From positions 186,001 to 250,000 of the IMG/VR virus record IMGVR_UViG_3300046542_000227: a stretch of DNA of 64,000 bases. One strand, 5' to 3'. Within the stretch, counting starts at the first letter, position 1, and each line of letters opens with the position of its first letter. The notes beneath the pieces are model-generated. The model saw nothing but the letters and a program-made list of their open reading frames with translations. It did no database searches and had not been told where the DNA came from. The translations under genes and the position numbers were made by a program. Shown one piece after another: positions 1 to 64,000 of this stretch. This DNA is from a virus.

Positions 1-969
1 CCGGCTGCCGTAATGGAAACTCAGCTGTTCACCCCGACCATCGTCATCACCGACGTACGTCAGGCCAGCTGGATCGGCGCCAACACGCCTGAGCTGTACT
101 TCCTGGCTCTGTCCAACGCCTACCGCACTACCGCTGGTACTGCATGGGCCGGCAGCCTGCTGCCAGACGTTGCCAAGAAAGACGACCCACGCGACATCGG
201 TGCTCTGACCTACCTGACCAAGGACGCGAAGAAGACCAAAACCAAAACCGATACCTTCACCCCGGCTCACTTCGGTGAACTGATGTTCATGCTGGTTCGT
301 CCTAACCCGACGTTCCTGATCGACATCAACCCGGTCGGCGAAAACTCGGCAATCGAAAACGTCCTGCTGATGGCGGCCAGCGATGGTCCGAACCGTGAGC
401 GCGCCGTAGCGATCCTGGTATCGAGCCTCAACAACCTGACCGCTGGCCACTTCAGCCAGATCTTCGACCACACCAAGCACCACTTGATCCGCATGTACGG
501 CACCGACGTACACCGCGGCTACTACCTGGACGCACGCGAAGATCGTCACGATCTCCGTGACCTGGGCACGCTGGAAGCGCTGAACGCATCGGGTGGCAAC
601 ATCCAAGAGTTCATCGCCTACTACCGTACCATGTGCGACCAAGCGATCCACCCGGAAATCCGCCTCAAGCAGCGCGTCGGTTACGAGCGTCAGTACCTGA
701 GCCAGAACCTGGTGATCCGCGGCAAGTACCACCGTCTGGTCTGGACTCCTGAGTTCATCCTGGCGCTGGACAATGCGGTTAAAGCTGCAGGCGTATCCGT
801 CGACGTGGAAAACGTGAGCACCGTTTACGGTTCTCAGCGCTTCACCGGCAACACTGCTGTTACTCAGTTCGCTGTGGCTCAACAAGCACAGTACGGCCTG
901 GGTGCCAACGCAGGTCAGGGCGGCTACGGTCTCCCAGGCGGCGCCGGTGCTGGTACCATGATGTACTAA
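1..969 (+). CDS. Virion-type protein, C-terminal part (5' truncated by window edge)
   Basis: The frame is open to base 1 (the codons before the ATG at 13 are sense), so the true start is probably upstream and at least 323 codons are visible. I do not recognise a family. The protein is soluble-looking, and its last ~25 residues are Gly/Ala/Met-rich low complexity, as seen in several structural proteins of this window. Codons end mostly in C, which suggests high expression. It lies directly before the virion RNAP beta-prime fragment, in the same direction, and is closed by a strong terminator hairpin. A virion role is inferred from context only. Confidence 0.6.
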   Translation, partial: PAAVMETQLFTPTIVITDVRQASWIGANTPELYFLALSNAYRTTAGTAWAGSLLPDVAKKDDPRDIGALTYLTKDAKKTKTKTDTFTPAHFGELMFMLVRPNPTFLIDINPVGENSAIENVLLMAASDGPNRERAVAILVSSLNNLTAGHFSQIFDHTKHHLIRMYGTDVHRGYYLDAREDRHDLRDLGTLEALNASGGNIQEFIAYYRTMCDQAIHPEIRLKQRVGYERQYLSQNLVIRGKYHRLVWTPEFILALDNAVKAAGVSVDVENVSTVYGSQRFTGNTAVTQFAVAQQAQYGLGANAGQGGYGLPGGAGAGTMMY

Positions 970-990
970 GTACCAGACCACGGTAATAAA

Positions 991-1023
991 GAGAGGACCT
1001 TCGGGTCCTCTCTCTCTTTTTTT
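991..1023 (+). terminator. Intrinsic terminator
   Basis: A perfect 9-bp stem (991-999 with 1004-1012) closed by a TTCG loop is followed by a pyrimidine/T-rich run. It separates the first gene from the RNAP beta-prime gene. Confidence 0.9.
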
Positions 1024-1048
1024 GCCCTCCGACACAAAAGGACCAAGT

Positions 1049-2521
1049 ATGGGTGTTAGCCTACAGTGCGTCGATCACGATCAGGTGTTCAATAACCTCC
1101 CTTACGAACCTTTGATGGTGAGCTCTCTTGATACTTCCACTCCCGAGAAGTTGATTGAGTTCAAACGCCATATTTACAGTCACTACAACAACAGCGATAC
1201 GATTGAGGAATCGGCTGCTTGTACCTGTAAAAAGATCACTGATGTTGAGAAGATCGGTACCTTTTGCCCGGATTGCCACACTAAGGTGGAAGGCAGCAAC
1301 GAGCGTCCTATCGTACCGTCAATGTGGATGGAAGCGCCAGAAGGCGTAACCAGTCTGATCAGTCCACACCTGTGGATTATTCTGGACAGCAACACCACGA
1401 CGAAGGAGTTTAACTTCCTTCGCTATCTGACTGACACCAAATACAAGTTCGTGTTCGAACGCTTGAGCTCTAAAGAGACCAAGCGCAAGGTTGAGAAGTT
1501 GTTGGCACAGAACTTTGAACGTGGCCTCAACGCGTTCATCCGTGACTTCGATCGCATCATCGAGTTCTTCTTTCAAGCGAACATTATCGACAAGAACAAA
1601 GCCGAACTGGCAGCGTTCATCGGTAACAACAAAAAGGCCTTCTTCCCGCAAGTGCTACCACTGCCATCGCGGGTGTGTATGGTGGTTGAATCCACCACCA
1701 GCGGTACCTACATCGATAAGCCAATCCTCCTTGCGGTGGACGCTGCTTTGTCGATGGCTTCTATTGGGTCAACCAGCTTTAAGCTGAAGTCCATTGAAGT
1801 TCAGAACATCACCGCTCAGTCGATTGCGACCCTGAGCATGTTCCACCAGATTTATGACAAGGAGCGCCTGGCGCGTAAGCCTGGTCTGATTCGCCGACAT
1901 GTGTTGGCCAGCAGCCTGTATCTCACAGGCCGTAACGTGATCACCTCGATCTCGAAGCCACACAACTACGAGCAGATCGAACTGCCGTGGGGGATGGCGG
2001 TACAGTTGTTCAAGTACCACATCATGTCTAAACTGTTTAAACGGGGCTACACTGCTAACGAATCATTGGCAGCGGTGTATCAGAACGTACTGAACGAAAC
2101 CCCCAACCCAATGTTGGTGGAGATCTTCGACGAACTGATTGCTCAGTCGAACGGTGGTCGTGGACCTGCATGTATCTTCGGGCGTAACCCGACGCTGCAA
2201 CGTGGTTCAACGCAGATGTTCTACATCGGCACGATCAAAACGAACACACGCGACAACACCATCTCGATGTCGGTATTGTGCTTGAAGGCACCTAACGCTG
2301 ACTTCGACGGTGACCAACTCAACCTTACCTTGTTGACAGACAACCAACTCACTGCGGCGGCTTCACGACTTGCGCCTCACTTGTGGGTGTGGTCGCTGGA
2401 GACACCGCATGAGATCTCAGGTAACCTTGAGATTCAGGGACCAGTCATTGAAACGGCTGCTAACTGGATCACGCGGGCACGTCTGGCAGCGAAGGCCAAA
2501 CGAGAAGGCATAGCGGCATGA
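1049..2521 (+). CDS. Virion RNA polymerase beta-prime subunit, N-terminal part
   Basis: This is the N-terminal half of a split multisubunit RNA polymerase beta-prime, comparable to phiKZ gp80. Near the N-terminus is a zinc-finger-like Cys cluster (CTC then CPDC, about residues 47-67). The catalytic Mg-binding motif NADFDGD lies at about residues 416-422, preceded by a segment matching the beta-prime NRAPTLHR region (GRNPTLQRG). The protein ends soon after, so bridge helix and trigger loop must come from another subunit (see 16063). I chose the ATG at 1049, with AAAGGA about 8 bases upstream, over an in-frame TTG at 1022. Its stop overlaps the next start (ATGA). Assignment to the virion enzyme rather than the non-virion one rests on phiKZ gene order. 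Confidence 0.88.
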   Translation: MGVSLQCVDHDQVFNNLPYEPLMVSSLDTSTPEKLIEFKRHIYSHYNNSDTIEESAACTCKKITDVEKIGTFCPDCHTKVEGSNERPIVPSMWMEAPEGVTSLISPHLWIILDSNTTTKEFNFLRYLTDTKYKFVFERLSSKETKRKVEKLLAQNFERGLNAFIRDFDRIIEFFFQANIIDKNKAELAAFIGNNKKAFFPQVLPLPSRVCMVVESTTSGTYIDKPILLAVDAALSMASIGSTSFKLKSIEVQNITAQSIATLSMFHQIYDKERLARKPGLIRRHVLASSLYLTGRNVITSISKPHNYEQIELPWGMAVQLFKYHIMSKLFKRGYTANESLAAVYQNVLNETPNPMLVEIFDELIAQSNGGRGPACIFGRNPTLQRGSTQMFYIGTIKTNTRDNTISMSVLCLKAPNADFDGDQLNLTLLTDNQLTAAASRLAPHLWVWSLETPHEISGNLEIQGPVIETAANWITRARLAAKAKREGIAA

Positions 2522-3129
2522 ATGGATTTGCTGTATCAGGCGGGGACATTATTGATGTCTTCGCTGGAGGACATCTGGACAACAACACGTTGCAATGGCT
2601 TGGCCAACGTAACGAGTCGGTAATGCAATCGGTAACGAGCGCAGCCCAGGGCTTCTTCCAGCAAGCCCAGAACCTGTACCAAATGGTTTCGTCGTCAGAT
2701 GCATTGATGATGATGCGTAACCTCAAAGCCAAAACAGAAAACACTTGGGCATTCGATATCGTTCCGGTAACGAGCCTGGTGGGTCTGCAGACAGCTAACC
2801 CGTACATGCAACGCTGGATCATGGCTCAACCTGAGCTACGTCAGCGCTACCTCAATCAAGAGGTGGAAGGCTACGGTGAGTCGTATGAGAACAAACACGG
2901 TGATACTGTGGGCGACTCGCACTACGACTATCGTCGCGTCATGGATGGTGTGGTAACGCATACCGCTGAGCAATTCGGTTACAAGCACTATCTCGAACAG
3001 ACGCCAGAAGGCGAGCGCGAGCTGACAGTGTTTGAGAAGGTGGATATCCTCAAGACCTGGAACACCGTTCAGAAGTATCTGGATGAAGGTGATGAAGATC
3101 CATCCTCCGTAACTGGTGCGATGCTTTAA
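2518..3129 (+). CDS. Putative virion protein following RNAP beta-prime (phiKZ gp81-like position)
   Basis: This 203-residue protein has no motif I recognise. It is translationally coupled to the RNAP fragment by an ATGA overlap, and the same position downstream of the gp80-type gene is held by a small virion protein in phiKZ. The N-terminal third is rich in Gln/Ser/Met and the C-terminal third is acidic. A terminator follows 11 bases after the stop. The virion role is inferred from gene order. Confidence 0.65.
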   Translation: MNGFAVSGGDIIDVFAGGHLDNNTLQWLGQRNESVMQSVTSAAQGFFQQAQNLYQMVSSSDALMMMRNLKAKTENTWAFDIVPVTSLVGLQTANPYMQRWIMAQPELRQRYLNQEVEGYGESYENKHGDTVGDSHYDYRRVMDGVVTHTAEQFGYKHYLEQTPEGERELTVFEKVDILKTWNTVQKYLDEGDEDPSSVTGAML

Positions 3130-3140
3130 TCCAACCCAGA

Positions 3141-3164
3141 GCCGCCCCTAACCGGGCGGCTTTT
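3141..3164 (+). terminator. Intrinsic terminator
   Basis: A 7-bp GC stem (3141-3147 with 3154-3160) is followed by TTTTA. Confidence 0.8.
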
Positions 3165-3182
3165 ATTCCGAGTACCACAGCA

Positions 3183-3524
3183 ATGTCCGATAAACCACAA
3201 CCAGCGTTCGACCTGGTTAACTCCAGCCTTATATACAGCTGGGGTGGTCGTCCAGTATTCCTCGACGTTGAAGTAAAAGGACTACGGTTCTTTGCTCAAC
3301 CCGCTGAACCACTTTACATGGATTTCCTATTGGGTGATGTCAAACACCGACTGATCGCCCAGACGGATCCTGAGGGTGAAGAACCTCACGTTATCTGGAT
3401 GGGTCACTGTCCAGAAGATGATGACTTCTGGGTGCAGCTGGACATGGTCTCACTGCCTAAAGGGCATCCGACTCTCCAGTTCCTCCGTGTAGATGGCAAA
3501 CCCCTTTCGCAACACAAACCGTAA
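3183..3524 (+). CDS. Hypothetical protein
   Basis: A 113-residue soluble protein with a mixed beta-rich pattern (alternating hydrophobics, several Trp and Pro) and no recognised motif. It opens the transcript that continues into the exported TAXI-like protein 25 bases downstream. The ATG at 3183 follows the preceding terminator closely. No RBS of the usual AAGGA type is obvious, so the start is less certain than the frame. Confidence 0.55.
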   Translation: MSDKPQPAFDLVNSSLIYSWGGRPVFLDVEVKGLRFFAQPAEPLYMDFLLGDVKHRLIAQTDPEGEEPHVIWMGHCPEDDDFWVQLDMVSLPKGHPTLQFLRVDGKPLSQHKP

Positions 3525-3549
3525 AACCAACCGTAAGGAATGCAACAAG

Positions 3550-4434
3550 ATGAAAAATCTGTTCCTCGCTGTAATGATGATGGCCTCCGCTTCGGCAATG
3601 GCTGCTCCAGCTCTGACCATCTGCACTGGTGGTGTCGGCGGTGCTTACGCTGACCTGGGTAAAGAACTCGGCAAAGCGATCGTCGACAAAGTCAAAGTCG
3701 CATCGCCAACCGAAATGGTTATCCTCAACACCGGTGGTTCGGCCGAGAACGCCCAGCGTGTTTCCAATGGCACCTGCGCCATGGCGATCATGCAAGGTGA
3801 TGCTGTCGCCAGCCGTGGTCTGCCACGCGACATCAAGGTCACCAACGCCCACGAGGAGGTCATCTACTGGATTCACGGTAAGACCGGTCTGAAGGACTTT
3901 GCTGACATCAGCAAGCCTGAAAACAAGAACCTGGGCATCGCCATCGTTAATGGCTCCGGTGCGCAAATCACCCTGACCAACTTCGGTAGCGTCGATGAGG
4001 ACTACAAAGACCTCAACGTCATGCCGTTCGATGATTGGGAATTTGCTGCTGAAGCCGCTGCTGAAGGTCGTACGCGTTCTGCCGGTAAAGAAGTGAAGAT
4101 CGCTGGTATGCTTTACGTCGGTCGCGCTGGCTTCCTGCCGGGTGCAATCACCAACGACTACAGCCAAGACCTGACTGTCGGTGAGATCAACGAATCCAGC
4201 TTCACCAAGGCCAAGGACTACAACGACAACGTGCTCTACACCGAGTGCGAAATCAAGAAAGGTGATACCGGTCCGATCGCCACCGATACCTGGGGCAAAC
4301 CTGATACACTGTGCATGCGTGCTCAAGTCGTCTTCAACAACGACTACGTGAACGCCATGCCTGATGCTGATCAGCGTGTAATGCGCAAAGCAGTAATGCA
4401 AGGCACCGCGCAGGTTCTGCGCAACAGCCGCTAA
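3550..4434 (+). CDS. Exported TAXI-family-like periplasmic solute-binding protein
   Basis: A 294-residue protein resembling the TAXI family of TRAP-transporter substrate receptors. It begins with a classical Sec signal peptide (Met-Lys, ~14 hydrophobic/small residues, Ala-Met-Ala, about residues 1-19). The mature protein opens with the family signature TGGVGGAYADLGKELGKAI, where TGG..G.Y.PLG is usual. The later segment NGTCAMAIMQGDAVASRG matches the G.ADLGIVQSD block. Two such Cys (about residues 25 and 77) could form a disulphide. No transporter membrane subunits are nearby, so classical uptake is unlikely. AAGGA lies ~11 bases before the ATG. Strong C-ending codon bias suggests abundant product. 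It acts in the periplasm or is virion-borne; which one is unknown. Confidence 0.72.
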   Translation: MKNLFLAVMMMASASAMAAPALTICTGGVGGAYADLGKELGKAIVDKVKVASPTEMVILNTGGSAENAQRVSNGTCAMAIMQGDAVASRGLPRDIKVTNAHEEVIYWIHGKTGLKDFADISKPENKNLGIAIVNGSGAQITLTNFGSVDEDYKDLNVMPFDDWEFAAEAAAEGRTRSAGKEVKIAGMLYVGRAGFLPGAITNDYSQDLTVGEINESSFTKAKDYNDNVLYTECEIKKGDTGPIATDTWGKPDTLCMRAQVVFNNDYVNAMPDADQRVMRKAVMQGTAQVLRNSR

Positions 4435-4446
4435 CACGGCATAGGG

Positions 4447-4478
4447 GCGCTCCTTCGGGAGCGCTTCTTTTTTTCTTT
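4447..4478 (+). terminator. Intrinsic terminator
   Basis: Stem GCGCTCC/GGAGCGC (4447-4453 with 4458-4464) with a TTCG loop and a long T tract. Confidence 0.92.
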
Positions 4479-4525
4479 GTTTTGGTTTCGTGAGTAATCG
4501 GATGTATTTACACGGAGGGGCTACG

Positions 4526-4930
4526 ATGCCTACCTACATCCCTACCATGTCCATGATTGGCTGGACTGGTACGCCTCACGAAAAAGCCGCTTACATGATC
4601 GGCTGTTTTATTGCTGCCAACTACTCGCAATCCACCGCGTTGTACGGAAAAGTTACTACGCTTCAATATCTAGTGAAGAAGTATGCCAACCGCCTGTCTG
4701 ATCTGGAGAACGAACTGCGCATCATCTTCGAAGCGAAGGTGACGGCAACCTTCCCGGGAACAGCAACGTCTCAGGTCTACGTTCGTCAAACGGAAGATGA
4801 CAATCCTACTATCTATGCGATCACACTCCAATGTGAGATCACAGAGAATGGACGGACGTACACGATCGGCAAGTTGGTCCAGTTCAATAACTCTGTCATG
4901 GTTAAAATTTCGGATATCGCAAATGGCTGA
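4526..4930 (+). CDS. Hypothetical protein
   Basis: A 134-residue protein. The ATG at 4526 is preceded by GGAGGGG at a 5-base spacing, so it is preferred over the in-frame GTG at 4490. The N-terminus is hydrophobic (a short helix around residues 20-35, not a clear membrane segment), and the C-terminal half alternates in a beta-like pattern. It is the first gene of a four-gene run to the nuclease, and its stop overlaps the next start. Confidence 0.65.
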   Translation: MPTYIPTMSMIGWTGTPHEKAAYMIGCFIAANYSQSTALYGKVTTLQYLVKKYANRLSDLENELRIIFEAKVTATFPGTATSQVYVRQTEDDNPTIYAITLQCEITENGRTYTIGKLVQFNNSVMVKISDIANG

Positions 4931-5408
4931 TGATAAAGAAGTAGAAGTGGTAGAAGGCGTAACTGAAGCTGAATCCCCACCAGAACGTGAAGCCGGTAAT
5001 ACTCCGGAGCGTCTGTACCAGCTGGAGCGTCAGATCGGTGGTTTGACCGAGCGCGTCAAGTTCCTGGAAGAGCACAACACTCAGCTGCTGCTGAACGTGC
5101 GTGAAGAAGCCATGCGCCTTCTGGGCATGACCTTCGCTACCATGGGTGAGAACCTGCTGACCTCGGCCGTAGCCCGCCACAAATACACGGCACACGTGAT
5201 CGACGGTAAAGACCACGTCGCCAACGACCAAACCTTCTATGCCACTCGCGAAGGCACCAAATGGTCGTACCACATTCTGAAGGGTGAAGAGATCACTCCT
5301 TTCGAATTGAGCGGTGTGACCGAGCCGATGCGTAAGGCCATGCTCGAATTGATGATGGCAACCCCGCCAGAAACCAAGTCGCTCGCATTCAACGTATACC
5401 GCGCCTAA
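4923..5408 (+). CDS. Hypothetical protein with coiled-coil segment
   Basis: A 161-residue protein. The ATG at 4923 overlaps the end of the previous gene by 8 bases. The first ~25 residues are acidic and low-complexity. Residues ~30-65 show a heptad-like pattern of Leu, Val and Glu/Arg typical of a coiled coil, followed by a globular domain. Family not recognised. Tight coupling to its neighbours suggests a shared role, but none can be named. Confidence 0.68.
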   Translation: MADDKEVEVVEGVTEAESPPEREAGNTPERLYQLERQIGGLTERVKFLEEHNTQLLLNVREEAMRLLGMTFATMGENLLTSAVARHKYTAHVIDGKDHVANDQTFYATREGTKWSYHILKGEEITPFELSGVTEPMRKAMLELMMATPPETKSLAFNVYRA

Positions 5409-5417
5409 GGAGCCACC

Positions 5418-6011
5418 ATGTCGTCGCCTGAAGATAATGGCCAAGCCCAAAGCTACAGTGATCTGCTGCTCGGGGATTCCCTGCAGGCGATCCTGGATGC
5501 TACTGAAGCTGATATCCCGCGTATCTCGGAGTCGCGCTTCGTTAATGAAGTGCTGCCGCTGTTGGAGCGTCCGTTCTATCACCAATCGATGGCGGCTTAT
5601 ACCCGCTATGTGAAAGAGCTGACCAATCCACTGCGGGTTACTGAGGACAACGATCCGAACAAGATCCTGTTCGAAGTTCCACCGTTCATTCAAACGACCG
5701 GTGTGACCATGCCTGCTCCGGGTATGCCGACAACGGATACCACACTGCGTAACCTTTATGTCGAAGCCGAACGTGGCGTCGACGTGAACCCCGTGGTTGC
5801 TCAGTTCATGTCTCGCATCACGCGTAAGCCTGAACTACAGAAGACTCTGCTGGATCCTCTGAAAGCAATCCTGGAACGTTACGGTCGCACTATCGATATC
5901 TCTGACGAGAAGAACAAGCTGGAAGTGATTGCGCCTGAGTTGGCCCCACAGGTCAAAGCAGCCGAGATCCCAGCTAGCGGCGATAGTAGCTTTACTGGCG
6001 AGTACGAATAG
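5418..6011 (+). CDS. Hypothetical protein
   Basis: A 197-residue protein, acidic at both ends, with Pro-rich linkers in the middle (around residues 75-100). The ATG follows AAGGAGCC by 3 bases. No known motif. It sits between the coiled-coil protein and the SbcD-like nuclease in the same operon and could be a structural or nuclease-associated protein; the sequence does not decide. Confidence 0.65.
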   Translation: MSSPEDNGQAQSYSDLLLGDSLQAILDATEADIPRISESRFVNEVLPLLERPFYHQSMAAYTRYVKELTNPLRVTEDNDPNKILFEVPPFIQTTGVTMPAPGMPTTDTTLRNLYVEAERGVDVNPVVAQFMSRITRKPELQKTLLDPLKAILERYGRTIDISDEKNKLEVIAPELAPQVKAAEIPASGDSSFTGEYE

Positions 6012-6016
6012 TCTAC

Positions 6017-7171
6017 ATGAACACAGCCAACTGCAAACGGCCAGGTTGGTTCCGCTGTGCGAGTTTTGGGGATGTCCATCTCGGGCACCCCAACACTCCT
6101 ACGGAGCACATCATCCGTAACCTCCTGCAATATGTTCACGAGGACCTGATCAAGGAACTCGACATGCTGATCATCGAGGGTGACTTGCTGGATCGGTTGC
6201 TCAACGCTGGTGATCCTAACATCTTCCGAGTCCATGCGTGGGCTACGTGGCTAATGCGTACATGCGCTAAGCACGGCACCATGCTGGAGATCTTGGAAGG
6301 CACCCCGTCACACGACTGGAATCAGTCGATGTACTTCGTAGAGCAGAAGATCAATGCCGACATTCCAGTTGACATGTTCTATGCGAAGAGTTTGACGGTC
6401 CGTTACATTGAGAAGTTCGATATGTACATGCTGTACGTACCGGACCACTGCTTGCCACATCCAGATGACATCCTTAAGGAAGCGCGTCTGCAGATGGCTA
6501 AGCTTGGGATTACCCAAGTGGACTTCGCAGTGATGCACGGTGCGTTCCGCTATCAATACCCGAAAGTGGTGATCGAACCGACCCACGACGAACCTACTTA
6601 CTTAGCTCTGGTGAAGTACTTCATCTTCATCGGGCACGTCCACCAGTCTTCTCAGTATGAGCGCATTCTAGCCGCCGGCTCTTTCGATCGTCTTAACCAT
6701 GGCGACGAAGGAATGAAAGGGTTTTATGACGTCAGCGTGCGTGAGGATGGGACACATCGGGTGACCTTCGTGGTCAACCACCATGCCAAACGTTACGACA
6801 CCTTAGAGTGTCATCACCTCGACACCAAGTCTATTAATGTGCTAGTACAAAAGCACATGGAAGGCTTGCGTAAGGGCAGTAGCATCCGCCTACGTTGTAA
6901 CAAGGGCGATCCTGCGGCTACCTACGTAGAAACGCTCAAACGCGAGTACAGTGACTTTGAATGGTCACCAGCCCTAGTCGAAGAGACCAAGACCAAGGCG
7001 AAGAAGTCTGTGGTAGATGTACTGGCTGATTTCGACATGAGTGCCTACCTTCCTATCAACGAACAGAGTCTGCTCGGGTTATTAAAGCCTGAGCTTGAGA
7101 AGTTCACCCAAGACCCTGCGGTAGTAGAGCGTTGCCTAAGGCATGCTGAGACTGTCCTGCTGGAGGATTAA
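6017..7171 (+). CDS. SbcD/Mre11-like metallophosphoesterase nuclease
   Basis: A 384-residue calcineurin-like phosphoesterase of the SbcD/Mre11 type, expected to cut DNA ends or hairpins with two metal ions. The motifs appear in order: GDVHLGH (D19, H21), EGDLLD (D56), a GNHD variant TPSHD (S98-H99-D100), MHG (H174) and GHVHQ (H207, H209). The Asn of GNHD is replaced by Ser, a noticeable deviation at a normally metal-contacting residue. No SbcC-type ATPase lies beside it in this window. A C-terminal ~130-residue extension likely forms the capping region. The start lies 5 bases after the previous stop. Role in phage DNA recombination/repair or host DNA degradation is inferred. Confidence 0.85.
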   Translation: MNTANCKRPGWFRCASFGDVHLGHPNTPTEHIIRNLLQYVHEDLIKELDMLIIEGDLLDRLLNAGDPNIFRVHAWATWLMRTCAKHGTMLEILEGTPSHDWNQSMYFVEQKINADIPVDMFYAKSLTVRYIEKFDMYMLYVPDHCLPHPDDILKEARLQMAKLGITQVDFAVMHGAFRYQYPKVVIEPTHDEPTYLALVKYFIFIGHVHQSSQYERILAAGSFDRLNHGDEGMKGFYDVSVREDGTHRVTFVVNHHAKRYDTLECHHLDTKSINVLVQKHMEGLRKGSSIRLRCNKGDPAATYVETLKREYSDFEWSPALVEETKTKAKKSVVDVLADFDMSAYLPINEQSLLGLLKPELEKFTQDPAVVERCLRHAETVLLED

Positions 7172-7999
7172 ATGGCAATCGATCGCGAGGTGGGTGCGTT
7201 CCCATTGAGCATTGGTACTTCCTACGCACTTGAGGGCTTACTCGGTAATCACCCGGCTAAGCCTAATCAACCTTCCGGTCATAAAGGGATCACCACACTC
7301 TGGATCAATATCCGGACTCTGGTGCGTAACTACCGGGAAGCGGTGAAGACCGATGACAGAGACCGAATCAAATACGATTCGGCTGCAATCATGGTGCTGT
7401 CTGAGATGCAGGCTATCCCTGATATCCTGCGCTTTGCTAAGCGCAACATCGAGGTGGTGTTCTACCACCAGGCGATCGAGGACATTCGACAACAGTTCCC
7501 GAACGCGAATTATAAGAAGCCGAACACGGACAATCAAATGGCCGCGGCTACTTACGAAACCTTCACCTTACGATTCCTACTGGCCGAGTGTGTAAACGCT
7601 AAAGTGCCGGTACAGCAGATACGTCGACAACCACCGTCGTCACATCACGTGGCAGCGATACTAACCCACTACCCAAAGGACTTGTTCTGGAAGGGTTGTT
7701 TCGAACGTCTGTTCCTTTTGGAATCGCATACCGGCCAGCTTAAGACTTATGTGGATTGGTATAGCAAGCTGATTGGGATTAAGTCAGATAACCAAGTTCC
7801 CTTGAATGAGTTCACCATTCAGGTGTTCGGGGATAAGCACTTATTCGATGGTCAAGATAAGAAAATCAAGACCGAGTTGAAAGAGCTGGCGCGGGTTAAG
7901 CGTTGGAATGCTACAACTGGTATGAGTAAGGTGTCCTCTGATATCCTGGGTTACGGTAGTGTTTTGCTAAAGGAGACATACCGGAAACTACTCCCCTGA
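7172..7999 (+). CDS. Hypothetical protein downstream of nuclease
   Basis: A 275-residue basic protein beginning directly after the nuclease stop codon, with GGAGG 6 bases before the ATG. Its C-terminal third is Lys/Arg-rich (KKIKTELKELARVKRW). No recognised motif. Direct coupling to the SbcD-like gene and its basic character make a nucleic-acid role plausible, but this is inference. Confidence 0.65.
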   Translation: MAIDREVGAFPLSIGTSYALEGLLGNHPAKPNQPSGHKGITTLWINIRTLVRNYREAVKTDDRDRIKYDSAAIMVLSEMQAIPDILRFAKRNIEVVFYHQAIEDIRQQFPNANYKKPNTDNQMAAATYETFTLRFLLAECVNAKVPVQQIRRQPPSSHHVAAILTHYPKDLFWKGCFERLFLLESHTGQLKTYVDWYSKLIGIKSDNQVPLNEFTIQVFGDKHLFDGQDKKIKTELKELARVKRWNATTGMSKVSSDILGYGSVLLKETYRKLLP

Positions 8000-8012
8000 A
8001 ATAAATACTGAA

Positions 8013-8030
8013 GCACGTAATGATACGTGC
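8013..8030. repeat. Perfect inverted repeat / hairpin
   Basis: GCACGT (8013-8018) and ACGTGC (8025-8030) flank a 6-base AT-rich loop. There is no T tract, so it is not a standard terminator. It lies in the 89-base leader before the SSB-like gene and could be an operator or leader hairpin. Confidence 0.6.
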
Positions 8031-8088
8031 ACATCTACCGCCGACTACGACTGACCGTATGTCCTCTTGAAGTAAAAGGAATCGATTC

Positions 8089-8841
8089 ATGAATCAACCT
8101 GCTCGCCCTGCCCTCGACCCGAATATCCTTGACGTAATGTCCAACTGGCTCTTCACCGATCCAGTCCCGGGCGCATCGAAGCGTCCTAACTTCCGCATCA
8201 AGGTCCTGGGCAACGTTCCACGTATCTCGGTCAAGACCAACGTCGACGGCGACAAGATGTTTGGCAAGATCGACTTCCAGACTGACCTGGCTACCTTCGG
8301 TACCATCTTGGCGTTGGCGTCTGACATGGCTGAAGGCCGTGACGAAAGCGAAGGCTACAGCTGGGACTACAAGGACGACTTCCTGGCCGGCAAGAAGCTG
8401 GACCGCGAAATGGTTCTGTCGACTCTGCAAATCGGTCGTGACCGTGAATCCGGCCGCATGTACGTTGCTGTGATCTCCAGCGACAAATCCCGTCCACGCA
8501 TCCAGTTCTGGTTCGGCCCAACCAAGTACCACGATATCCGCAATCGTGATGGCAGCCCACTGACCCCGAAGAAACTCTCCGAGTCCTTCGCACGTGGCTT
8601 CCTGAAACCGATGGGCGACATCGTCGTGCAAATGCTGATGACCACCTTCAACCCTGATGCCAAGAACGTGGCCAAGTCCATGGCTCCTGGTGGCGGCGGT
8701 GGCGGTGGTTACCAGCAACAAGGCCGTGGTGGTAACAACTACGGTGGTGGTAATCAAGGTGGCGGTAACAGCTACCAAGGCGGCGGTCAGAGCCGTGCAC
8801 CTGCAACTGATGCAGTTGACTTCGACGACTTCGTGATGTAA
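8089..8841 (+). CDS. SSB-like single-stranded-DNA-binding candidate
   Basis: A 250-residue protein with an SSB-style layout. A globular N-terminal domain (about residues 1-195) is followed by a Gly/Gln/Asn-rich flexible linker (about residues 201-235) and a short acidic tip ending VDFDDFVM. The tip resembles the DFDDDIPF tail through which bacterial SSB recruits partners. The OB fold cannot be confirmed by eye. Aromatic and basic residues are common in the core. Very strong preference for C-ending codons suggests an abundant protein, as expected of an SSB. AAAAGGA lies ~10 bases upstream, and a terminator follows the stop. The alternative is an unrelated structural protein with a Gly-rich tail. 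Confidence 0.6.
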   Translation: MNQPARPALDPNILDVMSNWLFTDPVPGASKRPNFRIKVLGNVPRISVKTNVDGDKMFGKIDFQTDLATFGTILALASDMAEGRDESEGYSWDYKDDFLAGKKLDREMVLSTLQIGRDRESGRMYVAVISSDKSRPRIQFWFGPTKYHDIRNRDGSPLTPKKLSESFARGFLKPMGDIVVQMLMTTFNPDAKNVAKSMAPGGGGGGGYQQQGRGGNNYGGGNQGGGNSYQGGGQSRAPATDAVDFDDFVM

Positions 8842-8855
8842 CACGGCATAAAGAT

Positions 8856-8880
8856 CCCAGGACTTCGGTCCTGGGGTTTA
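8856..8880 (+). terminator. Intrinsic terminator with CGGCATAAAG arm
   Basis: Stem CCCAGGAC/GTCCTGGG (8856-8863 with 8868-8875), TTCG loop, then GTTTAT. It is preceded by the recurrent ACGGCATAAAG arm. Confidence 0.88.
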
Positions 8881-8910
8881 TAACCTCTACGTTTATTCAA
8901 GTAAAATTAA

Positions 8911-8923
8911 GACATATATCATT
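8911..8923 (+). promoter_or_regulatory. Candidate phage promoter box (TATAT type)
   Basis: GACATATATCATT lies 39 bases before the ATG at 8962, after a terminator and inside an AT-rich stretch. It matches five other boxes in this window (consensus GA-n-n-TATAT followed by C/A/T). phiKZ early promoters contain a similar AT-rich TATATTAC element. Confidence 0.5.
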
Positions 8924-8961
8924 ATCGTGCAATAGCGCTAACGTGATCCAAGGAAACCATT

Positions 8962-10521
8962 ATGAGACTTACTGTTTCGAAGGTCCAAAGTACCGGCTTC
9001 GTAGAGGTTACTGCCTGGCACAAGGACCACGATCCGTTGGTGTGGGCTGCTGGTGCATATGGCAAGGTTCGTTTGGCAGATCCTACTGGGGTCTTCAACG
9101 AAATCAATGCGTACTGGGCGACGTGTCATGAAGAGATTCAAGATGCGTTGTGGGAATGCTACAAGGGTATTCACGCAGTTACCCGTTCTGTGACTGACAG
9201 CTTTTATGTTGCTCAGTCGGTTCGGTTCTACGTGAACAAGATGTACAGCTTGATGCCGATGGAAAGCTTCAAGCATTGGTTGCTGTTGCAGGGTCGGTTG
9301 CATGTACCGAACGAGATCCAAGACAGCATCACCGAAGGCAGTCGTTACACCGATGAAGGTCAGACTTATCTCAAGTCCGACTACATCAATCTGGCGATCT
9401 TCAGTTTGGCAATCCGTCCGATGTTGCCAGTCTGGGGTGCGTACATTGATCTGATCAATGACAACCAGAAAGGTAAGGAACTGGAAGCGCTGGGTCTGGC
9501 GTCTGATACTGAGATGATGGATTGGCCGGAACACTTCTCCGTTTACGAGAAGCTCCAGCGGTACATCGACGAACGTATTAATGACAACAGCATCAGCATG
9601 GCGTCGACCTGGAAGGGCTTGAGCTCTTCTGAGATCCCTAAGCTGATTCTGGCTAAGGTGATTGTACGGCGTCTGACGATTGCGGTAATGTCTGATCCTC
9701 AGGCTACCTCGATCATCTCCAGCGTGCACTGGTACATCCGCTACTGCTTGAACCCTGCTGACCGTACCACAGCAGAACGCGTCAACGACAAGAAGATTGA
9801 TTCGAAGTCGGGTGACGAAGATGACAAGACCAGTTTCATCGATGCCCACAAGATCAAACAGAAGGTGGTTATCGGTGATGCGACGGCATTTGAAGAAGAT
9901 GCTACTCGCCCTGCGCTGCTGGCGCAAAAGGTCGATCCTACAATCGATCTGCAGTTGCTGGAGAAATGCTTGGCCTGTATTCCAAAGGTCGAGGACTATC
10001 CGCTGGAAGTGCATCAGAAACGTCTCGCTCAGTGGGTGCTGGCTAAAGCGTTCTCCGCCAAAGCTTTCCCTCACATCGAGAAGCAGTACATCCACAACCT
10101 GGTTGCCACCGCACAAGCCTTATTGTGGCATTGGGGTTTCATCGACATCGCGCTGATCATGCAGGTCAGTCGTTACGTCGAAGAAGGCATCACCGGCACC
10201 GCGCTGCCTATCGCAACAAAGAGCTGGCCTCGTATCCAACCCAAGTATAAGGAAGACCTGAATGTAGCGTTTCCTTTCTTGAAGCCCATGCGTCCACGTC
10301 CAGGCGACAGTAACCCCAACGAACGGCATACTAACTTCACTATCATTTCCATCACGAACATCACGATGGAGATCCGTTCGGCCAACTGGGTTTACCACGG
10401 GCCGAAAGCATTGTGGGATGTCAGTGACCAGCCAAAAGGTCACAACATCATTGCCATGCCTCAACATTTCAAGAACTTACTAACGGACATGACTTTGCAC
10501 CTAGCGAAGATCAATTCGTAA
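8962..10521 (+). CDS. Large hypothetical protein (virion-type)
   Basis: A 519-residue soluble protein, first gene of the transcript leading to the RNA polymerase beta and beta-prime parts. The ATG has AAGGA ~7 bases upstream. Trp is frequent in the N-terminal and C-terminal parts. A charged Lys/Asp-rich linker lies around residues 275-310. I do not recognise the family. I checked for RNAP beta N-terminal motifs and saw none. Its position ahead of the gp178/gp180-type genes parallels virion genes in phiKZ, so a structural role is plausible. Confidence 0.6.
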   Translation: MRLTVSKVQSTGFVEVTAWHKDHDPLVWAAGAYGKVRLADPTGVFNEINAYWATCHEEIQDALWECYKGIHAVTRSVTDSFYVAQSVRFYVNKMYSLMPMESFKHWLLLQGRLHVPNEIQDSITEGSRYTDEGQTYLKSDYINLAIFSLAIRPMLPVWGAYIDLINDNQKGKELEALGLASDTEMMDWPEHFSVYEKLQRYIDERINDNSISMASTWKGLSSSEIPKLILAKVIVRRLTIAVMSDPQATSIISSVHWYIRYCLNPADRTTAERVNDKKIDSKSGDEDDKTSFIDAHKIKQKVVIGDATAFEEDATRPALLAQKVDPTIDLQLLEKCLACIPKVEDYPLEVHQKRLAQWVLAKAFSAKAFPHIEKQYIHNLVATAQALLWHWGFIDIALIMQVSRYVEEGITGTALPIATKSWPRIQPKYKEDLNVAFPFLKPMRPRPGDSNPNERHTNFTIISITNITMEIRSANWVYHGPKALWDVSDQPKGHNIIAMPQHFKNLLTDMTLHLAKINS

Positions 10522-10536
10522 TATCGGAGAACACCC

Positions 10537-12126
10537 ATGAGTTATTCCTTCGGCGAGAACACCCAGACCCGTGTCGAGCTGTTCATTATGGCACAGACTG
10601 GCACGTACCAAGAGCAAGCCATCCGCCCGTTCAAAACCAACTACACCGACCGTGTAGTGAACATGCTGTCCGAGGCAACGCGGCATGGTGATCGTCTTGG
10701 TGTCGCCGCAGTCAACGCAATCGCGGCTGACGTGATTCAACCTTCGGCTAACATCGAAGGCTTCGTGGGGATTCCAGAAGGTTGGGCCAGTCGACGGTTC
10801 CGCTTCCTGATGCGTGTGGTTGAACAACATCCATTCACCCCCAACGAAAAGACCATCCGGATCTTCTTCGGCTACAGTAACCACAGTGACGTTTCTCACG
10901 GCGGTCTGCTGGATCCTGAAACCCGGATCTACTTCAACTCCGAAACCACGATCCGCGACAAGCTGATCCCTGGCGTAAACGGCATGGTGCGTCAAGCCAA
11001 CGTAACTGCCGCCAACCAGATCATCACCCCGATGCGCATCATGAACGCCGGTCGTACTGGCGGGATTGACAGCACGCACATGATCCGTCCTGAGGACGTG
11101 TTCAACCTGCGTGAGACCAGCATCATCTCGGACATGGCTGCACAGAACATCGCTGGTGGCATTGACATGTCCTACGATACTCGTGCATTGGCTGGTGTGG
11201 GTAGCTTCCAACTCTCGCGTCGTCGTGACACATCGCCTACGCGCTATGTGGCTGACACCCTGGGTTCGTTGCAGCATGCGGTAAAAGAAAACAACATGTT
11301 GCAGCAAGGCTACTCGGGCAACAACTCGATGGGTCCTGCGGTGTTCTCCGAAGCGAGCGCATGCGCAGCTAACCATTCGATTGGTAGCGATCTGTTCTTG
11401 GCGAAGTTGCGTGATCACTGTTCCTACATGGAACGTGGCTTCGTAACCCTGCGTGATCTGATCGGCCTGTTCCCGGAAGTAGGTAACTTTGATCAGGTTA
11501 CCAAGTACGCACTGGATGATGGACGTGGCGTCCGTCAGGTTAGTTTCGCTGAGCAGAGTAACCACTGGCAAGGCGCAGACAAAACCTCCATCGCGGCATC
11601 GTTGATCGCTCAAGTAGTACCGGCGATCATGATGGACAACTTCATCCGTAACATTGCAATTGCGGTGACGAACTCCATGGTACCTGGGCAGTACGCAATG
11701 ACCATCAACGAGAAGTTGACTCGGTCGATTGTAGATGAGGTCAACATGACTCCGTACATCCAGGAATTCGAACGACGCTTCTGTGTAGATGCGTTGAACT
11801 CGATTACCTTCGGCGGCAATATCCCATTCCACATCACCGTGATGGGTGACTTGGCTGGTGATACCATCATCGACATCAGCCTCGATGGTGAGCAATCGGT
11901 TCGTTTCATCGCACCAACGTTTACCGACTCCCTGTTCTCACCGATGGTATCTACGCAGCTCGATGCTGCGAAAAAGGTATCGAACGACATGATCGCTATC
12001 GCCAGCGACGTGCTCGACCTCGGTCAGTCCGGTGTCAACTTCAACGTGGCGGCACCAATGCCAGTCACCATGGATCCTTCTTACTCTGGAGCAAGCGGTT
12101 ATGCAGAAAACTTTGGCCTTCTATAA
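10537..12126 (+). CDS. Large hypothetical protein (virion-type)
   Basis: A 529-residue protein starting 15 bases after the previous stop, with CGGAGA before the ATG. It is rich in Asn, Ile and Met, with no charged low-complexity stretches and no catalytic motif I can name. Its amino-acid texture resembles a beta-rich phage structural protein. Its 3' end overlaps the next gene by 26 bases in another frame. The structural role is inferred from context. Confidence 0.6.
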   Translation: MSYSFGENTQTRVELFIMAQTGTYQEQAIRPFKTNYTDRVVNMLSEATRHGDRLGVAAVNAIAADVIQPSANIEGFVGIPEGWASRRFRFLMRVVEQHPFTPNEKTIRIFFGYSNHSDVSHGGLLDPETRIYFNSETTIRDKLIPGVNGMVRQANVTAANQIITPMRIMNAGRTGGIDSTHMIRPEDVFNLRETSIISDMAAQNIAGGIDMSYDTRALAGVGSFQLSRRRDTSPTRYVADTLGSLQHAVKENNMLQQGYSGNNSMGPAVFSEASACAANHSIGSDLFLAKLRDHCSYMERGFVTLRDLIGLFPEVGNFDQVTKYALDDGRGVRQVSFAEQSNHWQGADKTSIAASLIAQVVPAIMMDNFIRNIAIAVTNSMVPGQYAMTINEKLTRSIVDEVNMTPYIQEFERRFCVDALNSITFGGNIPFHITVMGDLAGDTIIDISLDGEQSVRFIAPTFTDSLFSPMVSTQLDAAKKVSNDMIAIASDVLDLGQSGVNFNVAAPMPVTMDPSYSGASGYAENFGLL

Positions 12127-13447
12127 AGACGTTCTTCATTCGATGCGTTACAGCTTCGATGACGAAGGTTTGATCAGCATCACCACGGCCACTGGCACCC
12201 CAGCTCCGGCAGAAGTCGAAGGCAAACGCTTGGTCCTGCCAAGCAATGCCTGGCTGAAGAAGGGTTTCGGTGACGCGTTCCAACCATTCCACCCGCTGTC
12301 GGAAACGATGGCGCGTCGTGGTACTTCGCCAGTGATGCAGCACATGCAGCGTAATGCTCGTGCACAGCTGGCGTTCACCTACATCTTCCTGGCCCAACAA
12401 CTGCTGCGTGTTGCAGCAGATCGTGAGCTGCACAAGGAGTTGCCAGTCACTGACGACTGTAATGACTTCTTGAAGAAGATGCAGTTGGCTGACGATAAGT
12501 TGGTCAAGCTGTTCGATCGACTGGTGCAAGCTGCCAGCGAGAAGAAACGTTTGATCACGGTCTACCTGAAGAATGGTGGCAACTACAACGGTAAGGCAGT
12601 CAATCGCCTGGCTGTGATCCGCTTCCCGCTGATCGAGTTGCTGGAAACTGAAGAGCCGAAAGTACTCGGCATCGAAGTGAAGCCAAAGCAGCGTCAGGTT
12701 CTGTTGACCCTGCTGCGCACCATCCTGCCGAACGGTGATGATCCTGAGCAGTACAGCGCAGGTTCGAACAACCGTGTTGCACCATACCTGCATGCATTCT
12801 TGCAAGCCTATCGCAAAACGATCGTTCAACTGAACAAGATCATTGCGCGCTACGGCCAACCAATGGCACTGCCGGTCAAGTCCTTCCCGGTCTACGACGA
12901 AGAGATCCTCGGCCAGTTCGGCGACATCTACGACGAGATCCCATCGCAAGATGGTAACGAAGGTGGTGTGGCTGAAGTAGACGACGAAGTGAAAGCTCCA
13001 GCGTCGATTGAAGTAGTGAAGGCACCAGGGTTGGCTGTACAGTCGGCTCCGGTATCGGCTCCACTGCGTCCAGCTGCGGCAGCGGCCAAGGTAGTTGAAG
13101 ACGACACCATCGACTTCGAAACCTTGAAGCAACACATGATGCAACCGCAGCAAGCGACCATGATGGGTTCTGGTTATCCTAATACCGTTGTCGGTATGGG
13201 CACTAACTACACTCAGCAAGGTCACGTGGTAATGCCGTGGCAGCAACAACCGCAACAAGCGCAAGCATTCAACCCGTTCGCGGGTGTAGCAGCATCGCGC
13301 ACAATGGAAACCAACATGCCTCTGTCCAGCCCTTACGGGATGGTCAACAACAACATGGGCATGGGTATGGGTTCCGGCATGGGTGTCACCACCATTAACA
13401 GTGGTGTAGGTTACGCACCGGGCGCTGTGGCTAACACACTGCTCTAA
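12101..13447 (+). CDS. Hypothetical protein with long low-complexity tail
   Basis: A 448-residue protein. The ATG at 12101 (GGAG ~10 bases upstream) lies inside the preceding gene and gives a clean N-terminus, so the longer in-frame extension to 12032 is rejected. Residues 1-~285 are globular and helical. The remainder is an Ala/Pro/Val linker with acidic patches, then a Gln/Met/Gly/Asn-rich tail, likely disordered. Family unknown; it may be a virion or scaffold-like protein of the RNAP transcript. Confidence 0.62.
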   Translation: MQKTLAFYKDVLHSMRYSFDDEGLISITTATGTPAPAEVEGKRLVLPSNAWLKKGFGDAFQPFHPLSETMARRGTSPVMQHMQRNARAQLAFTYIFLAQQLLRVAADRELHKELPVTDDCNDFLKKMQLADDKLVKLFDRLVQAASEKKRLITVYLKNGGNYNGKAVNRLAVIRFPLIELLETEEPKVLGIEVKPKQRQVLLTLLRTILPNGDDPEQYSAGSNNRVAPYLHAFLQAYRKTIVQLNKIIARYGQPMALPVKSFPVYDEEILGQFGDIYDEIPSQDGNEGGVAEVDDEVKAPASIEVVKAPGLAVQSAPVSAPLRPAAAAAKVVEDDTIDFETLKQHMMQPQQATMMGSGYPNTVVGMGTNYTQQGHVVMPWQQQPQQAQAFNPFAGVAASRTMETNMPLSSPYGMVNNNMGMGMGSGMGVTTINSGVGYAPGAVANTLL

Positions 13448-13459
13448 GGCGGAATAAAG

Positions 13460-13490
13460 GCAGGGCTCTCACGAGCCCTGCTTTACACTT
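13460..13490. terminator. Convergent terminator
   Basis: A 9-bp stem GCAGGGCTC/GAGCCCTGC (13460-13468 with 13473-13481), with TTTAC and further T-rich sequence on the + side, separates the + gene ending at 13447 from the minus gene ending at 13483. Confidence 0.8.
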
Positions 13491-13848
13491 CTTTTTTGCT
13501 GAGGAACAAGGTGCGGATGTTCGACACCAAACCAGCATCGGGGAACAGTAGCGTTTGCCCCGGTGTGGGTGTAGCGCGTTCTAATGGCTTACGACCAAAC
13601 TCGTGAGGATTGTGCATCCCGTTCATACGCATGATGATCCAATGGATGTCATGCGATTGGCCTATGCTCGCCAAGTAGCCAAACAGATTACCCTCAAACT
13701 GATAGAGTGACTCAGGCTGAACCTGATGTGATTGGGGGTTGGTAAACTTGAGGATGTTCAGGTGGGTTTCAATCTGATCCCGAAAAGCCTGCAAGTAAAG
13801 GGTGGGGTCACCAGGATCCGCAAAAGCTTCCTGTACCTTGAATGCCAT
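13483..13848 (-). CDS. Short hypothetical protein on opposite strand
   Basis: A 121-residue protein, the only minus-strand gene in the RNAP region. I start at the ATG complementary to 13846-13848 (GAGGG ~10 bases upstream). The longer frame to 13902 would run across the TATAT box of the next + gene. Composition is ordinary with no recognised motif (several His, Gln and Pro). It is convergent with the upstream + gene through a shared terminator and divergent from the RNAP beta gene, which suggests separate timing. Confidence 0.55.
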   Translation of the reverse strand: MAFKVQEAFADPGDPTLYLQAFRDQIETHLNILKFTNPQSHQVQPESLYQFEGNLFGYLASIGQSHDIHWIIMRMNGMHNPHEFGRKPLERATPTPGQTLLFPDAGLVSNIRTLFLSKKEV

Positions 13849-13873
13849 TGGGTATAACCCTCTAAAAGAATTT

Positions 13874-13886
13874 GAACCTATATCAT
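13874..13886 (+). promoter_or_regulatory. Candidate phage promoter box (TATAT type)
   Basis: GAACCTATATCAT lies 36 bases before the ATG of the RNAP beta gene, in the 73-base gap between divergent genes. It matches the shared box. Confidence 0.5.
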
Positions 13887-13921
13887 GTTCGTGGATACAC
13901 ACAGACTAAGAGGCAGCAACG

Positions 13922-16030
13922 ATGCGTGAAATCGATCCAACCCTATTGGGTCAACTTGCTACCGATCCATTCTTCGGTACAGTAAGTGCTGCGCGTGCCG
14001 CGATGTATGCTTCCCACATCGGTCAAGCACCGATCATGGAAGACAACGAGCCACGACGAACCATGACGGGTGTCGAACCCCACTACGCAGACCACACCTT
14101 CGACATTCGGTTCCCAGTCGATGCGACAATCCTGCACGTGATCCGGAAATACCCTCCGGGCACTGGCATGGGTGCTGATGCTATTCGGCATAACCCGTTG
14201 ACCACGATCATCTACGAGGACTATTACTGCCCCCGCAAAACCATCGGGGTGATTCAGGTGCCTGAGTATCTCAGCATGCACCAAGACTTCGGTTATCCAC
14301 TGGTTCGTAATGAACAGTTGTGGGATCGGGTTGTGAAAGAAGCCAACATCGGTAAAGGTGAAGTGCTTTGCCATTCCAGTGCTGTAAAGAACAATGGTCT
14401 CTACGGTACCGGTATCTCCGCAGAAGTCGTGTTCCTTTCAGTACCTGGCGGTATTGAAGACGGCTTCGATTACTCGACCGAGTTCTTGGAGCGCATGGCA
14501 CCTACTACCTACGGCAAGTTCATCGGTAGTGCTGGGCAGAAGTCGATCTTGCTGAACCTGTATGGTGATGACAAGATCTACAAACCGTTCCCAGATGTGG
14601 GTGAGCAAGTCCGTGCTGACGGCATCATCATGGCGATGCGGGATATCGATGAGAACTTGGCGCCAGCGGAAATGACCGCACGGGCACTGCGTACTGTCGA
14701 TCTGGCATTCGACCGTTGCATCTACGGCAAGCCTCGTTCTACTGTTAAGGACGTGGTGGTGTATCGTGACAGTCGGGTGTTTCCATCCAACGTACCAATT
14801 GGCATGGACACGCAGCTGAACAAGTACTACCAAGCTGGTTGCCGTTACTACCGTCAGCTGATGGACATCTACGATGGCTTGCGTAAGCGTCGTGGTAAGA
14901 AGCTGCATATCACTGAAGAGCTCAACCAGCTCTTGGTGGAAGCGCAGATCTATCTGCCGACTCCAGATTCCGTGCGTAAGCTGACGCGTATGCACCGTCT
15001 GGAAGTGCTTGACGAATACCGCGTTGAGATCACCACCGAAAACAAGATGATCCCAGACATGGGGTTCAAGGCAACAGACTGTGTCGGTGGTAAAGGTGTG
15101 GTCTGCCGGACTCGCCCTGCGCATGAAATGCCGATGACTAAACATGGCGTTCGTGCAGACGTGGTGATCTACGGTGGTTCGACGATTCGTCGTTCTAACT
15201 TCGGTCGGTTCTACGAGCAGTACTACAACGCAGCATCGCGTGACTTGTTGTTCCGTCTGCGTACTCAATGTGGCCTGTTGCCACAAGTACGTCCTACCCG
15301 TCATCAACTGCAGGAAGTAGCAAAGAACCGGGCGTTGGTACATGACGTGTTTGATACACTGCGTCGTTACTTCGCATTGTGGGCACCGATCCATAACGAA
15401 CTGTTGGAGCCGGATGCGGCTAACCCAACTGAATACGTGCTGTCGGTACTGGAGGATGGACAACACAAGAACCCAGGTATCACAGTAAACATTCCGGTAG
15501 ATAACCCGGTGGACATTCTGGACACGATCCGTCAGATCGAAGCCAGTGAGTTCAAACCACTGTACGACACCGTGACGTATACGGACAATGCCGGTAACGT
15601 GGTTGAAACAGATTGCAAGGTTCTTTGCGGTGCGCTGCAAATGTTCCTGCTGGAAAAGATCGGCGAAGACTGGTCGGGTGTAGCTTCGGCGAAGACCCAG
15701 CAGTTTGGTCTGCCTGCGAAGATGGGTAGTGGTGATGCTAACCGTACACCGGGGCGAGAGAACCCGATGCGATCGGCTGGTGAATCCGAAACCCGTTCCT
15801 ACGTGGCAACCATCGGCAGTTGGGCAACCAACGAGTTGTTGGATCAAACCAACAACCCAATGTCTCACCGTGCTGTGATCCGTTCGATCCTGCAAGCGGA
15901 TGAGCCAACCAACATCGATGTCGCTGTACCGCGTGATCAAGTCCCATACGGGGGCAGTCGCCCAGTGCAGTTGATGAACCACCTGTTGGAATGCCGCGGC
16001 GTTCGATTCATTTATACGCCTGATCATTGA
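13922..16030 (+). CDS. Virion RNA polymerase beta subunit, C-terminal part
   Basis: This 702-residue protein corresponds to the C-terminal half of RNA polymerase beta, comparable to phiKZ gp178. The clearest match is around residues 383-430, where CVGGKGVVCR, EMPMTKHGVRADVVI and STIRRSNFG follow the beta pattern GNKGVISK, EDMPY...PVDIVLNP and SRMNIGQ. These residues help form the active centre and contact the alpha-like region. The C-terminal end (RPVQLMNHLLECRGVRF) matches the beta clamp segment. The N-terminal half of beta is absent and must be another gene outside this window. It lies 32 bases before the beta-prime C-terminal gene and likely shares a message with it. Confidence 0.87.
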   Translation: MREIDPTLLGQLATDPFFGTVSAARAAMYASHIGQAPIMEDNEPRRTMTGVEPHYADHTFDIRFPVDATILHVIRKYPPGTGMGADAIRHNPLTTIIYEDYYCPRKTIGVIQVPEYLSMHQDFGYPLVRNEQLWDRVVKEANIGKGEVLCHSSAVKNNGLYGTGISAEVVFLSVPGGIEDGFDYSTEFLERMAPTTYGKFIGSAGQKSILLNLYGDDKIYKPFPDVGEQVRADGIIMAMRDIDENLAPAEMTARALRTVDLAFDRCIYGKPRSTVKDVVVYRDSRVFPSNVPIGMDTQLNKYYQAGCRYYRQLMDIYDGLRKRRGKKLHITEELNQLLVEAQIYLPTPDSVRKLTRMHRLEVLDEYRVEITTENKMIPDMGFKATDCVGGKGVVCRTRPAHEMPMTKHGVRADVVIYGGSTIRRSNFGRFYEQYYNAASRDLLFRLRTQCGLLPQVRPTRHQLQEVAKNRALVHDVFDTLRRYFALWAPIHNELLEPDAANPTEYVLSVLEDGQHKNPGITVNIPVDNPVDILDTIRQIEASEFKPLYDTVTYTDNAGNVVETDCKVLCGALQMFLLEKIGEDWSGVASAKTQQFGLPAKMGSGDANRTPGRENPMRSAGESETRSYVATIGSWATNELLDQTNNPMSHRAVIRSILQADEPTNIDVAVPRDQVPYGGSRPVQLMNHLLECRGVRFIYTPDH

Positions 16031-16062
16031 TCGGGCTTTACCTAACTAGACGGAGTTAAGCC

Positions 16063-18039
16063 ATGGGTTGTTTTGCCGCCCGAGATCTCTTGGCCATGTC
16101 AGAAGATGATCTCTGGAAGATCCCCCAAGACGAATACCACGAACTGATCCTAGCGGACGGTAAGGTGGACATCGTAGGGGCGGATCTGATCAACACGGTC
16201 TACCTCTGGTACCCAATGCTCGATTACCCGCAGGCACCAATCCTGACGTCGTACGTGCATGGCACCGATATGGAGTTCACCAGCGGCTCCAATCTGCGTG
16301 TATTGAAGACCCTGTTGTGGGGTGTTCATGCTCACTACGATGAACGGGTAGATCCTGAGTTGTTGGCGCTGGCCGCCATGCGTACGATGAACCGTTGGTA
16401 TAACGTGATCACCATCCGCTGCTCCTCCAAGGTAGCGACGATGTCGATCTTGGATGTGTTGGAGGTCATGGACCATCCTGACATTAAACAAGCCAACGCC
16501 ACGGTGGAAGGAAACCGTCACTCGATCGAGGAAGTAACGTACAAGACGATTGAGCGTGTGCTCAAATCGCGGGATGATCTGCCACTGAACCCGATCGCCA
16601 TGGGCATCCGTTGCGGTACCCAGAAGATCGACCAGGTCAAGCAGTGCTTCGGTCCACGTGGTTATGTAACCGACATCAACTCCGACATCTTTGAAGAGCC
16701 GGTGCTGAAAGGTTATGTAGAAGGTATCTGGGATCTGTATGGATCCATGATCGAATCTCGATCCGGTACCAAGGCTCTGGCGTACAACAAAGAGCTGCTG
16801 CGTAACACCGAGTACTTCAACCGGAAGACCCAGCTGATTGCACAGTACGTGCGTGGGCTGGCAGAAGGTGATTGCGGTACACCTCACTTCCAAGAGGTGC
16901 CTGTCATTAAGGCACTGCTCAAGCAACTGGCTGGCAAGTACTACCTGAACGAAAAGACTGGTGCACTGGATTGGATACGCGGTGATGAGGAACACCTCAT
17001 CGGCACGACCATCAAGATGCGTGGGGTTATGACCTGCGTACATCCGGGTGCTGGTATTATCTGTTCGGTTTGCTATGGTCGTCTGTCGTACAGCGTGCCA
17101 CGACACACCAACATCGGTCAGGTCTCCGCAGTACAAGTTGGTGACAAGATTACCTCCAACGTGTTGTCGACTAAACACACCGACGTAACGTCGCGTGTCG
17201 ATCGTCTGCAGCTGTCCAAGGTTGAAGGTGATTACCTGCGTTACGGTAAACAGGAAGAGGCGCTGTATCTGCGTCAGGAACTGAACAACAAAGCCGTGCG
17301 TATGGTCATCGACAAGAACGAAGCTACGAACCTTGCAGACATCCTGATGTTGAAGGACCTGTCGGGTTACCCTGTCACCAACGCTACTGAGCTCAGCCAG
17401 ATCCACGTTCAAGTGGAAACGGCAGAAGGCACAGTGTCGGACATCCTCACGGTCTCGCTGTATAACCGTAAGTCCAGTCTGACCATCGAAGTGTTGGAAT
17501 ACCTGCGCAAGCATAAGTGGGAATACGACAGCCGTGGCAACCTGATCATCGACCTGTCAAACTTCGACACCACCAAGCCAATCCTGATCCTGCCGAATAA
17601 ACATGTCAACATGTACGAAGTAATGAAGCGTATTCGTTCCTTCTTGCACAGTGGCAGCGACGACGGCGCGAAATCGAAGTTGGATCCTCTGGAATATTCG
17701 GGCAAGATCTACCTGAAGAACTTCAAAGATCCGACCACTGGGTTGCTGGTGTTCACGAACATGCTCAACGAGAAACTGAAGATCAACATCGTTCATTGCG
17801 AGATCCTGGTTTACGCTATGATGGTGAGATCTGCCGTGCATCGCGATTACCGGTTGCCAAAGCCGGGTATCGATGGTGTGTTCGAGAAGTACAATCGTCT
17901 GATGTTGAACCGCAGCCTGTCGGGTGCCATGGCATTCGAGAAGCAGCATGAACCATTCAACAACCCAGCGTGCTACTTGACGCTGGAGCGTGACGATCAC
18001 CCGTATGACCACGTCCTGTTGGGCGGGAAGATGAACTGA
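16063..18039 (+). CDS. Virion RNA polymerase beta-prime subunit, C-terminal part
   Basis: This 658-residue protein is the C-terminal half of beta-prime, comparable to phiKZ gp180. Residues ~235-263 (GTKALAYNKELLRNTEYF...) match the helix after the trigger loop (GLADTALKT..SGYLTRRL). EGDCGTP (~residue 270) matches the DDCGT block. A Cys cluster (CVHPGAGIICSVCYGR, ~325-341) matches the second beta-prime zinc site. It is followed by a degraded form of the E.G.QLTMRTFH region (SNVLSTKHTDVTSR). Together with the beta-prime N-terminal part at 1049, it rebuilds one complete beta-prime. GGAG lies ~9 bases before the ATG. Confidence 0.87.
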   Translation: MGCFAARDLLAMSEDDLWKIPQDEYHELILADGKVDIVGADLINTVYLWYPMLDYPQAPILTSYVHGTDMEFTSGSNLRVLKTLLWGVHAHYDERVDPELLALAAMRTMNRWYNVITIRCSSKVATMSILDVLEVMDHPDIKQANATVEGNRHSIEEVTYKTIERVLKSRDDLPLNPIAMGIRCGTQKIDQVKQCFGPRGYVTDINSDIFEEPVLKGYVEGIWDLYGSMIESRSGTKALAYNKELLRNTEYFNRKTQLIAQYVRGLAEGDCGTPHFQEVPVIKALLKQLAGKYYLNEKTGALDWIRGDEEHLIGTTIKMRGVMTCVHPGAGIICSVCYGRLSYSVPRHTNIGQVSAVQVGDKITSNVLSTKHTDVTSRVDRLQLSKVEGDYLRYGKQEEALYLRQELNNKAVRMVIDKNEATNLADILMLKDLSGYPVTNATELSQIHVQVETAEGTVSDILTVSLYNRKSSLTIEVLEYLRKHKWEYDSRGNLIIDLSNFDTTKPILILPNKHVNMYEVMKRIRSFLHSGSDDGAKSKLDPLEYSGKIYLKNFKDPTTGLLVFTNMLNEKLKINIVHCEILVYAMMVRSAVHRDYRLPKPGIDGVFEKYNRLMLNRSLSGAMAFEKQHEPFNNPACYLTLERDDHPYDHVLLGGKMN

Positions 18040-18044
18040 CGGCT

Positions 18045-18059
18045 GTGGACTCCGTCCAC
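18045..18059. repeat. Short hairpin after RNAP beta-prime
   Basis: GTGGAC (18045-18050) and GTCCAC (18054-18059) form a 6-bp stem with a 3-base loop. GTGGACGGAG recurs just downstream at ~18075, so alternative pairing with the following terminator is possible. Confidence 0.5.
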
Positions 18060-18090
18060 GGTTAGTCACCTAATGTGGACGGAGGTAGTG

Positions 18091-18118
18091 TGGGGAGCTT
18101 CGGCTCCCCATGCCTTTA
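18091..18118 (+). terminator. Intrinsic terminator directly before helicase start
   Basis: An 8-bp stem TGGGGAGC/GCTCCCCA (18091-18098 with 18103-18110) with a TTCG loop, then TGCCTTT. The next gene starts at 18123, only 12 bases after the stem. Confidence 0.82.
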
Positions 18119-18122
18119 AAAA

Positions 18123-19637
18123 ATGTCAGTCAGCCTTAAGATCGAGAAGTACTCCCACGGCTGCCGTGTGACTGGGTTCGACGTGGATAGCCTCCATAAG
18201 ACCACACGGTTCTTGGAATCCCTCTCACTGAAGGAACCCCAACGCGTTCAGAACCGCATGACCATGGTGCTTAAGAAAAAGTACTACGGCATGACGGAGA
18301 ACAAGCGCGAGCTATTTATCCACCGCAACTCGTTACCTGAATACGTCAACCATCTGAGCGAGTCGGGGTATCCAACCGCAAAGATCGTCTACAACCAAAT
18401 CCCTGTACCACCTGCTGCCAACGCCGATTACCTAATCGACGAGAAGTATCAGTTGCGGGATTACCAAATTCCTATCGTGGGCGAACTGTCTGACGATACT
18501 TACTCACGTCGCCTTGACCTACAAACAGGTAAGGGCAAAACGTTCACCACCCTCGCTGCTGTAGCGCGGATGGGTTGCCGGGCTGTTGTAATGATTCCGC
18601 CTAAGTATTTCGGGATCTGGAAGACAGCGCTGGATGAAACCTACGGTGACTCTGCGAAGTTCCGACTCGTCTCGGGCTCCGGAGAGCTCAAGCAGCTAAT
18701 CCTAGATGGATTGGATGGCAATATACACGAAGAGGTCTTAATCGTCTCCTGTGTGTCCTACAGGGGCTACATCGAGGCCTATGAGACCTACGGCGAGAAC
18801 ATTGAGTCTTCGGGCTATCCGGTTCCGCCACCGCGCTTCCATGAAGCGGTAGGTGCTGGTGTACAGATCAACGATGAGTTCCAAGAAGACCCGGGTCTGT
18901 ACTTCCGGATTGACGTGTACTCTAACGTCAAGAAAATGATCTACTTGTCTGCTACACCATACACAGGTAACGCTTACGTTACCCGCATGATCGATGTGAT
19001 GACTCCTGCAGAAACCCGTTGCACCTTGCCGGAGTGGGATCGTTACATTGATGTGGTGTGGTTGCTGTATAGCGATCCAACGGTGCAAGCCAAGGATTAC
19101 CTCACCCCTTTCAAGAACACCTACAACCATGCCCGTTATGAAACGAAGCTGCTTGAGAAGAAGAAGCGCCTTGAGTTCTACTTGGCCTACGTCCGTCGTA
19201 TGGTCGAAGGTCTCTTCGTCCGCGATCGTCAAGTCGGTCAAAAGGCGTTGGTCCTCTGTTCCACGGTTAAGTTCATTCATGTCCTAACGGACTTCCTCAA
19301 ACAGCAGTTCCCGGATCTGAGCATTGGGTTCCACGTTGCAGGTTGTGACTACAAGAAACTGGTGACGTACGACATAATCGTCTCTACGCCTAAGTCTTGC
19401 GGTACTGGGGTAGACATCCCAAACCTGCGTGAAACCTTCCTGTGCGTGGCTACAGGCTCTGAGAAGGACGCTGTGCAGATCATGGGTCGTACTCGTCCGC
19501 TGAAAGGCTGGCCTGAGCATACCCCACGACTGAACGTGCTGGTGTGTAACAACATCCCCCAACATCTACGCTACATGGATGGTAACAAAGAGGTCTTCTC
19601 CAAGAAGGCACGTTACCAGCGCATGGCTCGACTTTAA
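18123..19637 (+). CDS. SF2 DNA/RNA helicase (UvsW-like)
   Basis: A 504-residue superfamily 2 helicase. A leading YQLRDYQ element is followed by Walker A LQTGKGKT (about residues 133-140), Walker B in the variant form NDEFQ (~250-254, where DEAH/DECH is usual), motif III SATP (~276-279) and motif VI QIMGRTRP (~452-459). The layout with a ~100-residue N-terminal domain resembles T4 UvsW-type branch-migration/unwinding helicases. phiKZ virions also carry an SF2 helicase. The ATG lies only 12 bases after a terminator hairpin with no separate Shine-Dalgarno, so expression may depend on readthrough or a promoter within the hairpin region. Confidence 0.88.
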   Translation: MSVSLKIEKYSHGCRVTGFDVDSLHKTTRFLESLSLKEPQRVQNRMTMVLKKKYYGMTENKRELFIHRNSLPEYVNHLSESGYPTAKIVYNQIPVPPAANADYLIDEKYQLRDYQIPIVGELSDDTYSRRLDLQTGKGKTFTTLAAVARMGCRAVVMIPPKYFGIWKTALDETYGDSAKFRLVSGSGELKQLILDGLDGNIHEEVLIVSCVSYRGYIEAYETYGENIESSGYPVPPPRFHEAVGAGVQINDEFQEDPGLYFRIDVYSNVKKMIYLSATPYTGNAYVTRMIDVMTPAETRCTLPEWDRYIDVVWLLYSDPTVQAKDYLTPFKNTYNHARYETKLLEKKKRLEFYLAYVRRMVEGLFVRDRQVGQKALVLCSTVKFIHVLTDFLKQQFPDLSIGFHVAGCDYKKLVTYDIIVSTPKSCGTGVDIPNLRETFLCVATGSEKDAVQIMGRTRPLKGWPEHTPRLNVLVCNNIPQHLRYMDGNKEVFSKKARYQRMARL

Positions 19638-19651
19638 CTAACTGCATAGCG

Positions 19652-19669
19652 CCTCCCCATATGGGGAGG
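19652..19669. terminator. Palindromic hairpin, probable terminator
   Basis: CCTCCCC (19652-19658) and GGGGAGG (19663-19669) flank ATAT, forming a perfect palindrome. No long T tract follows on the + strand, so efficiency is uncertain. Confidence 0.6.
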
Positions 19670-19693
19670 TGACTATGTCGCATCGGAGCTTAC

Positions 19694-20245
19694 ATGAAAG
19701 AAGAGAATTGGATTGAAAAGTCGTTTGTTATCTACTTCAAATACTATCTGGAGAACGGTCGAACGCAACGGGCCCTGACGATATTCGGGGTACCCCTGCT
19801 GATCGGTGCTGAAATGCCATATGTCTGGCATTCGGGCTTTATGCTGTCTTTGTATAACTTCATCTATCTCAAAGATGTCGAACCGAAGACCGTGTCACAG
19901 GCACTGAAACAGCACAGGACGGTCCCTCTGCTGAGCTGGCTTCTGGGTAACCATGTGGAAAAGGAAGAACCCTTCGAGGGATCTGCCTACAACACCACAG
20001 TTCGGGGTATTCGTTACACAATCACCCGCCATGGTAGATGGACCTCGTATGAGCGGTTCCAATGGCTCGCCCTTAAAGGCAGCCGTATGGACGTATACAG
20101 CATCGCCAGCGATGAGGATAAACAGATACCGGAATTTACCTTTGCACCACCGGAATGGGCTGACCGCACGCCTTCCCCTGAAGAGGTGGTAAACGTAGCG
20201 CATGAGATGTACAAGCTCACTGATTTCAGCCAACTCAACGAGTAA
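19694..20245 (+). CDS. Hypothetical protein
   Basis: A 183-residue protein rich in aromatic residues (many Trp, Tyr, Phe). The N-terminal half is mildly hydrophobic, but no clear membrane segment stands out. No motif recognised. It heads a short run of three small genes ending at the terminator near 21030. The ATG is preceded by a weak GGAG ~7 bases upstream. Confidence 0.58.
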   Translation: MKEENWIEKSFVIYFKYYLENGRTQRALTIFGVPLLIGAEMPYVWHSGFMLSLYNFIYLKDVEPKTVSQALKQHRTVPLLSWLLGNHVEKEEPFEGSAYNTTVRGIRYTITRHGRWTSYERFQWLALKGSRMDVYSIASDEDKQIPEFTFAPPEWADRTPSPEEVVNVAHEMYKLTDFSQLNE

Positions 20246-20258
20246 ATAAGGAAGACCG

Positions 20259-20729
20259 ATGAATACTGAACAACTCCAGACCATCCAAACCGCGCTCGAT
20301 GAGCATACCCGTGAAACTGGACATCGTTACCGTCTGGGTTCCACCCAAGTCAACCACGAGGTGCTGGGTGAACATTATTTCTACGTCGAGCGTCGGGTGA
20401 ACTCCCTGACCCAACCTCATGTTCGTGAGATGTTCGGCGAGTGGATGAACTTCTTTGAGGTGGCCATTAGCCCCAAGAAGATCTGGCCCAAAGAGCGTAA
20501 AGATCTGAACACGCGCATCGAGCCCGATGCCATCCTCCACCTGCTGTACACGTCGTCAGTAATACACGAGCGGGGGATTATCAAGACTTGGCTTGATGTC
20601 ATGGCTGAACTGGGTTACGCGATTTATGCCGTCGACATCCGTGGGCAAGATGATCACATCACTGCCGACATCATTGTCTCTAACCGTACGCTGGTGTACC
20701 AAGCCGCCATCACTATCAACACTAAGTAA
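20259..20729 (+). CDS. Hypothetical protein
   Basis: A 156-residue soluble protein with an alpha/beta-looking pattern and no recognised catalytic motif. GGAAG precedes the ATG by ~6 bases, 13 bases after the previous stop. It lies between two other small unassigned genes in one transcript. Confidence 0.6.
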   Translation: MNTEQLQTIQTALDEHTRETGHRYRLGSTQVNHEVLGEHYFYVERRVNSLTQPHVREMFGEWMNFFEVAISPKKIWPKERKDLNTRIEPDAILHLLYTSSVIHERGIIKTWLDVMAELGYAIYAVDIRGQDDHITADIIVSNRTLVYQAAITINTK

Positions 20730-20740
20730 GGAGCAACACC

Positions 20741-21016
20741 ATGGACCAATCCGTAAAGCTGGATCCTATTGTACTGGGTTCGTCGGTACCAAATCCGTTC
20801 TTCCGCGGTGTTTCACCTAACCGTACTTTGATGTATACCGAACACCTGAAGCTGCGTGAGCGTGAGATGGCAGCAGGTCACGAACAGCTGGGTCATCTGC
20901 CCTTCAAGGCTACCGACCAACACGGTGCTCGTGGTGTAGTAGTAGAAATCAAGGATCCTAAAAGGATTCCTAACTTCCGCCTGTCTGATATCCCCGGTGC
21001 GCCGAAAAGCGTCTGA
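20741..21016 (+). CDS. Small hypothetical protein
   Basis: A 91-residue basic protein with an AAGGAG site 8 bases before its ATG. Pro-rich ends and a central charged helix (KLREREM) are visible. No family recognised. It is the last gene of its transcript, closed by a terminator 9 bases after the stop. Confidence 0.6.
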   Translation: MDQSVKLDPIVLGSSVPNPFFRGVSPNRTLMYTEHLKLREREMAAGHEQLGHLPFKATDQHGARGVVVEIKDPKRIPNFRLSDIPGAPKSV

Positions 21017-21020
21017 CGAC

Positions 21021-21065
21021 ATAAAGCCCCTCCCATCGCGGGAGGGGCCTATGCCGCTTTTTCTT
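21021..21065. terminator. Convergent terminator with CATAAAG/CTATGCCG arms
   Basis: A 9-bp stem GCCCCTCCC/GGGAGGGGC (21026-21034 with 21040-21048) is bordered by ACGACATAAA and CCTATGCCG arms, then CTTTTTCTTTT. It serves the + gene ending at 21016 and faces the minus gene ending at 21069. Confidence 0.9.
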
Positions 21066-21068
21066 TTG

Positions 21069-21587
21069 TTACGAGGTGACCCCATTCAATCCATTCTGCA
21101 ATGCTCGCTCCGCAGCTGCTGCGGCCGAGTCCTTCTGACGAATGGTGTCTTCAGCCATGTCCAGAATAAATGCAGCGATTGGATAAGGGAGGTTCCAGAA
21201 CTCAGTCAGTGAATAACCTTGTTCATGGATCCGGTACGTATGGTAACGACGAACCAAACTAAACATTGGCCCACCTTCCCAAGCGTTCTCCTTATCATGC
21301 ATGGCCATCAGCGCTAGCGGGCGCATCGGGTCAGGGGCATTAATGTGATCGTAGATACCATAGTCAGTTTGATAAGCCATCAAACTAAGCTGAGCCGCGG
21401 CTGTTGGTCTTACGGCTGGTGACTCACGCAGCAGCTGATCGATAAGACCATACTGCTGCGCTTGCTTTAGACCGAATGTACCAAACAGGACGTGTCCGTT
21501 CTTGTCGTCCTCGTTGATAGAGAGACGACTGTAGCGGGCGTCGGTGTTCGTTACATGATGCGGCTGAGCTTCCGGCTGGCCAACATG
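21069..21587 (-). CDS. Orphan reading frame, likely -1 frameshift continuation of the 561-residue gene
   Basis: This minus-strand frame (172 codons before the stop at 21069-21071) is open from inside the end of the upstream gene. Its first ~68 codons contain no ATG, GTG or TTG; the first usable start is a TTG/ATG pair near 21380. The codons before it read as ordinary protein (for example LSINEDDKNGHVLFGTFGLK). It is in the -1 frame relative to the gene ending at 21551. A run GTTTTTC (complement of 21587-21593), decoded TTT TTC in the upstream frame, is the best slip site, giving a ~722-residue fusion. Alternatives: a short 103-residue protein from the ATG near 21380, a non-standard start, or a sequencing indel. 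Confidence 0.55.
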   Translation of the reverse strand, partial: HVGQPEAQPHHVTNTDARYSRLSINEDDKNGHVLFGTFGLKQAQQYGLIDQLLRESPAVRPTAAAQLSLMAYQTDYGIYDHINAPDPMRPLALMAMHDKENAWEGGPMFSLVRRYHTYRIHEQGYSLTEFWNLPYPIAAFILDMAEDTIRQKDSAAAAAERALQNGLNGVTS

Positions 21588-23236
21588 AAAAACTCCGCCA
21601 GTGGATCGACAGTGATCAGGTTCTCGAAACGCTCTTTGAACTTGGTCGCTGCAGGCGTGTTACAGACCGGGCAGTTGAAGGAGTTGATTGCAGTCATGGC
21701 AATCAGGCTGTCGTCGATATACTTCTCGACAGCGTCGTTGAATTCTTTGATGTGCTCATCGGCCGAGTAAACGTCAGACAGGATGTCAGCGATGAAGTCC
21801 TTCTCTTCCGAGAGAACCACGTAGCCATCTGGCGCTTCTGGGTTGATGTCAACAATGGCTTTGATCCAGTGCGTGTATTCACGCGCAGCGGTGGACTCAG
21901 CCAGTTGTTCGATAAAGCGAGTACGGTTACGACCTTCAGGCGGTTCGTTGAATGCGCCTTGAGTCATTTCGATGATGCCGGTCAACCAAGCACGTCCGAG
22001 CTCTTCGTGATCCCAGACCGACGGGCATTGCAACAGGAAGCCCATCTCGCCAATCTGCACCAGACGCTCACGACCATAGACGTGATGCGACTTGTACGTG
22101 GCCAGGTCTTCCTTGGTACGCGGTGCACGCGCATCGATACGGAAGGCCATATGGGTTTTCTGCCATGGAGTCAGACCGTTCATGTCGACCCACCACATGT
22201 TCACCACTTGCATCAGTTCTTTGGTGATATGGTTGCACTTGCCGATATCGGCGATGCATGGCGACGCGTACGGATAACCGGCTGGGTACAGAGTAGCAGC
22301 CAGACCCAGGATTACCGCAGGGATGTCACGGGTGTCGATCAATGGCTTGAGGTCAGTCGGCGTAGCAAACGAAACGTTCGCATTGCTGACGTGCTGCAAA
22401 GCAAAGTCAACCACGATGGTCTTGATGTAGTGGGCGACGTTAGAGAACGCCAGACCACGGGTTTCAGAACCTACCGATACTTTGACCTGTGCCACTTCCT
22501 GGTTCATCGCGGTCAGTTCAACCAACGATGGGGCCTTGAAGCGCAGCCAGATACCCGAATGCCACAATGGCATATCAACGGTACCACCAACGCCCGCCTT
22601 ACGGGTGACGTAGGACTTCAGCTCTTCACGGGTGTACTTGCCATCAGCAGCCAGACGCTGGACAGGAATACCACCACCGATGTGCTTGCCTTCGTGTTCA
22701 ACCGTTTGACCCCAGTGCGAACCTTCACGATGCAAGGCAGCAGTGTGACGGTCTGGATCGTTAACGATCTGACGGGACAATGCACCGAGCAGCAGACGCA
22801 GGTGAGGATCACCTTTGTCGTCCGGGATAAAGTCGGCAGTACGACCGATGGCTTCAGCCAGTTTGGTTTCGGATGTAATCATCCGTTCCATAATAGCCGA
22901 GCTGTGGTTCAGCACCTGGGTAACCGTTTCAACCGTTTCACGCAGGATCGCGACGCAGTCACTCAGGCTAGGCTCAGGCTGCTTATCAGGCAGTGGTTTG
23001 GTAACCGGGCGGGTAACCGTATGGTTAGTGCCGGGTTGATCTGGCGTGAAGGGCTCCAGAGGAGGCAACTCTTCGTCAGGAGCATCCTGGATCAACTGCT
23101 GCACTTCAGCCTCACCAAGCGGTGGTGTGGCGATGTGTGGGTTGATCGGTGTTTCACCAGACGGCACAGCAGCGCCGGCAGCTGCCGGCTCCACTGCGTC
23201 GCCCTGACCGGCTTTCGGATCATCAGGCAGTTGCAT
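21551..23236 (-). CDS. Structural/assembly-type protein of 561 residues
   Basis: The first ~100 residues are Pro/Glu-rich and likely disordered. The central part is globular with a Tyr/Pro/Gly-rich segment carrying two Cys (about residues 350-365). The C-terminal end has a CPVC pair (NSFNCPVCNTPAA). Cys pairs near the C-terminus and a reading frame continuing in -1 recall tail/baseplate assembly proteins, for example T4 gp26-type or P2 E/E-prime, but I cannot establish homology. Its ATG lies inside the end of the upstream minus gene (14-base overlap). Confidence 0.6.
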   Translation of the reverse strand: MQLPDDPKAGQGDAVEPAAAGAAVPSGETPINPHIATPPLGEAEVQQLIQDAPDEELPPLEPFTPDQPGTNHTVTRPVTKPLPDKQPEPSLSDCVAILRETVETVTQVLNHSSAIMERMITSETKLAEAIGRTADFIPDDKGDPHLRLLLGALSRQIVNDPDRHTAALHREGSHWGQTVEHEGKHIGGGIPVQRLAADGKYTREELKSYVTRKAGVGGTVDMPLWHSGIWLRFKAPSLVELTAMNQEVAQVKVSVGSETRGLAFSNVAHYIKTIVVDFALQHVSNANVSFATPTDLKPLIDTRDIPAVILGLAATLYPAGYPYASPCIADIGKCNHITKELMQVVNMWWVDMNGLTPWQKTHMAFRIDARAPRTKEDLATYKSHHVYGRERLVQIGEMGFLLQCPSVWDHEELGRAWLTGIIEMTQGAFNEPPEGRNRTRFIEQLAESTAAREYTHWIKAIVDINPEAPDGYVVLSEEKDFIADILSDVYSADEHIKEFNDAVEKYIDDSLIAMTAINSFNCPVCNTPAATKFKERFENLITVDPLAEFFMLASRKLSRIM

Positions 23237-23765
23237 TGAGTTCGCTCTCCAGGATGCTGGTGTATTCTTTCTCTACGGTTTCAGCCAGCGAAACCAGCAG
23301 TGGCTGAATGCCGGATTCGTAGTGGGTAGCCAGCTTGTTGTAGCCGGTAGCCAGATCGAATACATCGGTGATCTCTTCAGCGCTTGGAGCACCCGACTTG
23401 TCTTTGTGGACTTCCCACAGCGACGCGAGGTTCTCGTTGTAGTTGGCGATATCGCCGCACAGCGTACCGAAGCTACGCTTGAAGCCTTCGGCGTCAGCCA
23501 AGTGCTTGCAGATGTTCGGCAGTTCTTGTTTGACCGGGATGACGAAGTTGCTGGTGCTGAGGATCAGACCGGCACACTCGCTGTACAGTTCGCGAAGGAT
23601 GTCGTAGCCATCGGCGCCCTTGAGTACAGCTTCAGCGGTGAGGCTTTGCATGTCCTGGACTTGGCCAACGATTTCTTTTTGTTCGGTCGCCGGCAGAGTT
23701 GCGAAGGCTTCCAGTTTCTTTTGTTCCGGCACAGCAATGGCGCTACCGGCGATCAGCTCACTCAT
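23223..23765 (-). CDS. Hypothetical helical protein
   Basis: A 180-residue acidic, helix-rich protein with regular Leu/Glu patterning and no recognised motif. It is the first gene of the minus transcript feeding the 561-residue protein, which it overlaps by 14 bases. AGGAGAACGGG precedes the ATG on the minus strand. It may be a structural partner of its neighbour. Confidence 0.62.
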   Translation of the reverse strand: MSELIAGSAIAVPEQKKLEAFATLPATEQKEIVGQVQDMQSLTAEAVLKGADGYDILRELYSECAGLILSTSNFVIPVKQELPNICKHLADAEGFKRSFGTLCGDIANYNENLASLWEVHKDKSGAPSAEEITDVFDLATGYNKLATHYESGIQPLLVSLAETVEKEYTSILESELNATA

Positions 23766-23794
23766 CCCGTTCTCCTAGGACATAATTTGACAAT

Positions 23795-23808
23795 GACATA
23801 TATATTGC
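23795..23808 (+). promoter_or_regulatory. Candidate phage promoter box (TATAT type)
   Basis: GACATATATATTGC lies 69 bases before the ATG at 23877 in the 111-base divergent gap (23766-23876). It matches the shared box. Confidence 0.5.
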
Positions 23809-23876
23809 TTAATGCAGTAAAATCCCACAGAAGAGTAAAACCCTATGGGTAACTTTTTTCGATAGAAGGTGATGAC

Positions 23877-24728
23877 ATGCAAGACATGTTCAAAGAACGC
23901 ATGAATGCCGTGCTGCCGTTGGAACAGTTGGAACTGGGTGCGAGCATCCTGAGTCTCTTTGAAGACGTGGGCTTTACCTCTCCATACGAACCTCTTCAAG
24001 AGATAATGGAAGTCAGTACTTCGCTTATTGCGACTGACCAGTACGTGTCTCGTGTACTGACCTGTTTGTCCGACTCGATGGACGACCTGCTCAAAGCGTT
24101 TGGCGTGGAAGTAACTGAGTCCTGCCCGCTGCAATATAAGCTCGATGTAGGGACGACCCTGATCAAGCTGCCGAACTATTATTTGCCAGCGGAAGTGTTG
24201 GCTATTACCACCACTAGCTTCGACAATGAAGTGATCTTGGCTGAGCTGGTCATGCTCACTCAGGGCGTAATAGTAGAAGAGTCGTTGGAACACCTCTACG
24301 GCGTCGACGATGGGTTGATCCCGAAGCTGACCGCAGAGATGCAGAAGATGGCGGCCTACGACGAAGCATTCAATACTCCGCTGGACATGATCGACCTGGA
24401 TCGTAAGCGGATCATCAACATCAACCGTCTGCTGAAAGACGCCCGTGCTAAAGAGCATTTGGTTTGCGTCGGCGAACTGATCGAAGCTGGCGCCAAGATG
24501 GGTGCAGACTTTGAACCGTTGGTACAGCAATACGTCGAACAACTGACGATGCTTCCTGCGGATCATATGACCATCGAGCTCCTCGGCCTGGCCTTGTTCA
24601 GCAAACTCCCTGCTGAGCAATGGATCGACACTGTGCAACACACAGCCGGGGAATTTACGGATCTGTTGTCCGACCATCGCAAGATCGAGATCGTGCTTAA
24701 CGATTATCGAGTCTTCTTCGAGATGTGA
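23877..24728 (+). CDS. Hypothetical protein preceding non-virion RNAP gene
   Basis: A 283-residue acidic, Leu-rich, helical protein with no recognised motif. The ATG at 23877 follows AGAAGGTG. Its end abuts the RNAP beta-prime C-terminal gene (stop at 24726-24728, next ATG at 24731), so the two are probably co-translated. It could be an RNAP-associated factor, but I see no beta or sigma signature in it. Confidence 0.62.
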   Translation: MQDMFKERMNAVLPLEQLELGASILSLFEDVGFTSPYEPLQEIMEVSTSLIATDQYVSRVLTCLSDSMDDLLKAFGVEVTESCPLQYKLDVGTTLIKLPNYYLPAEVLAITTTSFDNEVILAELVMLTQGVIVEESLEHLYGVDDGLIPKLTAEMQKMAAYDEAFNTPLDMIDLDRKRIININRLLKDARAKEHLVCVGELIEAGAKMGADFEPLVQQYVEQLTMLPADHMTIELLGLALFSKLPAEQWIDTVQHTAGEFTDLLSDHRKIEIVLNDYRVFFEM

Positions 24729-24730
24729 GC

Positions 24731-26116
24731 ATGAATAAACGCGACTTCTTTCTTAAGGGGTTGAAGTCTGGCGCGTGTAAGAAGCGCGCTTGGGTTATGG
24801 GTTGCTTTAGCTTCATTATTAAAGACGGCCCCCGTAACCTCTACCCCGATTATCCTTACCGTCTCTTTAAGATCGGTGAGGACATGTACTTCATTGATCC
24901 TGAACCCACCCAGCCATCGCCAGCCACTGAGCTGCTGCCGGCTAACCTGACCAAGATCGACGACTACATCCAAGGTGAGCCGTTGTTCGATTGGTTGGAA
25001 GAATTCGAACTGCGTCCAGGTGAGCTGGAGAACTTCGAAGGCACTGAGCCAATCATTACCGCTGCGGGTAACGTCTTCGTTAACCACCTAGCGTTCTGTC
25101 TGCCATTCGGGGATATCATCCCTTACCAAGACGGGGCGATCAACGCAGGCAAGCTCAACGACAAGATCCTGGAACTGCTGGTCGATGATCCAGAACCAGA
25201 TGACGGTGAGTCTCGACATCCAGAAGGCAAGATCTACGTTCGCCAACTGCTGATGTACAACGAGTACATGTTGAGCCTAACTGCTTGGGCTGAAGACAAC
25301 GTCACTCCTGTTACTCCGAAATCGCTGACGGGTCACCCGGATCGACACAAGGTAATGAAGGAGCTGATCGAGCAGTACAAGGACCAACTCGACAACCCAT
25401 CGATCATTGCCCGTATCGGTAATATCATGGAAGAGATGGACATGGAGTATTTGAAGGACGACCCATCCTTCCAGTTCTACATGTCGAAGCGCGCTAAGCT
25501 CTTCTCTGGTTCTCGTAAGAAACAGTTCTACATGTTCGGTGGTGAGTCGCCATTCCAAGACGGTACTTCGGTAACGTTCATCAGCAAGTCGCTGGAAGAA
25601 GGCATCGACACCAACAACCTGCCCACGATGATCAACTCGCAACGTGCGGGTTCGTTTAACCGGGGCTTCCAGACACGTCTGGGTGGTGAGGTAACCAAGA
25701 CCATTTACCGGATGCTGGGTACAACCCGTATCGAGGTAGGCGACTGTGGTGCCACGATCGGTATCCCAACCCTGATCCATCCACAATACAAACATCGTTT
25801 CACCGGCTTCTATTACGTAGAGAACGGGGTCACTAAAAAGATCTCGAACGACAACGTTGGGGCACTCGCTGGCAAGGTTGTCGATCTGCGTGATCCGATG
25901 GCCTGCAAGCAAGACCAGAACCGTGTGGAGAACGAACCGGGTAAAGGTAAGAACATCTGCAGCATCTGTGCTGGCGATGCTCTATCGGAAATGCCCGATG
26001 GTATTCCTGCAGCGTCTGCTGCGGTCGGTGGTCGGTTCCTGACGTTGTTCTTGAAGAAGATGCACGCCGGTTCCTTGAAAACCACCAAGTGGAACTTCCA
26101 ACAACACATCCACTGA
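24731..26116 (+). CDS. Second (non-virion-type) RNA polymerase beta-prime C-terminal part
   Basis: A 461-residue protein that again carries beta-prime C-terminal landmarks and so belongs to the second phage polymerase (phiKZ nvRNAP, gp74-like). RAGSFNRGFQTRLGGEV (around residue 300) corresponds to the helix after the bridge/trigger region. VGDCGATIGIP (~338) corresponds to the DDCGTHEGI block. ICSICAGDAL (~408) corresponds to the second zinc-site CxxC. The C-terminal GSLKTTKWNFQ replaces GTQLTMRTFH. The first ~230 residues are specific to the phage family. The matching N-terminal NADFDGD part and the beta parts are not in this window. I use ATG 24731; an in-frame GTG lies at 24725. Confidence 0.82.
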   Translation: MNKRDFFLKGLKSGACKKRAWVMGCFSFIIKDGPRNLYPDYPYRLFKIGEDMYFIDPEPTQPSPATELLPANLTKIDDYIQGEPLFDWLEEFELRPGELENFEGTEPIITAAGNVFVNHLAFCLPFGDIIPYQDGAINAGKLNDKILELLVDDPEPDDGESRHPEGKIYVRQLLMYNEYMLSLTAWAEDNVTPVTPKSLTGHPDRHKVMKELIEQYKDQLDNPSIIARIGNIMEEMDMEYLKDDPSFQFYMSKRAKLFSGSRKKQFYMFGGESPFQDGTSVTFISKSLEEGIDTNNLPTMINSQRAGSFNRGFQTRLGGEVTKTIYRMLGTTRIEVGDCGATIGIPTLIHPQYKHRFTGFYYVENGVTKKISNDNVGALAGKVVDLRDPMACKQDQNRVENEPGKGKNICSICAGDALSEMPDGIPAASAAVGGRFLTLFLKKMHAGSLKTTKWNFQQHIH

Positions 26117-26176
26117 TTTGGGCCATGTTATGTGGTCTTTCCGTTGACTATGGGTATTCACCCTGAGGACAAATAG

Positions 26177-27436
26177 ATGAGCGATAACGAACAACTCGAC
26201 CAAGCTGAACAAGAAGCAGTCGACACGGCAGCCGCTAATGGCGAGCAGAATGACGCTGGCGGTGAAGCTGGCCCTACTGGCGAACAAAGCGGTGTTGCTG
26301 GTGATACCGGCGAAGGTGCTGACAATGGCGAAGCCCCTGCTGCCGAAGAAACCGATCCGGCCAGTGCTGAGCCGGAAAACGAACCGGACGTCGTAGGTCT
26401 GGCCCGTAACGCATACGAAGCCGATCCAGCGGTAAGTGACGAAGTCTGCATCGAGTTCGTGCAGAAGATCGCCGGTGAGATCATGGACATCGGCGGCATG
26501 TCGACTGCCTTGCTGACAGCGCTGATCAAAGGCCAGATCCGTTTCCCGGAATCCGACCTCAAGCACGTGATCGTGGTTTACCGTCAGCGTATCGAACTGC
26601 CTTCGGCGTGGGACGACAAAGGCGTGATCGTCTTCCTGCGTTCTGGCGAAGAGCCGAAGAAGACTTCCACTGGCGCCTGGGTAGTTGACGTAACCCGTAG
26701 CGGTCGTGTGGCTGCTGAATGGTTGACTTCCGAACTGGAAGCGTGGGCCAAGCAAGAAATTCAAGCCGGCGGCAAAACCAGCGATGCTGGCGTAGCGCTG
26801 GAACTGAAAGCCCGCCTGGGCCTGAAGTGTGAAGACAGTCCGAAAGCGGTGCGTAAAGCTTACCGTGCTCTGGCTCCTTCCGATATCAAAGTCGTTGGCG
26901 CTGAAGCTTCCACTCCGGTGGTAGTCGAAGCCGCTACCGACACCGACGAAACCGAGCAACTGCAGCGTGCAAAAGCCGTCACTGCTCAGATCGAACAAGT
27001 AGAAGGTCTCACCACCATGAACGTCGCAATGATCGATGATGGCCTGCGCAAGTACATCGAAGCTGTAGCGCCTAACCGCGTGATCGGCGAAGCTGCTGCG
27101 CTGAAAGCCCAGAACGACCTGGACAACACCCTGCAGTTGGCAGTGGGCCTGGAACCACAGGCCATGGTTGCGGCCATGGAACGCATCAAAGCCACCTTCA
27201 AGCGTGAGATGGCTGGCAATGGCGTGTTCAGCTTCAACAACGTCTTCCGCTTCACCCACCTGATGCGCAACGACAACAAACGTCGTGATCGTCACGTTGG
27301 TATGCTGGAAGCCATGCGTGTGTTCTTCGCTGATGCCAAGGAAGGACGCAAGCAGGTTGACGTGCGTAATCTGCTGCAATACCAAGCTGACGAAAAAGCT
27401 GTACTGCTGGCCGAATACTTCGCCCGCATCGCCTAA
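26177..27436 (+). CDS. Hypothetical protein with acidic disordered N-terminus
   Basis: A 419-residue protein. The first ~75 residues are Glu/Asp/Gly/Ala-rich and almost certainly disordered. The rest is globular and Ala-rich with long helices, ending in a basic stretch around residues 360-385. Strong C-ending codon bias suggests high expression, as for other abundant virion-type genes here. GAGGACAAAT precedes the ATG. No family recognised; it may be a virion protein. Confidence 0.62.
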   Translation: MSDNEQLDQAEQEAVDTAAANGEQNDAGGEAGPTGEQSGVAGDTGEGADNGEAPAAEETDPASAEPENEPDVVGLARNAYEADPAVSDEVCIEFVQKIAGEIMDIGGMSTALLTALIKGQIRFPESDLKHVIVVYRQRIELPSAWDDKGVIVFLRSGEEPKKTSTGAWVVDVTRSGRVAAEWLTSELEAWAKQEIQAGGKTSDAGVALELKARLGLKCEDSPKAVRKAYRALAPSDIKVVGAEASTPVVVEAATDTDETEQLQRAKAVTAQIEQVEGLTTMNVAMIDDGLRKYIEAVAPNRVIGEAAALKAQNDLDNTLQLAVGLEPQAMVAAMERIKATFKREMAGNGVFSFNNVFRFTHLMRNDNKRRDRHVGMLEAMRVFFADAKEGRKQVDVRNLLQYQADEKAVLLAEYFARIA

Positions 27437-27445
27437 CGGTTATAG

Positions 27446-27478
27446 CCCTCCCTTTTGCGGGGAGGGTTTTATGCCGCC
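27446..27478 (+). terminator. Intrinsic terminator with TTTATGCCG arm
   Basis: Stem CCCTCCC/GGGAGGG (27446-27452 with 27460-27466) is followed by TTTTATGCCG. Confidence 0.82.
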
Positions 27479-27560
27479 TAACGGCTAAATGTATGTGTCT
27501 AACCTTAGACCTGCCCACGCTAGGGTGCATTTATAACCATTCGGAGTCACGGAGCAAATC

Positions 27561-29651
27561 ATGCTCGAACTGCTACTCACCGTAGGGCGGAAGACGACCG
27601 CAGCTGATGATTCGGATGTGCCATTTAATCCAGGCACTCCGTTCAAAGGCGTAGTACCAGCAGCGTCCTTTATCACAGGCGATACTCTCGCCGCCGCCAT
27701 CAACTACCAAGGTGGTGTATCCATTAACACGGACGCTGGATGGCTGCACTTTATCGAAGACAATGGTCTTGAGCTGTATATTGCCAAGAAGCCATTGCGT
27801 TATGGTATCTCCCCATCATACAACGCCGAAGCATATGCTAGTGTTAACGGTGAAATCAATATCGCTGGTACCGTATACGTAATACGGGACATGTACGGTG
27901 CCGCCAGTATTTCAGGCGGTTACGGTCCAAGCAACGCTGGCGGTGAATGGAACCGTTACATGTACAACGTCTACGATCAAACCGATCGGGCGGGTATTCC
28001 AGAGGCCCTACTCTGGGGTAATTACACCAACCCAATGTTGGGACTCCCTACCTCAACCGACGGGACCGACCTAGGAGATGGCGTCTTCAGCATCTGTGCG
28101 GACCACATCGCTGAAGGCATAATAGTGCGCGGCAATGACTGGTACAACAGCAGTGGTGGTTACCACATTAAGGGTATCTGGTACGCACCACCCGGTAATA
28201 TCCAGTCCTATTATGGCTGGCGTCCCATCCTGATCAAGAAGTCCACGATTCCACCAACACCGTTCAAAGGTGTGGTAGCACCCGAAGACTTAATTAGCGC
28301 ACCTGACCTCGCCACCACCGTCGGTCTAACCACCGGTTCCCTCGGCTACGATCCTAATCCGGGCTGGCTGAAGTTTGTCAACAATGGCAAAACCGTCTAC
28401 ATCGCCAAGAAGCCGTTCCGGGTTAGCATCCTCTGGACGACGCTCAATGACTTGGGTGTGGTCTTCGGTACCAAGACTCTGGCGATCGGTGGTAAGCTCT
28501 ATAAAGTTCGCTTGATGACGGGTAGTAACACTGACCCAGCGGATTTGGCTGCTGGTGAGTACGACACTCTCTTCTCACGAGTCACTGCGCTATATAGCGG
28601 TCCTGGTGAGCGTTGGGGTGAGCTTACGTACGATGACGTCGGATGGTACGGGGGTACGGGCACAGGTGAATTGTGTCTGTGTCAAGAACAATACGGCGGT
28701 GGACCGCTAACCCGAGGCTATCCTGGTTTCGGTGGTATGTGGTATCAAGTGCCTACCGATACACATCCTGGCTATAGCTGGCGTCCAGTGTTGGAGCTGA
28801 TAGGTGATGCTCCTACCATCACTGACAGTTGGACCAAGCTGGGTGATCTGCCTGTGGCGATCAACGGGGCATCGGCTTGTGTCATCGGCAACAAGATGTA
28901 CGTGTTCGGTGGCCAAGATGCTGGCTTTGCGGTTAAAGGCGGACTGTACGAAGTTGACCTGACTACGGGTGCTGTAGTTACCAAAGCGTCCGATGCGGCC
29001 AGACGTTACCACACGGCGGCAGCGATCAACGGCAAGATGTATATCTACGGGGGCTACACCACAGCTTACGTGGGTGATGTCAGGGTCTATGATCCGGCAA
29101 CCAACACTTGGGCGAACGGTGCATTAAACGGCGTTGCTACAGACCGACATGCAGGTGTGGTGTACAACAACCTGTTCTACAACTTCGGTGGTAACGCAAG
29201 TCAGACACAGGCACGTTCTTATAACACAGTGGGTGCTGCATGGTCTAACTACACCCCAACTGGTCTGGGTGGTTCTCCTTGCTACTTGGGTTCGGCTGAC
29301 GTCCTTGGCACCAACATCTACACCCACACTGGCTACCAATCGCAGAAGCAGTTCCGTAAGATCGACATGGTTGCTAACGTGTCGAGTGCACTGGCTAACC
29401 CACCGCATGGTTCGTATGGTCATGCACACGGTGCGATGCAGGGTGGTATCTACCTGCTGGGTGGTACGGTTGACGTGACTGGTAAAGACAAGGTAGTTAC
29501 TCGTTACGATATCAACTCGAACACCTGGAGTTATCTCGGTGCGATTCCTTACACCATCGGTGAACGGGCAGCTTGTGCGCAGGATGCAACCAACATTTAC
29601 GTAGTGGGTGGCGTGGGTAGTCCAACAGCGATATGGAAATACACCCCGTAG
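27561..29651 (+). CDS. Modular fibre/receptor-binding-type protein: two repeat modules plus kelch propeller
   Basis: A 696-residue protein with a short leader (MLELLLT). Two copies follow of a ~190-residue module (about residues 28-230 and 232-420), each starting FKGVV, then GWL.F, YIAKKP.R, IGG/IAG..Y.VR and ending WRPVL. Then come six kelch-type repeats (about residues 425-696) with the VFGG/IYGG/LLGG signature, enough for one six-bladed beta-propeller. Kelch propellers bind proteins or glycans. The two proteins downstream share its leader and modules, which points to tail-fibre or baseplate decoration. GGAG lies ~10 bases before the ATG. Confidence 0.72.
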   Translation: MLELLLTVGRKTTAADDSDVPFNPGTPFKGVVPAASFITGDTLAAAINYQGGVSINTDAGWLHFIEDNGLELYIAKKPLRYGISPSYNAEAYASVNGEINIAGTVYVIRDMYGAASISGGYGPSNAGGEWNRYMYNVYDQTDRAGIPEALLWGNYTNPMLGLPTSTDGTDLGDGVFSICADHIAEGIIVRGNDWYNSSGGYHIKGIWYAPPGNIQSYYGWRPILIKKSTIPPTPFKGVVAPEDLISAPDLATTVGLTTGSLGYDPNPGWLKFVNNGKTVYIAKKPFRVSILWTTLNDLGVVFGTKTLAIGGKLYKVRLMTGSNTDPADLAAGEYDTLFSRVTALYSGPGERWGELTYDDVGWYGGTGTGELCLCQEQYGGGPLTRGYPGFGGMWYQVPTDTHPGYSWRPVLELIGDAPTITDSWTKLGDLPVAINGASACVIGNKMYVFGGQDAGFAVKGGLYEVDLTTGAVVTKASDAARRYHTAAAINGKMYIYGGYTTAYVGDVRVYDPATNTWANGALNGVATDRHAGVVYNNLFYNFGGNASQTQARSYNTVGAAWSNYTPTGLGGSPCYLGSADVLGTNIYTHTGYQSQKQFRKIDMVANVSSALANPPHGSYGHAHGAMQGGIYLLGGTVDVTGKDKVVTRYDINSNTWSYLGAIPYTIGERAACAQDATNIYVVGGVGSPTAIWKYTP

Positions 29652-29659
29652 CGGCATAA

Positions 29660-29681
29660 CCCTCCCCTACGGGGGAGGGCT
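29660..29681 (+). terminator. Hairpin terminator with GCGGCATAA arm
   Basis: Stem CCCTCCCC/GGGGAGGG (29660-29667 with 29672-29679). The T tract is poor on the + strand. Confidence 0.7.
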
Positions 29682-29719
29682 GTGTGTTTAAACCGAATTA
29701 CAGCTTAAGGGTGAAAACC

Positions 29720-31642
29720 ATGTTGGAATATTTATTGGCATCAGGAACAGCCGCCGTGGAGGGACCATTTATCCCGCCAACGGTGGAGAGCGGTAAAGCG
29801 TTTAAAGGCTGGGTCAGCAGTGCGGCGCTGATCGACGGTGATGCATTGGCTACGGCCATTGGCCTGAGTGCAGGTACGTCGCATAACGCTGATGCTGGCT
29901 GGTTGCACTACATCGACGGGGCACGGGAGTTCTACATTGCCCGCAAGACCTTTCGTTATGGCCTAGGGCATGCCCCGATTGAAGCAGCCATCAGCAATGG
30001 CACCAAGGTAATCCAGATCGGCGCTGACTATTATAAGGTCAAGCAGATCTCGGCGATGGCTGCTGATCCATTCAGTAGTATCGTTGGCGTAGGTGGCGGT
30101 GGTGACTGGGATAAGTACATCTATCCATTGGTCACCGGTCCAGCTCGGGCACAGATCACGGCTGAGGTTTGGTCGTACTATACCGAGAAGGATCTGGGTC
30201 TGTCACCGAACTGGGGCACACAACCTAATGGATCGATCACACATGCTGCAGACAAGCACAGTGCGCTAACTACGGCACGTGCCTCCCGTGGTCGGAACTA
30301 TGGCGGCGGGACGTCGATCGCTTCTGTGGTGGGTCGTACGGTTTATTACTCGGACAACCCTAACGAAGGTAACGCTGGTACGGGTCTGAACCAATACGGC
30401 TGGCGCCCGATGTTGGAGAAAACCACAGCGCCACCACCACCAGATGTATTCTACGGTGAGGTTGCGTCAGGAAGCTTCATCACACCGGGTGCGCTGACGA
30501 CAGCGGTGGGTATGGGTGCCGTAGGTTCGGTTACCAACATTGATACGGTCTGGCTGAAGTATAAGATCGCTGGCAAGACTCTGTACACGCCGAAGCTACC
30601 ACTGCGTCATGGTATTACGTGGGATGCTTTGAATGCCCTGGGCATCGTGTACGGTACGAAGGTAATCGTTATCGGTGGCAAGCGCTATTCGGTACGTCTG
30701 CCAAAAGGTGTCGATCCAGCAGTACCTTCCGCCAACGTCTACAACCCACTACACATGGGTGGTGACTTCAACAGCATGATCTATCCAGTCTATGGTGGTG
30801 TGGCCCTCAATAACGCACTGGTGCAAGCATATCCACGCTGGGCAGCTTACACAGATGCTGAGTTGGGTCTGAGTGTGTCTAAGTCGGGTATCCCTAATGG
30901 TGCCTTGACCATGTGCCAAGAGATGACCGCCAACGGTGGGTATCTGGTGCGGGGTTATAACGACAACGATAATGCTGGTACTGCACAGATCATCGCTGGC
31001 TGGTATGTCGGTGGTTCGGTTGTGCAGGCGTACGCAGGTTGGCGTCCGGTATTGGAAGAGTTGCCTGATCTGGTCGAGTCCTTCATGGGCGAGGTATCAG
31101 CAGCTAACTTCATCACTAACAGTGCCTTAACCACAGCGGTCGGTGTAACCATGGGTACGCAGATCAACGCCAGTGAGGGTTGGTTGCATTACTACGTGGA
31201 CAACACCGAGTACTATCTGGCGAAGAAACCGTTCCGTCAAAGCTTGACCCGAGAACACCTCCACTCGCTGGGGGCCGCAGTCGGGACCAAGACTGTAACG
31301 ATCGGTGGCAACGTCTACAAAGTGCGACTGATGCTCTGTAAAGATCCAGCAGCAGCTAAGCCGGGTCAAGAATGGGCTAAGTTTATCTACCGTGTCTATG
31401 GGGGTTCTACAGCGAGCCATCCAGATGTACAGGCACAGCCACGTTGGGCTGCTTACACCGATGCCGAGTTGGGCTTAGGTAATGAGAGTCCTGCAGATGG
31501 CCACATCAACATCGGTCAGGATGCTTACAATGGGGGTTGGGCATCGCCTGGCTACCATAGTCCGACTGAACTGTGGTATCAACCTGCCAACACCACTAAC
31601 GAAGGCTATGGATGGCGTCCGTTGCTGGAACTGGTACCGTAG
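29720..31642 (+). CDS. Modular fibre/receptor-binding-type protein: three repeat modules
   Basis: A 640-residue paralogue of the preceding gene. The start is ATG 29720, giving the shared leader MLEYLLA. It consists of three copies of the ~200-residue module, starting at about residues 34, 253 and 460 (FKGWV, FYGEV and FMGEV). Each has GWLHY/VWLKY, Y.A.K..R, IGG..Y.VR and a terminal YGWRP(M/V/L)LE, and there is no kelch domain. Module copies differ enough to suggest old duplications. The context (kelch proteins on both sides) supports a tail-fibre or adhesin role. Confidence 0.7.
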   Translation: MLEYLLASGTAAVEGPFIPPTVESGKAFKGWVSSAALIDGDALATAIGLSAGTSHNADAGWLHYIDGAREFYIARKTFRYGLGHAPIEAAISNGTKVIQIGADYYKVKQISAMAADPFSSIVGVGGGGDWDKYIYPLVTGPARAQITAEVWSYYTEKDLGLSPNWGTQPNGSITHAADKHSALTTARASRGRNYGGGTSIASVVGRTVYYSDNPNEGNAGTGLNQYGWRPMLEKTTAPPPPDVFYGEVASGSFITPGALTTAVGMGAVGSVTNIDTVWLKYKIAGKTLYTPKLPLRHGITWDALNALGIVYGTKVIVIGGKRYSVRLPKGVDPAVPSANVYNPLHMGGDFNSMIYPVYGGVALNNALVQAYPRWAAYTDAELGLSVSKSGIPNGALTMCQEMTANGGYLVRGYNDNDNAGTAQIIAGWYVGGSVVQAYAGWRPVLEELPDLVESFMGEVSAANFITNSALTTAVGVTMGTQINASEGWLHYYVDNTEYYLAKKPFRQSLTREHLHSLGAAVGTKTVTIGGNVYKVRLMLCKDPAAAKPGQEWAKFIYRVYGGSTASHPDVQAQPRWAAYTDAELGLGNESPADGHINIGQDAYNGGWASPGYHSPTELWYQPANTTNEGYGWRPLLELVP

Positions 31643-31652
31643 CAAACATCTA

Positions 31653-31676
31653 GCCCTCCTTCGGGAGGGCTTTATG
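31653..31676 (+). terminator. Intrinsic terminator
   Basis: Stem GCCCTCC/GGAGGGC (31653-31659 with 31664-31670) with a TTCG loop, then TTTATGTCG. Confidence 0.85.
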
Positions 31677-31728
31677 TCGTCGATGGTATGTTGATTGTTT
31701 TTGATAGTGGTAATAAAGGGAATTGGTT

Positions 31729-32682
31729 ATGTTGGAAACAATGTTAATGACGAAGCCACCTGCCGGATGGGTACCTGATCCGGACGGTAGTAGTTGGGTA
31801 GGGCTAGCTCCCGACTGGACGCTTGTGGGTACTGGACCCATCAACACACCAACGTACAATAACTGCTTTGGGGCATATGGTGGTAAGCTGTACACTTTTA
31901 GTGGTGACCTAAATGCCGAACTCTGGCAGGGCGACACAGCGAACCTAACTACATGGACAAAGAAGACCAATGGGGCATTAGCCAAGGATGATGCCGCAGG
32001 TTGTTTCTGTAAGGGCAAGTTCTATGTGCATGGTGGTTACGACACTGGTGGTAGTAACACCACCAACAACGTCATGCGAGCCTACGACCCATCTAAGAAC
32101 ACGTGGGCGGGCGTAGCAGCAGGTCCGGTTAAACGGGCAAGTCATGCTATGGAAAACCTGAACGACCAGATCTATCTATTCGGTGGGTATAGTGCAACAT
32201 CGGGCGATCTTCTACTTGACCTATGGCGATACAACCCAACCTCTAACGCGTGGGTTCGTTTAGCCGATGCGCCGAGTACACGTCGTGCCTTTGGTTTAGC
32301 TGCAGCCGACGGTAAGGTATACGTGTACGGAGGTTATACACTACCGGGACTTACAACAACAGACGGCTTCATGGTTTATGATGTCGCGACCAATACATGG
32401 TCTACATTACCCAATACACCGGGCCCGCGGTTTCAATGCACATTAACCGCACTGAATGGCAAGATCTATCTATTCGGGGGTCAACTTAGCAGCACCTACT
32501 ACAACGAGTTATGGGTATTTGATCCAGTGGTGGGTGAATGGACGTTACTAACACCAGCGGCGCCATTACCAGCCGCCCGACGGTGGCATCATGCAGCAGT
32601 CCAGCAAAACAAGCTGGTGATCTACGGTGGTTACACAGGTGCAGTTAACCGTGAGGTTTGGGTGTACACGCCGCCGGCATAA
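31729..32682 (+). CDS. Kelch-repeat propeller protein
   Basis: A 318-residue protein with the leader MLETMLM shared with the two upstream genes, followed almost immediately by six kelch repeats (signatures LYTFSGD, FYVHGGY, IYLFGGY, VYVYGGY, IYLFGGQ, LVIYGGY), each with the downstream W found in kelch blades. This should fold as a single six-bladed beta-propeller. ATG 31729 is preferred to an in-frame TTG at 31723, with AAAGGGA upstream. It likely sits on the tail or baseplate and may bind host surface structures. Confidence 0.78.
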   Translation: MLETMLMTKPPAGWVPDPDGSSWVGLAPDWTLVGTGPINTPTYNNCFGAYGGKLYTFSGDLNAELWQGDTANLTTWTKKTNGALAKDDAAGCFCKGKFYVHGGYDTGGSNTTNNVMRAYDPSKNTWAGVAAGPVKRASHAMENLNDQIYLFGGYSATSGDLLLDLWRYNPTSNAWVRLADAPSTRRAFGLAAADGKVYVYGGYTLPGLTTTDGFMVYDVATNTWSTLPNTPGPRFQCTLTALNGKIYLFGGQLSSTYYNELWVFDPVVGEWTLLTPAAPLPAARRWHHAAVQQNKLVIYGGYTGAVNREVWVYTPPA

Positions 32683-32690
32683 ACGTAAGA

Positions 32691-32728
32691 CGGCATAAAA
32701 CCCCTCCCATGAGGAGGGGGCTTATGTC
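32691..32728. terminator. Convergent terminator with CGGCATAAA arm
   Basis: Stem CCCCTCC/GGAGGGG (32701-32707 with 32713-32719) is flanked by GACGGCATAAAA and CTTATGTC, between the convergent genes ending at 32682 and 32734. Confidence 0.85.
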
Positions 32729-32733
32729 AGTGT

Positions 32734-33363
32734 TTAAACAGGAACGATCTCGACGCGCTCTGTGGTTAACACACTACCAGTACTACGGCTGTACTTGCTG
32801 TAGACATAGCACTCGCGACTAATATTTAGTACGTGATTGATCTGCGTCGTATCATTCAACCATTGGTACTCCACAGTACCGTCGAAGTTAACGCCGCGCA
32901 ATACCGCAGGTCCGGCATCCAACCCGAACATGGTGATGAGACGATCACAGTTACTGGTCATGACCTCATCCAAACCCTGCAGTAAATACTCACGGCGTGC
33001 TTCTGGAATACAAGTCAGTTGAATATGACGATCTAGGTCGGCCTGCGTAGTACCCAACTGACCTGGAATAATGTCTGCCAGTTTATTTGGGAAGATACCA
33101 CCTAGCGAGTTACGGCAGGAATGCATGTGTCGCTCTTTCAGCACGGAAGCCATCGCGTGGGTCACGTAGGTAAAGGTGATCTTACCATCCTCACCGCTAC
33201 GGTTCATGCCATAGCTGGTGTAGCCAGCTACTTCCATTGCGGCATGGACCATCGCATGCCATGCTGGATCATCGACAGCCATGGTGATGTTGCGGTAGCC
33301 ATCTTCGGCTTTGTACATCTGATACGAATCGATCTTGATTACTGGTTCGCCCTGATCCACCAC
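32734..33363 (-). CDS. Hypothetical protein
   Basis: A 209-residue protein starting at one of two adjacent GTG codons (33363 or 33360) immediately after the upstream stop. There is no recognised motif. It contains several Cys and His spread over the chain and a Tyr-rich C-terminus. It is the last gene of a minus transcript with the MazG-like and DNA polymerase genes, so a nucleic-acid or nucleotide role is possible but unproven. Confidence 0.58.
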   Translation of the reverse strand: MVDQGEPVIKIDSYQMYKAEDGYRNITMAVDDPAWHAMVHAAMEVAGYTSYGMNRSGEDGKITFTYVTHAMASVLKERHMHSCRNSLGGIFPNKLADIIPGQLGTTQADLDRHIQLTCIPEARREYLLQGLDEVMTSNCDRLITMFGLDAGPAVLRGVNFDGTVEYQWLNDTTQINHVLNISRECYVYSKYSRSTGSVLTTERVEIVPV

Positions 33364-33795
33364 TCACCCCCGAAATGAAATATCACCGATGTAAGCCATG
33401 TTGTTTTGAGCACCATAGCGAATTGCCGCCGCCCTGACGAAGTTCCATTCAGGGATCGTCAAGGTTAGATTACCCGACTTGTACGCAAACATCGCGTAGT
33501 AACACATGCGGTCGATCTTCGAATACTTGATGTCGTAGATGTCATCATCCACGTCATCACTCTGCTGTGGGATCATGCTGTACGGACCCAGCGCATCACT
33601 AACCGAGTTTTGATCACCCAGTGTTTGTGCCACAGCCAGCATTTCAACGATCTCATTGCGCAGTTCAAAGATGGCCGCCCGACCTTTCCACGGACTGGCC
33701 ACCCCTTGCTGCTGACACTTCATCGCTTCTTTAGCGACCTCACTGGCCTCTTCAGCCAACTTGCCTAAGAGGTACTGCACCCACGTCATGCTCAT
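33364..33795 (-). CDS. MazG-like nucleotide pyrophosphohydrolase candidate
   Basis: A 143-residue protein whose N-terminal half fits the all-alpha NTP pyrophosphatase (MazG/dUTPase-like) pattern: LAEEASEVAKEAMKC (about residues 13-27) followed by ELRNEIVEML (about 45-54). This provides the E..E helix pair that binds metal. The usual E..D of the second helix reads NEIVE, so one ligand is conservatively changed. Such enzymes hydrolyse (d)NTPs to monophosphates, which fits next to a DNA polymerase gene. Its start overlaps the -1 frame extension of the polymerase by 44 bases. Confidence 0.62.
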   Translation of the reverse strand: MSMTWVQYLLGKLAEEASEVAKEAMKCQQQGVASPWKGRAAIFELRNEIVEMLAVAQTLGDQNSVSDALGPYSMIPQQSDDVDDDIYDIKYSKIDRMCYYAMFAYKSGNLTLTIPEWNFVRAAAIRYGAQNNMAYIGDISFRG

Positions 33796-34171
33796 TTAAC
33801 AGCTCCGCTAAGGCCCGGGCTTGTGATACCGGGGTAGTTGCAAAACGATCTGAGATCAATCCACCTGCCTCTGTAGCCTTAACCCGTAGCTCTGCGAACA
33901 GTTGAGGGTTTTCGTCTACCCAGCGACGCCACAGCTCCTTGTAGGCAGCATATAGGTCGATTGTAGGGTCAAGCGGTGGTTTACCTTTACCAATACGCCA
34001 GTCATCAACACCCAGATCACCATAACCCTTAACACCGAGCTGGTAATGTTCCTCAATAGTAAACCCGTCACTAAGACGGGCTACTAATGCCGAGAAGCGA
34101 CGGTCTCCTTTGGTGGAGACTTCTATGCCGCCAAATCTTTCGAAGCGGAACTGGATGGACTGGCTGGCAGC
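33752..34171 (-). CDS. Conserved-looking domain in the -1 frame, probable frameshift extension of DNA polymerase
   Basis: This frame has 139 codons, no in-frame ATG or GTG near its beginning, and a first TTG only two thirds of the way in, yet it reads as a clean protein. STKGDRRFSALVARL is near its start and SDRFATTPVSQARALAEL near its end. The pattern recalls small stand-alone phage proteins with a K-G-D-x-R-F-S-A motif and a T/S-D-x-F-A..QARAL tail. It is in the -1 frame of the polymerase gene, exactly downstream of the heptamer A AAA AAG. If it is used, the product is ~763 residues. Alternatives: a separate gene with a non-standard start, or an indel in the sequence. Confidence 0.62.
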   Translation of the reverse strand, partial: AASQSIQFRFERFGGIEVSTKGDRRFSALVARLSDGFTIEEHYQLGVKGYGDLGVDDWRIGKGKPPLDPTIDLYAAYKELWRRWVDENPQLFAELRVKATEAGGLISDRFATTPVSQARALAELLNEHDVGAVPLRQVG

Positions 34172-36042
34172 TTTTTTCCTTTGTGTTCCAGATAGGCTTC
34201 CAAGATGCGATCCATCGACGGAGCATTCAGAACCTTCTGTGCTATCTCCACAGCATTAACCCGACCACCCGTTAGGTTCACCCCGAACTCACGCCGTATC
34301 GCTTCAGTGAGTCCTTGAATCTGACAGAACTCCATCACCGTAGTTTCACGAGCGATGTTGAGAATCTGCGAGACGTTAGGGTAAGTCGATACAATGTCGA
34401 GGTCGGCTACGTGCGTGAAGATTAGCGTCAGGTATTCCCGCATCTCTTCGACACAGGCCATCCCCTCAGCCGCAGCCATATACGACGGTAGCGTGACGAT
34501 CCAGTCGTCATGTCCAATCACGAACTTATCCAGTTCATGAGACATCTGGTCAGACGCTGTACCAATCACCGACTTCTGCGGACGGTTCAGATACCAGAAA
34601 TGCATATCGTCGCAAAGACGTTTCGGGTTGGAGTTAAAGTTCTTAAAGTCCGAGTTCTTCGAATACATCGTAATCGACGAAGCCAAGTCTTTAGTCTTCT
34701 CATCCAACTGCTCCAAGCGCACGCTGTCGACGATGTTATAAACACCGTAAACGATCTTGTGCTTGGCTTGCATCACTTCGTGCCAACGCAGACCGGTGAG
34801 GTGATCGGTTGGTTTGTATTTCAGCTTACCGAAGTCGTTACGGACTTCGAGGACGTCGCCGACCTTCACGTTTTCAGGAGTGATGTCCTTACGAGCGATG
34901 TCTTGCTCGTTCAAGCTGTAATAAACGAAGCCACCTTTGCCTTTAGTCAGGTCATCGGCTTTATCGAGGAATGCTTGAATGTCACCCACCGCACTGATCT
35001 TGGACTCATAGTCACCATTGAGTTCCTTCTTCAGAATGCGGTCCAGGGCATAAGAGGGATCTTTACCGTTTGCCAGTCGAGTAATGCGATATACCGTCAT
35101 GGCATCGATGCATTGGAAGGTAGCCGGATGGGTTACCCAGTTCCAACGGTCTTCCACGTTGATCGACATTACTTTACCAGAAGCGGTGGTCTTCTGTGTG
35201 TTGCCTTTGCGATAGTTGAAGTACTTGTATTTGTCCGGAACCGTAGGGTCACTGAACACCATGCGCAGATCGATACCTTCCTTCTCCAGAGCACGGATGA
35301 TTTTGCTCATGTCGAAGTCCATGTTCCAGAAGGCAAACCAATCAGGCTTCCATTCATGGAGCTTCTCGATGCAGAGCATAACCACTTGAGCTGGAGTGTC
35401 AGCGATCAACACTTCAATTTCAAGGCCACGTTCTTCGAGTAGTTCAGGGATCAGTTCTTTCGCAGTACGGTGCGTATCACCAATTGGATCATCGATGTCT
35501 GCGACCCAACGCTTGAGGTAAACCAGACGTACGTTCTTCTTGTGACTAACCGACATGCAGATGATGTCATCTGTACCATCAACTACGTCGGTCTCAATGT
35601 CACCACCACCAACTGTGTTAAAGCTGATGGTTTCTGGATACTTGGTACGGTACTCTGCTTTAGCACAGCACGCCGAGCTGACATCAGCTCCATAGACGTA
35701 CGGGTTACGTTGCAGAACACGTTGTTGCATATGGGGGCCACCGGTACCCATACCCAAGGTACGGGCGATGGACTTGACCAGATCGAGCTGCGTCGAGGAA
35801 TACTCTTGCAGGTTGCTGGCAAATTCGTAGTCTTTCTTCTCTTCGTGGTTACGACGGCCTTTGTGGGTGATCCAGTAAGGACGCTTATAGTTCTCTTCAA
35901 AACGAAGACGGGGCACACGCCGCCCATCTTCCAAATGTACGACTTCTTTAATCACCAGCATGTCGCTGATGCCACGTTCTTGGTCTACAACGTAGGTAAT
36001 GTGTTTCGCTTCAAAGCCGGTTGGTTTAACAATAGAGCTCAC
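34123..36042 (-). CDS. B-family DNA polymerase, N-terminal exonuclease part ending after motif A
   Basis: A 639-residue family B DNA polymerase fragment of the T4 gp43 type. The 3'-5' exonuclease motifs are visible: Exo I GGDIET (about residues 146-151), Exo II FWNMDFDM (238-245) and Exo III around YNIVDS (~435). Motif A of the polymerase active site, DLDIVSTYPN, is at 547-556. The frame then stops. Motif B (K...NS.YG) and motif C (YGDTDS) are missing, so fingers, palm C and thumb must be encoded elsewhere. A dnaX-like slippery run precedes the stop by ~45 bases (see the separate entry). Confidence 0.85.
   Translation of the reverse strand: MSSIVKPTGFEAKHITYVVDQERGISDMLVIKEVVHLEDGRRVPRLRFEENYKRPYWITHKGRRNHEEKKDYEFASNLQEYSSTQLDLVKSIARTLGMGTGGPHMQQRVLQRNPYVYGADVSSACCAKAEYRTKYPETISFNTVGGGDIETDVVDGTDDIICMSVSHKKNVRLVYLKRWVADIDDPIGDTHRTAKELIPELLEERGLEIEVLIADTPAQVVMLCIEKLHEWKPDWFAFWNMDFDMSKIIRALEKEGIDLRMVFSDPTVPDKYKYFNYRKGNTQKTTASGKVMSINVEDRWNWVTHPATFQCIDAMTVYRITRLANGKDPSYALDRILKKELNGDYESKISAVGDIQAFLDKADDLTKGKGGFVYYSLNEQDIARKDITPENVKVGDVLEVRNDFGKLKYKPTDHLTGLRWHEVMQAKHKIVYGVYNIVDSVRLEQLDEKTKDLASSITMYSKNSDFKNFNSNPKRLCDDMHFWYLNRPQKSVIGTASDQMSHELDKFVIGHDDWIVTLPSYMAAAEGMACVEEMREYLTLIFTHVADLDIVSTYPNVSQILNIARETTVMEFCQIQGLTEAIRREFGVNLTGGRVNAVEIAQKVLNAPSMDRILEAYLEHKGKKLPASPSSSASKDLAA
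34171..34177 (-). promoter_or_regulatory. Candidate -1 ribosomal frameshift site (A AAA AAG)
   Basis: On the minus strand the heptamer A AAA AAG is in phase with the polymerase frame (codons AAA AAG), the same heptamer as in E. coli dnaX. Seven bases, GCTGCCA, starting at its last G can pair (one G-U) with TGGCGGC just before the stop, enclosing a ~30-base loop. A purine-rich AAAGG lies directly upstream. Confidence 0.6.
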
Positions 36043-36132
36043 GGGGATCCCCTCAGGGTCTGACTACGTACCATAACACGGCAAAGTATTTCTTATGAAT
36101 ATGATTACAACATCCTTCATTGGGATCGTGCC
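36043..36132. promoter_or_regulatory. Divergent intergenic region
   Basis: Ninety AT-rich bases separate the minus-strand polymerase and plus-strand protease starts. TTATGAATATGATTAC (from 36093) is a possible + promoter (TATG-containing), but it does not match the TATAT box well. No hairpin is obvious. Confidence 0.4.
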
Positions 36133-37458
36133 ATGCTAAAAGAAACTGTATCGCTTGAGCTTTTGAACGTAAAAGCTAAGCGTGCGTTGGGTATCCGAAT
36201 CGAAGCTGTTATTGAGCAATGGATCGCCCGTCGTGAATTCGCCTATTTCTACACCAGTGAACAGCTTGTTGAACTGGCCACCATCGTTAAAGAAGAGATG
36301 GGTGTAAACGTTGAGTTCGTAATGAACCCACGTCCAGTCATCAATGCTGCAGCCAACGTTATCCAGTTGCCAGGGCACAGCGGTAGCACCTATAACGGTC
36401 CGGGCACCAAGCCATTGACTGTAACGGGGCGCGACGTACCACAGCAATTGCGCAAGATCAAGATCGACCTCGATAAAGGGAAGATCACTGGCGAAGTTAT
36501 TGATGGCTTGAAGAATCGCATCACACTGTTCGCCGGTTTGGTTAGCGACGATGTAATGCTGACGGCTGAAGAGATCGCTGCGGTTGTCGTGCACGAGCTG
36601 GGTCATGTTTGGAACCAGTACTTCGCATTGGGTGATTATGTCTGGCTGAACTATTACCTACAGGACGGCCTGGAAGTTCTGTCTGGGAAGAAGCCCAACA
36701 TCTATAAGCTGGAGATCTTGACCGAAGCAGGCTTGGATAAGTACTGTGACGATAAAGATGCACTGGCTGCGATGAAGGCTAACCCCTCTGCGAAGAACGT
36801 ACGCCGTGCGTTGCTAATTGCTGCGCAGAAAGCACCGCGACAACACCTGTCGTCTAAAGAGACCGATATCTCCTTGCTGCGTGAAGAGCAGTTGGCCGAT
36901 ATGTTCGCCTCCCGGATGGGTTACGCCCGAGCCTCTATCTCGCTGCATGTTAAATGTAGCAAGAAGTATGGCAGTCGTTTCCTCATCAGCTCTAGCGCCA
37001 TGACCTTCATGGAAACCACCAAGGTTCTCCTAAACGTCGGGGCTATTGTTACGGCATTCGCTGCGATCGCATTACCGCCACTGTTGGTTGCGGCATTGGC
37101 ACTGCGCATCACAGCCGTCTGCATGACTGACTACAATGTCAAGGAACCGGCGACTTACGATAACGACATCGAACGCCCGATGAAGTTCCGTCGTGACCTC
37201 GTGGCTCAGCTGAAGATCTTGGGTGAAGACAAAGCACTCGAAGAAAAGATCCTCGAAGACATTCGAGTGGTAGATGATCTGTTAGCTATCTACCGTAAGA
37301 ACACCACGCTCTGGGAAGCTTTCGAACTGTTAGTTAACCCAAGCGTCCGCCGTAATCGCCACCAACGTGCTGGTGAAGAAGAACTGGAACAATTGCTCAA
37401 CAACGACCTATTCGTTGCTGCTGCTAAATTCAATGCCCTGTCGAGGAAGTTGTCATGA
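36133..37458 (+). CDS. HExxH zinc metalloprotease with membrane segment
   Basis: A 441-residue protein with a zinc-protease signature HELGH (H154, E155, H158) in the context AAVVVHELGHVW. A downstream EEQLADMFASRMGY (~252-265) is typical of the third ligand region (E..AD.FA) in gluzincin/M48-like peptidases. A long hydrophobic stretch (~298-331, Ala/Leu/Ile-rich) is probably one or two membrane segments. Phage head protease is unlikely, because phiKZ uses a serine-type enzyme. Its target is unknown: host membrane proteins or virion maturation are options. It leads a four-gene run with ATGA overlaps. Confidence 0.75.
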   Translation: MLKETVSLELLNVKAKRALGIRIEAVIEQWIARREFAYFYTSEQLVELATIVKEEMGVNVEFVMNPRPVINAAANVIQLPGHSGSTYNGPGTKPLTVTGRDVPQQLRKIKIDLDKGKITGEVIDGLKNRITLFAGLVSDDVMLTAEEIAAVVVHELGHVWNQYFALGDYVWLNYYLQDGLEVLSGKKPNIYKLEILTEAGLDKYCDDKDALAAMKANPSAKNVRRALLIAAQKAPRQHLSSKETDISLLREEQLADMFASRMGYARASISLHVKCSKKYGSRFLISSSAMTFMETTKVLLNVGAIVTAFAAIALPPLLVAALALRITAVCMTDYNVKEPATYDNDIERPMKFRRDLVAQLKILGEDKALEEKILEDIRVVDDLLAIYRKNTTLWEAFELLVNPSVRRNRHQRAGEEELEQLLNNDLFVAAAKFNALSRKLS

Positions 37459-37898
37459 CCACTGCACATCAATTCGCTCAGATGCTCCGTAACATCGAGC
37501 CTGGTAACACCAACGTACGTCTGGCCCGTAGCCTGACCCTGATCCACGCGTTCGCCATGGTTATTCCGTGCGCTAACTACGCCAACGCTGACCAAGCGGC
37601 CGAAGCTTCCCAGCCATTGCTGAAGAAGCTGATCAACGACGTGAACGAACACGTAGCTGTTGATACCAAGCTGTGCATGGGCCTGCTGTTGCCTACCCTG
37701 AAGCTGCGCTTCGAGCTGATCAATGGCACCACCGATCCTGCGCTGATCAAGATGGTCCTGAACTCGGAAGCAGCTGCCGAGCTCAAAGGTCCGGACGATC
37801 TTGCCATGACCGAATACATGACCAGTCGTCCTGGTTTCGCCAAAGAACAAATTCTCATCAGCGAAGCTGTGCGGGATCTGATCTCCGAAAACAGCTGA
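37455..37898 (+). CDS. Hypothetical protein
   Basis: A 147-residue Ala/Leu-rich helical protein whose start overlaps the protease stop (ATGA). No recognised motif. Translational coupling to the metalloprotease suggests a partner or regulator, but nothing in the sequence confirms it. Confidence 0.6.
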   Translation: MTTAHQFAQMLRNIEPGNTNVRLARSLTLIHAFAMVIPCANYANADQAAEASQPLLKKLINDVNEHVAVDTKLCMGLLLPTLKLRFELINGTTDPALIKMVLNSEAAAELKGPDDLAMTEYMTSRPGFAKEQILISEAVRDLISENS

Positions 37899-37908
37899 GT
37901 GTGGCGCG

Positions 37909-38217
37909 ATGAACTCTGAATCGCTTAGCGAGGGCACCCTGGTGTATCCTCGCCTTACCACGGAGTATCTGAAGTCTCTGATTGCGACCATCAGTTACAG
38001 TCATGTACCGGAAGCCCGTACCACGGTCTGTACGGTGATGCTGAAGATCGATTACGCCATTACCGAATCGGTAGTGTGTCCTAATCCCGACCTCTACGAT
38101 CCGGTAGCGGGTGAGAAGCACGCGTTGATCAAGGTGCTGGCTGAACTCAGAGATAAAGAGTACTACGTGTTACGCCGCCTCCTCCACGTTGAGAAGTTGT
38201 CCAAGACAGGTGAATGA
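37909..38217 (+). CDS. Phage Gp49/Gp66-like small protein
   Basis: A 102-residue protein. The segment TTVCTVMLKIDYAITESVVC followed by a D.YDPVAGEKHA block and a C-terminal hydrophobic helix matches the layout of the N4 Gp49/Sf6 Gp66 family (VCVLTLKNGF.V.G.SACV, then FD...G...A...A). Function of that family is unknown. Its stop overlaps the start of the next gene. Assignment is from remembered pattern only. Confidence 0.55.
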   Translation: MNSESLSEGTLVYPRLTTEYLKSLIATISYSHVPEARTTVCTVMLKIDYAITESVVCPNPDLYDPVAGEKHALIKVLAELRDKEYYVLRRLLHVEKLSKTGE

Positions 38218-39449
38218 AGATGGACGAAGAGATTAAAGCAATCCCGGAGCTGGAGAAAGCTCTGGAAGAACAGATCACTGGTGAAGTCGAAGTTGACACC
38301 CCCGTGGTCGAACCGCTCAAGCTGGCTTCGGACAGTTTGAACGAGCTGGTTGAAATCGGCGACACGATCAAGGTCGAAGGTGTTTCGCAAGAAGACATCC
38401 GTTCGGTGTTCACCATCATCAAGCGTCTAAGCGATGCTGGTATGGATGTGGGCGTCAGTGCTTCCTTGGAAGACTACGAGATCAACCACTTCACCCCGAC
38501 TCGCAGCATGGTTAACCAGACGATCTCCCAAGAAGGTATTGGTGCTACGATCGTTAACGTGATCAAGGCAGTGATCGAGCGTTTGGTTGAGTACGTGATC
38601 AAAGCCGTGCGTTTCTTCAAGGTCATGGGTGCCAAGGACAAAGCGATCGAAGCTTCGTTCGAAAAGGCCAAGGAGAAATCCAAGGACGTACAGGCAGCTA
38701 TCGCATTGTTCCAACGTGCGAACATGGCTGACTCCAGTAAGGTTGATGCCGAAGCTGAAGTCTACGCCAAGGCTCTGCTGACTGACTCCAGCCTGCCACG
38801 TAACTACCTGACCCTGGCTGCACTGTTCCACCAACCATCGGTCGATGAAGTTAAAACGATCCATGCGAAGGTTGAGCGTGCGACCCTGTTCCTGCGTAAG
38901 TCGGTCAAGTCGCTGTCGATGTTCCTGACCACCCCAACCGCTGATCTGAACGTCGACGTAACGATGATGGAAGACCTAGCGTCCGTGCGCCAGCAGATCG
39001 GCCTGATGCAGCAAGTGGACCCGGACCAAAAGTTCATCCACATGTTCATCAAGCCTGACTTCTTCGCGACCAACACCGTGCGTAAGCAAGCTGAACCATT
39101 GGCTCGCTATGAGTACATCCTCAAGGCGTACTACTCGGTAGCCGATGACCTGCGTTCGATCCGCAAGTACAATCAGGATGCTTACGATGAAGAAGCCGTA
39201 CGCTTCATCAATGAAGTGATTGCTGAAATCACTCAAGCGTTCGAAGACCTCGGTCTGGTGATTGACTTCTTCGCTAACCTGAAGAACGTGCAGATGGCTG
39301 TGTTCAAAGTACAGCTCAAGTACCTCAACCGTTACACCTCCTTGCTGTATCTGAACTGCCGCGACAACGCGGTCTCCGATATCACCAAGAAGCAAGTCGA
39401 AGGCATCTTCACCGATCTGGAGAAGAAGCTGAAATCCTACGGGGTTTAA
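38214..39449 (+). CDS. Inner-head (inner body-type) protein paralogue with S-x-E site
   Basis: A 411-residue protein with an acidic N-terminal ~105 residues and a helical remainder. The junction carries TISQEG (S105-Q-E107), the S/A-x-E motif cut by the phiKZ morphogenetic protease, followed at once by a hydrophobic/basic helix (VNVIKAVIERLVEYVIKAV). The same layout recurs in five other genes of this window, which I read as the phiKZ inner-body protein family packed inside the capsid. Other S-x-E triplets occur at 58-60 and 84-86. Start overlaps the previous stop. Confidence 0.68.
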   Translation: MKMDEEIKAIPELEKALEEQITGEVEVDTPVVEPLKLASDSLNELVEIGDTIKVEGVSQEDIRSVFTIIKRLSDAGMDVGVSASLEDYEINHFTPTRSMVNQTISQEGIGATIVNVIKAVIERLVEYVIKAVRFFKVMGAKDKAIEASFEKAKEKSKDVQAAIALFQRANMADSSKVDAEAEVYAKALLTDSSLPRNYLTLAALFHQPSVDEVKTIHAKVERATLFLRKSVKSLSMFLTTPTADLNVDVTMMEDLASVRQQIGLMQQVDPDQKFIHMFIKPDFFATNTVRKQAEPLARYEYILKAYYSVADDLRSIRKYNQDAYDEEAVRFINEVIAEITQAFEDLGLVIDFFANLKNVQMAVFKVQLKYLNRYTSLLYLNCRDNAVSDITKKQVEGIFTDLEKKLKSYGV

Positions 39450-39463
39450 GTAGACGACATAAA

Positions 39464-39491
39464 GCCCCTCCCTACGGGGAGGGGCCTATGC
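39464..39491. terminator. Convergent terminator with CATAAAG/CTATGCCG arms
   Basis: A 9-bp stem GCCCCTCCC/GGGAGGGGC (39464-39472 with 39477-39485) lies between ACGACATAAA and CTATGCCG, facing the minus gene ending at 39495. It is nearly identical to the terminator near 21030. Confidence 0.88.
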
Positions 39492-39494
39492 CGC

Positions 39495-42383
39495 TTAGTG
39501 ACGCAGGAAGTTGATCGTGAGATCGTCTTCAATCATCAGCTCTTGGTTGGTCAGTACGGTTGGCTTCTTGCGCAGGGACAGACGCACAGAGTCATCTTCC
39601 ACAGTCAAGATAGCGAAGTCCGCAGAACCACCCAAGCCGGAGACTTCCACACCACTAACGTCATCACCGGCAGCGAGTTTCAATGCCGCGATAATGTCAG
39701 AGCGCACTACACGAGTTTGACCAAGCAGTTCAGTGATGATCTTCTTGGTGGTTTCGATCAGTGCAGGACGCAACGATGTATTACGATAGCTAGCCGCATC
39801 CATGAAGTAGGTAACGTTGAGGCCTTGGTCGAGGGTGATATCTGCAAGCAGACCATCCTTAACTGTAGCCGTGGTGTTACCGAAGGTGGTGATCGGGTAG
39901 AAGTAGATCTCCGCTTCATCCAGCAACTGCTTACGGATGTTAGCGATGTCGCCTTGAATCCACTCTACTACTTGCATCGGGATCTCGTCTCGGTAGTCTG
40001 CCGAGGCCGCTTCGGTGGCGAAGTAGTACATGCCATCCACCAAGAACATGGTGAACTCACGCTGGATCTTACGTGGTGCCAGCAACACTGGCTGTTGAGT
40101 AGTAGGGTCGAGGATCGTGTCACCCTTGCGATACTGCATGACTGGTTGGTTCTGTGCATCCAGAATCGGATCACCAGCACGGTGCAAGATGGTGTACACC
40201 AGAGAGTTCCCTGGACCTGAAGTAACAATGATGTTGCCATCTTCGTCACGCAGATACACGTTGTCAGCGTAGACCGCTGGAACGTCAGCGCCGTAATGCT
40301 GATAGGACTCTTGACTCAACACCGTCCGGTTACGACGCCACAGGTCAGTGAGTTCATAACCAAAGCGGATGGTCAGACGCTCACGGATAACCGCCATGAA
40401 GGTGTGATCGAGTAGATGCTCTTGCAGCAATGCATCGATCTCGTTACCCACATAGCCCGGCGATTCGATCTGGTCAACGATAATGGTGAAGTCCACATCG
40501 TGTTCCATGCTCAAAGCAAAGTGGTTCTGTGCCAAGTCGAACATCGACATGTTGGTGGTGTAAAGACTGTTGGCCGAGTCCACATCGAAGTTGGTAAGGA
40601 TATCGAACTGATAGATCCGCTCGTTATCCTCCATCCCGATCAGTGTGCCGTTCAAGCTGGCGTAGTTGTTCTCACCGACGGGCTTGTAGCCCATCTGTAC
40701 TACCACGAGTTCATCTGCCAACAACTTGAACTGATCATCAGTCTTGAGTTTGGTCTTGATGCGGAAGCCTTTGTCGATACGCTCGATCGAGTAGGTATCA
40801 ATGCTGGCTTGCAGTTGACTGCTGTCGTTGTCGCCGGCGAAGGTCTTACGCACTACAGTCGGCTCACCGAAGTAATACGGACGCACATCGAAGTTCGCAC
40901 TGGATGCATCGAGCACATAGTGGAACGGCGTGTACATATAGCTGCCGTCGATGATCAACCGCGATACGACTTCAGAACTGGCATTACGCAGTTGCGCAAT
41001 ACGACCGTCGTCCACTACCGAGATCACCCCATCCTTATAATCGAACAGGATCGTGGGCAGCAGAGTAATGCGGTCACCATTGTCTGCTACGTGAGCACTC
41101 AGTGCCAGCTCTTCCATGGACTGTTGAGTCTGTGCCATCATCGTACCCACAGCCGAAGCTACAGAGTTGTTCGACGGGGCAGGCAAACGACGCGAGGCCA
41201 AGAACTGACGATGGGTAATGTTGTTGACGTTGGAGACGAGGTTGTAACCTTTACGTTGCAGGAAGTAGTTCAACTGCACGTCAGTGATCGGGAACGGAGC
41301 ACCATCCATCACACCGTCGATTACTGTGTTACGCAGGGTCTCGAAGTCCACCGCATTAGAACCACCACGAACCCGGGTTGGGTTCATTGCCGAGAACTCA
41401 CCAATGTGGTTGAGTGGATCGGTGTAGGTCTTGTCGTCATCGATGGTGTTGAAGTCCACCTCAAACGACTTACGGTCATAGCTACCCAAGTCAACGTCAA
41501 TGACACCCTTAGTAGTGAACACGTCAACTCGCAGTTCACCGGTCGCGCTACCGTTAGTGGTGTAGACCAACGGGAACTCAGCGAAGACTTTACCGTTGAG
41601 GACTTTGAGCACCAACGTTAAACGCGTCGGGTCAAAGACCTGATCGCTGTGCGTGGTGTTGATCTCACGCCAACCCAGCTTAGTGTCGCTGATATAAGCC
41701 CGAACGTGGAAGAACTGATCGGTAAAGCTGAAGGTCCCCTCGAAAGGCAGAGTAGGGTTCAGTGTTTCCGTATAGGTCTTCATGCTGAACTGCAACACCG
41801 GAATGCGCAGCAGCAGATACCACTTACGGTTGATCAACAGTTCCTTGCTTTGCACGATGTTCGAATCGAGCGTTTGCAGCGGAGACGGTTTGTCCAAGTC
41901 GTAAACGATCTGCAAACCACCGTGACGCATCTGGCGGATCTCAATCGGGTACTGCATGGTGAAGTCGTGACCGGCAACCTTAATCACCGTGTTACGAGGG
42001 ATCACTACCTTCTTGATTCCGTCCAACCCCACCGGAACCATCTTCGAGATAATCTCATCTTTACTGAAATAGAACTCGAAGTAAGTCGGCGCTGGGTTAG
42101 CGAAACGGTTGAGGTAGTTGTCATCGGACATGTGCAGATAAAGATCCTCTGCAGCGATAACGTTACTGGCATACAAACGACGCACCAGTGAGATGCCTTC
42201 GTTCATTGCCATGGCGGCTACCAGAGTGCCGTTCTCGATAGCAAAGACAAACGGATGAGATCCATCAGGAACCTCAAACGTGCCTTGACCATTGACCTGG
42301 CGATCCAGTTCATCCATGGCAAGCTGGATCATCAGGTTCGGGTTAGTCCGCACCTGTTCCAGTTTATCAAGATACTCGCTCAT
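39495..42383 (-). CDS. Large baseplate-wedge-like structural protein
   Basis: The longest gene here (962 residues). It is beta-rich with many Tyr/Asp/Thr. A central QLNYFLQRKGYNLV and a C-terminal region (about residues 830-920) with KDGLLADITLDQGLNVTYF, TKKIITELLG and RSDIIAALKLAAG recall the C-terminal domains of T4 gp6/phage-Mu J-type baseplate wedge proteins, where chains dimerise. The homology is judged by eye and uncertain. It forms a minus-strand pair with the upstream 352-residue protein (12-base gap), suggesting subunits of one complex. Confidence 0.6.
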   Translation of the reverse strand: MSEYLDKLEQVRTNPNLMIQLAMDELDRQVNGQGTFEVPDGSHPFVFAIENGTLVAAMAMNEGISLVRRLYASNVIAAEDLYLHMSDDNYLNRFANPAPTYFEFYFSKDEIISKMVPVGLDGIKKVVIPRNTVIKVAGHDFTMQYPIEIRQMRHGGLQIVYDLDKPSPLQTLDSNIVQSKELLINRKWYLLLRIPVLQFSMKTYTETLNPTLPFEGTFSFTDQFFHVRAYISDTKLGWREINTTHSDQVFDPTRLTLVLKVLNGKVFAEFPLVYTTNGSATGELRVDVFTTKGVIDVDLGSYDRKSFEVDFNTIDDDKTYTDPLNHIGEFSAMNPTRVRGGSNAVDFETLRNTVIDGVMDGAPFPITDVQLNYFLQRKGYNLVSNVNNITHRQFLASRRLPAPSNNSVASAVGTMMAQTQQSMEELALSAHVADNGDRITLLPTILFDYKDGVISVVDDGRIAQLRNASSEVVSRLIIDGSYMYTPFHYVLDASSANFDVRPYYFGEPTVVRKTFAGDNDSSQLQASIDTYSIERIDKGFRIKTKLKTDDQFKLLADELVVVQMGYKPVGENNYASLNGTLIGMEDNERIYQFDILTNFDVDSANSLYTTNMSMFDLAQNHFALSMEHDVDFTIIVDQIESPGYVGNEIDALLQEHLLDHTFMAVIRERLTIRFGYELTDLWRRNRTVLSQESYQHYGADVPAVYADNVYLRDEDGNIIVTSGPGNSLVYTILHRAGDPILDAQNQPVMQYRKGDTILDPTTQQPVLLAPRKIQREFTMFLVDGMYYFATEAASADYRDEIPMQVVEWIQGDIANIRKQLLDEAEIYFYPITTFGNTTATVKDGLLADITLDQGLNVTYFMDAASYRNTSLRPALIETTKKIITELLGQTRVVRSDIIAALKLAAGDDVSGVEVSGLGGSADFAILTVEDDSVRLSLRKKPTVLTNQELMIEDDLTINFLRH

Positions 42384-42395
42384 CGCGCACCTTTA

Positions 42396-43454
42396 TTATT
42401 GCTGCGGAGTTGCCGCATTGGTTGGGAGGTCTACACGCAACACACCAGCTTTCTGTGTTTCGTAAGTCTGCTTGAATACCCACCACTCCAGCTCCATCGT
42501 CGATGGCTCGATGCGGGGGTAGGAACCTTTGTGGTTGAAGTACTCACGTTCCCATGGTTTCAACTTGACCATCTGGTTGTTACGGTTCTCATCACGCATG
42601 CCAGGATTGAAGTCCTGTTGCAGCTCGTTGAACTCGTAAATCAGAATGTGATCGTAATAAGTGAAGCCGACAGCTTTAAAGACGAAGGTGATGTTATCAC
42701 CGACGCCAGCGAACGGGGTGTTGTTACCCGAGGCATCGAAGTCAGCGTGCTGGGATAAGCTTGCGGTAACCGGGTACGCAGCGCCACATGCAAACAGACG
42801 GGTCACGTAAGTCTTGGTCACGTCCATAACCAAACGGTAGACGCGAGTGTTGTAGTCGATGACGTTGTACATCACGTTATCGGGATACGGCAGAATGCGC
42901 CCCTCACGGGCCAGACCTTGATACCGCTCCCACATCAACAGCATGAATGTTATAGGGTCACCAATAAGGTTCTTAAAGGTGCATTGCAGGTCGAAGGTAC
43001 CGTACATATACGGCACGTCATCAACGTACGTATAGACCTCACGATACAACCCTGGGTCTGAACTAAACGTCCCCAGAGTGAAGTCTTCCCACCCTGAGAT
43101 ACTCACCAAGTTATTGCCCAACAGGGGAATAAAAGGATTGAGTGGATCGACGTTCTCACAGGTCAAACCGCTACGATGGGCCTCAGGGTCCATGTAGGAG
43201 CGCAAGGCCCGCTGGATGCCGCTGGGGGCTTCCATGAGCAAGTTCTGCATCACCCGATCGATCTGTAAGTTATCGTATGACAAATTCAAATCGGGTTTCG
43301 TGAAGAACGTGAAGCCGTGGTTCTCTGTGTTCAGCTGAGTCGGCGAGAACCGGCCCACCATGTTGTTCCCGTACAACGTATCAGACAGAACCCGATCCGC
43401 AGGAGAAAACCCACTATTCTGTGTGATCTGATTTAGATAGTTCTCATATGACAT
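42396..43454 (-). CDS. Structural protein paired with baseplate-like gene
   Basis: A 352-residue beta-rich protein, Asn/Tyr/Phe-rich, with no catalytic motif. I use the ATG complementary to 43452-43454; a GTG a few codons upstream (43466) is possible, and no strong RBS settles it. It is the first gene of the minus transcript with the 962-residue protein and probably assembles with it in the tail/baseplate. Confidence 0.6.
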   Translation of the reverse strand: MSYENYLNQITQNSGFSPADRVLSDTLYGNNMVGRFSPTQLNTENHGFTFFTKPDLNLSYDNLQIDRVMQNLLMEAPSGIQRALRSYMDPEAHRSGLTCENVDPLNPFIPLLGNNLVSISGWEDFTLGTFSSDPGLYREVYTYVDDVPYMYGTFDLQCTFKNLIGDPITFMLLMWERYQGLAREGRILPYPDNVMYNVIDYNTRVYRLVMDVTKTYVTRLFACGAAYPVTASLSQHADFDASGNNTPFAGVGDNITFVFKAVGFTYYDHILIYEFNELQQDFNPGMRDENRNNQMVKLKPWEREYFNHKGSYPRIEPSTMELEWWVFKQTYETQKAGVLRVDLPTNAATPQQ

Positions 43455-43486
43455 GTCGCACACCACTTGTGTAAAAGGAAAAAACC

Positions 43487-44650
43487 ATGCCGCTTCCCGC
43501 CGCTGCTATTCCACTCGCTATGGCCGTCGCTAAAACGACTGGCGCGCAAATTGCTGGTAACGCTGCAACTACTCTGCTCGGGTCGCTGGTGTCTGCCGCA
43601 CGTAACGGCACCGACATCAGTTCGTTGGCCGACCTGTCGCGCCCAGCGCGCGTTGAACCGCTGGTGCTGGTTGAACAAACCCTGCAGAACCAACCGTTCA
43701 TGGAAAACGTAATGAAGATGGGTCTGACCCAATTCGCTGCGTACTACCTGCAAGCATTCAGCATGCTGATGAACGTCGGCCGTATCGAGACCCTCAAGGT
43801 CTTCGACAGCCTGAATCCGAACCGCAACATGGGTATGGGTCAGGGTGCGTTGCTGCAAGGTACCGTGCTGTCCCAAGAAGACTTCGCGCATGGCTTGCCA
43901 TCGCTGGAAGCTTATGATCGTCCAGCGGTTCCAGGCCTGATCGGTACTGTCTCGATTGAAGACGGTGACGACAATGCCAAGACCAACTACAGCGCCAAAG
44001 TCGACAAGCTGTACGAAGTCGAGAACCTGTCTGTTGGTAAGCTGATCAACGTCGAACTCAAGGACGGCGATCAAGTCGCCAAGATCCCTGTGCTGATCCG
44101 TCTGTTGGCCACCACGGTCAAGACCGATATCATGACACATATCTTTACCGCTGGCGGCCGCGACAGCTGGGGTGAGCGTTTCCAATTGGCCCGCGCTGGC
44201 ATGATCCGTCCGATCCGTGACCTGATCTTCGGCATCGATCTGATCGACGAACACCGCCGTGCTTTGATGAACGATACCAGCGGTGCCTACAAGGCCATCA
44301 CTGACCGTCGTCGCAACAACGTCAAGAAGGCAGCCCTGTCCGGCGTGGTTTCTGCAGCCGATGCTTCGAACATCGCTGTGATCACCAAAGAAACCGCCAA
44401 GCTCATCGGCACCAAGCTGTACGGCAAGCTCGACAACACTGCTGTGCGTGAGCGCGTCTTCAACAACAGCTACCTGCTGCTACTGATCGTCGTTGACGAG
44501 CAGTACGAACAAGTCACCGTCTATCACCGCGGTCTGGAAATCCCGAGCAAGTATTCTTTCAAGGAAATCGCTGGTTCCGAGAAAGGTCGCGGTCAGGATA
44601 TCACCGAGGTGTACAAGATGATCCTCGGCGCCATGGGCTCGAACATCTGA
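43487..44650 (+). CDS. Abundant virion-type protein (start of inner-head gene run)
   Basis: A 387-residue protein with an Ala-rich N-terminus, strong C-ending codon bias and AAAAGGA upstream of the ATG. It carries several S-x-E triplets (LSQED, PSLEA, VSIED) around residues 127-160, suggesting possible processing by the head protease. No fold recognised. It opens a plus-strand run leading to four inner-head paralogues. Only 32 bases separate it from the divergent minus gene, so the promoters must lie partly within coding sequence. Confidence 0.6.
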   Translation: MPLPAAAIPLAMAVAKTTGAQIAGNAATTLLGSLVSAARNGTDISSLADLSRPARVEPLVLVEQTLQNQPFMENVMKMGLTQFAAYYLQAFSMLMNVGRIETLKVFDSLNPNRNMGMGQGALLQGTVLSQEDFAHGLPSLEAYDRPAVPGLIGTVSIEDGDDNAKTNYSAKVDKLYEVENLSVGKLINVELKDGDQVAKIPVLIRLLATTVKTDIMTHIFTAGGRDSWGERFQLARAGMIRPIRDLIFGIDLIDEHRRALMNDTSGAYKAITDRRRNNVKKAALSGVVSAADASNIAVITKETAKLIGTKLYGKLDNTAVRERVFNNSYLLLLIVVDEQYEQVTVYHRGLEIPSKYSFKEIAGSEKGRGQDITEVYKMILGAMGSNI

Positions 44651-44667
44651 ATAAGGGCTGAACCAGA

Positions 44668-45579
44668 ATGAACTCGATTATTGAATACCTGAAGTCCCTG
44701 GTGCCATCGGCCGAGCGTCGTGAGATGCTCAGTGCTCTGTCGGCCTTGCGTGACGAACACAACGACACGCTGATGCCTGTTGTGAACGAATACCGTGAGC
44801 TGCTGGGTGACCACCAGTTCAAGTCCATGCTGTACAAGAACTTCGAGATTCGTCTGCGTCGTCACGTACAGTTCCAACAGCCGGCGATCACCTTGGTTAT
44901 CAAGGCTATCGAAAACCTGCAGTCGGTGTTCCCGTTCCTGGAAAAAGAAATCCAGAGCAACTTCGGTCCACAGATCGCAACCGCCAGCCTGACCTACGAC
45001 AGCGTTAACGTTCTGCGTTACCTGGACTCGGTAGCCTTCTATATCCGCTACGCTCGCAAGTTTCTACTTAAGGTAGTAGCCGACGAAGCATCCGCTATCG
45101 GCGGCACCAAGCCGGATTGGGTTCGTGGCGAACTCGATTACCTCGACAACAACCTCGACAACTTCGCCGGTCTGTTGACTGCGATGTTGAAATCGGAAGG
45201 CGAGCTGCGCGCTACCTTCCGTAAGGTTTCGACTGCTATGGTCGATGAAGCTACCAGCGACCTCGCGATGAAGTCCCTGGGCAACGAGAAGATCGACCCG
45301 ATGAAACTGGCCAACTTCTCTCCGCAGAAGAACTGGCTGATGTCCTTCGGCAAGATGCTCGCTGAATGGCAAGTCGGTCGCTATCGCGCCGGTAAGGAAG
45401 ACCTCGCGGCTCTGCAGATGCGTCTGCAAGAAATGCGTGAGCTGCAATCGAGCGGTAAGGCTAGCCCGGTTGTACAGGGTCAGATCAAGAAGCTTGAAGA
45501 TCGTATCGGCAAGCTCGACGCCAAACTCAACGAGATCGAAGAAGAAGCTCGTGATGACCGTGGGATGGCCTCCGTATGA
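44668..45579 (+). CDS. Helical protein with C-terminal coiled coil
   Basis: A 303-residue protein, almost entirely helical by pattern. The last ~60 residues (LQMRLQEMRELQSS, IKKLEDRIGKLDAKLNEIEEEA) form a clear coiled coil. AACCAGA precedes the ATG; the stop overlaps the next start. No family recognised. It lies between an abundant virion-type gene and the inner-head family, so a head role is likely. Confidence 0.65.
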   Translation: MNSIIEYLKSLVPSAERREMLSALSALRDEHNDTLMPVVNEYRELLGDHQFKSMLYKNFEIRLRRHVQFQQPAITLVIKAIENLQSVFPFLEKEIQSNFGPQIATASLTYDSVNVLRYLDSVAFYIRYARKFLLKVVADEASAIGGTKPDWVRGELDYLDNNLDNFAGLLTAMLKSEGELRATFRKVSTAMVDEATSDLAMKSLGNEKIDPMKLANFSPQKNWLMSFGKMLAEWQVGRYRAGKEDLAALQMRLQEMRELQSSGKASPVVQGQIKKLEDRIGKLDAKLNEIEEEARDDRGMASV

Positions 45580-46103
45580 TCATGCCCAACGCAGTCAAGG
45601 AACATCGCGGTAACCCAGGTTACCATGGCGGTCAAGCTGACTCGTTGCCTGTATCTGCTTTCCGTGATGGGCAACGCGATGTTGTTGCCCTTTACCAAGA
45701 ATTCACAGGTCCAGGTGCACAGGTCAATAACTGGGAATTCCGTAAGAAGGTAATCAAGCTGGCCTACCGCTTGTTCACTGGACGGACCAACTGGTTTATC
45801 GGCATCGACGACGACCGTAGCGTACAGCAGTACAACTACGAGTTCATTCTCGACACCGTGCGCTACATCGCCACCGGCAGTCGCCGCATCAGCATCCACA
45901 GCTGGCCAGACCTCATCGGTCACAACCAGCCAGGGTTTATCCGCAAGGAACACTCTGAAGTGCGGAACCTGTTTAAAGACCTGGCTCTGTCGAATGACAT
46001 GGTCACGTTGATCCAGCGCTGGTGCGCACAGAAGGGTGGGGTTGATGATCTCATGTTGACCCTGAACATCCTCTTCGGCGATCGTGTCGTACAGGTCGAT
46101 TGA
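45576..46103 (+). CDS. Hypothetical protein, probable virion component
   Basis: A 175-residue protein whose ATG overlaps the previous stop (ATGATC). The N-terminus is Gly/His-rich; the core has aromatic and Arg residues (FRKKVIKLAYRLFTGRTNWF). No catalytic motif. It is closed by a terminator and followed by the inner-head paralogues. Confidence 0.6.
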   Translation: MIMPNAVKEHRGNPGYHGGQADSLPVSAFRDGQRDVVALYQEFTGPGAQVNNWEFRKKVIKLAYRLFTGRTNWFIGIDDDRSVQQYNYEFILDTVRYIATGSRRISIHSWPDLIGHNQPGFIRKEHSEVRNLFKDLALSNDMVTLIQRWCAQKGGVDDLMLTLNILFGDRVVQVD

Positions 46104-46105
46104 TT

Positions 46106-46134
46106 AAGGGTGGGTTCGCCCACCCCTTTATTTA
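46106..46134 (+). terminator. Intrinsic terminator
   Basis: Stem AAGGGTGGG/CCCACCCCTT (from 46106 and 46119) with a TTCG loop, then TTATTTA. Confidence 0.82.
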
Positions 46135-46144
46135 GGAACTCGCT

Positions 46145-47416
46145 ATGAACAAGCTGGGTCGTTACATTGAACGCGTCTCGAATGAAGACGCTGAGAATGC
46201 AGAGATGGATCTGCAAAAGGATCAGGTAGCCGCTGTTGGCGCTGAGCCTGAAGCTCTCGATGAAGTCGAGGCTGATGAACTGGTCACCCCAGAGCCAAGT
46301 GCGGACAATGTCCGTGCTGAACTCGAAGAAACCCGCGACATCCAGGAATCGCTGGAGCACTTTCAGGTTATCCTGAAAGAAGCTGCTGATCGTGGCGGTC
46401 TGCGCCCTGAAGAAGGCGTGATGTTCCAGACCTCGATGGAACATTTCAACAAGCGTCTGGGTATCCAGCCTAAAGTAACACTGGGTATGGAAGACTTCGG
46501 CGGTACCATGTCCCGTGCTAAGGCCACCACCATCTCCCAAGAAGACCTCGGTGAGAAGGCTAAAGCGGCCGTCAAGAAGATCATGGAACTGCTGAAGAAA
46601 TTGGCAGAGTTCGTGAAAGAAGCCGTTGCGCGTTTCGATGGACAAGGTGCTAAGGTCGCTGAGATCTGCACTAAGCTGAAGCAAAACTTCCGTATGTTCG
46701 TCACCGGCCAAGTCATGTATGAGAGCGACAAGTTCACTCGGATCACCGAGAAAGACTTGCGTCGCCCTGAAATGCTGATGCAGGGTAACGAATGGGTGCA
46801 TGATCTGTGCATCGACTTCCGTAGCGCTGTCACCGGTATACTACCGGCATGCAAGACATTCGCGATGTCTGAAGGTACCGATGCAGACCTGCGGGAATTC
46901 CAGGAACGGTTCAATATCCAATGGGGTAAAGACCACCCATTCCGCCTAGCGTTCAGTGGTGTTGAAGAAATCACGTTGTCTTCGGCTGCGCAAGCACGCT
47001 ATAAAGAAGATCCACGTGGCAGCATCTCCGCCATGCAACATCGCATCGATACCGTTATCGAAGGCGAACCGACTCCAATCAAGGCAGAGTTCAGCAAAGC
47101 TGAATTTGCAACCCTGTTGGCGAAAACGGAGAAGTTGAACGATGCGGTGCGTAAAACCAGCGCCGTGTTCAATAACATCCGTGGTGACATCACCAAGCTG
47201 GGCCAAGCGTCCATGGGTGCGAAGAACAATACTGCTGGCTTGATCTTGGCGGGTACCATGCAGTACATCGTCGAGCTGTTGGACGGCGATGTGTTCCGTT
47301 TGTTCGAATACATCAACCGTGCCCGCTCTGAAGTTGGGTACGCTTTGATGGGTATCGGCAAAGAGTTCGGTGGCGCCCGAGAGCAAGACTCGGTTAGTGT
47401 TGTTAATAAACGTTAA
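46145..47416 (+). CDS. Inner-head protein paralogue A with S-x-E site
   Basis: A 423-residue protein opening with MNKLGRYIERVSNEDAE, almost identical to the next gene and to the gene at 50151 (MSKLQSYLLRVSNEDAE). The acidic propeptide-like region (1-~130) ends at TISQED (S131-Q-E133), the predicted head-protease site, followed by KAKAAVKKIMELLKKLAEFV. This is the phiKZ inner-body layout: the N-terminal leader directs packaging and is removed on maturation. The shared leader suggests all members use the same targeting route. Confidence 0.72.
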   Translation: MNKLGRYIERVSNEDAENAEMDLQKDQVAAVGAEPEALDEVEADELVTPEPSADNVRAELEETRDIQESLEHFQVILKEAADRGGLRPEEGVMFQTSMEHFNKRLGIQPKVTLGMEDFGGTMSRAKATTISQEDLGEKAKAAVKKIMELLKKLAEFVKEAVARFDGQGAKVAEICTKLKQNFRMFVTGQVMYESDKFTRITEKDLRRPEMLMQGNEWVHDLCIDFRSAVTGILPACKTFAMSEGTDADLREFQERFNIQWGKDHPFRLAFSGVEEITLSSAAQARYKEDPRGSISAMQHRIDTVIEGEPTPIKAEFSKAEFATLLAKTEKLNDAVRKTSAVFNNIRGDITKLGQASMGAKNNTAGLILAGTMQYIVELLDGDVFRLFEYINRARSEVGYALMGIGKEFGGAREQDSVSVVNKR

Positions 47417-47432
47417 TCTGTAACCATTAATG

Positions 47433-47452
47433 GCGCCGTCGTGAGACGGCGC
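47433..47452 (+). terminator. Hairpin, probable weak terminator
   Basis: Stem GCGCCGTC/GACGGCGC (47433-47440 with 47445-47452) with a GTGA loop and no T tract. Confidence 0.55.
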
Positions 47453-47469
47453 TGTTATGAGGAGTTGTG

Positions 47470-48744
47470 ATGAATAAGCTGGGTCGTTACATTGAAAAGG
47501 TGTCGGTAGAAGACGCCACCACCACCGATGTGGAAATCAAAGAAACTCAAGGCGTCGGCTCTGAGCCAGAAGAGATCAAAGATATCGAAGCCGATTGCTT
47601 GGTTGATGCAGAACCCGAGCACGACATCGAGAAATCGCAGATCATCGAACTGACCGACATCAAGCATTCGCTGGAACAATACAGCGAACTGTTGCGTGCA
47701 TCCGCTGACCGTGGTGGTCTGCGTGCTGGTGAAGCTGCTCTGTTGGCTGCTGGCGTTAACTTCTGCCGTAAGCGTGCTGGTATCACCGGTGTGGGCGAAG
47801 GCGTCTCCGTGGAAGACTTCGGTAGCGTGCCTAATGCACGTGCCACCAAGGTGTCTCTGGAAGCCATCGATATCGACGTCAAGGCTGTCATGGCCAAGAT
47901 TGCCGAGGTGATCAAGAAGTTGATCGAACGTGGCAAAGCGATGATTGTTGAGTTCGACCTGCAGAGCACCAAGGTCGGTCAGATTGCTCAAGCTGCTAAA
48001 GACGGCTTGAACAAGTGGCGTACCGGTGAGCTGACCATCGATACGTCACTCAGCGTCGTTATCACCAAAGACGACCTGAAGTCGCAAGGCTTGGCTGGCT
48101 TGAAAGAGACGTCCGTATGGGTTGGTGGTTTGCTCGGTGCGTTCGAAACCCAAGTTTCTGCTACCATGAAAGTATTCATGGGTGTGGTCGCTGATCCGAA
48201 ATCCGCTGACCTGGCCACGTACAAAGCCGACATACGCGCGATCTGGGCGGAGGGTAGTCCACTGCGTACGATGATTAAAGGCGACACGCATAAGTTCAGC
48301 GGCTCGTTGTCGTGGGAATTGGTCCATAAACCAAACTCGACGTCGGCAGTCATGGCATACATGCCTGATCTGAAGACGGACTACGATCACACGAATCGCC
48401 AGACAATCACCATGAACAAGGCTGAGTTCAAAGCGTTGGTGGACACCACCTTCACGATGAACCTACAGACGCGCAAGAACTCCCAAGCATACACTGCGGC
48501 CATGGCCCATGTGAAAAGCTTGAGTGATGTGGTGGGTAAAGCCGGTGAGCACCAGATCCTCTTCGCTCTGCGTAGTGACATCATGGATATCACTGACATG
48601 CTCAACACTGACATCGCTGAAGCCATCCGTGTGTCGGTGCGTATCCGTAACGCATTGGGTCGCTTTATCCTAGGCGTGGGCCAAGAGTTCGATAAGAGCC
48701 AGGGTACGCGTGATGTTGGTAGCGATGCTAACGCTGTAACTTAA
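47470..48744 (+). CDS. Inner-head protein paralogue B with S-x-E site
   Basis: A 424-residue paralogue of the gene before it, sharing the leader MNKLGRYIEKVSVED and a following ADRGGLR block (residues ~79-85). The predicted cut is KVSLEA (S129-L-E131), followed by a basic helix (VKAVMAKIAEVIKKLIERGKA). I use ATG 47470 with GGAG 10 bases upstream instead of the in-frame GTG at 47467. The close similarity to paralogue A at N-terminus and junction, and divergence in the C-terminal half, suggest tandem duplication. Confidence 0.72.
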   Translation: MNKLGRYIEKVSVEDATTTDVEIKETQGVGSEPEEIKDIEADCLVDAEPEHDIEKSQIIELTDIKHSLEQYSELLRASADRGGLRAGEAALLAAGVNFCRKRAGITGVGEGVSVEDFGSVPNARATKVSLEAIDIDVKAVMAKIAEVIKKLIERGKAMIVEFDLQSTKVGQIAQAAKDGLNKWRTGELTIDTSLSVVITKDDLKSQGLAGLKETSVWVGGLLGAFETQVSATMKVFMGVVADPKSADLATYKADIRAIWAEGSPLRTMIKGDTHKFSGSLSWELVHKPNSTSAVMAYMPDLKTDYDHTNRQTITMNKAEFKALVDTTFTMNLQTRKNSQAYTAAMAHVKSLSDVVGKAGEHQILFALRSDIMDITDMLNTDIAEAIRVSVRIRNALGRFILGVGQEFDKSQGTRDVGSDANAVT

Positions 48745-48753
48745 CGGCATAAA

Positions 48754-48775
48754 GGCGCCTTCGGGCGCCCTTATG
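48754..48775 (+). terminator. Intrinsic terminator with CGGCATAAA/TTATG arms
   Basis: Stem GGCGCC/GGCGCC (48754-48759 with 48764-48769) with a TTCG loop, preceded by ACGGCATAAA and followed by CTTATG. Confidence 0.78.
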
Positions 48776-48798
48776 TTTGTCTGCCCATGGAGGTGCGT

Positions 48799-50046
48799 AT
48801 GACCGACCTTTTGCTGCAAGGCTTAGAGGTACCTGAAGACACCCGCTACGTGATGACGGGTGACTCGGATATCGAGAAGCTGCACAACCGTTTGAACCCA
48901 CCGGGTGTACTCGGTGTGGCTGCCAGTTTCTTTGGCGGTATGAACACCGGCTATTACTCCGGTGAAGACTTCAATACACTGTCTGACGAAGAGTTAGGCA
49001 ACAACGCCAAGTACATCGCTGATCTGTTGTCGGTTGACGATGAGAACGCCATGAGCGTGCTGCGCTTGGTGGATAGTGCTGAGGAATTCGAAGCCCATCC
49101 GATTGATGTAGACCTCCTGCAACTGGAGATCTCGCAAGAGGACATGGCGGCGACTAGCCTTAAGGCACTGAAGACTATCTTGGGTTGGACTAAGTCCGTC
49201 GCTAAGCAGCTCTTCAACGAGATGACCAACATGGAGCTGGTAGCCCGCTACCTGTCGTTCCATGCGGCAAACATTCAGACCTTGGCCAAAGACCGTCGTG
49301 GTACCACGGCGTTCAGCAATAGCGCACCACTGATCGTCAACACCCGGATTGCTAACCTGTCGGTTCGTTATAACCCGGTTAAGGACGTGGCCAGTTTGTT
49401 GATGGCGTTGCGTACCCTGAGTGTAACTACTAAGGGCTACTACGCTTACAACAACGATGACCTGTTGAAGATCATCGACCGTCTGCCATCCCTCCTCGGT
49501 GATGCGGATAATCTGGAGTCGGCTATCTCTGGTGTGAGTCCTGCGAAGCTGTTGCGTAACGGCAGTTTCTTCCCAGGTCAAGACACCGGCGTGCAAGTCT
49601 CTGGGCATCTGTTGGGTTGCCATCGTCTGAGTGTTAAGACTCAAGACGGTGTCGGCATGCTGGACCAACGTTACACCGTGCGACTGATTCCTTCTGATCT
49701 GTCACCTCGTCCGCTCCCTGAGAAGATCGAGTTCCCACGCTTCACTATCCAAGCCATGGATCAGGTATTGAATCTGGTGCAGGATCTGGCCAACTTTCTA
49801 CAGGAAGTCAATACCCCGATGATTCGTCAACGGCGTATGGCTCGACTGGAGCGTCTGGGTCTGATCACCAACCGAGTTGCCAAAGAGATTGAGAGTGGCA
49901 ACTTCGATGCTGAGCGTCACCGCAAAGTGATCGCTGTAGTGAATCAGTACAACGACTGGATCACGAGTCCGTATAAGGAATTGTATGGTTTAGTATGTCG
50001 GGATCTGAGAGCAGTACTCAACGTATGTGAGTTGAATGCTCAATAA
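48799..50046 (+). CDS. Inner-head protein paralogue C with S-x-E site
   Basis: A 415-residue member without the MNKLGRY leader. The ATG at 48799 follows GGAGGTGC, so the ATG at 48787 is rejected. An acidic N-terminal part ends at EISQEDMAATS (S112-Q-E114), closely matching paralogue A. A helical C-terminal domain follows. The junction rather than the leader places it in the family. The stop is followed by a 104-base gap. Confidence 0.65.
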   Translation: MTDLLLQGLEVPEDTRYVMTGDSDIEKLHNRLNPPGVLGVAASFFGGMNTGYYSGEDFNTLSDEELGNNAKYIADLLSVDDENAMSVLRLVDSAEEFEAHPIDVDLLQLEISQEDMAATSLKALKTILGWTKSVAKQLFNEMTNMELVARYLSFHAANIQTLAKDRRGTTAFSNSAPLIVNTRIANLSVRYNPVKDVASLLMALRTLSVTTKGYYAYNNDDLLKIIDRLPSLLGDADNLESAISGVSPAKLLRNGSFFPGQDTGVQVSGHLLGCHRLSVKTQDGVGMLDQRYTVRLIPSDLSPRPLPEKIEFPRFTIQAMDQVLNLVQDLANFLQEVNTPMIRQRRMARLERLGLITNRVAKEIESGNFDAERHRKVIAVVNQYNDWITSPYKELYGLVCRDLRAVLNVCELNAQ

Positions 50047-50150
50047 TTTGCGAATCATATAGGCTAAGTGCCACGCATCTTAGTCATTCCTAACCGGCTA
50101 AGCTGATCCCCTAGCTGGCAATCTTCTGTACAGAAAAAAGGTTGAACAAC
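50047..50150 (+). promoter_or_regulatory. Intergenic region with possible promoter
   Basis: The stretch holds GAATCATATAGG (from 50052), a weak relative of the TATAT box, a CTGTACAG palindrome near 50126 and an A-rich RBS region. There is no clear terminator. Confidence 0.35.
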
Positions 50151-51533
50151 ATGAGCAAGCTGCAATCGTACCTCCTGCGCGTTTCGAACGAAGACGCCGA
50201 AGCAGAACAAGCGGCCCTGGAGCCGGAAATCGTCGAGCAGGCTGAAATCGAACAGGAACAAGAACTCGAAGTTCCTGAGCCTGATGCCGAAATCACTCCA
50301 GAAATCGTCGAAGACGCCGAGTTCGAATCCGAGCAGGCCACCGAAGAACTGGAAGAGCTGCCGGCCGCTATCGAAGAAGGCACCGAAGTCGAAGACATGG
50401 TCTCCGACGAAATCACCTCGATCGAAGAATTCGTCCAGGTAATGCGCCACGGCGTTCGCACCAAGGCGTTCTCCCCACAGACCGCTGCTCTGGCTCAACA
50501 GCGCCTGACCCGTCTGGCCGGCCTGTTCGGCGACGAAGGCACCGGCAAGGCTTCCCTGGAAAACTTCAACGGCGACAGCCTGGGCGAGTTCTACAACGTT
50601 TCGATCGAAGCCTTCGAAGGTTTCGCCAAGCGTCTGAGCGACACCCTGTCCGGCGCTGCCTACAAGCTGGCTGAAAAGCTGAAGCTGAAGTGGAACGTGG
50701 AAACCTACGCCAAGTACGCTGCTGAAATGAACGCTAAGGCGGATGCCATCCTGGCCGCCGAAGGCAAGCCTGAGCCAGTTACCCTCAAGGGTAAGCACGT
50801 GGCCTGGGACTTCCAGATCGGTAAGGAATTCGACGGCAATATCCTGGGTCAACTGACCAAAGACATGCGCTTCATGTCTGGCGAAGGCTCGGCCCTGATC
50901 AAAGGCACCGACGCATACCTGAAAGGCATCATTGCCATTCTGGAAGAAGGCGTTAAAGAAGGCGGTAAGGGCAAGACCGGCGACATCACTGCCAAGGTCC
51001 TGCAGCTCAAGCGTCCTGTTGACATCCTGTCGGCAGGTGCTTTCAACGGCGCAATGTGCGGCGGCCTGAAGTTCGCCAAAATCGAAAGCAAGGGCAAAGA
51101 GGGCGACAACCGCAGCAACTACAAGGACATCGTCCGCTCGGCTCTGCCTCGTGTCGACGGCGACGGCTGGAAAGGCGAAGCGGCTGACATCCAACTGGAC
51201 AAAGCCGGTGCTGACAAAATTGCCAAGCTGTGCAAAACCTACACCGCTCTGGCGCTGAAGATTGCTAACGGCTCGGCGTTGAAGTCGGTAGAAGAATACT
51301 ACCAGAACATCGGTAACGTGCAGAAGCGTGTACGCGGCGGTGCCAACTCCACTTCCTGGGGTGAGAACAAGGATCTGAACATCGTGGCCGCTGGCCTGAT
51401 GAACTTGGGTGAGCAGCAGTTCACTCTGCTCTTCACCCTGTGCCACACCATGTTCGACACCATTGGTAGCGCCCTGCACACCGCTGAAAAGGCCTGCGTT
51501 AAAGGCGGCTCCAAAGCGGCAGCTGCCGAGTAA
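50151..51533 (+). CDS. Inner-head protein paralogue D with S-x-E sites, highly expressed
   Basis: A 460-residue protein with leader MSKLQSYLLRVSNEDAE. It has a very acidic ~75-residue stretch rich in Glu (about 15-90) and candidate cleavage at ASLEN (S135-L-E137) or VSIEA (S151-I-E153); the latter aligns with KVSLEA of paralogue B. The mature part is Lys/Gly/Ala-rich and likely DNA-binding inside the head. Codons are the most C-biased in the window, implying the most abundant member. ATG 50151 is chosen over an in-frame TTG at 50142. Confidence 0.7.
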   Translation: MSKLQSYLLRVSNEDAEAEQAALEPEIVEQAEIEQEQELEVPEPDAEITPEIVEDAEFESEQATEELEELPAAIEEGTEVEDMVSDEITSIEEFVQVMRHGVRTKAFSPQTAALAQQRLTRLAGLFGDEGTGKASLENFNGDSLGEFYNVSIEAFEGFAKRLSDTLSGAAYKLAEKLKLKWNVETYAKYAAEMNAKADAILAAEGKPEPVTLKGKHVAWDFQIGKEFDGNILGQLTKDMRFMSGEGSALIKGTDAYLKGIIAILEEGVKEGGKGKTGDITAKVLQLKRPVDILSAGAFNGAMCGGLKFAKIESKGKEGDNRSNYKDIVRSALPRVDGDGWKGEAADIQLDKAGADKIAKLCKTYTALALKIANGSALKSVEEYYQNIGNVQKRVRGGANSTSWGENKDLNIVAAGLMNLGEQQFTLLFTLCHTMFDTIGSALHTAEKACVKGGSKAAAAE

Positions 51534-51553
51534 TCGGTCAGTAGCTTAAACAT

Positions 51554-51582
51554 AAAGGGGCCTTCGGGTCCCTTTATGCCGT
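51554..51582 (+). terminator. Intrinsic terminator with CATAAAG/TTTATGCCG arms
   Basis: Stem AAAGGGGCC/GGTCCCTTT (51554-51562 with 51567-51575, one G-U) with a TTCG loop, then ATGCCG. Confidence 0.82.
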
Positions 51583-51625
51583 CTTGCCCTGATCTTATAG
51601 ACAGACTTTGAACGAGGATCAGACC

Positions 51626-53302
51626 ATGCCTAAGGGCCTTATCCCCATTGCAGCTTCCGGTACATCCGTAGGCCGTCGTGTGGCCGTCCACATAGTTCAG
51701 CATTTGACTGAGCTGATGGGCTTACCAGAATCCACCCAGGTGTTTCTGCCGGGTAGTACTCAAGCAGTCCCGCTGAACAATGCTGAGTTCGGTAACTGCT
51801 GTAAGTCCAACCACGTCTATCCGGGTGATAGTCGTATGATCGTCACTGTAGTAGAAGAGGCTGAAGAAGAACATGCCTTGACGACTTCGGTTAACGACAA
51901 ACAGAACCGTCCGATCATTGAAGACAAGATCCACAACGTCTCCGTCACCCCGGTCTATCGCTACGTGAAGATGACGTGCAACATTGAGTTCGTAGCATCG
52001 TCTACTACTCAAGCACAGCGTTGGCTCGATGACATGCGGGCGATGTTCTCTGTAGGACGCACTGAGCAGCTCCATGACCTCGAATACTACTTCCAGCTGC
52101 CTGATGGGTTGATCTTTGCTCTAAAGGCCTGCCACGACGCTCTGATGAAGTCTCCGTGGCCTTTGACCGATACTTTCGAAGACTGGGTGGTCAGTAAGCT
52201 GGTTAACGGGGCGTATCCGAAAGACCTGACGACGCTGGCTGGTACTCACCACACTCTCGCTGTAGCAGAACATCAGTACGATGCCTTGGGTTGGTTTGAC
52301 TGGACGACTACTCCTGACACCCCGGAGCGTAACTCCGATGGTTCCGGTACGTTCACAGTGAACCTGAACTACCAGCTGCAATACCAGCGCCCTACCCACG
52401 TCTACATCGACTACCCTTTCGTCCTGAACCAATACCCGATCTCCAAGAAGTTCCGCTTCACGGAACCGTACTGGTTCTATCGGGATCGGTTGCGTAAGGT
52501 CAGCATTACCAAAGAAGCCTTTGATGAGTTCCGCTTCATCCAAGACAACGCTGGCGCTGTACCCTACGTGCATTACCCAAACACCAATGACTGGTATCCG
52601 CCGGTTACCCAGAAGCTTGGTTATGCACTGCCACTGTTTACTGGATTGGTAATGTTGAGTATCGACGATCAACAGACCCTGATGGATCTGTCGAACTTGG
52701 GTAACTGCCGGTTCACACCACACTTCCTCGAATACTTCTATGCCCAAGGTGATGCAACACTCGATGACCTGTTGGGTATGTTTGAATTCCGGTTGTGGAA
52801 GAACAATGAACACATGCACGGCCACAAGTTCCGCTTCAAGCCAGGGACGTTGCAGATCCAGTCGGTAGATCCATTGGACCCGCAGTACATGTACCACATC
52901 CAGATCTGCATTAAACGCAACTGGGCACTGGTACACCCTAAGGTAATCCAATGCCTGCGTAACTGGCCTACCGTAGCCTGGACGCTGCTCAAAGCGATCG
53001 GTGTGCGCTTAGGTGGTGCAGAGCTGTTGGCTGACCTCGAACTGCTGGCGCCTAATACCCCAAGGCCTAACACGGCTCCATGTCGTGGTGAGGGCTATCT
53101 GTTGCCTGAGATCCAACCACCTGAAGTTAACTGGGGTGTGCGTGGAGACGACGTGTTCATTAAGAACGGGTTGGTTAAGGCTAAGGACCTCGAACAGGCT
53201 GTGCGTGACACTGACACCATTAGCGACAACTACATTAACCACACGTCCATCGGACCGCTGACGGTAATGTTCTTTGACATCTTGACCTTCCGAAACAAGT
53301 AG
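51626..53302 (+). CDS. Tail/baseplate-type structural protein
   Basis: A 558-residue protein, aromatic- and Pro-rich with beta-like patterning. ATG 51626 is used (GAGG upstream) rather than an in-frame TTG at 51608. No catalytic motif. It starts a block of five tightly packed genes (gaps of 2-26 bases) whose last members look like tail hub/baseplate proteins, so it is probably part of the same structure. Confidence 0.6.
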   Translation: MPKGLIPIAASGTSVGRRVAVHIVQHLTELMGLPESTQVFLPGSTQAVPLNNAEFGNCCKSNHVYPGDSRMIVTVVEEAEEEHALTTSVNDKQNRPIIEDKIHNVSVTPVYRYVKMTCNIEFVASSTTQAQRWLDDMRAMFSVGRTEQLHDLEYYFQLPDGLIFALKACHDALMKSPWPLTDTFEDWVVSKLVNGAYPKDLTTLAGTHHTLAVAEHQYDALGWFDWTTTPDTPERNSDGSGTFTVNLNYQLQYQRPTHVYIDYPFVLNQYPISKKFRFTEPYWFYRDRLRKVSITKEAFDEFRFIQDNAGAVPYVHYPNTNDWYPPVTQKLGYALPLFTGLVMLSIDDQQTLMDLSNLGNCRFTPHFLEYFYAQGDATLDDLLGMFEFRLWKNNEHMHGHKFRFKPGTLQIQSVDPLDPQYMYHIQICIKRNWALVHPKVIQCLRNWPTVAWTLLKAIGVRLGGAELLADLELLAPNTPRPNTAPCRGEGYLLPEIQPPEVNWGVRGDDVFIKNGLVKAKDLEQAVRDTDTISDNYINHTSIGPLTVMFFDILTFRNK

Positions 53303-53309
53303 GTGAACC

Positions 53310-54725
53310 ATGGCTGGTCTTTTCCGTGAAGTTGACGATGATGAACTCCCCGCTGGTACTCCGGTTCCGTCGCCTATTCAGGTGCACATCGAACCGAAGA
53401 ACTATTCGGGTATCACCATCGACACTGAGTATGTTCCATCGTCAGCGATCCTCGTTTGGGCTGGTGGCTCGACTTGGAACGTTGACTACTATAGTCAAGC
53501 ATTGGGTATGTCCACGGAACTCAAACCGTTGGACTTGCACCTCTCCCCGATCGAACAGCAATACCGCCTGTTGCGTAAAGTACCACTCAAGGTAACTGAC
53601 GCACTGTCGTGGTCGTTGCAAGACACCCAGTCGAACGTGATGGTGGGGACAGGTGGTGGTTACACCTACCCGTTCATGCCAGCACAAGTGGGTGACATGT
53701 TTGTTGCCAACATCGGCGATGGCCGTGTTGGGTTGTTCACCATTACCTCTTCGACTCCGGCCACCGTATTGCGTGACTCGGTGTACAAGGTCGAGTGGAT
53801 CATGGTGGGGTTGGCTGAACCCCTGCAGATGGAGAACTTAGCTGCTAAGGTAATCCAGACCCTGTACTTCTCGATGAACAGTCTTGAAGGTGGTTGTGGT
53901 CCTTTCGTAACCTCAGAAGAGCTCGCTCGGATTGAGTCCTACGATGAGATCCTCAAGGAAATGATCCGTCGTTACTTCACGGACTTCCTGAGCCTCGAAC
54001 ACTTCAGCCTGCTTGTGCCTGACCAGTGCCGTAAGACCTACGACCACTTCGTCGTGCGTACCATGCTGAAGATGATTGCGCCACAAGAAGACCCACGTAT
54101 CCGTAAGGTGCGTGAGCAGAACGTCATGGGTGACTCGGTGATGAAACAACCGACCATCTACGACGCTGTATTGCGTGGTGATCCTGTACAACTGTACGGG
54201 TCTACTGAGCGCGTACATCTTGTGACTACGCAGAACTTCCGTGGCAGTCCTTTGCTGCAAGCGATCGGCTACACTGGCATTCCGTACATTGTCTATCCGC
54301 AAGACGCACCCACCGACGTCGATTCGCAATACGACCAACGTGATGTGAACCGTCCTGTGGGTATGCCATTCCGTGAAGGCCGACCACGTCGTCCACCAGC
54401 CGGTGAGTTCCAGACACAGACAGAGCGTGACCCCGTGTGGTTCCGTGCAATCCCTGATGACGTACTGGACGTTCCGATCTGGAAGAAACCTGCGACCATC
54501 CATCCCGTGGTAACCGATGACTTCTACGTGTTGTCTGAAGCTTTCTATCGTGAAGGCCCAGGGCAATCGAAATTGGAGTTGCTGGTTCGCCAGTTCCTGA
54601 ACCGAGAATCGCTCCACGTCGAACAGCTCAACGATCTGTTGGGTTCGGTCTACGACTGGGATAACCTCGAACGGTATTACTACCACCCGTTGGTTATTGC
54701 GATCCTGAAAACAATGCTGAGGTAA
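53310..54725 (+). CDS. Tail/baseplate-type structural protein
   Basis: A 471-residue protein starting 7 bases after the previous stop (AGGTGAACC before the ATG). The N-terminal half is beta-rich, with a Gly-rich turn (VGTGGGYTYPF). A central helical part (~195-265) is followed by a Pro/Arg-rich segment (RPRRPPAGEF) and an aromatic C-terminus. Family unknown; operon position supports a baseplate role. Confidence 0.6.
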   Translation: MAGLFREVDDDELPAGTPVPSPIQVHIEPKNYSGITIDTEYVPSSAILVWAGGSTWNVDYYSQALGMSTELKPLDLHLSPIEQQYRLLRKVPLKVTDALSWSLQDTQSNVMVGTGGGYTYPFMPAQVGDMFVANIGDGRVGLFTITSSTPATVLRDSVYKVEWIMVGLAEPLQMENLAAKVIQTLYFSMNSLEGGCGPFVTSEELARIESYDEILKEMIRRYFTDFLSLEHFSLLVPDQCRKTYDHFVVRTMLKMIAPQEDPRIRKVREQNVMGDSVMKQPTIYDAVLRGDPVQLYGSTERVHLVTTQNFRGSPLLQAIGYTGIPYIVYPQDAPTDVDSQYDQRDVNRPVGMPFREGRPRRPPAGEFQTQTERDPVWFRAIPDDVLDVPIWKKPATIHPVVTDDFYVLSEAFYREGPGQSKLELLVRQFLNRESLHVEQLNDLLGSVYDWDNLERYYYHPLVIAILKTMLR

Positions 54726-54728
54726 TCC

Positions 54729-55280
54729 ATGTACGCCCCGGACGTCACTGCGGCTAATCACATCTTCACCGAGCGGTACAACGTCTTGATACCGCGCAGC
54801 TTCATGTACGGCCCAGAGTACATTCGCAAGGCAGGCTACGGCACCACAGGTGATGCTACTGTGGACCGGATGCAGGCTTCCAGCTTGGAGCGAATGAACC
54901 AGACGATCGCGGGGCTAAGTGTGCTTTACTGTCAAGGGGCTGAGCCGCTGTTGGCTAACCCTCCCGATTGCATCCCGATCTACAAGGCTATCGTTAAACA
55001 CCTTAACGATTGGAAGGACTTCTCTCACCAAGGACTGAACCCTGAGTACTGTCCTCCGATGGAAGACTTCCGTGCCTTGGAAGCCTTGGCTGTCTATTTC
55101 CACTTCACGGTACAAGAGCTGGAACCTATCCCTCAGTCTAATAGCAAACTGGTGGACAGCATCCTCAGCATGAACCGTGGGGCTCGGATGACTCAACGTA
55201 CGCAACAAGCGGAAGAGCCATCCATTCCAGCCTTCGTCTCGATAGCTGACACCATCGAAGAAAACATCTACGGAGGCTAG
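54729..55280 (+). CDS. Hypothetical protein of tail block
   Basis: A 183-residue protein starting 3 bases after the previous stop. Helical, with a Pro-rich segment around residue 75 and a polar Gln/Thr-rich C-terminus. No motif recognised. Its tight packing between structural genes suggests a small tail or baseplate component. Confidence 0.6.
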   Translation: MYAPDVTAANHIFTERYNVLIPRSFMYGPEYIRKAGYGTTGDATVDRMQASSLERMNQTIAGLSVLYCQGAEPLLANPPDCIPIYKAIVKHLNDWKDFSHQGLNPEYCPPMEDFRALEALAVYFHFTVQELEPIPQSNSKLVDSILSMNRGARMTQRTQQAEEPSIPAFVSIADTIEENIYGG

Positions 55281-55282
55281 CC

Positions 55283-56641
55283 GTGTCTACCGACAATACG
55301 TTAATCAATACCGAGATGAACGAGGTGCGTACCAGCGGTAAAGGTGCACACTACTTTATCAAGGTTCAGCTGTTGGTGAATAAGAAGTGGATCACTCCAC
55401 TGAAGATGGACCTGTACTCAGTAGACCGTGATTATGAAGGTGGCTATGCGGACATCCGTGTACTGTCGTTCATGATGCTGCTGGGTGCTTACACCTTTGA
55501 CCTGTTGCCGTTTCGTAATGACATTCAGGTAGACGTCACGTACGTCCCTGTGGGTGAATCAGGTGGTGGGCAGTCTACTGGCCAGCGTGCGTTCACACGA
55601 CGCTTCAGAGGGCTGCTGATGGACCCTACGGACCCTGCGCTGTCGACTAACGTCAGCAGTCAAGGTACCCGCGATGCCATGGACAACCAAATGCCTCAAC
55701 AGGTGGAGATCCAGTTAGTAGAAGAAAGTGTCTACGATCTGCAGATGCGTTCGGTAGGTGGTAAGTACCGCAACATGACGCCGTACGAGGTGTTGATGAC
55801 AGTGCTCACCGCTACCCAAGGTTATATGGATGGCAAGGATGAGAAACGCATCCTTGGGGTGAATCCAGTCGGTACACCGAATGCCACTAAGCGAACGCAG
55901 ATTGTGCTGCCACACGGCACAAAAATCGGCAAGGTGCCGAACATTCTGCAGAACGATGAAGGCGGTGTGTTTGGAGCAGGACTGGGTTGCTATTTGCAGG
56001 ATCAGTACTGGTATGTGTTCCCGCTGTATGACACGGCCCATGCGTCCAAGCAAAAGAAAACCGTTACCATCTATGCTGTACCATCTGACCGTTACGATGG
56101 CTCTGAGAAAACATATCGGGAAACCGATAACCGTTTGATCATCCTCGCTTCGGGTGATGTGCAATCGCTGAACATCTCCGACAATGCCCAAGTGCAATCC
56201 GGTAACGGCCTGCGCTTCTTGGATGCGACTAAGCTGCTTAATGGCTTCGCTACCAATAACGGCAATCGGATGCTGATCGATAAGGCTACCAACTTGTTTG
56301 AGTTTGCAGCCAAAAACATCACAGAAGGTATTAACAATATACAGTGGTCCGCAAAACCGATTTCCAGTAACCCGTTTGTTCACTATAGTGCGATGGCTCG
56401 TCTCAACGGACGGATCGTTACAGTGCAGTGGCGACATGGTGATGGCGATCTATTGGACCCAGGCGAACTTGTCGAATTCTACGCTGTAGCTGAGGGCAAG
56501 ATCGATAAGTTCAAGGGCGTGTTGTTAGGCACCCGTGAGAACCGCGTGGCGGCAGAGCCCGGTATGAATGTTACACGTCATGCTGGTATTGTCGATCTTA
56601 AGCTCTTCATCGAGAACCAACCGGCGACTGCAGGGGGTTAG
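55283..56641 (+). CDS. Baseplate hub-like structural protein
   Basis: A 452-residue protein beginning with GTG two bases after the previous stop (GGAGG upstream). The N-terminal region reads LYSVDRDYEGGYADIRVLSF, then LLPFRNDIQVDVTYVP and RRFRGLLMD, the cadence of phage hub proteins (a beta-barrel domain with the '..D.I.V.....R.F.G...D' pattern). The C-terminal segment (about 370-425) has WRHGDGDLLDPGELVEFY. The assignment is by pattern only. Its last codons form part of a strong hairpin. Confidence 0.5.
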   Translation: MSTDNTLINTEMNEVRTSGKGAHYFIKVQLLVNKKWITPLKMDLYSVDRDYEGGYADIRVLSFMMLLGAYTFDLLPFRNDIQVDVTYVPVGESGGGQSTGQRAFTRRFRGLLMDPTDPALSTNVSSQGTRDAMDNQMPQQVEIQLVEESVYDLQMRSVGGKYRNMTPYEVLMTVLTATQGYMDGKDEKRILGVNPVGTPNATKRTQIVLPHGTKIGKVPNILQNDEGGVFGAGLGCYLQDQYWYVFPLYDTAHASKQKKTVTIYAVPSDRYDGSEKTYRETDNRLIILASGDVQSLNISDNAQVQSGNGLRFLDATKLLNGFATNNGNRMLIDKATNLFEFAAKNITEGINNIQWSAKPISSNPFVHYSAMARLNGRIVTVQWRHGDGDLLDPGELVEFYAVAEGKIDKFKGVLLGTRENRVAAEPGMNVTRHAGIVDLKLFIENQPATAGG

Positions 56642-56651
56642 CCCCCTGCAG
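56628..56651. repeat. Strong perfect hairpin over a stop codon
   Basis: CTGCAGGGGG (56628-56637) and CCCCCTGCAG (56642-56651) form a 10-bp stem with a TTAG loop that contains the TAG stop (56639-56641). CTTTT follows at ~56663, so termination is possible, but the next ATG is at 56668. Confidence 0.7.
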
Positions 56652-56667
56652 CACCTATGGACCTTTT

Positions 56668-57075
56668 ATGCCCGATCCGAAAAATATATTCATCAAGGTC
56701 GATCCAGAGTGGTCCTACAACTACATTGGGTCGATCAAAGAATTCGTTCAGCTTGACCCCGGCGTATTGGCTGAGTATTACAACTTAGCCTGCGCCTACC
56801 TCACCCTACGCCACAACTTTGTCACTGGCCACATAGACAACGTTGGTTACTCCAATCAGATCTACAGCCTGTTCAAGCCGTTTGAGAACAGCTCTATCCT
56901 CCACGGTGTAATATCCTACTGCACAGAGAACCTATATAGGCGTGTCCGTCCAGTGCTGGATATGTACCGGCGTATGCTCGCTCGTGTTAGTTTCTTTAAT
57001 GACGACAAAGGTGAAGTGCAGGGTTTGGTGTTCCAATACGTGGAACATTACCCCATGACCACGCTCCAGTTTTGA
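56668..57075 (+). CDS. Hypothetical protein closing the tail block
   Basis: A 135-residue Tyr-rich protein. It starts 16 bases after the hairpin at the end of the hub-like gene; GGACCTTTT precedes the ATG with only a weak RBS. No motif recognised. Likely the last gene of the tail/baseplate transcript; the following gene has its own TATAT box. Confidence 0.58.
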   Translation: MPDPKNIFIKVDPEWSYNYIGSIKEFVQLDPGVLAEYYNLACAYLTLRHNFVTGHIDNVGYSNQIYSLFKPFENSSILHGVISYCTENLYRRVRPVLDMYRRMLARVSFFNDDKGEVQGLVFQYVEHYPMTTLQF

Positions 57076-57090
57076 ATGCACTATCCTTGA

Positions 57091-57103
57091 GAACTATATC
57101 ACT
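57091..57103 (+). promoter_or_regulatory. Candidate phage promoter box (TATAT type)
   Basis: GAACTATATCACT lies 31 bases before the ATG at 57134 and opens the accessory block. Close match to the boxes at 13874 and 60148. Confidence 0.52.
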
Positions 57104-57133
57104 CCGGTGAATTGTAACCAAGAGGTACGCAAC

Positions 57134-57511
57134 ATGGTTCGTATAGGTGCTATGGGTATCTTCCTTTTACTGTGCCTAGGCTTTCTCTTAGCTGGCGGTT
57201 GGACAGTAATCGAAGGAGTAAAGCGGTACGCTACTAAGGGATCGCGCAAAGCAGCCCGTAACGAGAACTTGGGTCAGATCATGGTTCAGCTCAAACAAGA
57301 AGGTTTCTTTGAGCCTTCAACTGAGCCAGTGATGATCCGCAATCGGGCAATCTCTGAAGCACTCTCAGAATCCTCTAAACAGGAAGGCTTCTTCTGGGGT
57401 ATCAGTAAACGCAATATCTTCATTAAGGATAACCCTTACGAAGATCGCTTTGACACGATCCTGGTGTATGGCAATAAGAGCATTGGCTTTAACTGGCGCG
57501 GGCAGCTGTAA
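57134..57511 (+). CDS. Small membrane-anchored hypothetical protein
   Basis: A 125-residue protein with one N-terminal membrane segment (about residues 5-25: IGAMGIFLLLCLGFLLAGGW), then a basic soluble domain. The positive flank after the segment suggests a cytoplasmic C-terminus. The function is unknown. ATG 57134 with AGAGGT upstream is preferred over a longer frame. It is the first gene of the accessory block, which holds several such membrane proteins. Confidence 0.62.
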   Translation: MVRIGAMGIFLLLCLGFLLAGGWTVIEGVKRYATKGSRKAARNENLGQIMVQLKQEGFFEPSTEPVMIRNRAISEALSESSKQEGFFWGISKRNIFIKDNPYEDRFDTILVYGNKSIGFNWRGQL

Positions 57512-57523
57512 AGCTGCCTTTAT
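57501..57523 (+). terminator. Hairpin terminator overlapping stop codon
   Basis: Stem GGCAGCT/AGCTGCC (57501-57507 with 57512-57518), then TTTATGCCC. The stop TAA lies in the loop. Confidence 0.75.
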
Positions 57524-57551
57524 GCCCTGAAAACTTGATTGCAAAAAATCT

Positions 57552-57565
57552 GAGATATATATTCT
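57552..57565 (+). promoter_or_regulatory. Candidate phage promoter box (TATAT type)
   Basis: GAGATATATATTCT lies 59 bases before the ATG at 57624, after a terminator, in the 112-base gap 57512-57623. Confidence 0.5.
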
Positions 57566-57623
57566 AAAGGTGAATTAGGAGCATTAAGCGACTAATCACA
57601 TTCCCCTGTTCAGGAGTAATACC

Positions 57624-57839
57624 ATGTCCGTTATCAAATCCGCTGTTGCTAAAATCAAGCCTTTCGCTAAAGTGGCTGGCTACGCTGTTGGTGGTGTTGT
57701 AGTTGGCGGTGGTGCATACCTCGCCTACCAGGCTCTCAAAGCTGGTGGTGCAAGTGTCGCTGCTGAAGCGGTGGGTTCGGTTGCCGATGCGGCGGCCGAT
57801 GCTGTAACTGATGCTGTTGCAGCCGCGTTCCGCGGTTAA
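57624..57839 (+). CDS. Small Ala/Gly-rich membrane-active-looking peptide
   Basis: A 71-residue protein. The N-terminus is basic, then comes a Gly/Val/Ala-rich hydrophobic helix (about residues 17-38), then an Ala/Val/Asp-rich amphipathic tail. GGAGTAAT precedes the ATG, and it has its own promoter box and terminator. The composition recalls glycine-zipper or holin-like small membrane proteins, but there is no lysis gene beside it, so the function stays open. Confidence 0.58.
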   Translation: MSVIKSAVAKIKPFAKVAGYAVGGVVVGGGAYLAYQALKAGGASVAAEAVGSVADAAADAVTDAVAAAFRG

Positions 57840-57851
57840 GGAATAAAGCAT

Positions 57852-57885
57852 GGGGGCTTCGGCCCCCGTGTCTCTTTATCTTTTT
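57852..57885 (+). terminator. Intrinsic terminator
   Basis: Stem GGGGGC/GCCCCC (57852-57857 with 57862-57867) with a TTCG loop and a T-rich tail. Confidence 0.85.
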
Positions 57886-57900
57886 GTTACTGGAGTTAAC

Positions 57901-58254
57901 ATGGAACAACAAAACCCTGACGCGGTCATCTCTCGATTGGCTGAGCGTTACCAAGAATATCGCGACACCCACACCAGCCTCAAGCCAGGTAAGATCCTGA
58001 CTGTGGTTAGGGATCACGGTAATCCACATGCGATCCCGTACGTACCTAACCCGGTCACTAGCCTTGCGGTGGTTGTGGAAGTACAGTCGGTATTCGTTAA
58101 GGTAGTGGAACGTCAGCGTGGCCTTACTGCTGAACCCCTGCGTCTCGAACAACGGGTAATGGTGATCGTGGACGGGCGACCTGACCAATCACTGTTGTCT
58201 GAATACGATTCCTGGTCGCTGTACATGCCTGATGAAATTACTTTCAGCTTGTGA
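57901..58254 (+). CDS. Hypothetical protein
   Basis: A 117-residue protein with a Val-rich beta pattern in its second half (SLAVVVEVQSVFVKVV), suggesting a small beta-barrel. ATG 57901 (TGGAG ~10 bases upstream) is chosen because the longer frame would start in the terminator. The 3' end overlaps the macro-domain gene by 23 bases. Confidence 0.62.
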   Translation: MEQQNPDAVISRLAERYQEYRDTHTSLKPGKILTVVRDHGNPHAIPYVPNPVTSLAVVVEVQSVFVKVVERQRGLTAEPLRLEQRVMVIVDGRPDQSLLSEYDSWSLYMPDEITFSL

Positions 58255-58696
58255 CCTGTTCCAAGTCCCTGGTGATTGCCACGTTATCACAGTCAACTGT
58301 GTTGGCGCTATGGGTCGTGGCGTAGCGGAAGTCTTCCGGGATCGCTACATGAAGCAGTATTGGGAATACAAGAACCGCTGTAGGAAGAAACAAGTGTGGC
58401 TAGGTGTTCCTTACCTAGTCACTACTGATGATGGCCGTCATTGGCTGTTCTTCCCTACTAAGGATCATTGGCGCGGTAACTCCCAATACCACTGGATCCA
58501 TGAGGGACTGCAATACCTCGTTGACAACATCGGCGAGCCTGATTACATTCAACACGACTGGCATCTAGTATTCCCACCTTTGGGTTGCGGCAATGGCCAC
58601 CTAGACTTCCAGCACATCGCTCGGCTAATGGACATGTTTGATGGACATGTACCGAACGATATTACTCTTATCGCACCTCAGGACTACGAAATATGA
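58232..58696 (+). CDS. Macro-domain (DarG-like) ADP-ribose-binding protein
   Basis: A 154-residue single-domain protein matching the ALC1/DarG-type macro domain. [19 protein letters not shown] (residues ~23-41) corresponds to the adenine/ribose-binding VN.VG.MG.GIA..F...[12 protein letters not shown] (~75-85) corresponds to the FPTK..WR..S block of Dar[14 protein letters not shown] (~110-122) corresponds to the PPLG.G.GGL.W phosphate loop. DarG removes ADP-ribose from thymidine in DNA. A free-standing phage copy could reverse DarT or other ADP-ribosylation defences. It overlaps the upstream gene and, by 4 bases, the downstream Arc-like gene. Confidence 0.82.
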
Positions 58697-59130
58697 AACC
58701 TCTTCGCCAAGCAGTATACTCCAGCCGTACCGCAGACAAGTTTGTTGTTCGTCTGCCAGACGGAATGCGTGAGACTATCGCGCAACGTGCCCGAGTGCAC
58801 CATCGGTCGATGAACTCTGAGATCATTGCCGTGCTGGAAAAGGATCTGGCGATTCCGGTTGATGAAACCGCGGTCCAGATGGAGCAGCACACCAACCCTA
58901 CGGTAACTACCCCGGTGTCCATGGGTATGCTGGCGTACTACCGTTTGGAAGATACTGGCGATAAGTACTCGCTGGCTGTGATTACCGGTATCTCGGTAAA
59001 CGTGGACGACGACGTATGGGTCACCTTCGACAAGCCACCAACACCAGCGCCTGCTGGTTACTCAGGCCCTGCTGGTCCTGATGGTCGTCGTTGGATCCCT
59101 ATCGCCAACATCAAACCTTTCTTGATCTAA
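58693..59130 (+). CDS. Arc-like ribbon-helix-helix DNA-binding protein with C-terminal extension
   Basis: A 145-residue protein. Residues ~14-53 fit the Arc/MetJ ribbon-helix-helix: a beta strand DKFVVRLP, helix [13 protein letters not shown], the turn RSMNSEI (Arc has RSVNSEI) and a second helix IAVLEKDL. The second half is a Pro/Gly-rich beta domain (about 75-145), unusual for Arc proteins, perhaps a ligand- or partner-binding part. It is a likely dimeric transcription regulator of phage or host genes. Its start overlaps the macro-domain stop by 4 bases, so the two are co-expressed. Confidence 0.78.
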
Positions 59131-59145
59131 CCCCCGGGGTGCTGC

Positions 59146-59469
59146 ATGTCGCTTGATAGCTTATTAGCTTTGTTTCAAGCGGTACAACTCGAAGCCCAAG
59201 CACACTTGGCTTTGATCTACTGTGCCAGCACCCTGACCACTTTCTCTCTGGCCTTTGTAAAGGCCTTCCAGTCACGCAACATCGTACTGGGTCACTACAA
59301 GGCAGCGTTCATTACTTCGTGGGGTGTATCTACCCTAGAGGTCGTGGGCGTGAGCCTCGTAGTAATAGGTGGTTGGTGGATTATACTCTCCTCTGGCATC
59401 GGTGGTTCTATTGGAACCCTCGTGGCCATGCATACTCACGAACGTTTCTTCAGGAAGATAAAACCATGA
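59146..59469 (+). CDS. Small multi-pass membrane protein
   Basis: A 107-residue protein with hydrophobic stretches at about residues 20-42 and 60-95 (the latter possibly two short passes, VVGVSLVVIGGWWIILSS and on), and a basic C-terminus (ERFFRKIKP) probably in the cytoplasm. No family recognised. The stop overlaps the next start by 4 bases. Confidence 0.62.
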   Translation: MSLDSLLALFQAVQLEAQAHLALIYCASTLTTFSLAFVKAFQSRNIVLGHYKAAFITSWGVSTLEVVGVSLVVIGGWWIILSSGIGGSIGTLVAMHTHERFFRKIKP

Positions 59470-60134
59470 CTACGAACATTCTCTTTGCTGGCAGCTACAG
59501 TAGCGTCCGTCAACGAATCCAGCAAACGGATATCGTTACGGTGCAACCCAGCGCTATGTTGTCTATTCCAGCCAACGCTAATCCGTTTCACCACGATAGC
59601 TTCAGCATGGGTTCTGATCTGCCTCGTGGTTGGATGGTCATGCATGCGGGTTTTGATGACACCAATGGCTTTGAAGACATGTACTTGGTTAACACCAAGA
59701 CCGGTCAACGAATCCAACTCGACTTCGAACCCGAAACACCACAGTGGGAAGAGGCGGTCTACATCGACGAGACACCTGAACTCGATCTCTTGCAGCGCTA
59801 CTGCTGGGTGCGTCAAGGCGGTCAAGTGTTCTGGTACAACTACCAGCAGTTCCTGTTGGCTACCCTCGGCGACTCGCAACAGATGTTGGTGAAACCCACA
59901 CCACTCTACATGGTCGTGGACAAGTGGATGGTGTTGATGGATGTCCTCGCTGATCACCATCGGTTTGCGCGCTTCTGTGCATCGCATGAACCGGATCTCC
60001 AATGGTCAGCTGATACACTTAGCCAAGCCATGCGTTTGGTGGAAGCTGAAAAGCTGTTGGCTGCTGAGGGCCACCCAACCACTACTTTACCAATCCACAA
60101 GTTGGTTGATATCCGCGATCGTAGCGATTCTTGA
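59466..60134 (+). CDS. Hypothetical protein
   Basis: A 222-residue soluble protein coupled to the membrane protein (ATGA-type overlap at 59466; longer upstream frame rejected). It has a Trp/Tyr-rich middle (about 110-135) and a helical C-terminus. No catalytic motif recognised. Accessory-block location suggests a host-interaction role only by association. Confidence 0.6.
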   Translation: MTTNILFAGSYSSVRQRIQQTDIVTVQPSAMLSIPANANPFHHDSFSMGSDLPRGWMVMHAGFDDTNGFEDMYLVNTKTGQRIQLDFEPETPQWEEAVYIDETPELDLLQRYCWVRQGGQVFWYNYQQFLLATLGDSQQMLVKPTPLYMVVDKWMVLMDVLADHHRFARFCASHEPDLQWSADTLSQAMRLVEAEKLLAAEGHPTTTLPIHKLVDIRDRSDS

Positions 60135-60147
60135 TTGAAATGAAACT

Positions 60148-60163
60148 GAGAACTATATTGTAC
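60148..60163 (+). promoter_or_regulatory. Candidate phage promoter box (TATAT type)
   Basis: GAGAACTATATTGTAC lies 54 bases before the ATG at 60217. It shares GAGAACTATAT with the box at 57089-57099 exactly. Confidence 0.55.
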
Positions 60164-60216
60164 TCTTGAGTTATGGGGCTTCCATGCCTCTAATATTAGA
60201 CCCATAGGGGATAACC

Positions 60217-60528
60217 ATGCGAGCCGCACATCACAGCTCTATGTTCTACCGAATGATCCGCACCTTCAATGGTGAGAGTGCCTTCCTGCATCGGCAAATG
60301 TACATCATCCTGGAAGAAGTAAAGACCAGTGGTTACCTCGTTAACCTGTGTGCCAACATCGAGTTCACCAAAGCGTGTATGGCATACCAGCAATCGATTG
60401 ACAAGTTGACACAACGTCAGATCAGTCCAGAGCTGGCCACTGAGATCCGCACTAACGCCACGGCGGTTGTTACACACATCCGCAACCACTTAACCGAACA
60501 CGATGTTGATTATCGTAAACTGATTTGA
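60217..60528 (+). CDS. Hypothetical helical protein
   Basis: A 103-residue all-helical protein, His- and Arg-rich. GGGGATAACC precedes the ATG, and it has its own TATAT box. No motif recognised. Confidence 0.6.
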   Translation: MRAAHHSSMFYRMIRTFNGESAFLHRQMYIILEEVKTSGYLVNLCANIEFTKACMAYQQSIDKLTQRQISPELATEIRTNATAVVTHIRNHLTEHDVDYRKLI

Positions 60529-60539
60529 TCGAGGCTGTA

Positions 60540-60764
60540 ATGAGTGACTTCTTTGAGATGCGTGCCATGCTAGACCGTAAGAACGCTGAGAAGCGTGAGA
60601 AGAAGCTTTGTGGTCGTGTCTACCAAGCAATCGTCGTAATGCTCCTGTGCGGCGCTGTAGGGCTTCACAGCGGTATTCGTGACCTCGAACAACCAGTCGG
60701 TTATGTAACTGAAGCTTTTTCTCAGCAAAAACAACTAGTTGTAACCTTTACACCCAACCCTTAA
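60540..60764 (+). CDS. Small single-pass membrane protein
   Basis: A 74-residue protein with a basic N-terminal helix (RKNAEKREKKLCGR), a membrane segment (about residues 28-43: VYQAIVVMLLCGAVGL) and a polar tail. By the positive-inside rule the N-terminus is cytoplasmic. ATG 60540 is used (GAGG upstream); an in-frame TTG at 60525 is rejected. Function unknown. Confidence 0.6.
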   Translation: MSDFFEMRAMLDRKNAEKREKKLCGRVYQAIVVMLLCGAVGLHSGIRDLEQPVGYVTEAFSQQKQLVVTFTPNP

Positions 60765-60779
60765 GCAAGAGGATTTACC

Positions 60780-61118
60780 ATGCAAGTTAAAATCGGTGGC
60801 TTCGCAGCATTCTGTATCGCCTGTGTTGTAGTGGGTGGTATCGAACGTATTACCAGTTCGATCTGTGTTTCCCGCATCGGTCGTGGGCGTAAGTTGCCTA
60901 AGCAATCGCTGTTCTGGAAAGAGTTGGCACACCAGGTCGAAGCGCTGCGTACGGAAACCCCGGACATCAGCATCGACGATCTGCGCACCAAGCTGAAAGA
61001 AAAGCTGTCGCCGCTGTATGAAAGCGCTCTGATGGAATGCGAAACACCAGAAGAGATCGAACGCTTCACCATGCAGTGGAACATGAAGCTGGAAGCACTC
61101 GGCGAACCGGCCAAGTAA
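60780..61118 (+). CDS. Small membrane-anchored protein
   Basis: A 112-residue protein with a hydrophobic N-terminal segment (about residues 5-21), then a basic loop (RIGRGRKLPK) and a helical charged C-terminal domain (~40-110). AGAGGA precedes the ATG by 6 bases. No family recognised. A terminator follows. Confidence 0.6.
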   Translation: MQVKIGGFAAFCIACVVVGGIERITSSICVSRIGRGRKLPKQSLFWKELAHQVEALRTETPDISIDDLRTKLKEKLSPLYESALMECETPEEIERFTMQWNMKLEALGEPAK

Positions 61119-61134
61119 TCCACTTCGATATACC

Positions 61135-61156
61135 CCTGCCTTCGGGCAGGGTTTTA
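61135..61156 (+). terminator. Intrinsic terminator
   Basis: Stem CCTGCC/GGCAGG (61135-61140 with 61145-61150) with a TTCG loop, then GTTTTATT. Confidence 0.86.
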
Positions 61157-61206
61157 TTCCTTGCACCCCTTTCTTTTATATCTAACTAAACCCGATGAGG
61201 CTTAAC

Positions 61207-61605
61207 ATGATGCGTAACCACCCTACACTCCCGCTGTCCTCTGGCGATACCCTGATTGCTAAAGCTGAGATGGCATGCAGCTTTGCAGCACTCGGTGAAG
61301 GTAACTGGTCTGAATGGCGTTTCGGTGACCACGTTGGTCTGTGCTATGCAACCGACACCTACTGCGTATTCTTCAACGCTAACGGTCAAGCGTTCACTGG
61401 TAGCTTCAGTGTGTTTGCCGACAGCAAATGGAAAGCTAAGTTCATGGACTTGGCCACCCGGATGCACTACAGGCAACTGGACCTCATGCCCCTGTTCGAA
61501 TGCATGAACCAGTTGACGATTATCGAGGGTAGCTGTAAACTCGATGACGCTGTACTGGATACCTTCCGTAACGAACTCATTGATCACATCAAAGGAATGC
61601 AATAA
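61207..61605 (+). CDS. Hypothetical protein
   Basis: A 132-residue protein with several Cys and aromatic residues and no recognised motif. I start at ATG 61207 with GAGG 6 bases upstream; ATG 61195 and 61210 are in frame too. TTTTATATCTAAC just upstream (61174-61186) is a loose relative of the TATAT box. Directly followed by a membrane protein gene. Confidence 0.58.
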   Translation: MMRNHPTLPLSSGDTLIAKAEMACSFAALGEGNWSEWRFGDHVGLCYATDTYCVFFNANGQAFTGSFSVFADSKWKAKFMDLATRMHYRQLDLMPLFECMNQLTIIEGSCKLDDAVLDTFRNELIDHIKGMQ

Positions 61606-61935
61606 ATGAACTGGTACGCAATCATGCTGTTTATGTTGTTCTCGCCAATCGGCTGGATCATCTGCGGTGTGCTGTTGGCAATCTTTATCTTCGCCAACCT
61701 GAAGTTCAACATGGCTGTCAATGTCTCACGCCGGATCCTGCAGCCTATCGATCCCGATGATCCACATCCAGCAGACACCATGGCCTTCATGCGCAAACAT
61801 CTGGAAGACAGTGGTATCAACCGGAACAAGCGGTTCTGGTTTACCATCCTCGCTACATCGGGCATTGCCCTGATCGTGGTGCTGGGTTTCCCAATGCTCT
61901 GCACATTCACTAGCTTCACCACCTACTGCCCTTAA
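61606..61935 (+). CDS. Small two-pass membrane protein
   Basis: A 109-residue protein starting right after the previous stop, with AAAGGA ~10 bases upstream. Two membrane segments (about residues 4-30 and 80-103) flank a polar ~45-residue loop with DPDDPHP. No family recognised; holin and superinfection-type roles cannot be told apart by sequence. Confidence 0.62.
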   Translation: MNWYAIMLFMLFSPIGWIICGVLLAIFIFANLKFNMAVNVSRRILQPIDPDDPHPADTMAFMRKHLEDSGINRNKRFWFTILATSGIALIVVLGFPMLCTFTSFTTYCP

Positions 61936-61939
61936 CGAC

Positions 61940-61985
61940 ATAAAGCCCCCTCCCACTCGGGAGGGGCCTATGCCGCTTTTTTCTT
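61940..61985. terminator. Convergent terminator with CATAAAG/CTATGCCG arms
   Basis: GCCCCCTCCC/GGGAGGGGC stem (one bulged C, centred on ~61957) between ACGACATAAA and CTATGCCGCTTTTTTC. It faces the minus gene ending at 61987. Confidence 0.86.
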
Positions 61986-61986
61986 T

Positions 61987-63045
61987 TTACTTCTGCAGGA
62001 CTTGTTCCAGGTAAACAATCAACGCCTCACCCAGACCACTCATGCGTTCCACGAGGTTGGTCAGGAAGTAGCTGTTGTTGGCCTCGAAGATCTCCATCGC
62101 CCAGTTGGAGTTCGACAACTCAGTGTCGACCTGGTCGTAGTCGTAGTAACCACGAATCGGTGGATCAGTGAAGTCGAAACCATAGGCGTAGTCATCGCTG
62201 TAGATCTCGATGGCCGCAAACGTCTCACACAGAGCCCGCAGCTCTTTAACGATTGCGGTCAGCTCTGCCTTCGATGGGAACGGCAGGGTAACTTCAGTGC
62301 TACTGTCGATCTGGGCAGGGAGATAGCTGAACTCCCCTTTACCGGTCGATGCGCTCTTGTCGAGGAATGGTTGCTTACCCCAACCCATGAACACATGAGA
62401 CACTTCAGTCCACTTACCAGCCAGCCCGTCAGTTTGCTTGGCATTGATCGACTTGATCAGCGCAGCGAACTCGTCAGGCTTGTCATCATTACCCATGAAC
62501 GGTTTGAATGCATTGTCAATACTAGCCATGAACCTGGCTTGATTGTCGAGTTCAGGCTTGGCCTTACTGAAGACACCTTTATAGTTAACGGTGTCAGCTT
62601 TGATCTGAGCAGCCAAAGCACCTTGGCCTTTGAAGAATGGGGCGTAACGCTTAGCGATCGTTACAGAGCCTTCACGGTCCTCGTAGGCGGCCAGCAGTCC
62701 TTCGACCTCGGAGTCCAGCCAGTTAAGGCGCTGCCAGAATGGTACGTCTTCTTTCTTGGACACGGCTTCCTTGGTTTTACCCGTGAGGAAGTTCTTGATC
62801 GCCGACAGCAAACCTTCCATCGAGACGACACGCTTGTTCAGGTCTTCGCCTTGTTGGTAGTCTTCTACCGACACCATCGAAGAGAACCCGCCGAGGATAT
62901 TGTCAGCGACAGCATTGAAGCGTACGATCTCAGCGTACTGCTCCAGACCCAGACCACGACGACGCAGGCGATAACCTACGGTCAGGTGTTTTTGAAGACG
63001 ACTCAGCTGGTCTTTAGCCAGAGCCACTTCTGCAGATTGTTTCAT
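61987..63045 (-). CDS. Possible inner-head-type protein with S-x-E sites
   Basis: A 352-residue protein. Start is the ATG complementary to 63043-63045, with TAGGAG before it; the longer frame to 63093 would enter a terminator. A short basic/helical N-terminus is followed by MVSVED (S59-V-E61) and VVSMEG (S75-M-E77), then LLSAIKNFLTGKTKE. This matches the pattern of an S-x-E site directly ahead of a basic helix in the inner-head paralogues. The leader is shorter and not acidic, so membership is less sure. Confidence 0.55.
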   Translation of the reverse strand: MKQSAEVALAKDQLSRLQKHLTVGYRLRRRGLGLEQYAEIVRFNAVADNILGGFSSMVSVEDYQQGEDLNKRVVSMEGLLSAIKNFLTGKTKEAVSKKEDVPFWQRLNWLDSEVEGLLAAYEDREGSVTIAKRYAPFFKGQGALAAQIKADTVNYKGVFSKAKPELDNQARFMASIDNAFKPFMGNDDKPDEFAALIKSINAKQTDGLAGKWTEVSHVFMGWGKQPFLDKSASTGKGEFSYLPAQIDSSTEVTLPFPSKAELTAIVKELRALCETFAAIEIYSDDYAYGFDFTDPPIRGYYDYDQVDTELSNSNWAMEIFEANNSYFLTNLVERMSGLGEALIVYLEQVLQK

Positions 63046-63092
63046 AGCCACTCCTAGTGTATACCGATTTACATACGATTGATGGCATAGCA

Positions 63093-63122
63093 CCCGCCCG
63101 GTTAGGGGCGGGCTTTATGCCG
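63093..63122. terminator. Hairpin with GGCATA/TTTATGCCG arms
   Basis: Stem CCCGCCC/GGGCGGG (63093-63099 with 63106-63112) lies between GATGGCATAG and CTTTATGCCG. It sits between two minus-strand genes. The T-rich side faces the + strand, so its use on the minus strand is uncertain. Confidence 0.65.
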
Positions 63123-63123
63123 C

Positions 63124-63444
63124 TTAACGGAAGTCCGCAAAGATGACTGTAGGACCAACCGCTTCATAACGTACGTAGCTGTGCGCCGCCGTCATGATCG
63201 GTTGCATGATGATGAAGAACAACAAACCACAGTGCTGAGACAACCAGCGCTCAATACACTCGATCTCTTTAACCACCATTCCACTGTACTGCAGTTCGAA
63301 CTGCAACTTGGCTTCCTGGAAGAACGTCGGCATGTTGTCTTGCTTAATGTAGACGTACACAGGTTTCCGTAGATCACGGTGACGCTTCTGATGATCCAGA
63401 TGCGCCAGTAACTCCTTTACAAACGATTCGTACGGTCTTGTCAT
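63124..63444 (-). CDS. Hypothetical protein
   Basis: A 106-residue protein, basic at the N-terminus (HLDHQKRHRDLRK), with a hydrophobic stretch near residues 72-85 (GLLFFIIMQPIM). Its start abuts the stop of the upstream helicase gene, so they are co-translated. No family recognised. Confidence 0.58.
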   Translation of the reverse strand: MTRPYESFVKELLAHLDHQKRHRDLRKPVYVYIKQDNMPTFFQEAKLQFELQYSGMVVKEIECIERWLSQHCGLLFFIIMQPIMTAAHSYVRYEAVGPTVIFADFR

Positions 63445-64000
63445 TTAAGCTGCTTCCCACCATGGTGATTCATCATCGGAACCCATACGTCCGCCGCCAG
63501 GCATGGCCACACTGCGATCTTCACCATCGACGTCCCAAGGGATAGTACCGATGATTTCAAATGGCAGTACGCAATACTGATCTTTCTCGGACGTTACGGT
63601 GTTACGGTGCTTACCACGAGCAATAGTCAAGTACGCTTTGCCATTAACGCGTACGATGTGGATCATGATTTCCAGATCCGGTTCTTGGCCCAGACGACGA
63701 CAGCCGTCATAGTAACCTTTGTTGGCAATGTTGCGGACAAAGTCATCTACGTTCTCACGGGTCATTTGCAGCGCATCAGACGACAGCTGATGTGGCGACA
63801 GGAACGTGATACCGCGAGGTGAGGTGTAGTTACGGATACGACGGAACAACAGACGAATATCGTCACCGGCTACCTTGGCTTCCAAACCAGTCTTCGGCAA
63901 CATGTTCAGGTAGTCGACAATCAACATCTGGATTTCGTAGCCTTCAGCGATCAGGCCATCCAGGTGAGTAGTCAACGACGCAGCAGAGAATTCGGTTGGA
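63445..64000 (-). CDS. DnaB-like replicative helicase, C-terminal part (5' end beyond window)
   Basis: The frame is open to the window edge (~184 codons seen; the TTG near 63975 is internal), so the N-terminal part with Walker A lies outside. IQMLIVDYLNML (Walker B region of RecA-fold DnaB helicases, VVDYLNL/QLI), FLSPHQLSSDA (the S.Q sensor-like motif) and the AYLTIARGKHRNT block near the end (K.R.G-type arginine-finger region) fit the DnaB/gp41 family. The C-terminus is Gly/Asp-rich and ends in a Trp pair. It likely unwinds DNA at the phage fork. Confidence 0.75.
   Translation of the reverse strand, partial: PTEFSAASLTTHLDGLIAEGYEIQMLIVDYLNMLPKTGLEAKVAGDDIRLLFRRIRNYTSPRGITFLSPHQLSSDALQMTRENVDDFVRNIANKGYYDGCRRLGQEPDLEIMIHIVRVNGKAYLTIARGKHRNTVTSEKDQYCVLPFEIIGTIPWDVDGEDRSVAMPGGGRMGSDDESPWWEAA

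Follow-up and report, generated by a model that had tools for sequence, protein, structure and literature searches.

The stretch of DNA analyzed here, referred to as the window, comprises 64,000 nucleotides of a giant Pseudomonas-type phage (bases 186001–250000 of a 267,320-base virus record) and carries a gene for a TAXI-type solute-binding protein of the family phrog_6856 (Table 1). The TAXI motifs quoted in the first-pass annotation, TGGVGGAYADLGKELGKAI and NGTCAMAIMQGD, are exactly present in this open frame. A start at position 3550 is favored because a TAAGGA ribosome-binding site precedes it and because start and site are identical in phage Noxifer and in another relative, L006. An alternative in-frame ATG at 3493 is less favored; the mechanical open reading frame that begins there runs into the upstream gene. 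The TAXI gene and a preceding open reading frame form one unit, bounded upstream by a terminator-like hairpin, which was read by eye and is absent from the output of the terminator scan, and downstream by an intrinsic terminator. Homologues of phiKZ gp59 and gp62 flank the unit. The replication and transcription cluster described earlier for this region is indeed there, with chimallin (the nuclear shell protein, C-terminal part), nvRNAP β′ and phrog_3254, then phrog_3294 and an SbcD-like gene (chmA–nvRNAP β′–…–SbcD). At the same locus, phiKZ carries gp60/gp61 and PhiPA3 has nothing annotated; because it is missing there from both phages, the TAXI gene is regarded as accessory.

Table 1. Features of the TAXI gene and its surroundings (positions in the window)
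Feature	Position	Strand	Details	Basis
Terminator-like hairpin	3141..3164	+	GCCGCCC-CTAACC-GGGCGGC-TTTT; closes the preceding unit, 3′ of the phrog_3254 gene	by eye
Upstream open reading frame	3183..3524	+	113 aa, soluble; same unit as the TAXI gene; no family match	
Ribosome-binding site	3534..3539	+	TAAGGA; kept in Noxifer and L006	
TAXI-type solute-binding protein gene	3550..4434	+	294 aa; phrog_6856	
Sec signal peptide	3550..3603	+	MKNLFLAVMMMASASAMA; predicted cleavage A18/A19 (AMA/AP)	sequence inspection
Span C25 to C76	3622..3777	+	Cys pair; likely disulfide	
Y33	3646..3648	+	VcGluP Y45 equivalent (ligand amino group); invariant	profile alignment, PMC11574862
S64	3739..3741	+	VcGluP S75 equivalent; S in 19/20 phage TAXIs, T in PBC5	
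Q82	3793..3795	+	VcGluP Q93 equivalent; strongest determinant; invariant in phage TAXIs	
E103	3856..3858	+	VcGluP E125 equivalent (contacts the amino group of the ligand); no variation among phage TAXIs	
Span C233 to C255	4246..4314	+	both Cys invariant throughout phrog_6856; a disulfide is likely	
Intrinsic terminator	4443..4475	+	straight after the TAXI gene; stem of 11 bp with a T run, z −4.3	

The TAXI protein is 85% identical to its counterparts in Noxifer and L006, with dN/dS values of about 0.22 and 0.11, respectively, and is for these reasons taken to be the product of a real gene. The upstream open reading frame is 28% identical to the one at the same place in Noxifer and not evidently related to it, a position that amounts to a variable slot between the two phages; given these two identities, the TAXI gene is the constant part of the insert. 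The upstream frame was considered as a partner of the TAXI protein and rejected, since it matches no family and resembles neither the Noxifer frame nor phiKZ gp60. The high codon bias noted from the sequence was confirmed, with an ENC of 35.5 that ranks the TAXI gene sixth of 200 genes, next to the nuclear-shell gene chmA in fifth place, and the product is probably abundant in infection.

NMT1_3 (PF16868) matched residues 24–87 only (E 2e-8; 34.6 bits, above the cut-off of 27), TIGR02122 matched at E 1.4e-11 with 43.8 bits, under its cut-off of 84.35, and the phrog_6856 profile, labeled "unknown function," matched over the full length (residues 1–294, E 1.2e-71). A search of the PDB with a profile built from seven phage relatives found VcGluP (E 3e-7) and TtGluBP (E 5e-7). 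An AlphaFold model based on an alignment of 23 own and related sequences reached a pLDDT of 85.5 and a pTM of 0.82, the deeper alignment having raised the pLDDT from 72 in an earlier model. The top seven PDB structure matches of this model are TAXI receptors only (E 1.6e-13 to 1.5e-10, TM-scores up to 0.64), the first of them being glutamate-bound VcGluP (E 1.6e-13, TM-score 0.64); the modest TM-score may come from a different domain closure. The model thus predicts a two-domain, cluster-F periplasmic-binding-protein fold nearest to TAXI structures. Because the C-terminal half is unmatched by TAXI profiles, its docking surfaces may differ from those of known receptors.

In VcGluP, Y45, Q93, and E125 contact the amino group of the ligand and S75 holds its α-carboxylate; the substitutions Y45A and Q93A lower affinity 213-fold and 990-fold (PMC11574862). 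A further residue, D157, makes a water-mediated carboxylate contact. Residues of the window protein were paired with those of VcGluP by profile alignment, with numbers counted by hand along the aligned chain. Across 20 aligned phage TAXIs, some of which are only ~20–25% identical, Y33, Q82, D84, and E103 are invariant and position 64 is serine or threonine, and the pocket residues are likewise invariant in the 23-row alignment. Canonical bacterial TAXIs differ at two of these positions, with Q, L, M, or R in place of the glutamine and E or N in place of the glutamate. The kept residues point to an α-amino acid of the glutamate class as the probable ligand, which may not be glutamate itself, because the position of VcGluP D157 is alanine or glycine in phrog_6856. 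Structure prediction and pocket comparison, two of the checks proposed in the first-pass annotation, gave a TAXI-type fold in which glutamate-type ligand residues are kept, and this conserved pocket, as read from aligned sequences, favors a ligand-binding role for the phage TAXIs.

The proposed Sec signal peptide is borne out by a classical N-terminus in the window protein and by signal-like N-termini in those phage relatives that are complete, from which export is predicted. Cysteines 25 and 76 are both present or both missing among the aligned phage TAXIs; apparent exceptions in RHph and PBC5 reflect an alignment shift, as judged by the distance of the cysteine to the conserved glutamine. 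Bacterial TAXIs swap G/L for L/G at these two positions, which suggests that they are in contact. Together, the cysteine pairs 25/76 and 233/255 are consistent with an oxidizing periplasm. The same phage record encodes a second small exported protein (G000:C1:166119-166385, L061) of 88 residues, with a signal peptide and two cysteines.

Phages of several kinds carry relatives, among them phiKZ-like (Noxifer), Lana-like, T5-like Vibrio, and Ackermannviridae (GR28A, YC) phages, with more distant TAXIs in phages of rhizobia, Erwinia, Klebsiella, and Roseobacter. Members of phrog_6856 include Noxifer gp54, Lana gp88, and proteins of Vibrio phage 1.121.O, GR28A/YC, and 234P1; they are 31–85% identical and annotated throughout as hypothetical. 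A search among phiKZ relatives, as the first-pass annotation suggested, found the family in the Noxifer group only; it also occurs in the unrelated T5-like, Ackermannviridae, and Lana-like phages. Single-protein scans (T5-like and 1.121.O queries, viral contigs) and a first genome scan returned no relatives, and closer alignment succeeded. Bacteria rarely carry copies of the phage type: a survey of 299 Pseudomonadaceae genomes found 2, and the neighbors of at least one of these look prophage-like; no plasmid matched the phage TAXI family. P. alcaligenes RU38D (L038) has a member of phrog_6856 whose surroundings resemble a prophage, with repressor-like and C5 methyltransferase-like frames recognized by eye. 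A single origin for all phage TAXIs was rejected (AU test of a tree with one phage clade, p 6e-6), and the group of FBKp24 and Machinavirus nests among short orphan chromosomal TAXIs. Phages have acquired TAXI genes at least twice, a claim limited to this minimum because some branches of the tree are long.

Profile, fold, pocket, and signal-peptide evidence together back the first-pass description of a phage-encoded, exported TAXI-type binding protein. The product is probably exported, stabilized by disulfides, abundant, and able to close on an α-amino acid of the L-glutamate/glutamine type. The reading preferred here, which falls somewhat short of being probable, is that it serves as a periplasmic receptor for glutamate-type amino acids that is made in infection and passes its ligand to a host carrier. 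The TAXI gene would yield a soluble periplasmic receptor during infection, and the infected cell would keep taking in glutamate-family nitrogen and carbon or an osmolyte. The handing over of ligand to either GltS or the membrane subunit of a host TAXI–TRAP system is the more tentative part.

The statement that transporter genes are lacking was upheld for DctM and GltS (PF03616), neither of which was matched in the 267-kb record. Noxifer infects P. fluorescens SBW25. Among 60 genomes of the Pseudomonadaceae, a family that may not be that of the phage's host, 38 have a TAXI of their own and 18 have GltS. In P. alcaligenes (L064, 64-2388), a GltS gene is immediately followed by a gene for an N-terminally extended TAXI lipoprotein, a pair that resembles the Bordetella TAXI–GltS system (PMC12344293). 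An E. coli control genome contained no TAXI at 1e-20. Because the enterobacterial hosts of the FBKp24 and Machinavirus TAXIs may be without any TAXI–TRAP, a host TAXI–TRAP is not a universal partner.

In other phages, the gene neighborhood indicates a phage-encoded partner instead of a host carrier, because small membrane proteins are frequent there. Such a gene was defined as encoding at most 150 residues with a hydrophobic span of Kyte–Doolittle value at least 1.6 (a crude predictor that counts signal peptides too). In 10 of 11 annotated phage loci, the TAXI gene has an immediate neighbor of this kind, compared with a background of 9 among 176 other genes of those loci. With one entry per lineage, the count is 12 of 17 (P 4e-9 at a background of ~5% per gene, 5e-6 at double that), for lineages that are not fully independent and a pattern noticed post hoc. 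Many of the neighbors are hairpins of 50–57 residues with a basic C-terminus. Two-span proteins of this size, also with basic C-termini, are encoded immediately 3′ of the TAXI genes in L002 (6819-6986), L011 (6843-7007), L014 (6870-7031), L015 (6879-7043), L030 (5862-6026), and L034 (4885-5049), and several of these six genes overlap the TAXI stop codon. Other neighbors are upstream single spans of 37–39 residues (BDU, EBPR), secreted phrog_301 proteins (Vibrio phages), and, in Machinavirus, a match to the TciB-like family phrog_1470. In Erwinia phage Caitlin (L031, 1338-2847), a putative terB, a TciB-like gene (phrog_1470), and the TAXI gene are followed by a tRNA array, possibly an accessory cluster akin to tellurite/colicin resistance. 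The gene that overlaps the TAXI stop codon in L035 (6867-7430) encodes by eye a RuvC-like resolvase and no membrane protein.

This arrangement bears on a different and somewhat unlikely reading, in which the receptor would be a membrane-coupled sensor or effector that binds a periplasmic amino-acid-like ligand or a cell-wall fragment and controls an envelope event. It would work through a small inner-membrane protein, setting the timing of lysis, inhibiting lysis, or excluding a second phage. Besides the neighbor counts and the TciB-like match, it is favored by stop/start overlaps, TGATG in Lana and GTGA in PBC5 and L037, which suggest translational coupling, and by the presence of a neighbor in both separately acquired TAXI lineages. 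Against it, no such gene lies beside the TAXI gene in the window phage (whose whole 267-kb record was scanned), Noxifer, L006, L035, L036, or KLEP7, and in MD18 and DSS3P8 it is one gene further away; moreover, the small proteins belong to more than one family, and searches against holin and antiholin families gave no convincing match. In the window lineage, the membrane partner would, on this reading, be a host protein or be encoded elsewhere. The recurrent neighbor nevertheless keeps a membrane-effector role a serious rival. The receptor mechanism preferred above can also accommodate it: a tiny membrane protein may dock the receptor at the inner membrane in other phages, with the window phage lacking that neighbor.

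The two lines can be combined in a conjecture that is rather unlikely as a whole. Unrelated phages would at least twice have made a bacterial glutamate-type TAXI into the periplasmic half of a ligand-gated module with a tiny inner-membrane protein. By reading or redirecting the amino acids of its host, this module would govern an envelope event, and Noxifer-type jumbo phages would use a host membrane protein in place of the tiny one.

The remaining explanations fare less well. It is improbable that the protein acts as a dominant-negative form or sink, competing with the host TAXI or soaking up ligand and so blocking host uptake or signaling. The strong codon bias, the lack of phage DctM or GltS, and the host-side TAXIs would suit such a role, but a mere sink or blocker does not require a pocket that stays unchanged in phages whose hosts differ widely, and the phage would gain no obvious benefit. 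A virion or surface protein that re-uses the TAXI fold on the outer surface, in adsorption or exclusion, as raised in the first-pass annotation, would fit an exported and probably abundant product. It is highly improbable, given that a cleavable signal peptide and a conserved pocket poorly suit a virion part, and is set aside on gene context only: the surroundings of most relatives examined are replication, tRNA, or small accessory genes rather than the tail and head modules, with two loose exceptions in KLEP7 (at most 1.2 kb from a tail-fiber gene) and DSS3P8 (near a prohead protease). That the gene is a bacterial passenger with no role in infection, as its accessory status might suggest, is scarcely credible in view of purifying selection, codon bias among the phage's strongest, and recurrence in many lineages.

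Most phage take-over proteins known so far act in the cytoplasm. More generally, the repeated acquisition of TAXI genes, often coupled to a tiny membrane protein, suggests that phages manipulate periplasmic small molecules of the infected cell, and a widespread exported receptor with an unchanged pocket would, if true, represent a new contact of phages with host nutrition or envelope signaling. Data on ligand, export, and phenotype would give a role to phrog_6856; direct tests can build on the residues of the pocket, on the small membrane proteins, and on cultured phages (Noxifer, Lana, and the Vibrio phages). A TRAP/TAXI label is already attached to proteins of FBKp24, Machinavirus, KLEP7, EBPR siphovirus 2, RHph_I1_18, and PBC5. 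In Ralstonia phages RP12/RP31, a reported TRAP solute-receptor-like protein is numbered beside two ABC transporter subunits (PMC5468394), genes that might form a phage-borne complete uptake system. The TAXI label is already present in that paper and in some annotations, and no study of what a phage TAXI protein does was found in the open-access literature; new are the structural and pocket evidence for the window lineage, the acquisition on more than one occasion, and the small membrane neighbor that recurs.

Among phage systems, the exported TAXI receptors of FBKp24 and Machinavirus represent an acquisition separate from that of the window lineage. Within phrog_6856, the Lana and Vibrio phages have a small membrane-protein neighbor, in contrast to Noxifer and the window phage. 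Cyanophage PstS, a phage-borne periplasmic binding protein thought to work with the host phosphate transporter, offers a looser analogy; it is an auxiliary copy of a host gene and differs in family and ligand, whereas the phage TAXI family appears divergent and common to unrelated phages. VcGluP and TtGluBP, L-glutamate binders of the TAXI-type TRAP class, share with the window protein the fold, the signal peptide, the GGxY, TGGS, IxQxD, and HxE signatures, and the main ligand residues. Unlike them, the window protein is encoded by a phage without a TRAP membrane gene, is ~17% identical in the fold alignment, and has a C-terminal half below profile detection. With BP0403–GltS of Bordetella, it has in common a TAXI receptor that lacks a TRAP membrane component and the key tyrosine and glutamine; BP0403, however, is a dimeric lipoprotein with an extra N-terminal domain encoded beside gltS, and the phage has neither that domain nor gltS (PMC12344293).
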